Program-made: the position numbers and the translations under genes | The notes under the pieces: generated by a model | What the model was told of the DNA's origin: nothing | What the model saw: only the letters and a program-made list of their open reading frames with translations | Database searches by the model: none | Shown here: piece after piece, positions 1-32,341 of the stretch | How positions within the stretch are numbered: the stretch's first letter is position 1 | Layout of the letters: each line of letters opens with the position of its first letter | Source: Chitinophagaceae bacterium | GTDB taxonomy: Bacteria; Bacteroidota; Bacteroidia; Chitinophagales; Chitinophagaceae | DNA length: 32,341 nt | Assembly: GCA_947442625.1 (NCBI GenBank) | Contig: CANEWJ010000014.1 | Location: 1-32,341, forward strand | Reading direction: 5' to 3'

Positions 1-1288
1 CATCGCCCTGTGCATGCTCTTCAAAAACTTCCCCATTGATGCTGACTTGCAGGGTCACGGAAGGCCTGAGGTCTTTGGAATGTGTCAACACATAATTCTC
101 AAACTGTACTGTCTCTTCAATTGAGCTGCTGTCCAATACATCCGATAAGATATACGGAAGGTCAGACTGTGTAACCACTTCTTTTTTATCGCCCAACTCA
201 ATGATCCTTTGCGTTACTTTCTTCAGGTCTGCATCAGATAATTCAATACCCAGCTGCGCAAGGTTGTTTTCAATATTGGACTTGCCACTTGTTTTGCCGA
301 GTGCATACTTGCGCTGGCGCGCAAAACGCTCTGGCATCAGGTCGTTGTGGTAAAGATTGTTTTTCTTGTCTCCGTCTGCATGGATGCCTGCGGTCTGTGT
401 AAATACATTTTCGCCCACAATCGGCTTGTTGTCAGGAATGCGAAAGCCAGAGAAGGTTTCCACCAACCGGCTAACCTGGTACAATGATTTTTCCACCACA
501 CCAGTTTTCACCTTGGGCAAGAAATCATGCAACACCGCAACAGCACTGGCCAGTGGTGCATTTCCAGCCCTTTCACCCATGCCATTGACAGTAAGGTGAA
601 TGCCCTGCACACCAGACTTTACTGCCTCCAGCACGTTGGCCGTACCGAGGTCGTAATCGTTGTGGCCATGAAAATCAAAATGAATGCCTGGATACTTCGG
701 AATGATTTGTCCGATAAAATCAGTCACCTCATCTGGCGTAAGAATGCCCAGGGTATCAGGAAGCATGACCCTTTTCACAGGTTGTGTTGCTATAAAATCA
801 AGGTACTGGAAAACATAGTCCGGAGAGCTGCGCATGCCATTGCTCCAATCTTCCAAATACACATTGGTATCAATCCCTTTTTTCTTGGCCAGCACAATCA
901 CTTTGGCAATTTCTGCAAAATGTTGTGCGGGCGTTTTTTTCAATTGATGGGTGAGGTGATTCAGAGAGCCTTTTGTGAGCAAGTTCTGCACCTTGGCTCC
1001 AGCCTTGACCATCCAGTCAATGGATATTGTTCCATCAACAAAGGTCAATACCTCCACCTTGCCAAGCATGCCCTTGGCCTTTGCCCAACGGGTGATTTTT
1101 TTTACCGCTTCAAACTCGCCGTCTGAAACCCTTGCCGATGCAATTTCAATCCTGTCAACCTTGACTTCGGTCAGCAGGATTTGTGCAATCGTCAGTTTCT
1201 CACTTGCAGAAAATGAAACGCCGCTGGTTTGTTCACCATCCCTGAGGGTGGTGTCCATGATCTCAATATAACGGGTAGATTTGGGCAT
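1..1288 (-). CDS. 2-isopropylmalate / citramalate synthase-like enzyme (3' end outside window)
   Basis: This gene encodes an acyl-CoA-condensing TIM-barrel enzyme of the LeuA/CimA/homocitrate synthase family. It should condense acetyl-CoA with a 2-oxo acid in leucine or isoleucine synthesis in the cytoplasm. The translation from ATG at 1286-1288 gives 429 residues before the window ends. Visible motifs are DTTLRDGEQ (12-20), the metal-binding HGHND (207-211), NGMGERAGNA (235-244) and GIHADG (301-306). The last part enters the C-terminal regulatory (LeuA dimer) domain, which is cut by the edge. The gene lies 23 bp after leuD in the same operon. The opening RYIEIMDTTLRDGEQTSGVSF-type sequence differs from the classic LeuA opening and resembles a second synthase type I recall from Bacteroides leucine loci. 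Citramalate or isopropylmalate as product cannot be settled from the sequence. Confidence 0.85.
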   Translation of the reverse strand, partial: MPKSTRYIEIMDTTLRDGEQTSGVSFSASEKLTIAQILLTEVKVDRIEIASARVSDGEFEAVKKITRWAKAKGMLGKVEVLTFVDGTISIDWMVKAGAKVQNLLTKGSLNHLTHQLKKTPAQHFAEIAKVIVLAKKKGIDTNVYLEDWSNGMRSSPDYVFQYLDFIATQPVKRVMLPDTLGILTPDEVTDFIGQIIPKYPGIHFDFHGHNDYDLGTANVLEAVKSGVQGIHLTVNGMGERAGNAPLASAVAVLHDFLPKVKTGVVEKSLYQVSRLVETFSGFRIPDNKPIVGENVFTQTAGIHADGDKKNNLYHNDLMPERFARQRKYALGKTSGKSNIENNLAQLGIELSDADLKKVTQRIIELGDKKEVVTQSDLPYILSDVLDSSSIEETVQFENYVLTHSKDLRPSVTLQVSINGEVFEEHAQGD

Positions 1289-1311
1289 GATCGTTTATCA
1301 CCAGGCTTGGC

Positions 1312-1908
1312 CTAGTAGCGGCTTTTTTGTGCAAAGGCCACGATCTCTTCTCTCATCGCCTGCAAATAATCAATATCATCAAACCCGTTCACCAGGTTGT
1401 GCTTTTTGTAACCGTTGATGTCGAAAGACTCGCTTTCTCCCGTTGCCAGGATGGTAACGGTTTGCTCGGGAAGATTCACTTCCAGTTCCGCATTTGGATC
1501 TGCTTCGATAGCAGAAAAAATCTTGTGCAAAAATGCATCTGAAACCTGCACCGGCAGGATGCCGATGTTCATTGAATTGTTCTTGAAGATGTCTGCAAAA
1601 AAGCTTGACACCACACAACGGAATCCATAATCATAAATGGCCCAGGCTGCATGCTCGCGGCTGCTTCCGCTTCCGAAATTTTTACCACCAACAAGGATTT
1701 TACCGCTGTAGATGGAATTGTTCAACACGAAATCTGTCTTCGGCGTATCATCTCCATTGTACCTCCAGTCGCGGAACAGGTTATCGCCAAATCCTTCCCT
1801 CTTTGTTGCCTTCAAAAAGCGGGCAGGAATGATCTGGTCTGTGTCTACGTTTTCGATGGGCAGTGGAACTGCAGTGCTCTTTAATACGGTGAATTTATCG
1901 TAAGCCAT
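1312..1908 (-). CDS. leuD: 3-isopropylmalate dehydratase small subunit
   Basis: This is the small subunit of isopropylmalate isomerase, which with LeuC converts 2-isopropylmalate to 3-isopropylmalate; the same enzyme also handles citramalate. At 198 residues it has the usual length. The swivel-domain features are present: the N-terminal PIENVDTDQIIPARFLK segment and the GGKNFGSGSSREHAAWAI motif in the middle of the protein. The gene starts 10 bp after the leuC stop and is followed 23 bp later by the synthase-like gene, so the three are almost certainly one transcript with coupled translation. Nothing looks truncated or unusual. Confidence 0.97.
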   Translation of the reverse strand: MAYDKFTVLKSTAVPLPIENVDTDQIIPARFLKATKREGFGDNLFRDWRYNGDDTPKTDFVLNNSIYSGKILVGGKNFGSGSSREHAAWAIYDYGFRCVVSSFFADIFKNNSMNIGILPVQVSDAFLHKIFSAIEADPNAELEVNLPEQTVTILATGESESFDINGYKKHNLVNGFDDIDYLQAMREEIVAFAQKSRY

Positions 1909-1918
1909 TGTAATAAAT

Positions 1919-3325
1919 TTAAGCGATCAGGGTTCTTGGGTCAGTAACTTGTCCTGTAACAGCAGCAGCGGCAGCCACCAATGGGCTGGCCAAAAGGGTT
2001 CTGGCACCAGGACCCTGACGACCTTCAAAGTTCCTGTTGCTGGTGCTTACAGCATATTTTCCTGCAGGAATTTTGTCATCGTTCATGGCAAGACAGGCAG
2101 AACATCCTGGCTGACGCAGTTCAAATCCTGCTTCAATGAGGATATCATAAATTCCTTCTTCCCTGATTTGTGCTTCCACCACATGCGAACCAGGTACAAC
2201 CCATGCTGTGACGTTGTCTGCCTTTTTTCTTCCTTTTACAATAGAGGCAAAAGCCCTGAAATCTTCAATCCGTCCGTTGGTGCAACTTCCGATGAAAACA
2301 TAATCAATTTTCTTTCCCAGCATCGGCTCCTTTTCATGGAATCCCATGTATTGAAGGGATTTTGCGAAGCTTGCCTTTCCTGCATCGATGTCTTCGGCAG
2401 ATGGAATCAATTCCGTGATACCCATGCCCATACCAGGATTGGTACCGTAGGTGATCATCGGCTCAATCTCAGCGCCATCATAATTGTGTTCGATATCAAA
2501 GCTTGCGCCTTCATCAGTTTTCAAGGTTTTCCAGTAAGCCAAAGCATCGTCCCAGGCTTGGCCTGTTGGTGCTTTCTCGCGGCCTTTGATGTAATTGAAA
2601 GTGGTTTCATCCGGAGCAATCATTCCTCCGCGTGCACCCATTTCAATGCTCATGTTACAAACCGTCATGCGGCCTTCCATGCTCATGCTTTCAAATACTG
2701 AACCAGCATATTCCACAAAATAACCCGTGGCACCTGCAGCAGTCAATTTTGAGATGATGTACAAGACAACATCCTTGGCAGTTACCCCTTTGTGCATTTC
2801 GCCATTGACATTGATCCGCATTTTCTTGGGCTTGGGTTGCATGATGCACTGCGAAGCCAACACCATCTCTACCTCTGAAGTACCGATACCAAAGGCAATA
2901 CAACCAAAGGCACCATGTGTTGAGGTATGGGAATCTCCGCAAACAATGGTCATGCCCGGAAGGGTGATGCCATTCTCAGGCCCCACCACGTGAACGATAC
3001 CGTTCTTCGGATTGCCCAGGCCCCAATGGGAAATGCCATGCTTTGCAGTATTTTCTTCAAGGGCTTTCAGCTGGTTGGCTGAAAGGGGATCCTGCACCGG
3101 AAGGTGTTGGTTGATGGTTGGTGTATTGTGGTCTGCTGTTGCAAAAGTCCTTTCAGGAAACATCACACTGACATTCCTGTTCTTGAGTCCGAGGAAGGCA
3201 ACAGGACTGGTCACTTCGTGGATGAAATGGCGGTCGATAAGAAAAACATCAGGACCATCCTGGATATCTCTTACCACATGCGCATCCCATACTTTATCAA
3301 ACAGGGTTGTAGGTTTACTGCTCAT
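1919..3325 (-). CDS. leuC: 3-isopropylmalate dehydratase large subunit
   Basis: This is the large, iron-sulfur subunit of isopropylmalate isomerase, an aconitase-family enzyme acting in the cytoplasm. Its 468 residues match the family length. It begins with the LeuC-type [12 protein letters not shown] segment. It carries [13 protein letters not shown] and the [4Fe-4S] ligands in GSCTNGR and [10 protein letters not shown]. It is the first gene of the visible leu operon and is followed by leuD 10 bp later. The start used is the ATG at 3323-3325, which leaves about 280 bp of spacer to the next gene. No good TAnnTTTG promoter was found in that spacer. A perfect short palindrome lies 24 bp upstream and could be a regulator site. 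Confidence 0.97.
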
Positions 3326-3348
3326 TTTTCAATATTGTTGAGTAAGGG

Positions 3349-3362
3349 TTGAATAAATTCAA
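3349..3362. promoter_or_regulatory. palindrome upstream of leuC, possible operator
   Basis: A perfect 6-bp inverted repeat, TTGAAT-AA-ATTCAA, sits 24 bp before the leuC start codon. It would fall in the leader or promoter of the leu operon. The rest of the spacer (3326-3606) holds a weak 5-bp hairpin (GGCAC/GTGCC at 3441-3454) and a tandem repeat but no gene. Its role as an operator is inferred only from symmetry and position; short AT-rich palindromes arise by chance. Confidence 0.25.
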
Positions 3363-3502
3363 TAGGGAATGCGAATTTCCGTAAAAAATGGCTAACATCC
3401 TTCGTTTTGGCTTGTTAATTTACTTTCAGGGGATGGGTTGGGCACAAGAGTGCCTCTTTCGCGCAGCAATACTGCCGCATATAGACATACAGCCCAGGAA
3501 TC

Positions 3503-3586
3503 AAGGGGCCTTGGTCTGTTGATGAGGTTGAAGAAGCTTTCGTCTTGTTGAAGGGTTGAAGAGGCCTTGGCCTGTTGAGCTGAAGA
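3503..3586. repeat. degenerate 28-bp tandem repeat, three units
   Basis: Three consecutive units of exactly 28 bp begin at 3503, 3531 and 3559. Each opens with AAG, shares a GCYTTSGYCT core and has TGTTGA at a fixed offset. Unit 1 begins AAGGGGCCTTGG, unit 2 AAGAAGCTTTCG and unit 3 AAGAGGCCTTGG. The array lies between the leu operon and the end of the small glycogen-binding-type gene. No open reading frame covers it, and its function is unknown. Confidence 0.7.
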
Positions 3587-3606
3587 TGCTTGTTTTCTGA
3601 GAAGGA

Positions 3607-3897
3607 TTAAAGGCTGATCACACTGTTGCTGGTCCCAAAGGTGTTGGGGACTTGCTGATCAGCTTCCGGCTCGTTCAACCACTCAGCATTGTCTACCAGG
3701 TATTTGAACTCATGGGTGGATTCCTTAGGAAGATTGACTTCTGCACTAAAACTGCCATCTTTTTTTTTGCTCATGATGATGGCATTTTGCCAGTCGCTGT
3801 TCAAGCCAAGGATTTCAACAGTTTCAGCCAACTCTGGCTTGAAGCTGAACTTTACTTTGCAATAGTCCTTAGTCTTAAAATAGGTTTTTTGTAGCAT
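3607..3897 (-). CDS. stand-alone glycogen-binding-type (isoamylase early set) domain protein
   Basis: This small protein of 96 residues consists of little more than one immunoglobulin-like early-set domain of the CBM48/AMPK-beta glycogen-binding kind. The typical pattern is visible: KVKFSFKPELAETVEILGLNSDW, a central SKKKDGSFSAEVNLP turn, and a C-terminal half with EFKYLVDNAEWLNEPEAD. No signal peptide or catalytic domain is present, so it is probably cytoplasmic. In this family such domains bind alpha-glucans or dock onto other proteins, but which one applies here cannot be told. It is a single gene, divergent from the b561-like gene. An A9 run occurs in the coding strand at the three-lysine codons. 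Confidence 0.8.
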   Translation of the reverse strand: MLQKTYFKTKDYCKVKFSFKPELAETVEILGLNSDWQNAIIMSKKKDGSFSAEVNLPKESTHEFKYLVDNAEWLNEPEADQQVPNTFGTSNSVISL

Positions 3898-3970
3898 TGC
3901 TTATGTATTAACTACTCATTAATACACGTATATGGGAAAAGTAACCCTAAAATTGCTCATGATCTATTGG

Positions 3971-3978
3971 TATCTTTG
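3971..3978 (+). promoter_or_regulatory. Bacteroidota -7 promoter element
   Basis: The octamer TATCTTTG matches the Bacteroidota housekeeping -7 consensus TAnnTTTG exactly. It lies 21 bp before the ATG of the b561-like gene. The -33 side is weaker: a TTG at 3953-3955, closer than the usual spacing of about 19 bp. It would start a transcript with a very short leader covering the b561-like and yceI genes. Confidence 0.5.
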
Positions 3979-3999
3979 TATCAACAGAACACATTCCAC

Positions 4000-4614
4000 A
4001 TGAAATATTTTTTCTTACTCTTTTTTGCCTTCATCACATCTACTGGATTCTCTCAGGATGATCTGCTGAGCGACCTGATGAAAACCCAGGACACCACAAC
4101 AGAATTACTCCCCAAAAAAATGCTCTTGACCCAAAGGATTTTCTGGGGACAAAAAGGATTGTTGAGGCCTATTTCACCACTGACCACCGTAAACCGTGAA
4201 AAAGAACTCAAACTCAGAAGAGGAATGCTGGTCACCCACCAGGTGCTTGGGTTTGCCACTTTGGGTGGAATGATTGGTCAGGGTATTGTGGGAAGCAGGC
4301 TCTACAATGCGATGGGGAATGACTATTCAAAACTAAAAGACGTACACGAAGGATTGGGTGCTTTTGTCAACATCACCTATTCTACAACAGCAGTCATGTC
4401 TTTGTTTGCGCCACCACCATTGATCAACAGAGACAAGAAAATATCTGCGATCCGCATCCACAAATGGCTTTCAGTAGTGCACATGTCCAGCATGATTGCA
4501 ACCAATTTATTGGCAGACAAAGCCGGAGACCCCAAGTTTAAACCATACCACCGTGCAGCCGCCTATACCGCCTTTGCCAGCTATGCTGCTGCCGTCATCG
4601 CCATTAAATTTTAA
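4000..4614 (+). CDS. cytochrome b561-like membrane protein (putative haem b)
   Basis: This encodes a 204-residue membrane protein. A signal peptide (1-19, ending GFSQ) is followed by a short polar segment and four hydrophobic stretches at about 80-98, 117-136, 153-171 and 186-203. Histidines sit at or near the helix ends (H80, H116, H154, H161, H184), the pattern expected of a four-helix haem-b protein of the b561 type. The next gene starts directly after the stop and encodes YceI. In E. coli yceI is paired with yceJ, a b561-type cytochrome, which supports the reading. Haem binding is inferred, not proven. An upstream TTG (3967) would extend the frame by 11 residues, but the ATG at 4000 places the signal peptide correctly. 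Confidence 0.65.
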   Translation: MKYFFLLFFAFITSTGFSQDDLLSDLMKTQDTTTELLPKKMLLTQRIFWGQKGLLRPISPLTTVNREKELKLRRGMLVTHQVLGFATLGGMIGQGIVGSRLYNAMGNDYSKLKDVHEGLGAFVNITYSTTAVMSLFAPPPLINRDKKISAIRIHKWLSVVHMSSMIATNLLADKAGDPKFKPYHRAAAYTAFASYAAAVIAIKF

Positions 4615-5142
4615 ATGATGCGTACCCTCATCTTATTGCTCTTATCGCCCGCCTTGCTTTTGGCACAAGCCAAAAAGCCGCTTGACAAGAAAAAGTCTAC
4701 CATCACTTATTCCATGAACCATGTATTGCATGCCTGGGATGCCGTGTCTTCAGAGGTGAACGGTGTTGTGCAGCTGAAGGCAGATGGTAACATTGAAAAA
4801 GTAGCCATTGTAGCGAAAATCAGTTCTTTCGATTCAAAGAGCTCCAACCGGGATGCCCATACGCTCGAAGTCACAGAAGCCCTGAAATTCCCCAACATCA
4901 GTTTTGTGAGCACTGGAATTACTGAGTCCAAAAATGGCGAGCTGGATGTCAGAGGAACCCTGCAATTCCATGGCATAAGCAAGGAGACCAGCTTCAAGGC
5001 CACTGCTAAAAACGTGAACGGTTCAACGCAGGTTACAGGTGGTTTTATCTTCCTGCTGGAAGACTTCAAGGTTACAAGACCCAGCTTTATGTTGAAACAG
5101 GTTGACAATGAAGTAAAAATTAAGTTTGAGGTTTTCTACTGA
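4615..5142 (+). CDS. YceI family periplasmic lipid-binding protein
   Basis: This is a 175-residue secreted protein of the YceI family, lipocalin-like barrels that bind isoprenoid or quinone-like lipids in the periplasm. A signal peptide ends at LLLAQA (about residue 19). The mature part shows the family pattern: STITYSMNHVLHAW near the N-terminus, the NRDAHTLEVTEALKFPNISFVST motif, and LQFHGISKE before the last strands. The ATG follows the stop of the b561-like gene with no gap; a second ATG three bases later is an equally good start. The ligand is not predictable from sequence. Together with the upstream gene it may form a membrane redox or lipid-handling pair. Confidence 0.9.
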   Translation: MMRTLILLLLSPALLLAQAKKPLDKKKSTITYSMNHVLHAWDAVSSEVNGVVQLKADGNIEKVAIVAKISSFDSKSSNRDAHTLEVTEALKFPNISFVSTGITESKNGELDVRGTLQFHGISKETSFKATAKNVNGSTQVTGGFIFLLEDFKVTRPSFMLKQVDNEVKIKFEVFY

Positions 5143-5169
5143 TTCCTGATTTTTGATTAAATTGATCTC

Positions 5170-6432
5170 ATGAACAAGAGATCATTCATCAAAAACGCAA
5201 CCCTCACCGGCATAGGTGCCACATTGGGCATGGATGCACTGGCCGCCCTTTTTGAAACAAAGAAACATTCCAGTGCTGCAGCATTGGCTGCTGACGACCA
5301 GTTCTGGAACCAGATCAGGACACAATACATGCTCAAACCAGATTACATCAACCTGGAAAATGGCTTCTACAATTTCATTCCACAACCCACGCTGGAAAAA
5401 TACATCCAACACATCAGGGATATCAACTACCAGGGGTCTTATTATATGCGGACGGTCCAAAGGGACAACAAAAAACGCATGGCTGCAAAACTGGCTGCCG
5501 TAGCGGGTTGTAGCCCTGAGGAGCTGATCATCACCAGAAACACGACAGAGTCCTTGGACTTGATCATTGCCGGCCAAGACTGGAAAGCTGGCGACGAGGC
5601 TTTGATGGCCATCCAGGACTATGGTTCAATGCTTGATATGTTTGAACAGGTATCAAAAAGATATGGTGTTGTATTGAACAAGGTTTCTATCCCCAATCTT
5701 CCTGCTTCCGATGAGGAGATTGTTTCGCTGTATGAGAAAGCGATTACCCCAAAAACCAAGCTCATGATGGTTCCCCATATGGTCAACATCACCGGACAAA
5801 TACTGCCTGTTAGAAAAATTTGCGACATGGCACACAGCAAAGGGGTTGAGGTGATGGTGGATGGCGCACATGCATTTGCCCATATTCAGTACAAGATCAG
5901 TGAACTCGACTGCGACTACTATGGAACATCGCTGCACAAATGGATGAGTGTGCCACTGGGTGCAGGTTTCCTGTTTGTCAAAAAAGAAAAGATTGCCAAA
6001 ACCTGGCCACTGATTGGTGATGGAACAAAAGACCTCTCGGACATCCGCAGACTGAACCATATTGGTACACATGCCTGTGCAACAGATCTTACCATTGAAG
6101 ATGCCATTGATTTTTACAACATGATTGGGGCTGAAAGAAAAGAAAAGCGGCTTCGGTACATACAACAATACTGGACCAGCAGGGTAAAAAATGTTCCTAA
6201 AATCATCATCAATACGCCAACAGACGATAAGCGTTCTTGTGGTATTGCCAACGTAGGCATCGCTGGGATGAAACCAGCAGACCTCGCAAAACGACTGATG
6301 GACGAGCACAAAATTTTTACTGTTGCCATTGACACGGCCAATGTGCATGGCTGCCGCATCACACCGAATGTATATACAACAGTGGAAGAACTTGATGCAT
6401 TTGTTGCAGCGCTGAAAAAACTTGCCGCCTAG
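5170..6432 (+). CDS. exported PLP-dependent aminotransferase class V / CefD-like protein
   Basis: This is a 420-residue fold-type I PLP enzyme of the class V aminotransferase group, closest in appearance to isopenicillin-N-epimerase-like (CefD) proteins. PLP-site features are NTTESLDLII (124-133), DGAHAFAH (231-238, the Asp for the pyridine nitrogen) and SLHKW with the likely Schiff-base lysine K257. The N-terminus, MNKRSFIKNATLTGIGATLG, resembles a Tat-type signal but has Lys-Arg in place of twin arginine. That would put the cofactor-loaded enzyme in the periplasm. The substrate is unknown; the CefD name for this family does not imply a role in beta-lactam synthesis. It is 27 bp downstream of yceI and one base ahead of the alkD-like start. 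Confidence 0.85.
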   Translation: MNKRSFIKNATLTGIGATLGMDALAALFETKKHSSAAALAADDQFWNQIRTQYMLKPDYINLENGFYNFIPQPTLEKYIQHIRDINYQGSYYMRTVQRDNKKRMAAKLAAVAGCSPEELIITRNTTESLDLIIAGQDWKAGDEALMAIQDYGSMLDMFEQVSKRYGVVLNKVSIPNLPASDEEIVSLYEKAITPKTKLMMVPHMVNITGQILPVRKICDMAHSKGVEVMVDGAHAFAHIQYKISELDCDYYGTSLHKWMSVPLGAGFLFVKKEKIAKTWPLIGDGTKDLSDIRRLNHIGTHACATDLTIEDAIDFYNMIGAERKEKRLRYIQQYWTSRVKNVPKIIINTPTDDKRSCGIANVGIAGMKPADLAKRLMDEHKIFTVAIDTANVHGCRITPNVYTTVEELDAFVAALKKLAA

Positions 6433-6433
6433 G

Positions 6434-7144
6434 ATGGGAAGTTTCACGGCAATCGTCAAAGACCTGAAAGCCTTTGCTACTGCAGAGAAGGCCGCATTCC
6501 TGCCCCGTTTTTTCAAGACAGGAAAGGGACAATACGGAGAAGGCGATAAGTTTCATGGCATTACTGTTCCCAACCAAAGAACTGTAGTACAAAAACACCA
6601 TTCAACCACCAGCAAAGAAACCATCATTGCGCTGCTCGATTCAGGATATCATGAAGAGAGACTAACAGGCATTCTCATCATGTGTGAGAAATTCCGTGAG
6701 GGCAAAAAAACAGGCAAGGAAAAAGAATGGGTAGACCTTTACCTGAAAAAAGCAGACCGTGTCAACAACTGGGACCTGGTGGATGCGAGTGCACACATCA
6801 TCCTCGGCCAATGGTTGGAGGACAAGGACAGAAAAATATTGTACACACTTGCCGTCGACCCACTGTTATGGAGAAACCGCATAGCCGTAGTGGCCACCTG
6901 GCACTTTATCAGAAAAAACAATGACCTAAAAGATATCCTGGAACTCAGTAAAATCATGCTCTCCCACAAACACGACCTGATGCATAAAGCGACAGGATGG
7001 ATGCTCAGGGAGGGATGGAAAAAAGACCCATTGGCCATTGAGGAATTCCTTGATGAATTCGCCACCCGCATGCCCAGGACCATGCTCCGTTATGCCATCG
7101 AGAAGATGGAGGAGAAAAAGAGAAGGGATTACTTAAAATTATAA
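6434..7144 (+). CDS. DNA alkylation repair protein, AlkD-like HEAT-repeat glycosylase
   Basis: This encodes a 236-residue all-helical protein of the AlkD family, DNA glycosylases that remove positively charged alkylated bases such as 3- and 7-methylpurines. Seen in sequence are the FFKTGKGQYGEGDKFHGI opening typical of the family, repeated amphipathic helices, and the NNWDLVDASA segment, whose Trp and Asp match the active-site residues described for Bacillus AlkD. A later WRNRIAVVATW segment carries further Trp and Arg residues. The ATG at 6434 begins just after the preceding gene's stop; an in-frame TTG at 6422 inside that gene is less likely. No terminator hairpin is visible after the stop. 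Confidence 0.9.
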   Translation: MGSFTAIVKDLKAFATAEKAAFLPRFFKTGKGQYGEGDKFHGITVPNQRTVVQKHHSTTSKETIIALLDSGYHEERLTGILIMCEKFREGKKTGKEKEWVDLYLKKADRVNNWDLVDASAHIILGQWLEDKDRKILYTLAVDPLLWRNRIAVVATWHFIRKNNDLKDILELSKIMLSHKHDLMHKATGWMLREGWKKDPLAIEEFLDEFATRMPRTMLRYAIEKMEEKKRRDYLKL

Positions 7145-7185
7145 GCAACCCCTTCTGCACCCCAAAGAATGCAAGATCATCATTG

Positions 7186-7256
7186 AGGCCACGGACGGAG
7201 TCGAACCGCCATCGAAGGTTTTGTGGACCTCTGCCTAACCCCTCGGCCACGTGACA
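7186..7256 (-). tRNA. tRNA-Cys-like gene with ACA anticodon and no U33
   Basis: The minus strand folds as a 71-nt tRNA. The acceptor strand is TGTCACG, then TG and a GCC/GGC D stem with GAGGGGTTA loop. The anticodon stem is GAGGT/ACCTT, the variable loop has 4 nt and the T stem is GGCGG/CCGTC around TTCGACT. U73 and the 4-nt variable loop are hallmarks of tRNA-Cys, and the body resembles Bacteroidota tRNA-Cys. The anticodon loop, however, reads CCACAAA rather than the expected CTGCAAA. This gives anticodon ACA (7222-7224) and C at the universally conserved U33. The first acceptor pair is a T-C mismatch, and CCA is not encoded. It is either a decaying copy or an unusual functional tRNA. A consensus promoter just upstream suggests it is transcribed. 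Confidence 0.7.
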
Positions 7257-7271
7257 TCGTATTTAGTCCAC

Positions 7272-7302
7272 CAAATTTATAGACTTATATTGAATGAGCA
7301 AA
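7272..7302 (-). promoter_or_regulatory. consensus Bacteroidota promoter for the tRNA gene
   Basis: Reading the minus strand, TTTG (7299-7302) is followed after exactly 19 bp by TAAATTTG (7272-7279). This fits the phylum consensus TTTG-N19-TAnnTTTG at every defined base. Transcription would begin about 7 bases further on, near 7265, roughly 9 nt before the tRNA 5' end. It is the best promoter match in the window. Confidence 0.75.
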
Positions 7303-7322
7303 ATCTTTTTTACAATTTGGGC

Positions 7323-7350
7323 AAAAAAAAGGCGGAATAAATTCCGCCCT
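7323..7350 (-). terminator. rho-independent terminator after the glycosidase-like gene
   Basis: On the minus strand a perfect 7-bp stem (GGCGGAA/TTCCGCC at 7331-7337 and 7342-7348, 4-nt loop) is followed by eight T residues (A8 at 7323-7330 on the plus strand). It begins about 10 bp after the stop of the gene ending at 7358. It insulates that gene from the tRNA promoter just downstream. Confidence 0.85.
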
Positions 7351-7357
7351 TTTGCTT

Positions 7358-9562
7358 TTAGTTGATTTCGCGTATCACATACCAGGTATAGCCTCCGGCA
7401 GGAATGCTCACGCTCAGTTTGAGGTTGCCTTTGTTATCAGCCATTATCTGCCGATGGATGGCATCTTTTTCAAAAACAAAGGCCTTGGGGCCAAGTCCAG
7501 TGTAATACAGCGGAATGGACACCTGACGGTTGATGACCTGATCCGTTGGATTGAAAAGCAATACGAAAGCCCTGTCTTTCAAGGTTGGGCTAACGTGCAT
7601 AAAACCATCCCAATCGCGACCATCTGCCCTTCTCAAATGAACGATAGGCGCATTCAGGATATCGCGGTACTTTTTGTACCATGAAACGGTGTTGGAAACA
7701 AGTGCCTTGGTTGTGGTGGTATCGTAAAGCCTGGGGCCCCTGTAACAAGCCTGTACCCCTGCTCCGTAATACTGGACCATCAGCATTTCATAGTCCTTGA
7801 GATGGTCTTTCAGGGGCTCCAAAACAGCCTCTGGCCCACCACCCTGGTAACGGGTAAGCGGCACAAATCCCCAGCTCATCGAAGGAAGTTTTTCAAAGGT
7901 GCCGTCGTGGATGTTTTGCCTGTTCAGGATTTTTTGCTGATCACGGGAGAGGGAGAAATTGACCTCACGGTATCCGATGCCAATCTTGTGGGTACCGTCC
8001 AGAAAATACCAATCAGGCGCATTGACATAAACGCCATTCTCGTTGCACCAGCGGTAAAGCCCTTTCTGCAATTCCATTTGTCTCCACTGTGAATCATCCA
8101 GTCCTTTGTGGCCAGGATGAACGGTTGACGCGCAAACATCGCCAGGATATGGACCATCATTTTCAAACAAATCAAAGCCTGTTTTGGTGATGAAGTATTT
8201 CAGTTTGTCAATATAGGTCAGGCCCCATTGGCTTCCCATGCAGGGAGCATTCCCAAAGAATGCGCCACCGGGCTTGCCTGTTTTGGGATCGATGACGTCT
8301 GTTTCATCGTTGATCCTCCTGCTGCTGAACAGGGAATAGCTGCCAACAAGGATTCCCTTGCTGTGGGCATAATCCGTCAGCTTCTTCCAGCGGGCGATGT
8401 TTGCAGCACTGGTGTCTTCCATGTTGCAATGGCTGCCAAAGCTGAGGATCAGGGCCTCATAACCGGTTGCAGCACACTGGTCAACGGCAGTTAAAACTTG
8501 CTGGTCATTGCGGCTGACCAAATGCATGAAAATGGGGTTCTGGGTGGTCCAGGGAGCAACGGTGGCATACATGCGCTGGATCATCATCCCCCTTCTTTCA
8601 CGGTCATAGCTGTCCATCAACAATTCGTGCGTTCTGGGAGATTTGATGCCTTCACCTGGTGCAAGCACAACCGCTTTGACCTTTTCAGGATAGACCTCTA
8701 AGACACAAGGCGTCTGGTAGTTGTAATTGACCTGGGAGGTATAGGAGGAGTCAGTAACCCAGTGGGTGGTTTGGTCGCTGATGTCATAGCGCATGGCATT
8801 GTTGAACGCATAGTTGGTTTCAACATAGATACCGTGCTGTTTTTTCATTTGCTCGGGCGATCCTACCACCGCACTCTCCTCTTCAACAAGCCCAAGCGAC
8901 TCGTTGACAATCCTGTTCACCACGATGTTGTTGCTGCTTTTGTTGATGAGCTCCACCCACTTGACAATGAGGGGAATCCCATCATACAACTCATAATGCA
9001 CCACCACTGCAAGGTTGTTGAGTGATGGAGATGCAGACCTGAAGTTGACGGCCAATGCTTTTCCGGTGGCCTGCTTGTTTACCGATGCCCAGGTTGTTCT
9101 TTTCCAGTTGATGTATGGTTTGATGTCGGTAACTGTATAACCAGTAAACATAAAATCCTCTGCCCCGGCCTTGAAGTCCTTGATCCATTCTTGTTGCAGG
9201 TATGCTTTTTCCTGTTGGCCAATCACTCCACCAACATTGTATTCCTTTCCATCAATGATGATCTTGGCTTCAGGCCTGATGGCACGCAGCAATTGCTGTG
9301 AGCTAGCCATGTTCTGAAAATCATAACAGGCAAAATTGGGAGCAACCTTAAAACTTCTGCGCACCAAACCATTGTAAAGGATGAGGCTTCCTTCTTTTTC
9401 GGCAATGTATACATTGGCTTTTGCTGTGGGAGGTTTAATCAGCCAATCTTCTTGGGCTATTTCATTGAAACTTTTATCCCAAACGGGAATTCGAGAGGAG
9501 TATTGCGCGAACGAAAAAACTGAGGCAAGGATGAAAAAAGCAAGTGAAAAAACGTTTTTCAT
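7358..9562 (-). CDS. secreted glycoside-hydrolase-like protein, alpha-galactosidase-clan type
   Basis: This is a large secreted protein of 734 residues with a signal peptide (1-20, ending FSFAQ). The N-terminal half (about 30-330) looks like a beta-sandwich. The middle (about 340-620) looks like a TIM barrel, with strand-like segments such as ALILSFGSHCNMED (370-383) and GFDLFENDGPYPGDVC (462-477). The C-terminal part (about 640-734) looks like a small beta domain, with AFVLLFNPTDQV. This order resembles GH36/GH27-clan enzymes, and D464 or D469 is a plausible nucleophile. I recall similar uncharacterised Bacteroidota proteins, but the substrate is unknown and family membership is not certain. 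The gene is 28 bp after pabC in the same direction and ends at a strong terminator. No SusC/SusD pair is nearby. Confidence 0.6.
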   Translation of the reverse strand: MKNVFSLAFFILASVFSFAQYSSRIPVWDKSFNEIAQEDWLIKPPTAKANVYIAEKEGSLILYNGLVRRSFKVAPNFACYDFQNMASSQQLLRAIRPEAKIIIDGKEYNVGGVIGQQEKAYLQQEWIKDFKAGAEDFMFTGYTVTDIKPYINWKRTTWASVNKQATGKALAVNFRSASPSLNNLAVVVHYELYDGIPLIVKWVELINKSSNNIVVNRIVNESLGLVEEESAVVGSPEQMKKQHGIYVETNYAFNNAMRYDISDQTTHWVTDSSYTSQVNYNYQTPCVLEVYPEKVKAVVLAPGEGIKSPRTHELLMDSYDRERRGMMIQRMYATVAPWTTQNPIFMHLVSRNDQQVLTAVDQCAATGYEALILSFGSHCNMEDTSAANIARWKKLTDYAHSKGILVGSYSLFSSRRINDETDVIDPKTGKPGGAFFGNAPCMGSQWGLTYIDKLKYFITKTGFDLFENDGPYPGDVCASTVHPGHKGLDDSQWRQMELQKGLYRWCNENGVYVNAPDWYFLDGTHKIGIGYREVNFSLSRDQQKILNRQNIHDGTFEKLPSMSWGFVPLTRYQGGGPEAVLEPLKDHLKDYEMLMVQYYGAGVQACYRGPRLYDTTTTKALVSNTVSWYKKYRDILNAPIVHLRRADGRDWDGFMHVSPTLKDRAFVLLFNPTDQVINRQVSIPLYYTGLGPKAFVFEKDAIHRQIMADNKGNLKLSVSIPAGGYTWYVIREIN

Positions 9563-9590
9563 AATAAATCCATTTAACCTTTGGATGAAA

Positions 9591-10184
9591 CTAAGTTAAC
9601 AAAGACATGGGTATAGTTGGGGATTCCTCCCATGTCATCATTGCATTGATAAACTTTACCATTTGGTATTGGTGCAAATTACTGGTTCTAATTTCTGAAA
9701 CTTGAATTTTATTGGCCTCAAGCAAAAAAGCCCTTTGGGTTCCTTCCAACAAGGGAATTTGAGGGGTATACCAACACTCGCCATCAAAAAAAGCAAGGTT
9801 TGCATATGAGGCGTCTTTAACAATACCCTGATCCGTCATGATGATTTCATCGGTGCCGGCGTTCAAAAGTAAATTCGTAATCCATTCCCTGTCAGCGTAT
9901 TTAAAGTCATATTTTCTTCCTTCCAATTCTACCACAGAGATGCTGCTGATTTTTTTTACAGCATATGCAGAATAGGTTATGTCGAGCACCTGTTGAAGGT
10001 CGTATTTTACACGACACTTGACCACACCACTTGCATTCAATGCATTCGGAGTAATGATTCCATTGAGCTGAAGAAAAGGGGGCTTCCCAAAATTCAATAA
10101 CGTTCTATTTACCCTCGATTGATGGTAATCGAGGCGCTCAATTCTCCCCTCTTTTATCCTGATTGATTCAATAAATTGGAACAT
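9591..10184 (-). CDS. pabC: aminotransferase class IV, probable aminodeoxychorismate lyase
   Basis: This is a 197-residue fold-type IV PLP enzyme. Lying immediately behind pabB, it most likely cleaves 4-amino-4-deoxychorismate to p-aminobenzoate and pyruvate for folate synthesis. It starts FIESIRIKEGRIERLDYHQ, the usual opening of the short Bacteroidota form. It has YDFKYADRE (92-100), where K95 is the likely Schiff-base lysine, and a PLLEGTQRAFLL segment near the C-terminus. It is shorter than E. coli PabC (about 270 residues) at the N-terminal side, as is usual in the phylum. Its start lies inside pabB: the two genes overlap by 17 bp, so translation is probably coupled. Confidence 0.85.
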   Translation of the reverse strand: MFQFIESIRIKEGRIERLDYHQSRVNRTLLNFGKPPFLQLNGIITPNALNASGVVKCRVKYDLQQVLDITYSAYAVKKISSISVVELEGRKYDFKYADREWITNLLLNAGTDEIIMTDQGIVKDASYANLAFFDGECWYTPQIPLLEGTQRAFLLEANKIQVSEIRTSNLHQYQMVKFINAMMTWEESPTIPMSLLT

Positions 10185-11118
10185 AAATTTTGTCGATCAT
10201 TTCCTGATATTCTTCCGCCAACGTACTCTGAAATGTAACCCCGCCACCACTTCTGAAAATATTTTTATCGTCTACATACCTGATCAGAACACAACTATCC
10301 AATTCTTCTCCATCAAAATAACCTGCGATACCCGTATAATATCCACGCTCTAACCCCTCAATCTCACGAATTGCTTCCATGGTTTTTTTCTTGGGAGCAC
10401 CGGACACTGATCCTGCTGGCAATAAATTAAAAATTATATCTCCAATGCAATCGTTGAAATTATCGGGCAATTCACCTGCGATTTCTGAACTTACCTGCCC
10501 AATCTTTCCCTGCTGGGTTTGCAATTCTTCATAGAATCGGTACCTCAGAACCTTAACATTTTTGGAGACCCGACTCAGGTCGTTTCGAATGAGATCAACG
10601 ATGGTTGCGTGTTCCGCTTGTTCTTTGGGATTGTTTAGAATGATTGCTTTGGCATCCTGAATGTTTGCATCAATTGTTCCCTTCATTGGAAAAGAATATA
10701 TTCTCCCATTTTTGATTTTAATAAATGTTTCTGGAGAAAAACAAACAAAATTGTTTTTGAACCATACCCTGTATTTTGACGAAGTCGCTTCAAAGATATC
10801 TTGGTGCGACAAGTCTGTAGTGATTGGTGTTGTACAGGTAAGGTTGATTAAAAAACTATTGCCGTAAGCAATATGTTCCTTTACTTTATTGAACTTGACT
10901 GCATATTCTTGAATAGAAATCGGAGATGAATTAAACTGGAATTGACTTACTGATTTTGAAAAGTTGTGATTGGAAACCCCTTGAAAATTATACTTGAAAT
11001 CATCCGCACAATCTTCCATCAACCAGGCAAGAGGCTTTTTGCACTCAAAATCAATCAAGAAAACAAAAGGCTTTTTTTCCTTTCCCCACTGGTTTAATAA
11101 ATCCTTCGTCAGTACCAC
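10168..11118 (-). CDS. pabB: aminodeoxychorismate synthase component I
   Basis: This 316-residue chorismate-utilising enzyme makes 4-amino-4-deoxychorismate from chorismate and ammonia. Core motifs are intact: PMKGTI (144-149, with the key K146), EH (169-170), RNDLSR (178-183) and AGSVSGAPKKKTMEAI (235-250). The protein lacks the N-terminal tryptophan-binding region of the long E. coli form (about 450 residues), a normal feature of Bacteroidota PabB. It overlaps pabC by 17 bp. The base composition is visibly more AT-rich than the flanking glycerate kinase and enolase genes. A separate glutaminase (PabA) is not in the window; it may be shared with anthranilate synthase. Confidence 0.92.
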   Translation of the reverse strand: MVLTKDLLNQWGKEKKPFVFLIDFECKKPLAWLMEDCADDFKYNFQGVSNHNFSKSVSQFQFNSSPISIQEYAVKFNKVKEHIAYGNSFLINLTCTTPITTDLSHQDIFEATSSKYRVWFKNNFVCFSPETFIKIKNGRIYSFPMKGTIDANIQDAKAIILNNPKEQAEHATIVDLIRNDLSRVSKNVKVLRYRFYEELQTQQGKIGQVSSEIAGELPDNFNDCIGDIIFNLLPAGSVSGAPKKKTMEAIREIEGLERGYYTGIAGYFDGEELDSCVLIRYVDDKNIFRSGGGVTFQSTLAEEYQEMIDKIYVPIY

Positions 11119-11202
11119 AGCAATTTAGAATTTTTGAAAGACGGGACAGTGCTGATGTAGGTATACTTTCCAAATGCTGACCTGTCGTATCATACCTTAA
11201 AT

Positions 11203-12312
11203 CTAAAGTATTTTTTTTATTGCGGCAGACAGAAACTTGTCTGGATGGGCCATGGCCTCTTCTTTGGAGCCTGCCAGTGCGGTTAGTGTAACAAGCCTGT
11301 CTACGCCCATTGCATTGAGGTCTTTGATTGGCATGGAACTGTCTCCACAGATGGCATACAGTTTGGTGCCATGGGTTCTTGCATGACCAATGAGCTTGCC
11401 CAACACCTTGCCCTGAAAGGATTGCTCGTCCAGCCTTCCTTCACCAGTGATGAGGATGTCCGCTGCTGCTATTTTATCATCAAGTGAAATGGATTCGATC
11501 AGGTAATCAATCCCCGGCACCAATCTTGCACCAAGAAAAACATCGCAACCGCCACCCATTCCTCCAGCAGCACCAGCACCGGGAGCAACTTCGACAGATC
11601 TTCCAAAATACTTCATGAAAACGGTATCAAGGTGTTTCAATCCTTCGTCCAATTCGTCCACCTGCGCTGCGTCTGCGCCTTTTTGCGGCGCGTATACATG
11701 CGCTGCGCCATCAAGACCAAAAAAAGGATTGCTCACGTCATAGGCTACTGTAAAGTGAATGTCTTCAAGAAGGTCTGTTTCCGGCATGACAATTTCATTG
11801 ATGGAAGAAAGGTTCTCTCCACAGGGTTCCAGGGGATCCCCGTTCTTGTCTAGGAAGATATACCCCAATGCATCCGCCATACCAATGCCGCCATCATTGG
11901 TGGCGCTTCCTCCGATGCCCAAATAAATTTCTTTTGCCCCTCTTTTGATGGCATCCAAGATCATCAAACCTGTACCATAGCTGGATGTCTTCATAGGGTT
12001 CCGCTCATTGTCAGCAAGCAATGCCAACCCGCTTGCGGCTGCCATTTCAATATAGGCAGCAGATCCATCCTGTGAAATTTGGTAACTGGCTTTTATCTGT
12101 CTCATCAACGGGTCAACCGTCAATGCCTGCGCATCTTTGGTGCCAAAATAATGTTTGATGATGGAGGAATATCCGTCACCTCCGTCGGCCATGGGAAAAG
12201 ATTCCACCTCCGCATCGGGATATGACGCAGCAATCGCTTGTTGCATCAGCTTGCACAGTGTGATGGAGTCTATGCTGCCTTTGAATTTGTCTGGTACAAG
12301 GAGGATTTTCAT
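11203..12312 (-). CDS. glycerate kinase (GarK/GlxK family)
   Basis: This 369-residue cytoplasmic kinase phosphorylates D-glycerate. Members of this GarK/GlxK family mostly make 2-phosphoglycerate, the substrate of the enolase encoded just upstream. Family signatures are the opening ILLVPDKFKGS, PMADGGDG near residue 41, a central LGIGGSATNDGGIGMADALG, and GAAGGMGGG followed by ITGEGRLDEQS in the C-terminal half. The gene begins only 8 bp after a G-rich octamer array. Its ribosome-binding region therefore reads as C-rich repeat sequence, with no Shine-Dalgarno site. Confidence 0.94.
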   Translation of the reverse strand: MKILLVPDKFKGSIDSITLCKLMQQAIAASYPDAEVESFPMADGGDGYSSIIKHYFGTKDAQALTVDPLMRQIKASYQISQDGSAAYIEMAAASGLALLADNERNPMKTSSYGTGLMILDAIKRGAKEIYLGIGGSATNDGGIGMADALGYIFLDKNGDPLEPCGENLSSINEIVMPETDLLEDIHFTVAYDVSNPFFGLDGAAHVYAPQKGADAAQVDELDEGLKHLDTVFMKYFGRSVEVAPGAGAAGGMGGGCDVFLGARLVPGIDYLIESISLDDKIAAADILITGEGRLDEQSFQGKVLGKLIGHARTHGTKLYAICGDSSMPIKDLNAMGVDRLVTLTALAGSKEEAMAHPDKFLSAAIKKIL

Positions 12313-12319
12313 TGCTGGG

Positions 12320-12445
12320 GGTTGAGAGGTTGAGGGGTTTAAAGGTTTAGAGGTTTAAAGGTTGAGGGAGGTTGAGGGAGGTTGAAGGGGTTGAAGGGGT
12401 TGAAAGGTTTAAAGGTTTAGAGGTTTAAAGGTTGAGGGGTTGAAC
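12320..12445 (+). repeat. G-rich octamer array, 15 units
   Basis: Fifteen head-to-tail units each begin with GGTT. Eleven are exactly 8 bp (GGTTGAGA, GGTTGAGG, GGTTTAAA, GGTTTAGA and so on), two are 10 bp (GGTTGAGGGA) and two are 9 bp (GGTTGAAGG). The consensus is GGTTKARR. The trio GGTTTAAA, GGTTTAGA, GGTTTAAA occurs twice, at 12336 and 12406. The four G-runs between about 12365 and 12398 could form a G-quadruplex on the plus strand. The array abuts the glycerate kinase start and faces a second, opposite-oriented array next to eno. Confidence 0.9.
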
Positions 12446-12480
12446 TTGCCAAGCAGGGGTTGGGGGTGGTCTGAAATGTT

Positions 12481-12515
12481 TAGGGGTTTAGCGATTGATA
12501 ACCCCTAAACCCCTA
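12481..12515 (-). terminator. hairpin downstream of eno
   Basis: An 11-bp perfect inverted repeat (TAGGGGTTTAG at 12481-12491, CTAAACCCCTA at 12505-12515) encloses a 13-nt loop, about 42 bp past the eno stop. It arises where plus-oriented octamers meet minus-oriented ones. There is no T-tract after it, so it is not a standard intrinsic terminator, but it could halt or protect the eno transcript. Confidence 0.45.
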
Positions 12516-12551
12516 CACCACTCAACCCCTAAACCTCTAAACCATTAAACC
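12504..12551 (-). repeat. octamer array abutting the eno stop, opposite orientation
   Basis: Six perfect 8-bp units read on the eno sense strand as GGTTTAAT, GGTTTAGA, GGTTTAGG, GGTTGAGT, GGTGTAGG and GGTTTAGG. The first begins 5 bp after the eno stop codon. They belong to the same GGTTKARR family as 12320-12445 but lie on the other strand, so the two arrays form a large imperfect inverted repeat (for example 12334-12364 against about 12523-12555). Confidence 0.9.
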
Positions 12552-12556
12552 CCAAA

Positions 12557-13834
<1,278 letters not shown>

Positions 13835-13870
13835 TTATTTTAAGGGTTGTTCTGCTTGTATAGGAGAAAA

Positions 13871-14782
13871 TCAAATGGCCTCCCCGGTAAGGTCCCTGAA
13901 AATATCCTCCAGGCGCCGGGCTTGCGTGTGCAAAGAAACGATATTCACATTATGTTGCAAAGCGAAACCCATAAGTTCTTTGCTCAATGCATCCGGATCA
14001 GTGGTTTCAAGCTCCCATGCTGTTGCGCCAAGGTTCAACACCCCCACGACACCTGCAATGGAATTCAACGCCTCTTTGGATACTTCTTCCCTGAACCCGA
14101 CCCGAATGCTTGAGGAAGACTGCTGCTTTTTAAGATTTTCAATGCTATCGTCTGCCACAATTTTACCCTTGTTGACCACAATGACCCGCTCGCAAAGGGC
14201 TTCGACTTCCTGTAAAATATGGGTAGAGAAAAGAATGGTCTTGTTCTTGCCCAGGTTCCTGATCACTTCCCTGATTTCAACAATCTGGTTGGGATCAAGG
14301 CCCGTGGTTGGCTCATCCAGGATCAGCACTTCAGGATCATGCAACAAAGCTGCCGCAAGCCCAACCCTTTGTTTATATCCCTTTGACAATTGTCCTATTT
14401 CCTTGTGTGCTTCTGGTGTTAAGCCCGTGAGTTGGATAACAGCTTCAATTCTTTTAGCCGGTGCGGTTATCTTATGAAGACCAGCCATCAAGCCCAGGTA
14501 CTCCCGCACATACATTTCATGGTAAAGCGGGTTCAGCTCTGGCAGGTAGCCTATCTTTTTTTTGGTGGCGATGGCTTCCCCTTCAACCGGGATGCCGCAG
14601 ACCTCTATGCGTCCTTCATCCGGACGAAGAAAGCCCGTGATCATTTTCATGGTAGTGGACTTGCCCGCCCCATTGGGGCCTAAAAACCCAACAATCTCTC
14701 CAGCGCCCACTTCAAAACTGATATGGTCTACCGCTTTCTGATCGCCGTATTGCTTGAGGATATGATCAACTTTGATGGACAT
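13871..14782 (-). CDS. gldA: ABC transporter ATPase, GldA-type
   Basis: This 303-residue cytoplasmic ABC ATPase has Walker A GPNGAGKST (35-43), the signature LSKGYKQR (132-139), Walker B VLILDEP (152-158), and a C-terminal extension of about 85 residues after the switch region (FSTHILQEVEALCERV). The segment ATKKKIGYLPELNPLYHEMYVREYL is characteristic of GldA, the ATPase needed for gliding in Flavobacterium, where it works with GldF and GldG. No gldF/gldG is nearby, which is also true in Flavobacterium. GldA-like proteins occur in non-gliding members too, so motility should not be assumed. It starts 9 bp after the small membrane-protein gene. Confidence 0.85.
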   Translation of the reverse strand: MSIKVDHILKQYGDQKAVDHISFEVGAGEIVGFLGPNGAGKSTTMKMITGFLRPDEGRIEVCGIPVEGEAIATKKKIGYLPELNPLYHEMYVREYLGLMAGLHKITAPAKRIEAVIQLTGLTPEAHKEIGQLSKGYKQRVGLAAALLHDPEVLILDEPTTGLDPNQIVEIREVIRNLGKNKTILFSTHILQEVEALCERVIVVNKGKIVADDSIENLKKQQSSSSIRVGFREEVSKEALNSIAGVVGVLNLGATAWELETTDPDALSKELMGFALQHNVNIVSLHTQARRLEDIFRDLTGEAI

Positions 14783-14791
14783 GTATTTTGC

Positions 14792-15037
14792 TTAATCTTC
14801 CACCTCATCACTGGATGATGGCAACTGGTCGTAAGCCCCTTTGAATGCCATCCAACCAAACATCACGAACCCGATCGCGATGGGCAAAAAGATGATGGCA
14901 AATATACTCCATTGGATGATGGTATCAGTGCCTGGCACCAGCCTAATCCGCTCCAAGGCCGTTTTTAACAGAATGCTATAAGAATATATTGCAAGGGCGA
15001 TCCAGACAAGGCCTAAATATTTTTTAATCGTGTTCAT
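14792..15037 (-). CDS. small two-helix membrane protein next to the MFS transporter
   Basis: An 81-residue protein with two hydrophobic helices (about 7-25 and 42-66), a short charged segment between them and an acidic tail (SSSDEVED). It lies 52 bp after the MFS gene and 9 bp before gldA, all on the same strand. I do not recognise a characterised family. Its position suggests a small partner subunit of the transporter, but this is an inference from adjacency only. Confidence 0.75.
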   Translation of the reverse strand: MNTIKKYLGLVWIALAIYSYSILLKTALERIRLVPGTDTIIQWSIFAIIFLPIAIGFVMFGWMAFKGAYDQLPSSSDEVED

Positions 15038-15089
15038 CTTCTTGGTTTATGCGTTTATGGTGTGGGGCGATGCAGACACGCTGTCAGCA

Positions 15090-16634
15090 TCAATCGTTTA
15101 CTTCAGGATCAATTTTGTTGGACAGGTAGATGGTACCAATCACAAGGCATACCACTGCAATGGCGATAGGATACCAGAGCCCTACCAATACATCACCCGC
15201 ATACAAAGTTCCCAACAATACGGCGATAAATGGCGTCATGCCCCCAAACACACCATTGCCCAGGTGATAAGGAAGGCTCATCGAGGTGTACCTGATTTTT
15301 GTGGGGAAGATCTCCACCAAAAATGCTGCGATAGGACCATATACCATCGTAACAAAAACGATTTGTACAAAGATCAGTACCACCATCGTCCAATACCCCT
15401 CATCCGGAAGCTCTTTTGAAAGCTTATCGATGGTTTCTGGCTTTTCGAGTCCGTTGGCATACAAGGTATCCTTGTGCACCAGCTTTTCGGTGATACCATT
15501 TTGATACAAACGAACGGTAGTCGTGGTTTGGATGCTGTGGTCTTTCCCGTTGGCTGGATTGATGACCCGCTCAATCTTTGTTTTGGCATCATCCAACACA
15601 ATGTCTTTGGTGGAAGCCACGGCCAGCATCTTGGTATAGATGGGACGATAGGAAATCACCGCCAGGAACAAGCCCGCCATGATGATCCATTTCCTTCCGA
15701 TTTTGTCGCTGAGGTTACCAAAGAAAATGAAAAGCGGTGTGGCAAAGATGATGGCCCAGATCAGGATGGTCCTGGTTTGTTCAAAGTCAACTTTACAAGC
15801 GGTTTCCAAAAAGGTTTGTGCGTAGAACTGACCGGTATACCATACCACACCCTGTCCCATGGTGGCACCGAACAAGGACAGCAAAACCATTTTGAGGTTG
15901 CCCTTGTGCATGAGACTTTCCTTGATAGGATTCTTAGAAGTCTTGCCTTCCGCCTTCAACTTGCTGAAAAGCGGTGATTCATGCATCTTCAGCCTGATAT
16001 AAATGCTCATACCCACCAGCACAACAGAAAACCAAAAAGGTATGCGCCATCCCCAGTCTTCAAAGGCTTTGATGGAGTCCGCATCGTTGGGGGCAAGGCT
16101 TTTTCGGGTGATCAGGATAATGCCGAGTGACAAGAGCAAACCCAGTGTGGCTGTGGTTTGTATCCAACTCGTATAGTATCCCCTGCGTTCTGCCGGAGAG
16201 TGTTCTGCAACATAGGTGGCTGCGCCGCCATATTCTCCGCCGAGTGCCAGGCCTTGCACCAAACGCAGGAGCAATACAATCAAAGGTGCGGCAAATCCAA
16301 TGGAATCATACCCCGGAACCAGTCCTATGGCGAAGGTTGATCCGCCCATCAGGATCAGGGTCAACAAGAACGTGTATTTTCTTCCTACCATATCGCCCAG
16401 ACGGCCGAAGACCAGTGCGCCAAAAGGCCTGACAATAAAGCCTGCTGCAAAGGTTGCAAGGGTTGACAATAATGCAGCAGTGGGATTGGTCTTGGGGAAA
16501 AACTGCATTGCAATAATGGGCGCAAGACTACCAAAAATGTAAAAATCGTACCATTCGATCAGCGTACCCACAGAGGAGGCGAATATCACTTTTCTGATGG
16601 TCTTTTTTTCTGCAGTTGATTGCATATCAGGCAA
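15090..16634 (-). CDS. MFS transporter, metabolite:H+ symporter (MHS) type, with an extra loop
   Basis: This 514-residue inner-membrane symporter resembles the ProP/KgtP/ShiA group, which take up organic acids, proline or betaine. It has the MHS opening ASSVGTLIEWYDFYIFGSLAP, the MFS loop motif GRLGDMVGRKY (77-87) with its second-half copy GNLSDKIGRKW (306-316), and LGGEYGGAATYVAEHSP (131-147). A hydrophilic insert of about 75-80 residues (335-412) separates helices 9 and 10, where normal members have a short periplasmic loop. The gene is divergent from acs, which makes a carboxylate substrate plausible. The real substrate is not predictable. Confidence 0.88.
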   Translation of the reverse strand: MPDMQSTAEKKTIRKVIFASSVGTLIEWYDFYIFGSLAPIIAMQFFPKTNPTAALLSTLATFAAGFIVRPFGALVFGRLGDMVGRKYTFLLTLILMGGSTFAIGLVPGYDSIGFAAPLIVLLLRLVQGLALGGEYGGAATYVAEHSPAERRGYYTSWIQTTATLGLLLSLGIILITRKSLAPNDADSIKAFEDWGWRIPFWFSVVLVGMSIYIRLKMHESPLFSKLKAEGKTSKNPIKESLMHKGNLKMVLLSLFGATMGQGVVWYTGQFYAQTFLETACKVDFEQTRTILIWAIIFATPLFIFFGNLSDKIGRKWIIMAGLFLAVISYRPIYTKMLAVASTKDIVLDDAKTKIERVINPANGKDHSIQTTTTVRLYQNGITEKLVHKDTLYANGLEKPETIDKLSKELPDEGYWTMVVLIFVQIVFVTMVYGPIAAFLVEIFPTKIRYTSMSLPYHLGNGVFGGMTPFIAVLLGTLYAGDVLVGLWYPIAIAVVCLVIGTIYLSNKIDPEVND

Positions 16635-16727
16635 TTGTTTTAAGCGGTTAATTTCCTGTCAAGATAAAAATATATCGGGAAGAATCTGTTTTTTTTTAAC
16701 TTACCGGTCTTAAATTTTAAATGCCTT

Positions 16728-18641
16728 ATGAGCTATCCATATCAGATTACGTCGTACGAGGGTTACCAGGAAGCGTGGAAGAAAAGTGTTGAAGACCCTG
16801 AAGGTTTTTGGGGCGAGGTAGCCAGCCACTTTCAATGGAAGAAGCCCTGGGACAGGGTCCTGGACTGGAACTTCAAGGAGCCTTCTGTTCAATGGTTCAA
16901 AGGCGCGCAACTCAACATTACAGAAAACTGCATCGACAGGCACCTTGCCGATAAGGCCAACCAACCTGCCATCATCTGGGAACCCAACGATCCGAATGAT
17001 CATCACCGCATGCTCACCTATGCACAGCTGCATACCAAGGTGAACCAGTTTGCCAACGTACTCAAGAACAATGGCGTCAAGAAAGGTGACCGCGTTTGTA
17101 TTTACATGGGGATGATCCCTGAGCTGGCCATCGCCGTTTTGGGCTGTGCAAGGATAGGTGCCATCCATTCTGTGATCTTCGGTGGTTTCAGTGCACAAAG
17201 CATTGCAGACCGCCTGCAGGATGCCAATGCCGAATTCATCATCACCTGCGATGGTGCCTTCCGTGGCGCCAAAGACATCCCATTGAAAAATGTGATTGAT
17301 GATGCGCTGATCAGCTGCAAATTCGTCAAACGTGTTATCGTCTATACCCATACCCGTTCTGCTGTCAGCATGATCAAGGGACGTGATGTGTGGTGGGAAG
17401 ATGAAGTGCGAAAAGTAGAAACGGCAGGCAATCCTGACTGCCCCGCAGAAACCATGGATGCAGAAGATCCGCTGTTCATTCTTTATACTTCCGGATCAAC
17501 CGGAAAACCCAAGGGTGTTGTGCATACCTGCGGCGGATACATGGTCTATACCAACTATACTTTTGTCAATGTGTTTCAATACAAGCCGCAGGAAATCCAT
17601 TTCTGCACGGCTGATATCGGCTGGATTACCGGCCATTCTTATATCGTCTACGGGCCGCTCAGTGCAGGGGCTACTTCTTTGATGTTTGAAGGGATTCCAA
17701 CCTTCCCTGATGCAGGCCGTTTCTGGGACATCATCGACAAGTTCAAGGTGAACATCCTCTACACAGCCCCTACTGCCATCAGAAGCCTGATGGCCTTCGG
17801 ACTGGGACCCTTGCAGAACAAGGACCTCAGCTCGCTTAGGGTCTTGGGTACAGTGGGTGAACCCATCAACGAAGAGGCATGGCTATGGTATGATGAACAT
17901 ATAGGAAAAAGAAAATGCCCGATTGTGGACACCTGGTGGCAGACCGAAACCGGCGGTGTACTGATCAGCAACCTGGCAGGCATCACCCCCTCCAAACCAA
18001 GCTATGCTACCCTGCCCATGCCGGGTGTGCAGCCTTTGCTGGTGGATGAGAAGGGCGTGGAAATAACAGACAATAACGTAACCGGCAACCTCTGCATCAA
18101 ATCACCCTGGCCTGCAACCCTCAGGACCACTTATGGCGACCATGAACGCTGCCGCACCAATTATTTTGCCACCTATGAGAACCTCTATTTCACGGGTGAT
18201 GGAGCCTACAGGGATGAAAATGGTTTCTACCGGATAACGGGCCGCGTTGATGACGTACTCAATGTCAGCGGACACCGTATCGGTACCGCCGAGGTGGAGA
18301 ATGCCATCAACATGCACGCAGGTGTTGTGGAAAGTGCTGTGGTAGGGTATCCGCATGACGTGAAAGGACAGGGCATCTATGCTTTTGTCATTTACAGCGG
18401 CACACATGGCGATGAGGATATGACCCGCCGCGACATCACTGCAACCGTCAGCCGCATCATCGGGCCGATTGCCAAACCGGATAAAATACAACTGGTCTCA
18501 GGATTGCCCAAGACCAGGAGTGGAAAGATCATGCGCCGCATCCTCCGCAAAATTGCTGAGAACGAGCTTGACAATATTGGCGATACATCAACACTGCTTG
18601 ATCCAGCGGTGGTGGAAGAGATTAAGCGGGGGAAGGTTTAG
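16728..18641 (+). CDS. acs: acetyl-CoA synthetase
   Basis: AMP-forming acetyl-CoA synthetase activates acetate to acetyl-CoA through acetyl-AMP in the cytoplasm. It has 637 residues and full domain structure. Seen are the AMP-binding loop YTSGSTGKPKG (253-263), WWQTETGG (403-410, with the Trp that restricts the pocket to acetate), FTGDGAYRD, the hinge region ITGRVDDVLNVSGHRIGTAEVE, and PKTRSGKIMRR with K600, the lysine acetylated for control in this family. The 93-bp spacer to the divergent transporter holds a near match (TAAATTTT, 16711-16718) to the phylum -7 element. The stop codon TAG lies inside a GGTTTAGG octamer. Confidence 0.97.
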   Translation: MSYPYQITSYEGYQEAWKKSVEDPEGFWGEVASHFQWKKPWDRVLDWNFKEPSVQWFKGAQLNITENCIDRHLADKANQPAIIWEPNDPNDHHRMLTYAQLHTKVNQFANVLKNNGVKKGDRVCIYMGMIPELAIAVLGCARIGAIHSVIFGGFSAQSIADRLQDANAEFIITCDGAFRGAKDIPLKNVIDDALISCKFVKRVIVYTHTRSAVSMIKGRDVWWEDEVRKVETAGNPDCPAETMDAEDPLFILYTSGSTGKPKGVVHTCGGYMVYTNYTFVNVFQYKPQEIHFCTADIGWITGHSYIVYGPLSAGATSLMFEGIPTFPDAGRFWDIIDKFKVNILYTAPTAIRSLMAFGLGPLQNKDLSSLRVLGTVGEPINEEAWLWYDEHIGKRKCPIVDTWWQTETGGVLISNLAGITPSKPSYATLPMPGVQPLLVDEKGVEITDNNVTGNLCIKSPWPATLRTTYGDHERCRTNYFATYENLYFTGDGAYRDENGFYRITGRVDDVLNVSGHRIGTAEVENAINMHAGVVESAVVGYPHDVKGQGIYAFVIYSGTHGDEDMTRRDITATVSRIIGPIAKPDKIQLVSGLPKTRSGKIMRRILRKIAENELDNIGDTSTLLDPAVVEEIKRGKV

Positions 18642-18650
18642 GGAGGTTGA
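18635..18650 (+). repeat. short octamer remnant overlapping the acs stop
   Basis: GGTTTAGG followed by GAGGTTGA matches the octamer family seen near eno and kbl. The TAG within the first unit is the acs stop codon. Only about two units are present, so alone it would be unremarkable; it gains weight from the two long arrays at other gene ends. The spacer after it (18651-18759) is AT-rich with no gene. Confidence 0.5.
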
Positions 18651-18759
18651 TTACCGCATATTCCAAAGAAAATGCATTAATACTATTTATACATGAGCAG
18701 TTAAACAAAATTCAATGATGCCAAAAATTTAAATAACTTGCGTTTAAATATTTATTTTT

Positions 18760-19680
18760 TTGAAAAAAGTTTCCCTGATACTGCCGGCCCACAACGAGGA
18801 GGGAAACATCAGGCCGATATATGAGGAGATCTCGAAGTGCATGGGTCCAACCAACTATGATTTTTCCATCATCTTTATTGATGATGGCAGCACAGACCAG
18901 ACGCTTTCCTCGATTCAATCACTTGCAGAAATTGACAACAGGGTAAAATACATCGAACTCTCAAGAAACTTCGGTCACCAATATGCGATCAAGGCAGGGC
19001 TTGACCATACAGATGCTGAAATGGTGATCATGATGGATTGCGACCTACAACATCCTCCGGAATTGATCCCTATGATGTTGAAGGAATATGAGCGTGGATA
19101 TGAAATCGTAAGAACCCACCGCAAGGAGACTAACCATGAAGGCTATCTCAAAAAAAAGACTTCTTCCCTTTTTTACACCTTCATTACCACATTCTCTGAA
19201 GTCCGTTTGGAAAAAGGATCAGCAGATTTTCGACTGGTCAGCGGGAAAGCACTGGAACAGCTGCGTAATTTCAATGAGATGGATCTTTTTTTCAGGGGCC
19301 TGATCAAATGGATGGGATTCAAGCAAGTTAGTATTGAGTTTGAGCCTAATGAAAGACAGCGCGGGGAAACCAAATATACCTTTGCAAAGATGTTCCACCT
19401 TGGAGTAAAGGGATTCACTTCCTTCAGCACCAAACCGCTGTACTTTTCCGCCTATTTAGGAATATTTGTTTCAATTATATCTTTGTTATTCCTGCCCTAT
19501 GTGCTCTCTGCATTGCTCACTGGGCATACCGTTGCTGGATGGGCTTCTATCATGCTCACCATTTCCTTCTTCGGGGGATTGAACTTATTGGTATTGGGCA
19601 TCATAGGTGTTTACCTGGCCAAACTTTTCATGCAAAATAAATCGAGACCCCATTATATCATAAGAAATGCCAACTTATGA
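18760..19680 (+). CDS. glycosyltransferase family 2, DPM1/GtrB-like, with two C-terminal helices
   Basis: This 306-residue enzyme resembles polyprenyl-phosphate sugar transferases (DPM1, GtrB, ArnC). These attach a sugar to a lipid carrier on the cytoplasmic face of the membrane. Seen are the GT-A start VSLILPAHNEEGNIRPIYEEI, IIFIDDGSTDQT, the DXD-type MMDCDLQHPPEL, a DFRLVSGKAL segment, and two membrane helices at about 226-252 and 261-290. The start is a TTG (18760): a stop codon lies 15 bp upstream in frame, and the next ATG would remove the nucleotide-binding strand. Its stop overlaps the deacetylase start as ATGA. Confidence 0.9.
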   Translation: MKKVSLILPAHNEEGNIRPIYEEISKCMGPTNYDFSIIFIDDGSTDQTLSSIQSLAEIDNRVKYIELSRNFGHQYAIKAGLDHTDAEMVIMMDCDLQHPPELIPMMLKEYERGYEIVRTHRKETNHEGYLKKKTSSLFYTFITTFSEVRLEKGSADFRLVSGKALEQLRNFNEMDLFFRGLIKWMGFKQVSIEFEPNERQRGETKYTFAKMFHLGVKGFTSFSTKPLYFSAYLGIFVSIISLLFLPYVLSALLTGHTVAGWASIMLTISFFGGLNLLVLGIIGVYLAKLFMQNKSRPHYIIRNANL

Positions 19681-20501
19681 AAAATACCATCCTGTTGAGC
19701 TTTGATGTGGAAGAGTTTGATATGCCGATGGAATATGGAAAACACTTGAGCATCACTGAGCAAATGGCGGTAGGGATGTCTGGCCTTCATGCAATCTCTC
19801 CGATCTTGTCGGATAAAGACATTAGAGCAACCTTGTTTACCACGGCTCATTTCGCAACATATTTTCCAGAGCAGATTAGGGAACTGAGTGAAAAACATGA
19901 GATCGCTTCGCATACATATTACCATAGCAGGTTTGAAGTCAAAGACCTGAAGGATTCCAGGTCCAAACTGGAGGAACTGACAGGTAAATCAATCACAGGA
20001 TTGAGAATGCCAAGAATGATGCCTGTTTCAGTTGATGCAGTCAACAATGCTGGTTATTTATATGACGCCTCAATCCATCCCACCTGGCTGCCCGGTCGAT
20101 ACAACAACCTGCATCTACCCAAGACCTCCTATTTCGACAATGAACTGCTGCGGATTCCTGCATCAGTGAGTCCCACGTTGCGGATTCCCCTGTTCTGGCT
20201 GAGCTTTAAAAATTTTCCGTTCGAATACTATAAAAAACTGGCGATCAAAACACTCAGGAATGATGGTGTACTGAGCCTTTATTTCCATCCTTGGGAGTTT
20301 ACAGACATCAGTGGATACGGACTCCCCCGTTACACCAGAAGCATCTGTGGAAATGATTTGGTTGAACGATTGCAAAAACTATTAAACAGTCTTAAAAAAG
20401 AAGGTGAATTCCTCACCATGAATGAATATGCATCATCAATAGTAGAGAAATCAGCTGGTCGTTTGCAAAGCTTCAACATTCCCTCTCCTGTAGAACAATA
20501 A
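19677..20501 (+). CDS. polysaccharide deacetylase (NodB domain) family protein
   Basis: This 274-residue carbohydrate esterase 4-type protein should remove N-acetyl or similar acyl groups from a glycan or glycolipid. NodB motifs are visible: SFDVEEFD (8-15) with D10, the metal-binding HTYYH (H79, H83), LRMPRMMP, and LSLYFHPWEF. No signal peptide is present, so it probably acts in the cytoplasm on a lipid-linked sugar made by the preceding transferase, with which it shares an ATGA overlap. The last 51 bp also lie within the C-terminal coding region of the opposite-strand gene. Confidence 0.9.
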   Translation: MKNTILLSFDVEEFDMPMEYGKHLSITEQMAVGMSGLHAISPILSDKDIRATLFTTAHFATYFPEQIRELSEKHEIASHTYYHSRFEVKDLKDSRSKLEELTGKSITGLRMPRMMPVSVDAVNNAGYLYDASIHPTWLPGRYNNLHLPKTSYFDNELLRIPASVSPTLRIPLFWLSFKNFPFEYYKKLAIKTLRNDGVLSLYFHPWEFTDISGYGLPRYTRSICGNDLVERLQKLLNSLKKEGEFLTMNEYASSIVEKSAGRLQSFNIPSPVEQ

Positions 20502-21650
20502 CTGAACAGTAATTACTCCCCATGCCAATACGCAGGGCAGCGCCTTCAGTGCATAAGGCTTGATCAATGTATTCCTGATATACGAAGGAAATAAATCCGT
20601 TGAGGATAAGATGGTCAGCAGAAACAGGAGTACCAACATCCACTTCATCCATTGTGGACGATCCTCACCAAATGCAGCATACCAGATCGCAAATCCTGTA
20701 ACGGCGATCACATAGGTTGGGGATTCAGCGGAAGTACTGAAGATGACAAGCCCGATCAAGACCTGTGCCAGATAAAATAACCTGAAACGATTGTCATTAA
20801 AATAATTTCTCTTCAACAACGGAAGCAGGGTCAGTATTCCTGCAGGAAAAAGAAATAACATATTCGACAAACTGCTGATGCCGATAATTCTTCTGACCAT
20901 CCCCATTGCAGAAATATCCTGCATGCCATCCGTGAAATTGGTCATGATGTTTTCCTGGTTCTTTCCCAGCAATCGATGGTACCAGTCAACATAAGCATGC
21001 AGCACAAAAGATGCATCACCATACAACATCGGAATACAGGCCAGTATCACCATTGCGGTGACCATCCATACCATCATCGAACGATACTTTCCGGTGAAAG
21101 GCGCAAAGAGCAGTGCCACTATTCCGTACAACTTTACCAGAAATCCTCCCGAGATGAAAAAAGCAGCCATGCCTGTTCGCCCTTTCATCACATGAACAAA
21201 TGCCAGAATGATCCAGGAACAGAGCATGGGATTGAACTGCTGACTCTGTATCGAACCACACATTTCCAATAAGGAGATGGACATGACCATGTGGATGGCT
21301 TTGGGCTCAAGCGGTAATTTCTTTATCGCATAAAATAAAAACAATGCATTCGCCAAACACCAAAGCAAAATGCCAATAGAATCAGGCAACAAGGCAAAGG
21401 GAGCGATGAAGATGCTGAAGCTTGGGCCATAATGGTTCTGGTATAGATATCTGTCCGGATAAAAATCATAGAGATTGGCCTGCCGGATGATGTTCAAAAA
21501 AACATGCTTATAAATGAGATAGTTGTTATACGCTTTGGTGCCCAAACTGTATTTGACCATGGCAAAGACAGCCGGAAGAAGGAACCATAAGATCGTTAAT
21601 ACCTTAGGCCAGGCAATCTTCATCTTTTGTATTAAGTTATTGAATCCCAT
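20451..21650 (-). CDS. GT87-like (DUF2029) integral membrane glycosyltransferase
   Basis: This 399-residue protein has about nine or ten hydrophobic segments, with few charged residues outside the loops. The layout and an early periplasmic-type loop with NLYDFYPDRYLYQNHYGPSF suggest the DUF2029/GT87 family, GT-C enzymes that take sugars from polyprenyl-phosphate donors on the outer face of the inner membrane. The neighbouring DPM1-like gene could make such a donor. The family call rests on topology and a general resemblance. The gene faces the deacetylase tail to tail and overlaps it by 51 bp. Confidence 0.7.
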   Translation of the reverse strand: MGFNNLIQKMKIAWPKVLTILWFLLPAVFAMVKYSLGTKAYNNYLIYKHVFLNIIRQANLYDFYPDRYLYQNHYGPSFSIFIAPFALLPDSIGILLWCLANALFLFYAIKKLPLEPKAIHMVMSISLLEMCGSIQSQQFNPMLCSWIILAFVHVMKGRTGMAAFFISGGFLVKLYGIVALLFAPFTGKYRSMMVWMVTAMVILACIPMLYGDASFVLHAYVDWYHRLLGKNQENIMTNFTDGMQDISAMGMVRRIIGISSLSNMLFLFPAGILTLLPLLKRNYFNDNRFRLFYLAQVLIGLVIFSTSAESPTYVIAVTGFAIWYAAFGEDRPQWMKWMLVLLFLLTILSSTDLFPSYIRNTLIKPYALKALPCVLAWGVITVQLLFYRRGNVEALQTTS

Positions 21651-21683
21651 TTATATTATATAGTAAAACAAATTTCATTAAAT

Positions 21684-21710
21684 ATGATTGTATTTTAAGA
21701 CGACAATCAT
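21684..21710. promoter_or_regulatory. inverted repeat in a divergent promoter region
   Basis: An 8-bp perfect inverted repeat (ATGATTGT at 21684-21691, ACAATCAT at 21703-21710) with an 11-nt spacer lies in the 106-bp region between the divergently read GT87-like and methyltransferase genes. It could be a regulator site serving both. No clear TAnnTTTG element accompanies it, so the role is unproven. Confidence 0.35.
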
Positions 21711-21756
21711 TTTATTTTCTGATATTGCCAATGACTAAAAGGAATAAAGGTCTGAT

Positions 21757-22563
21757 ATGGACAGAAACTTTCTGGATGATTACTTTAAAATGGAGCGTGA
21801 ACACTGGTGGTTCCGTGTCAGGGAAGGTATCATCCTTGACCAATTCAAAACATCAGTGTACAAAGGTGTACCACTGCAAGTACTGAATGTGGGTGCTGCA
21901 ACCGGCAGGTCTTCTGAAATGCTGGAACCCTTTGGCTTTGTCCAATCCTTAGAATATGATGAGCCCTCCTATCGCTTTTGCCATGATGTACTGAAAATGA
22001 AGATTGATCAGGGCTCGATCACGGAGCTTCCCTATCCCGATAACGCTTTTGATTGTGTCTGCGCTTTTGATGTGGTGGAACATGTGGAAGATCATCAAAA
22101 AGCGATCAGCGAACTCTTCCGGGTTTGTAAACCGGGAGGAAATATATTCATCACTGTTCCTGCTTTCATGTCGCTCTGGAGCAACCACGATGTGGTCAAC
22201 CACCATTTTCGCCGCTACCGGAAGAACCAATTGCTGAAACTTTTTTTTCCTCATAGGGGCAGGCTGATCAGGACAACCTATTTCAATTTCTTTTTGTTCA
22301 TGCCCATTTTTCTAGTGCGGTCGCTCCAAAAAATATTTACCCGAACAAAACAAGAAGAGCTGAAACCGGATAATGACATGATCGAATCAGGCTTCATCAA
22401 AGCTGTTTTTCAGTCGATATTTTCATTTGAAAGATCATTGCTGAGAAAAATCAATTTCCCTTTTGGCGTATCGCTGTTGTTGCTGTGGGAAAAAAACAGA
22501 TCAATTGATTCTGCTGCAATGAATTCTTGTTGTCAGAATGAAATTGTGTTATTTTGCTTTTAA
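21757..22563 (+). CDS. SAM-dependent methyltransferase (type 11 domain)
   Basis: This 268-residue class I methyltransferase has the SAM-binding loop LNVGAATGRSSEML (43-56), the acidic strand LEYDEPS, and the post-motif segment FDCVCAFDVVEHVEDHQKAISELFRVCKPGG. A hydrophobic stretch (about 178-196, FNFFLFMPIFLVRSL) suggests membrane contact, which fits a lipid-linked or glycan substrate. The last 20 residues (SIDSAAMNSCCQNEIVLFCF) look unlike the rest and may be read-through into formerly non-coding DNA. It starts a plus-strand run with the FkbM methyltransferase and a GT4 enzyme. Confidence 0.88.
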   Translation: MDRNFLDDYFKMEREHWWFRVREGIILDQFKTSVYKGVPLQVLNVGAATGRSSEMLEPFGFVQSLEYDEPSYRFCHDVLKMKIDQGSITELPYPDNAFDCVCAFDVVEHVEDHQKAISELFRVCKPGGNIFITVPAFMSLWSNHDVVNHHFRRYRKNQLLKLFFPHRGRLIRTTYFNFFLFMPIFLVRSLQKIFTRTKQEELKPDNDMIESGFIKAVFQSIFSFERSLLRKINFPFGVSLLLLWEKNRSIDSAAMNSCCQNEIVLFCF

Positions 22564-22578
22564 ATATTGGCCTATACC

Positions 22579-23415
22579 ATGAATGAATCACCAATCACGC
22601 AACTGCATGGAGAACACTCTGAAATCATGAAGGCAGGAAAATTAGGTTATAAACTCCAGCGTTACGGTGCCATATTCAAAGAATTGAAAAACTGGCCGGA
22701 ATATTTGGCATTCAAGATGGGCATTCATCCTGGAAAAGATTTTGTTTTCAGATTCAAAGACGGACATGTCTATCGGGTTCCCAAAAAAATGATAGGCCCT
22801 TTCAGGGAATGTTTTTTTGATGACCAGTATATGCTCCACTTTGATGTACAGGGCTTCCCAAAAGATCCCGTTATTTTTGATGTGGGAGCCAATGTGGGAT
22901 ATGCAGCACTCTATTTCTTTCGCTGCTTCCCCCATGCAACCGTCCACTCCTTTGAACCCATGACCTTCCTGCAGCAGCTGATGAAAAAACACAAAGAACA
23001 ATATCCAGGCCACCACTGGAACCAGCATCCATTAGGGCTCTGGAAAGAGGATGGCCACATGGATATTTTTACTGATGCTCCTGATGATTTCACTTCCATT
23101 TCAGGCATAGCTCATTTTGAAAATGCGGTGCACAAGGTCTCCATTCAGGTGATGGCTTTGTCAACATTTATCAATGAAAATAAAATTGATACAATTGACC
23201 TGCTAAAAATGGATTGTGAAGGAGCGGAGTATGACATTCTTTTCAACCTCCCCGAAAACTATTTCAGCAGGATTAAAAGAATGGCCATGGAAACTCACGA
23301 GACACAGCAATACACAACAGTGGAAATGGCAACATTTTTGATGGAAAAAGGTTATCAGGTCAAATATGTAACAAGACCCGCCACGCGCACTGGCCATGTC
23401 TGGGCATGGAAGTAA
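22579..23415 (+). CDS. FkbM family methyltransferase
   Basis: This 278-residue methyltransferase of the FkbM type is usually an O-methyltransferase acting on sugars in glycan clusters. It has the SAM loop VIFDVGANVGYAALYFF (starting near residue 98), HSFEPMTFLQQLMKKH, and the FkbM-typical DTIDLLKMDCEGAEYDIL followed by a MAMETHE segment. The ATG at 22579 is preferred; an upstream TTG (22567) adds only four residues, and a later ATG at 22627 is also possible. It follows the previous methyltransferase after 15 bp and precedes the GT4 gene by 15 bp, so the three form one unit. Confidence 0.9.
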   Translation: MNESPITQLHGEHSEIMKAGKLGYKLQRYGAIFKELKNWPEYLAFKMGIHPGKDFVFRFKDGHVYRVPKKMIGPFRECFFDDQYMLHFDVQGFPKDPVIFDVGANVGYAALYFFRCFPHATVHSFEPMTFLQQLMKKHKEQYPGHHWNQHPLGLWKEDGHMDIFTDAPDDFTSISGIAHFENAVHKVSIQVMALSTFINENKIDTIDLLKMDCEGAEYDILFNLPENYFSRIKRMAMETHETQQYTTVEMATFLMEKGYQVKYVTRPATRTGHVWAWK

Positions 23416-23430
23416 ACAGATTATGCAATC

Positions 23431-24552
23431 ATGAAAATCGGATTTGACGCCAAAAGACTGTTCAACAATTTCACAGGACTGGGTAACTATTCCCGCTTCG
23501 TTGTGGATACCTTGCTGGAAGCAGGCACAACCCACAACTACTGTCTTTATACCCCAAAAAAAAAAAACCGGCCCGAAACAAAAAGATACCTGCAGGATCC
23601 ACACCTGAAGATCATTACTCCTCCATCCTGGATGAAGCCTTCCCCACTGGCAGCAATTTGGCGATCAACCTTGCCCATCAGTGCAAAAGAATTTTCTTCG
23701 CTCAACATCTACCATGGTTTGAGCCACGAACTGCCCTTGGGGATTCCTTCGCATGTCAAAACCATCGTCACCATCCATGACCTCATCTTCCTGCGTTATC
23801 CGCAATTCTATTCAAGGTTTGATGTGATGATGCACCACCAAAAAGTGAAACATGCCTGCAGGTCGGCCGACAGGATCATTGCGGTGAGTGAACAAACTGC
23901 GAAAGATATCATTCAATTTCTGAAAGCAGATCCTGCCAAGATTAAAGTGATCTATCAGGGATGCCACCGACAATTTCGCCATAAACATAGACCAGAAGAA
24001 ATAGCAGCTGTCAGAAAAAAATATGATCTGCCTGAACGATATATCCTGATGGTGGGAAGCATTGAATCAAGAAAGAATGCCATCACCTTGCTAAAGGCTT
24101 TTGCCATGCTGCCCAAGGATGGAAGACCCGGACTGGTACTGGTTGGAAAAGGAACAACATATCTTGACCAAGTAAAAAGCACCATCGCTGCATTGCATAT
24201 CGAAAAGGAAGTCGCCCTGATCCACCATGCGGCCTTCAGTGACCTGCCTGCCATCTATCAGGGAGCTACAGTATTTGCCTATCCATCACTGTTTGAAGGC
24301 TTTGGTATTCCCATCATTGAAGCCATCGAATCAGGAATCCCGGTGCTGACGTCCAAAGGATCCTGTTTCGCAGAAGCAGGCGGACCTCATGCATGGTATG
24401 CAGATCCGCAACTGCCGGAACAATGGGCATCAGGCCTGAAAGAAATATTGGGATCCAATAACCACCCACACATTGCATTGCAGCATGAACATGTGTTGAA
24501 ATTCAGGCCGGAACAGAACAGGGAAAATTTATTGAACAGCTACCTATTCTGA
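23431..24552 (+). CDS. glycosyltransferase family 4 (GT-B) enzyme
   Basis: This 373-residue GT-B fold transferase uses a nucleotide sugar in glycan assembly, probably in the cytoplasm. The N-terminal half has DAKRLFNNFTGLGNYSR and VTIHDLIFLRYPQFYS. The C-terminal half has RYILMVGSIESRKNAITLLKAF, then the nucleotide-binding PSLFEGFGIPIIEAIESGIPVL with the E-x7-E motif. The reading frame crosses an A12 run at codons 43-46 (Pro-Lys-Lys-Lys-Asn), a site prone to slippage. Its stop is 11 bp from the end of the convergent outer-membrane gene, and no terminator is visible between them. Confidence 0.92.
   Translation: MKIGFDAKRLFNNFTGLGNYSRFVVDTLLEAGTTHNYCLYTPKKKNRPETKRYLQDPHLKIITPPSWMKPSPLAAIWRSTLPISAKEFSSLNIYHGLSHELPLGIPSHVKTIVTIHDLIFLRYPQFYSRFDVMMHHQKVKHACRSADRIIAVSEQTAKDIIQFLKADPAKIKVIYQGCHRQFRHKHRPEEIAAVRKKYDLPERYILMVGSIESRKNAITLLKAFAMLPKDGRPGLVLVGKGTTYLDQVKSTIAALHIEKEVALIHHAAFSDLPAIYQGATVFAYPSLFEGFGIPIIEAIESGIPVLTSKGSCFAEAGGPHAWYADPQLPEQWASGLKEILGSNNHPHIALQHEHVLKFRPEQNRENLLNSYLF
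23556..23567 (+). repeat. A12 homopolymer inside the GT4 coding sequence
   Basis: Twelve consecutive A residues follow CCCC near codon 43 of the GT4 gene. It is the longest homopolymer noticed in the window, and a one-base change would shift the frame early in the protein. This makes it a candidate site for phase variation or transcriptional slippage. Confidence 0.85.
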
Positions 24553-24563
24553 TTGCGCATTCA

Positions 24564-25526
24564 TCAATTCGAGAACCTCAGGCCCAATGTATAAGGCACT
24601 TGGTCTACGCCGTATTGGTGCATGGGTTTTGATGCCAATGAGCCATAGAATTTCACAGGGCCAAGGCCGAGCTCCGCTACATAGGAAAGCTTGAATGGTT
24701 CGAGGTTAAAGTTGGACTTCGTCTTGTCTGTGCCACCTGGACCTTTCTGCTTCTGCCTTGCACTCGAAAGATATCCGCCACTGACCCCTGCAGAAAACTG
24801 AAATCCTCTTTTGCCCTTTGTCGGATTCGTGTTGATGTTCAGCATCACAGGAACTGTGAGGTAGTTGGCCACCAGCTTGTTCTTGCTCCTTTCATTCCAT
24901 CCGCCGCGCGTCGTATAAACATTGATGTCATCCACATAGGTTATACCCGTCTTGAAAAAATAGTTGTTGCTCTCTATTCCGAAACCGTATTTCAGGTTCA
25001 GTACACTTTGAATGATGCTCACCCGCTGCATGAAGAACCAAAGATTGAAATTGGAGACCCTAGAAGTTCTCAAGGCGAAATCTCCTTTTGAAGCAGGTGC
25101 GATTCCTGTTGGTCTTACAAATGACTGTGCTGCTGCAGTTGCGTAATTGGTATTGTCATTGTATCCGGCAAAACCAATGTCATACACAAACCAATTGGTG
25201 GATACTTTTTTAGGTTTCTTTTTCTTCAGTACATCACTGGCCGTTTCTGCAATTTTTTTGATATCAATGCCTTCAATGGCCTTCCCCAATTTATTTACCC
25301 CTTCCGAAATCCCCTTTCCCACGATGATCAGGTTGCCCATTTTTAGGGTGTCCTCTTTGACTTTCAATGAATCGGCTTTACTGGTTTCAGCCTCATTGGG
25401 CTTGACAATTGTCATGTTTCCAATCTTCATGATCGTCGTTCCTTTTTTTAACTTGGTTGTATCTGTTTGTGCCATCACTTGTGTTGACAAAACACCCAAT
25501 AACAATGCGACTGCTACATGCTTCAT
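24564..25526 (-). CDS. outer-membrane beta-barrel protein (PorT-like appearance)
   Basis: This 320-residue exported protein has a signal peptide (1-19, ending QVMA). A lysine-rich, repetitive N-terminal part follows (20-110), with two similar IMKIGNMTIV and LKMGNLIIV segments. From about residue 113 on it shows alternating strands (NWFVYDIGFAGY, LNLKYGFGIE, FFKTGITYVDD, YVAELGLGPVKFYG, YTLGLRFSN) typical of a small outer-membrane barrel ending on an aromatic-rich strand. It is the third gene behind the ECF sigma factor and anti-sigma-like genes, 24 bp after the latter, so it is probably in that regulatory unit. Its function is unknown. Confidence 0.75.
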   Translation of the reverse strand: MKHVAVALLLGVLSTQVMAQTDTTKLKKGTTIMKIGNMTIVKPNEAETSKADSLKVKEDTLKMGNLIIVGKGISEGVNKLGKAIEGIDIKKIAETASDVLKKKKPKKVSTNWFVYDIGFAGYNDNTNYATAAAQSFVRPTGIAPASKGDFALRTSRVSNFNLWFFMQRVSIIQSVLNLKYGFGIESNNYFFKTGITYVDDINVYTTRGGWNERSKNKLVANYLTVPVMLNINTNPTKGKRGFQFSAGVSGGYLSSARQKQKGPGGTDKTKSNFNLEPFKLSYVAELGLGPVKFYGSLASKPMHQYGVDQVPYTLGLRFSN

Positions 25527-25550
25527 ACCTTTGTTTTTATATTGATGATT

Positions 25551-26495
25551 CTATTTATTGACGGAAAAATAAAAATTGGCAACCTGAATGAATTTTTGAT
25601 CCTGCGGCAGTTCATGCTCATTGAGCAGCCTTCTGTTGACGGTCCGAAGAATGGCGCGGAGTCCTAATTTTTTCTCCTCTTTCATTGCAGCATTGATGAA
25701 CATGGTGGTGGGTTCGGACGCCATTGGCGCTGCAGTTGTTGCCACGCGTTCAGCAGCAGCCAATAAAACCGTTTCTGATAAGTTTCCCTTCTGTTGCACC
25801 AAAACTTGTTGGGGCAATGAAATAGCAGGAAGATCGGGCACAACAACCTGAGGAGTAATGATGGCAGTGGTTTGCTGAAGGTCAATGGTCATTTGACCCT
25901 TAGGATTTTCGGTTCCTATTGTTTTCATGGAAGAAGTGGGCTGGGCGAGAGTCCTTTCTTGTGCTGCAACATCCTGATGAAACAAGTGAGGCGCTGATGC
26001 CATTGTTTTACTTTCGGATGAAGGAGATGTTATTTTAGGGCTGGACATATCCCCTGTTTCCCTTAATGATGGGCTTGTGGCACCACGACTTGCTTTGGCA
26101 ATGGCAGGAATGTTTTCCTTCCCTCCCATGACCATCCAGGCAATGCCCATGGTAAAAAATATGGCTGCCGCCACACCAACCATCCGAAGCCAATAAACAG
26201 GAAGCACATTTTCCTTTCTGTACAACCCGGCCTTGTTGGGATATACAATGCTGAGGTCTGGTTCAAATGAATAGTCGGCTTCAATTTCTTCAAGGATCTC
26301 CATCCGCAATGCCGACTTGTTCATCATCATCAACCCTTTGTCAGAACTGAATGTTAATGCTTTGATGCGATTGAATTCTTCCTCAAGCAAAGGATGTTGC
26401 TCCACGAATTTCAAAACAGCTTCCTGCTCGGACGGCGACAATTCGCCATCTGCATAGAGCAGGAAAAAAGTTTCGTAATTCAGTAAATTGATCAT
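25551..26495 (-). CDS. anti-sigma-factor-like membrane protein
   Basis: This 314-residue protein has a cytoplasmic N-terminal domain of about 100 residues (YETFFLLYADGELSPSEQEAVLKFVEQHP...), a single membrane helix at about 105-125 (RMVGVAAAIFFTMGIAWMVMGG), then a long low-complexity Ser/Thr/Pro/Gln-rich periplasmic part. The opening resembles Bacteroidota anti-sigma factors, in which acidic helices near LYADGELSPSE contact the sigma factor. The classic zinc-binding H-x3-C-x2-C motif is absent. It lies 65 bp after the ECF sigma gene. Sequestration of that sigma factor is inferred from topology and position. Confidence 0.65.
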   Translation of the reverse strand: MINLLNYETFFLLYADGELSPSEQEAVLKFVEQHPLLEEEFNRIKALTFSSDKGLMMMNKSALRMEILEEIEADYSFEPDLSIVYPNKAGLYRKENVLPVYWLRMVGVAAAIFFTMGIAWMVMGGKENIPAIAKASRGATSPSLRETGDMSSPKITSPSSESKTMASAPHLFHQDVAAQERTLAQPTSSMKTIGTENPKGQMTIDLQQTTAIITPQVVVPDLPAISLPQQVLVQQKGNLSETVLLAAAERVATTAAPMASEPTTMFINAAMKEEKKLGLRAILRTVNRRLLNEHELPQDQKFIQVANFYFSVNK

Positions 26496-26560
26496 CTTGC
26501 TTTGGTATTTTATTTGCTTGTTCTTTCGAAGTTGATTTTATTTTTCAATACGGTTCTTGG

Positions 26561-27046
26561 TCAAATGATGTTTTCAGGTTTCCCCACAAAATCTCTCAGC
26601 TGAAGCCTTGCACGGTGTAAATACACTTTTACCTGGCTGGGGTTCAATGCAGTGATCTTTCCGATTTCATCATAAGAATATCCCTCATAATCTTTCAGGA
26701 GAATCAAGGATTTTTGCAAGGGCGTGAGTTGTTGAAGGGCCATGTCCAGCTCCCTTTTCAGTGCCGGTGAAACATCCCTGCTGACCCGGCTCTCCTCACT
26801 GAACGTATCGGTCAATTTCATTCTTTTGTTTTTCCTGATGTGGTCGATCATCTGGTGATAGGCTACCGTGAAAAGATAAGATTTGGCCGTTTCATTCACC
26901 ACAGTATCCCGGTTCTTCCACATTTTCTCAAAGGCAGTTTGTACAATATCGCGCGCATCCTCGGTATGCTGAAGGTTCTTCAAAATGAACCTGTACACAC
27001 CATCTGCATGGGCATCAACGCAATCATTGTATTCTCTCTCTGTCAT
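26561..27046 (-). CDS. ECF-type RNA polymerase sigma factor
   Basis: This 161-residue sigma-70 family protein contains only regions 2 and 4. Region 2 spans about 5-75, with HTEDARDIVQTAFEKMWKNRD and the SYLFTVAYHQMIDHIRKNKR core and DNA-melting part. Region 4 spans about 105-155, with LTPLQKSLILLKDYEGYSYDEIGKI and an SQVKVYLHRAR recognition helix. It directs RNA polymerase to a small set of promoters, presumably including its own operon with the anti-sigma-like and barrel genes. The start is the ATG at 27044-27046. The signal it answers to is unknown. Confidence 0.93.
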   Translation of the reverse strand: MTEREYNDCVDAHADGVYRFILKNLQHTEDARDIVQTAFEKMWKNRDTVVNETAKSYLFTVAYHQMIDHIRKNKRMKLTDTFSEESRVSRDVSPALKRELDMALQQLTPLQKSLILLKDYEGYSYDEIGKITALNPSQVKVYLHRARLQLRDFVGKPENII

Positions 27047-27099
27047 TTCGTTTTTGGTGGATGGGCGACGTTCAGTAATACGAAGTTCTGTTCAAAAAG

Positions 27100-27330
27100 T
27101 TACAAGCCCGGAGAAAAAATACTGTTTTGGGGTAAAAGATACCTTGGCAATGCATGCCACAGGGGCCTTGAAGAGCGGATCTGTTCTTGCTGCTCTAATT
27201 GGTCAAGGTCTTGGAAACGGGAAAAAGGAAAGGAATGGTAAAAGTTGATGAAGCCATACCCTATCACCAATACAAGCATGGCGCAAACCAATGCTGTCAG
27301 CAAAAAATAATATGGGTGTTTTTTCCTCAT
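27100..27330 (-). CDS. possible small membrane protein upstream of the ECF sigma gene
   Basis: A 76-residue open frame begins MRKKHPYYFLLTALVCAMLV, with a basic N-terminus and one membrane helix (about 7-29), followed by a polar tail (SRFQDLDQLEQQEQIRSSR). It lies 53 bp before the sigma gene in the same direction. I recognise no family. An overlapping plus-strand frame (26985-27248) also exists, so this region between 27047 and 27472 may be non-coding. The charge pattern and helix favour the minus-strand reading. The remainder (27331-27472) is the divergent spacer to kbl and shows no clear element. Confidence 0.4.
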   Translation of the reverse strand: MRKKHPYYFLLTALVCAMLVLVIGYGFINFYHSFPFSRFQDLDQLEQQEQIRSSRPLWHALPRYLLPQNSIFSPGL

Positions 27331-27472
27331 CGGGGATAGGACGAAGGTAAGAGCGAAATGTTACAGGCCAGGTGCTAAAAAGTAAATAATCCTGTGCAAG
27401 CCACTGCTTTAGGCAATTTCTTTGCCATAGTTGCAAATTTTAATGGAATTTTGTGGTCCCAAAACGCTTTAC

Positions 27473-28657
27473 ATGAACGAATCCATCATCGCACGCCTTC
27501 AGTCAGAACTCACTGAAATCAAAGCAGCAGGACTTTTCAAGCAGGAAAGGATCATTGAGAGCCCCCAAGGTCCTGTCATCACCGTTGGTGGACAGGAAGT
27601 GATCAACCTTTGCGCCAACAATTACCTCGGTCTGTCATCCCATCCAAAGATCATCGAGGCTGCAAAAAAGTACATTGATGAAAGGGGATTTGGATTGAGT
27701 TCAGTCCGCTTCATCTGTGGAACACAAGACATCCACAAGGAGCTGGAACAAAAGATTTCTGACTTTCTTGGAACGGAAGATACCATCCTTTACGCTGCCG
27801 CATTTGATGCGAATGGTGGCGTCTTTGAACCCCTGTTCCATGAACAAGATGCCATTATCTCTGATGAATTGAACCATGCGTCCATCATTGATGGCGTGCG
27901 TTTGTGCAAGGCGCAGCGTTTTCGCTACAAGCACAACGACATGACCGATCTGGAAGAACAATTGAAAGCAGCTTCCCACCTGCGCAACAGGATCATCGTT
28001 ACTGACGGATCCTTCAGCATGGATGGCACCATCGCCCAGCTCGACAAGATTGTTGCCCTGGCCGAACAATACGATGCCGCCATCATGATTGATGAGTGTC
28101 ACTCTTCAGGATTCCTGGGCAAGACAGGCCGTGGAACCCATGAACATTGTGGTGTGGTGGGCAAGATCGATATCATCACCGGTACGCTGGGCAAAGCCCT
28201 GGGCGGTGCTTCTGGCGGATTTACCAGCGGCAGAAAAGAAATCATTGAAATGCTGCGCCAGCGGAGCAGGCCTTACCTATTTTCCAATACACTGGCCCCC
28301 AGCATTGTTGGCGGATCCATTGCCGTGCTTGACCTCTTGAGTGAAACAACCTCCCTTCGTGACAAGCTTGAAGAAAACACCATGTACTTCAGAAATGAAA
28401 TGACCAAGGCTGGGTTCGACATCAAACCCGGTGTTCATCCCATCGTTCCCATCATGTTATATGAAGCAACAGTGGCACAAGAGATGGCCGCCAAATTACT
28501 CGAAGAGGGAATTTATGTAATTGGATTCTTCTTCCCAGTTGTTGCCAAAGGCAAGGCCCGCATCCGTGTTCAACTGAGTGCAGCCCATGAAAGGGAGCAC
28601 CTTGATAAGGCGATAGCTGCTTTTGTGAAAATCGGGAAAGAGATGGGGGTTATTTGA
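27473..28657 (+). CDS. kbl: 2-amino-3-ketobutyrate CoA ligase (glycine C-acetyltransferase)
   Basis: Kbl cleaves 2-amino-3-oxobutyrate with CoA to glycine and acetyl-CoA, the second step of threonine breakdown. The 394-residue product matches the usual 398. It shows NLCANNYLGLSSHP (45-58), DELNHASIIDG (131-141), DECHSSGFLGKTGRGTHEH (207-225, with D207 and H210 for PLP) and the Schiff-base lysine K241 in TGTLGKALGG. The ATG at 27473 fits the family start; upstream in-frame starts at 27443 and 27431 add unlikely residues. Threonine dehydrogenase (tdh) is not in the window. The stop codon is followed without a gap by an octamer array. Confidence 0.96.
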   Translation: MNESIIARLQSELTEIKAAGLFKQERIIESPQGPVITVGGQEVINLCANNYLGLSSHPKIIEAAKKYIDERGFGLSSVRFICGTQDIHKELEQKISDFLGTEDTILYAAAFDANGGVFEPLFHEQDAIISDELNHASIIDGVRLCKAQRFRYKHNDMTDLEEQLKAASHLRNRIIVTDGSFSMDGTIAQLDKIVALAEQYDAAIMIDECHSSGFLGKTGRGTHEHCGVVGKIDIITGTLGKALGGASGGFTSGRKEIIEMLRQRSRPYLFSNTLAPSIVGGSIAVLDLLSETTSLRDKLEENTMYFRNEMTKAGFDIKPGVHPIVPIMLYEATVAQEMAAKLLEEGIYVIGFFFPVVAKGKARIRVQLSAAHEREHLDKAIAAFVKIGKEMGVI

Positions 28658-28721
28658 GGTTTAGGGGTGTAGAGGTTTAAGGGTTGAAAGGTTTAAGGGT
28701 GTAGAGGTTTAGGGATTGAGG
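28658..28721 (+). repeat. octamer array directly after the kbl stop, eight units
   Basis: Eight consecutive 8-bp units begin at the base after the kbl TGA, with no insertion or deletion. The order is GGTTTAGG, GGTGTAGA, GGTTTAAG, GGTTGAAA, GGTTTAAG, GGTGTAGA, GGTTTAGG, then a degenerate GATTGAGG. The first seven are arranged symmetrically (1=7, 2=6, 3=5). They belong to the GGTTKARR family found near eno and acs. Confidence 0.92.
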
Positions 28722-28754
28722 GGGGTTAAGAAGTCTATTAAGCAATTCAGGTTT

Positions 28755-29645
28755 TCAATCCAGTCGGGCAGCGAGCAGGTGTTTGGCCATGGCCCTTTTG
28801 GTGGCTGAAAATGGGTAAGAGACTAAAATGTCAATCAACTTGCTCAACACAAACATGTCCATGGCCAATCCAAAATATAACGGGCGGTTGTGTTTTTTGA
28901 GGTATTTGAATGCTGAAATAATGACAGCAGATTTTGTGATGGCTTTTGTTTCCGGATTGATCCTGGAAGATCCACCATGCGAATGCGTACAAACCAATTC
29001 ATCGTAAAGAACCCGTTTCCAACCCTTTTCTGCTGCACGCTTGCTGAGGTCCATGTCTTCAAAGTACATCCAAAACCTTTCATCCCATCCACCCAATTCA
29101 AGTAAATCATTTTTTCTGATCAAGACAAAGGCTCCAGAGATCCAATCAGGATAAGCAATGGGTGTTGTACTCAAAAACTGTTTGCTGGATTTCACTCCCT
29201 TGAACAATCTTTCCAGGCTCCTGACAGGTGCCCACACGTTCCACCACTTCAAAAACAAACCATGCGGATGGGTATCTTTTCCCTGGTCGTTGAGCTGGCG
29301 AATACCAATCAATTTCCAGCTGGTTTCATTTTCAGCTTTGACCAATAGCGGCGCAAGTGTATTGGGGTGTAAAACAGTATCCGGATTCAGAAACAACAAC
29401 CAGTTGCCAGTAGCTTCCTTTGCACCTCTGTTACAGGCCTGTGCGAACCCTGCATTGGTATCCTGCAAAATGAACCTGACCAGCGGATGCATTGTGATGA
29501 ATTGTTCCGCTTGACCATCATCAGAATGATTGTCTACAACAATCACTTCAATATCACTCATCGCTTGTACAGCGATGCTCTTCAAACAAGCACCCAACCT
29601 GTTCCAGGAACGATAGCTTACAATGATGATGGACAATGAAGTCAT
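28755..29645 (-). CDS. glycosyltransferase family 2, rhamnosyltransferase-like
   Basis: This 296-residue GT-A enzyme probably adds a sugar, often rhamnose or galactose in this group, to a surface glycan. Motifs are LSIIIVSYRSWNRLGACLKSI at the N-terminus, IEVIVVDNHSDDG, NAGFAQACNRG, the metal-site segment LFLNPDTVLHPN, SGAFVLIRKNDLLELGGWDERF and the FEDMDLSKRAAEKGW acceptor-site motif. There is no membrane helix apart from a mildly hydrophobic C-terminal region. It is a single gene, convergent with kbl, whose octamer array lies in the spacer between them. Confidence 0.9.
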   Translation of the reverse strand: MTSLSIIIVSYRSWNRLGACLKSIAVQAMSDIEVIVVDNHSDDGQAEQFITMHPLVRFILQDTNAGFAQACNRGAKEATGNWLLFLNPDTVLHPNTLAPLLVKAENETSWKLIGIRQLNDQGKDTHPHGLFLKWWNVWAPVRSLERLFKGVKSSKQFLSTTPIAYPDWISGAFVLIRKNDLLELGGWDERFWMYFEDMDLSKRAAEKGWKRVLYDELVCTHSHGGSSRINPETKAITKSAVIISAFKYLKKHNRPLYFGLAMDMFVLSKLIDILVSYPFSATKRAMAKHLLAARLD

Positions 29646-29716
29646 TTGATTAGATCAATTTGGTGTAAAGGTATCTGATTCAGGGCTTACAACCGATAGC
29701 ATATCTGCAAAACGAT

Positions 29717-29724
29717 TAGCTTTG
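29717..29724 (+). promoter_or_regulatory. Bacteroidota -7 promoter element
   Basis: TAGCTTTG matches TAnnTTTG exactly and lies 33 bp before the ATG of the broken SRPBCC-like frame. No TTTG is seen at the expected -33 position, so the promoter is only half supported. It would drive the downstream DUF1569 gene. Confidence 0.4.
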
Positions 29725-29756
29725 TTACAAGACAATATTCATCGATATAAGATTAA

Positions 29757-29939
29757 ATGAACAGCATGGCAAACCTGCAATTCAAAATATTAATCAACGC
29801 ACCTGTAGCCAGGGTCTATGATTGTATGCTTGGTCTTAGCAGTAAAACGACTTATGAGCAATGGACAGCCGTTACGATGGAAAAACCTTTACTACTGTTT
29901 CAGACTACAAAGAATAATTATTTGAAAAAACGAAGATGA
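29757..29939 (+). pseudogene. truncated SRPBCC (START-like) domain gene
   Basis: The first 39 or so residues (MANLQFKILINAPVARVYDCMLGLSSKTTYEQWTAV-type opening) match the start of SRPBCC ligand-binding proteins, which normally run to about 150 residues. After the Ala-Val the sequence becomes unrelated and stops at 60 residues. In another frame, positions 29876-29917 read DGKTFTTVSDYKE and stop, which may be a leftover C-terminus. An internal deletion with a frameshift is the simplest reading. The TGA overlaps the next ATG, so the short frame could still serve to couple translation. Confidence 0.6.
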
Positions 29940-30391
29940 ATAAATTAGATAATCTATTGGATCAACTAGAAGCCAACGTTTCACATTATGAAACATTGAA
30001 TCAGAAAGTATCTGAAGCAACTATTGGATGGCATATTGAACATTCACTCTTATCATTAAATGGTGTAACAAACCTCTTAATTAAATCTAATCCAACAGAC
30101 TATACATGGAAATTTAATTTTATTAGAATTGTAGTGCTAACGATGAAAAAAATACCTAGGGGAAAAGCCAAATCTCCAGAGGTGGTTCTGCCAAAAGGAA
30201 TTATAGACAAGCATAGTTTGCTTACCCATATTTTAGTAACCCGAAACAAAATTAATGAATTGAAAACTTTACCAAAAGACAGGTATTTTGAACATCCTTT
30301 CTTTGGAAAACTGAAGTTAAAGCAGACGATAAATTTTCTTGAAATTCACACAATGCATCACCTGGATATCATTGAGGACATTAAAAAATAA
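29936..30391 (+). CDS. DUF1569 / DinB-like four-helix protein
   Basis: This 151-residue protein of the DUF1569 family belongs to the DinB-like metal-binding four-helix bundles. Histidines sit at the usual sites: HIEHSL (33-38), HPFFGKL (about 122-128) and HTMHHLDII (about 138-146). Similar proteins include thiol-dependent transferases, but no substrate is known for this family. It overlaps the preceding broken frame by ATGA. The gene and its upstream region are markedly more AT-rich than ispG and the GT2 gene on either side, which suggests separate ancestry. It is convergent with ispG, 33 bp apart. Confidence 0.8.
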   Translation: MNKLDNLLDQLEANVSHYETLNQKVSEATIGWHIEHSLLSLNGVTNLLIKSNPTDYTWKFNFIRIVVLTMKKIPRGKAKSPEVVLPKGIIDKHSLLTHILVTRNKINELKTLPKDRYFEHPFFGKLKLKQTINFLEIHTMHHLDIIEDIKK

Positions 30392-30424
30392 ATAGGCTAT
30401 ACCATTTGTTTGAATGCCTTTCCG

Positions 30425-32341
30425 CTATGCCGGCTCCACCCAGGCGCCACTGTCTTTCAGCAACTGGATCAACTCGTCAACGGCCACTTCGCTGTCAACA
30501 CTTTTTTTGACGATTTCCTTGCTGCGATAGAGTGTTATTTTGCCAGGGCCACTTCCGACGTAACCGAAATCTGCATCAGCCATTTCTCCAGGACCATTGA
30601 CAATGCAACCCATGATGGCAATCTTGACGCCTTTGAGATGGTTGGTCACCGAACGAATCTTGGCCGTGGTTTCCTGCAAGTCAAAAAGTGTTCTGCCACA
30701 ACTCGGACAACTGATGTATTCTGTTTTGGAAATCCGCGTACGGGTGGCCTGGAGGATGCTGAAGGCTGTATTGTTCGTGAACTGGTAAATGTCTTTTACT
30801 GTAAGATACGTGCGGCCCTTTGCCTTCGTATTTTCCATGATTGCCTTCCCGTTGAAACCTAGTGAAATTCCGTCTCCCATGCCATCCAGTAACAAGGCTC
30901 CTGTTTCGGTGGCAAAATGAATGAGGTGTTCATCGGGTGTATGCATGCCACTATCCGTAACCAGCACCACAGGATTGCGGATGCCAAGGTTGGTCAGTTC
31001 AATGAACATGCGGCGCACACTTTGCATGGCATTGCGGTTGGTACTGCTCAAACAAAATACGACTGTTTGGTCAGTAGCTGCTTGCTGGATCATTTCCATT
31101 TGAGCAGGCAGTGCCCCATGGTTTTCGTTATAGCAATCCACCATCACAAAATTGATGCGTGTGCTTTTTGAACCGGCGGCAATAAAATCAGCCAATTGAA
31201 AAATCGGAAACTGAGATTCGCTTGATGCATCCCAAACAGAAGCATTCACAATATTCTTCAATGTTCCTGGCAATGCAAATGTAATGGGCGTAGAAGCAGT
31301 ATACACATAATCCGCCGCTGCATCACCAATGCTCCATTTGTCAGTTGCCTCATCGTAATCATATCCAATACTCTGGAGTTGTTCAGCATTGATGGTTTCA
31401 GCACTGCTCATGTCTGATACCACAACTGGAACCTGCTTTGCGCCAATATTTTCAATAGCAAAACTATCGCGCCTCCTGTATTCAAAAGGAGAATAAGGCA
31501 ACTTGATGATTTCTGGAACAGTTGATGCAGATGTAATGCCATTGTAGCGCTTGACAAGATCAAGGCAAACAGGAATTTCAAACTCCGGATCTTCTGTGAG
31601 CGAAACCCTGATGGTATCTCCAATGCCATCTTCCAGCAAGGTCCCAATGCCGATGGCAGACTTGATCCTTCCATCTTCACCATCACCCGCTTCCGTTACA
31701 CCCAGGTGCAAAGGATAACAGATGCCAAACTCATCCCGCATTGTTTTAACCAAAAGGCGATAGGCCTGCACCATCACCTGCGGATTGCTCGACTTCATGC
31801 TGAGCACAATATTGTGGTAGGATTCATCCCTGGCAATGCGCAGAAACTCCATCGCACTTTCCACCATGCCCATGGCGCTGTCGCCATAGCGGCTCATGAT
31901 CCTGTCACTCAAGGATCCATGGTTGGTGCCAATGCGCATGGCCGTTCCATACTCCTTGCAAATTTTTACCAACGGAGTGAAGCGCTCGCGGATGCGATCA
32001 ATCTCTTCAACATAATCTGCATCCGTATATTCAATGAATTCAAATTTTTTCTTGTCGGCATAATTGCCCGGGTTCACCCGTACTTTTTCGATGATGCGCG
32101 CAGCAATTTCTGCGGCATTGGGCGTGAAATGAATGTCTGCCACAAGTGGCGTATTGTAGCCACGCTTGCGCAATTCGTTCTTGATTTCAAGAAGGTTGTG
32201 GGCTTCATTTTTGGAAGGCGCCGTGATACGCACCAGTTCTGCGCCAGCTTCAATGCAACGAATCGATTGCTCAACCGTTGCGATGGTATTCATCGTGTCT
32301 GTGGTGGTCATGGTCTGCACCCTGATCGGATGGCCATTGCC
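30425..32341 (-). CDS. ispG: 4-hydroxy-3-methylbut-2-enyl diphosphate synthase, long form (5' end outside window)
   Basis: IspG (GcpE) is the [4Fe-4S] enzyme that converts MEcPP to HMBPP in the non-mevalonate isoprenoid pathway. The frame is open to the right edge, reading GNGHPIRVQTMTTTDTMNT, so the true start lies beyond it. The visible 638 residues make this the long form with a large middle insert, as in Bacteroidota and plants; E. coli IspG has 372. The N-terminal TIM-barrel part shows RITAPSKNEAHNL and RIGTNHGSLSDRIM. The C-terminal cluster domain has SCPSCGRTLFDL and GCIVNGPGEMADADFG, with three Cys ligands and the Glu. Confidence 0.96.
   Translation of the reverse strand, partial: GNGHPIRVQTMTTTDTMNTIATVEQSIRCIEAGAELVRITAPSKNEAHNLLEIKNELRKRGYNTPLVADIHFTPNAAEIAARIIEKVRVNPGNYADKKKFEFIEYTDADYVEEIDRIRERFTPLVKICKEYGTAMRIGTNHGSLSDRIMSRYGDSAMGMVESAMEFLRIARDESYHNIVLSMKSSNPQVMVQAYRLLVKTMRDEFGICYPLHLGVTEAGDGEDGRIKSAIGIGTLLEDGIGDTIRVSLTEDPEFEIPVCLDLVKRYNGITSASTVPEIIKLPYSPFEYRRRDSFAIENIGAKQVPVVVSDMSSAETINAEQLQSIGYDYDEATDKWSIGDAAADYVYTASTPITFALPGTLKNIVNASVWDASSESQFPIFQLADFIAAGSKSTRINFVMVDCYNENHGALPAQMEMIQQAATDQTVVFCLSSTNRNAMQSVRRMFIELTNLGIRNPVVLVTDSGMHTPDEHLIHFATETGALLLDGMGDGISLGFNGKAIMENTKAKGRTYLTVKDIYQFTNNTAFSILQATRTRISKTEYISCPSCGRTLFDLQETTAKIRSVTNHLKGVKIAIMGCIVNGPGEMADADFGYVGSGPGKITLYRSKEIVKKSVDSEVAVDELIQLLKDSGAWVEPA

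Follow-up and report, generated by a model that had tools for sequence, protein, structure and literature searches.

STRR sequences of heterocystous cyanobacteria are degenerate short tandem repeats of heptamers that lie between genes, and REP/BIME elements are dispersed intergenic inverted repeats that are often found after genes and are accompanied by RAYT transposases. In general terms, the octamer arrays described here resemble the heptameric STRR sequences in being degenerate intergenic tandem repeats. They differ from REP/BIME elements in having no single palindrome, and the Y1 transposase was not found in the draft genome that carries them.

A closely similar element was described by Rehm et al. 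2015 (PMC4692102), who reported heptamers (GGGAATC and GGGGA(C/T)T) in Xanthomonas and Nostoc that form dispersed, mostly intergenic, degenerate tandem repeats. The G-rich strand of these heptamers lies near the open reading frame (ORF) on its 5' side, whatever the direction of that ORF (on average 28 versus 160 nt). Many of the arrays form convergent pairs, four units are the commonest length, and fewer arrays occur between divergent genes. Rehm et al. were unable to assign the heptamers a role. MacGregor 2015 (PMC4679880) described direct repeats of the heptamer TAACTGA in Beggiatoaceae, cyanobacteria and some Bacteroidetes. These repeats have one orientation immediately before start codons and, in some cases, the reverse orientation after stop codons; their distribution across phyla is sporadic, and a binding protein was proposed. 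Short tandem repeats that hug gene edges occur here and there among the bacterial phyla, with no proven role given in the portions of the two papers considered.

The arrays described here were found in a 32,341-nt stretch of DNA (the window; contig CANEWJ010000014.1, assembly GCA_947442625.1) from a Chitinophagaceae bacterium whose genome (G000) is a draft of 2.60 Mb in 211 contigs that is 92% complete. In the stretches examined, the arrays are dispersed, lie at gene edges with a distinct polarity, persist at many places in sister species and have a unit length that varies genome-wide from one species to another. The placing of the G-rich strand beside its 5' neighbour ORF and the pairing of arrays that converge are common to these arrays and the heptamers of Rehm et al. 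2015. The units themselves differ, as the octamer GGTKKARR has 8 bp, GG tracts and two-letter columns whereas the heptamers have 7 bp and GGG or GGGG tracts (GGGNATC type). The sister species examined here also differ in unit length (7, 8, 9 or 10), which is not reported in the portions of PMC4692102 considered. The TAACTGA repeats are a fixed heptamer that is not G-rich and is found mainly at starts, whereas the degenerate octamer occupies both edges. No paper on GGTKKARR was found among the open-access papers listed, and these, so far as their consulted portions go, yielded no report of a unit length that differs between sisters at kept places. The kind of element and a closely similar edge rule are already known; the different degenerate word and the unit length that varies between sisters set the present arrays apart. 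The initial annotation had stated that the unit matches no familiar repeat family. This is true of the unit itself, but repeats of this kind that obey much the same orientation rule have been published (PMC4692102).

Arrays of the eno–glycerate kinase spacer and the window

The spacer is bounded by the glycerate kinase gene (11203-12312, minus strand, with its start at 12312; TIGR00045 match) and by eno, which encodes enolase (12557-13828, minus strand; TIGR01060 match). It contains two G-rich arrays that face each other, both of which are evident on direct reading and detected by TRF. The longer array (12320-12445, plus strand) runs outward from the glycerate kinase start codon as placed by gene calls, and in the sense of that gene it is C-rich and lies in the 5' leader. 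All 15 of the GGTT-initial units that had been claimed for the plus strand are present, and 11 of them have 8 bp if the last is counted. The remaining four, two of 10 bp followed by two of 9 bp, form a core at 12360-12397 (plus strand) that by eye is like the 9/10-bp arrays found upstream of glycerate kinase in the relatives G012 and G009. This core is probably an older remnant, and the array looks as if octamers had grown around it. The same array contains a 33-nt direct repeat with copies at 12336-12368 and 12406-12438 (plus strand, direct reading), which indicates that local duplication does occur.

The shorter array (12500-12551, minus strand) runs outward from the eno stop codon. Its six units, which had been called perfect octamers, keep a perfect 8-bp register, but only three of the six follow GGTTKARR letter for letter. 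A hairpin of 11 bp (12478-12510, minus strand, with arms at 12478-12488 and 12500-12510; direct reading) lies at the inner edge of this array, and the two arrays together form an imperfect inverted repeat (44-nt arms, 82%), so that both of the structures noted earlier were recovered. As RNA, the spacer folds at -79.3 kcal/mol (z -6.98). No U-run follows the eno hairpin of G000, and the combination of GC-rich hairpin and U-run by which intrinsic terminators are recognized is absent. CRISPR loci consist of repeats of about 23-50 bp with unique spacers in between. The units seen here are direct 8-bp tandem repeats with no spacers between them and, as had been judged, are unlike CRISPR. A search of the whole window against Rfam at the gathering score gave one tRNA (7186-7256) as its sole match and none at the arrays.

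Further copies had been predicted at other gene ends of the window, and two are found. An array of seven units (28658-28713, plus strand; TRF and gene calls) lies directly past the stop codon of the glycine C-acetyltransferase gene. A remnant of two units with 10-bp spacing (18635-18652, plus strand; gene calls) overlaps the stop codon of ORF 16728-18641, and a longer array is present at this site in the relative G009.

Dispersion, gene-edge position and polarity

A two-unit pattern (GGTTKARRGGTTKARR) has 124 exact matches in its own genome (65+59) and a 2.5-unit pattern has 35+35, while both patterns read backwards as controls have 0+0. The initial annotation had set a genome scan as the test that could refute its proposal of a dispersed element, and these counts leave that proposal standing. 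A 2.75-unit pattern matches 63 times in the genome of the window, once or twice each in 5 of 98 other relatives, and at all in 5 of the 394 other genomes of the rest of the class. One of these (G305, a distant genome of the class) has 26 matches, 25 of which are on one strand (L065, L072, L074). When named genomes were scanned with a 3.5-unit pattern, at least 114 stretches had matches, and the 80 that are listed come from Bacteroidales, Chitinophagaceae, Verrucomicrobia, Lentisphaera and others. The octamer therefore recurs sporadically in distant bacteria.

The arrays may be unevenly distributed within G000. The first 20 kb of contigs C3, C5, C8-C13 and C15-C26 have very few array matches, though such matches are common elsewhere, and this scarcity is partly due to the way the sets were chosen. 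One set of stretches was taken from contigs with a strict match to the 2.5-unit pattern and the other (20 stretches) from contigs without. Arrays are present in 32 of 153 intergenic regions in the first set and in 1 of 148 in the second, densities that are biased by this choice and not usable as a genome average. A mixed bin, with the array contigs derived from another organism, is not supported, though single contigs could still be foreign. GC3 is somewhat higher in the array stretches than in other G000 stretches. Mean identities of array versus other stretches are 88.6 versus 87.3 to G004, 92.1 versus 88.2 to G006 and 85.9 versus 84.9 to G009, with only 4-9 of 20-21 stretches alignable per relative.

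The position of arrays relative to genes was determined with a simple gene caller in 41 G000 stretches, including the window, of which 21 were chosen for hits and 20 for having no strict hits. Arrays of two or more units are intergenic in 62 of 70 cases. Where both neighbours are present, 51 of 59 arrays are closer to the 5' neighbour of the G-rich strand (median 7 versus 152 nt; p 9e-9). This neighbour is within 30 nt of 43 of the 59 arrays, 28 at a stop codon and 15 at a start codon, and the opposite gene is within 30 nt of 10 of the 59. In the sense of the gene, G-rich units follow the stop codon, and C-rich, G-free units precede the start codon. The exceptions to the rule number 8 of 59 for arrays of two or more units and 7 of 48 for arrays of three or more with both neighbours; in some of these seven the simple gene caller seems to have missed a gene or misplaced a start, but all were retained as exceptions.

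The following comparisons were made within the 21 array stretches. An outward array is present within 40 nt of 25 of 134 stop edges and 14 of 166 start edges (p 0.01), and arrays occur in 8 of 19 convergent regions versus 25 of 131 other regions (p 0.036). The earlier suggestion of a dispersed 3'-end element is therefore half of the picture: the arrays are dispersed and linked to gene ends, but they are found at start edges as well as at stop edges. Array pairs within 320 nt are convergent in 17 cases and divergent in none. Since these stretches were chosen for hits, the polarity test was repeated in stretches of G004, G006 and G009 that were picked by contig number with arrays disregarded. 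In these sisters, 23 of 29 arrays of two or more units and 11 of 11 of three or more are closer to the 5' neighbour, and pairs are convergent in eight cases (four for three or more units) and divergent in none.

Two less direct comparisons were also made. The 80 listed loci (of at least 114 stretches) represent many organisms, and crude ORFs were used for them. After exclusion of 17 of 85 arrays that fell inside ORFs and of 14 of the 68 intergenic ones with a flank missing, 38 of 54 arrays have their C-rich end closer to a gene (p 0.004). In a test that does not depend on the unit, G-poor, C-rich windows point into the nearer gene in 60 of 71 cases in the array stretches, in 24 of 39 in other G000 stretches and in 15 of 22 in small first samples of six sisters. 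Array length in G000 peaks at four units (17 of 62 arrays, with 6 of three units), half of the stretches having been chosen for hits. No clear peak is seen in the sisters, which have five arrays of three units and four of four units.

The repeat unit and its length in sister species

The consensus of 37 arrays (175 units) is the degenerate octamer GGTKKARR. Letters were counted in 135 octamers that were themselves unconstrained and had exact units on both sides. Four columns are invariant or nearly so (G in 134 at position 1 and in 134 at position 2, T in 135 at position 3 and A in 135 at position 6). The others are mixed: T 106, G 28 and A 1 at position 4; T 103, G 30 and A 2 at position 5; G 89, A 45 and T 1 at position 7; and G 69, A 57, T 8 and C 1 at position 8. 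C accounts for 2 of the 1080 letters of these flanked octamers. The hypothesis that GGTTKARR units hold stop codons, which the 8-bp period would place in all frames, was rejected as a constraint on the unit because the letters at positions 4 and 5 are independent of each other and stop-less G-G units occur as expected (8, p 0.93).

Five of six column-pair tests look independent, the exception being positions 4 and 8 (p 0.001). Neighbouring units should be alike under simple slippage, and arrays should have long runs in common under recent copying. Identity is 0.590 between adjacent units and 0.595 between units of different arrays (p 0.61; 44 exact-unit arrays, 194 units), and no clear trace of slippage is therefore left. 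Chi-square tests in a smaller set of units (37 arrays) nevertheless gave departures for neighbouring cores (p 0.002) and for neighbouring last letters (p 0.048). Neighbours are no more alike in the sisters at period 9 (0.709 versus 0.701; 9 arrays, 31 units). Long runs common to 48 arrays at different places are not in excess of those in arrays with redealt K and R letters (longest shared run 31, with 26-42 in the shuffles; pairs of at least 26 nt, 4 versus a shuffle mean of 6.5), and recent copying between loci was not supported for these 48 arrays. Contigs C167 and C121 do have homogeneous arrays, made up of GGTTGAGG and GGTTTAGG runs. In the stretches examined, the letters of a unit look drawn largely independently for each unit.

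Among sisters whose eno locus is complete, the six nearest have eno genes of 89-92% nucleotide identity to that of the window, and the eno–glycerate kinase spacers of the sisters differ greatly. An ordinary GGGTTTAGGG...CCCTAAACCC hairpin is found after eno in G014, G030, G012 and G006, with a T-run behind it (A-interrupted in G006); this T-run is absent in G000 and G009. In G014 and G030 (L080, L083), the GGGTTTAGGG-type hairpin has a run of eight T and a stem like the array unit. By eye, the stems of all four hairpins are similar to that of the window, and arrays may, to judge from the likeness of stem and unit, be seeded by terminator stems. Upstream of the glycerate kinase start, C-rich 9/10-bp arrays are present in G012 and G009 and a short trace in G006. 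The long hairpin of the window is also present in G009, and in G004 about 20 nt separate the two genes, with no array.

Of 168 orthologous edge comparisons (84 spacers by relative), 14 have an array in G000 and 154 have none; the relative has a detected array in 9 of the 14 and in 2 of the 154 (p 4e-10 if edges are independent). The 14 belong to 8 spacers, some of which were compared with two relatives. An array in G000 with none detected in the relative accounts for five comparisons at two spacers, and one of these five comparisons shows a row by eye. The 9 of 14 is therefore a lower count, since the rule missed this row in G009 at L055:9002, which has T in its spacers. Both arms are missing in G006 at L055:2993. 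At the compared edges, the spacing is 8 in 33 of 35 cases in G000 and 9-10 in 34 of 34 in the relatives. Intergenic GTTKA cores in the array stretches of G000 are 8 apart in 121 cases and 9 apart in 15, with no clear peak in other G000 stretches (4 and 4). The corresponding counts for cores 8, 9 and 10 apart are 1, 17 and 4 in G004, 3, 26 and 15 in G006, and 1, 37 and 7 in G009.

Three-core arrays were counted at spacings 7/8/9/10 across 41 genomes of the genus. The window genome has 0/70/14/3, G009 6/0/82/19, G004 0/0/72/8, G030 0/0/59/9, G011 1/0/105/22, G006 0/0/14/14, G010 42/0/10/1, G027 68/5/172/7 and G008 23/0/0/0. The genome of the window thus accounts for 70 of the 93 period-8 matches in the genus. 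Seventeen of the 41 genomes bear arrays (at least ten matches over the four periods) and 24 are below ten; period 8 dominates in the window genome only among the 17. In most rows the backwards control has no match. Exceptions are G011 (22+5) at period 9, G038 (1+2) and G035 (3+0) at period 8, and G036 (10+5), G035 (6+4) and G008 (6+0) at period 7, and small counts in those rows are consequently not clean. The period is a species trait.

Candidate explanations for the arrays

Two kinds of enzyme were considered as makers or movers of the arrays. Neither the RAYT Y1 transposase (PF01797) nor reverse transcriptase (PF00078) has a match in the draft genomes G000, G004, G006, G009, G011, G012, G014 and G030. 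Over the 41 drafts of the genus, PF01797 is present in 9 of 17 array-bearing versus 14 of 24 other genomes (p 0.76) and PF00078 in 0 of 17 versus 5 of 24 (p 0.065). Neither tracks the arrays, and a diversity-generating retroelement or other reverse-transcriptase writer was not supported, given the same 0 of 17 array-bearing drafts.

The explanation preferred here, tentatively and with less than even confidence, is that the arrays are a selected, polar gene-boundary element that is recognized by a putative factor, with neutral repeat turnover as the main rival. The best supported reading is selection on the sequence itself at gene edges, outward in polarity and with a spacing that depends on the species. 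The arrays belong to a family of degenerate tandem repeats, dispersed over the genome, that marks gene edges with a polarity in which the C-free, G-rich strand mostly reads out of the gene. The fixed columns and the kept places would reflect selection for rows of recognition sites, the reader would be a putative trans-acting nucleic-acid-binding factor, and the preferred spacing would have shifted from 9 to 8 in the lineage of the window. Such a factor may act on transcription or nascent RNA. More speculatively, RNA leaving the gene might turn G-rich, with the result that read-out is damped and ends are protected, and might pair with a facing array if both are in one transcript. RNA entering the gene would be G-free and unstructured and could leave the start codon open.

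Several alternatives assign the function to the composition or folding of the transcript. Rho loading sites are C-rich and G-free. If the arrays control entry into genes by ending antisense or untranslated transcripts that run into them through Rho, the C-rich, G-free strand pointing into the gene at both ends, the enrichment at stop edges and in convergent regions, and the full-length rho gene of the window genome would all be accommodated. The chances of this are slim, as no rho match over the cut-off is present in the array-rich G009 (a 98% complete draft), rho is over the cut-off in 30 of 41 genomes, many of them array-free, the gene's own leader would be threatened at start edges, and the fixed T and A columns of the C-rich strand are not expected to be needed by Rho. 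It is likewise improbable that paired arrays are long RNA stems, derived from ordinary terminators, that terminate or protect transcripts. The strong fold of the eno–glycerate kinase region and the hairpins with T-runs at the same place in four sisters are consistent with such stems, but the eno hairpin of G000 lacks the T-run, in 17 of 32 array-bearing spacers all arrays point the same way, and both arms are unlikely to be in one transcript in divergent regions. In addition, the arms of one region match each other no better than foreign arms do (p 0.92), which does not favour arm-by-arm hairpin matching. Terminator-like hairpins with a T-run are found at 4 of 25 array stop edges versus 44 of 203 others (p 0.61); canonical terminators are neither depleted nor enriched, and a replacement of terminators by arrays was not supported. 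A G-quadruplex of DNA or RNA, which the initial annotation had also offered, is very improbable. The two-tetrad motif fits 49 of 51 arrays, and the four-unit peak of the window genome is like that reported for the Xanthomonas heptamers, but the sisters lack a clear peak and the three-tetrad motif is found in 7 of 51 arrays, with a mean of 9.4 and none lower in 500 shuffles of the purine letters. The three-tetrad form is accordingly not favoured at the level of sequence motif, a point on which the octamers differ from the heptamers of Rehm et al. 2015.

Neutral or nearly neutral turnover remains doubtful but is quite possible. Slippage and recombination would make the repeats and selection would only purge coding and harmful orientations, namely those that are G-rich just upstream of a start codon. 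Places would persist since repeats beget repeats, and the period would vary through differences in polymerase or repair. The similar repeats of Xanthomonas and Nostoc have been studied without a function becoming known, in the portions of PMC4692102 considered. The 33-nt duplication, the homogeneous arrays and the absence of arrays at some orthologous edges are consistent with turnover, as is the excess of C over G in the sense just before start codons, which is seen in every sampled set whether array-rich or not. Against this, neighbouring units bear no slippage signature, fixed columns with almost no decay stand beside mixed ones, most array-bearing species have one dominant period rather than an even mixture, and tolerance offers no obvious explanation for the outward orientation at stop edges. 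A selected boundary element also has evidence against it. Arrays are dispensable at some loci (the eno spacer of G004 and L055:2993 of G006), and 24 of the 41 genomes are below ten matches. Homogeneous arrays, the 33-nt duplication, the dependence of positions 4 and 8 and the two departures between neighbouring units (p 0.002 and 0.048) count against it, as do the unmatched arms (p 0.92), the unchanged terminators (p 0.61) and the 8 of 59 arrays that break the edge rule.

A stronger form of the selected-boundary reading, which is unlikely as it stands, is that gene boundaries in each species of this group are read or written by a trans-acting factor peculiar to it, which recognizes or makes rows of a degenerate word. 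A change of this factor would cause the rows to be rewritten, unit by unit and independently, to a new spacing (7, 8, 9 or 10 bp) at kept edges. The combination of kept edges and changed unit length makes the purpose of such repeats testable, since sister species can be compared for a factor whose changes match those of the spacing. The existence of a reader protein would define a system of polar marks at gene boundaries. If there is no reader, slippage as the sole source would still be questioned because neighbouring units lack a clear sign of mutual copying.

Some rows were observed away from gene edges or with other words. In G038, a row of the octamer CTTCAACC (L034:1470-1560) lies within a long frame that is open from stop to stop (988-1914), and a like case occurs in G035 (L039); the G038 row indicates that arrays can perhaps enter coding sequence when the frame permits. 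A period-9 TTCAACCCC row (L059:5571-5615) could, by eye, encode a serine/threonine-proline linker and is probably unrelated to the edge arrays. Related rows of different words (GGTTCAAA, GAGTTGAAG, GGGGTTACG and GGTTGCGG) are found in other groups (L152, L162, L168 and L195) and may point to a broader class of intergenic rows with units of 7-9 bp.
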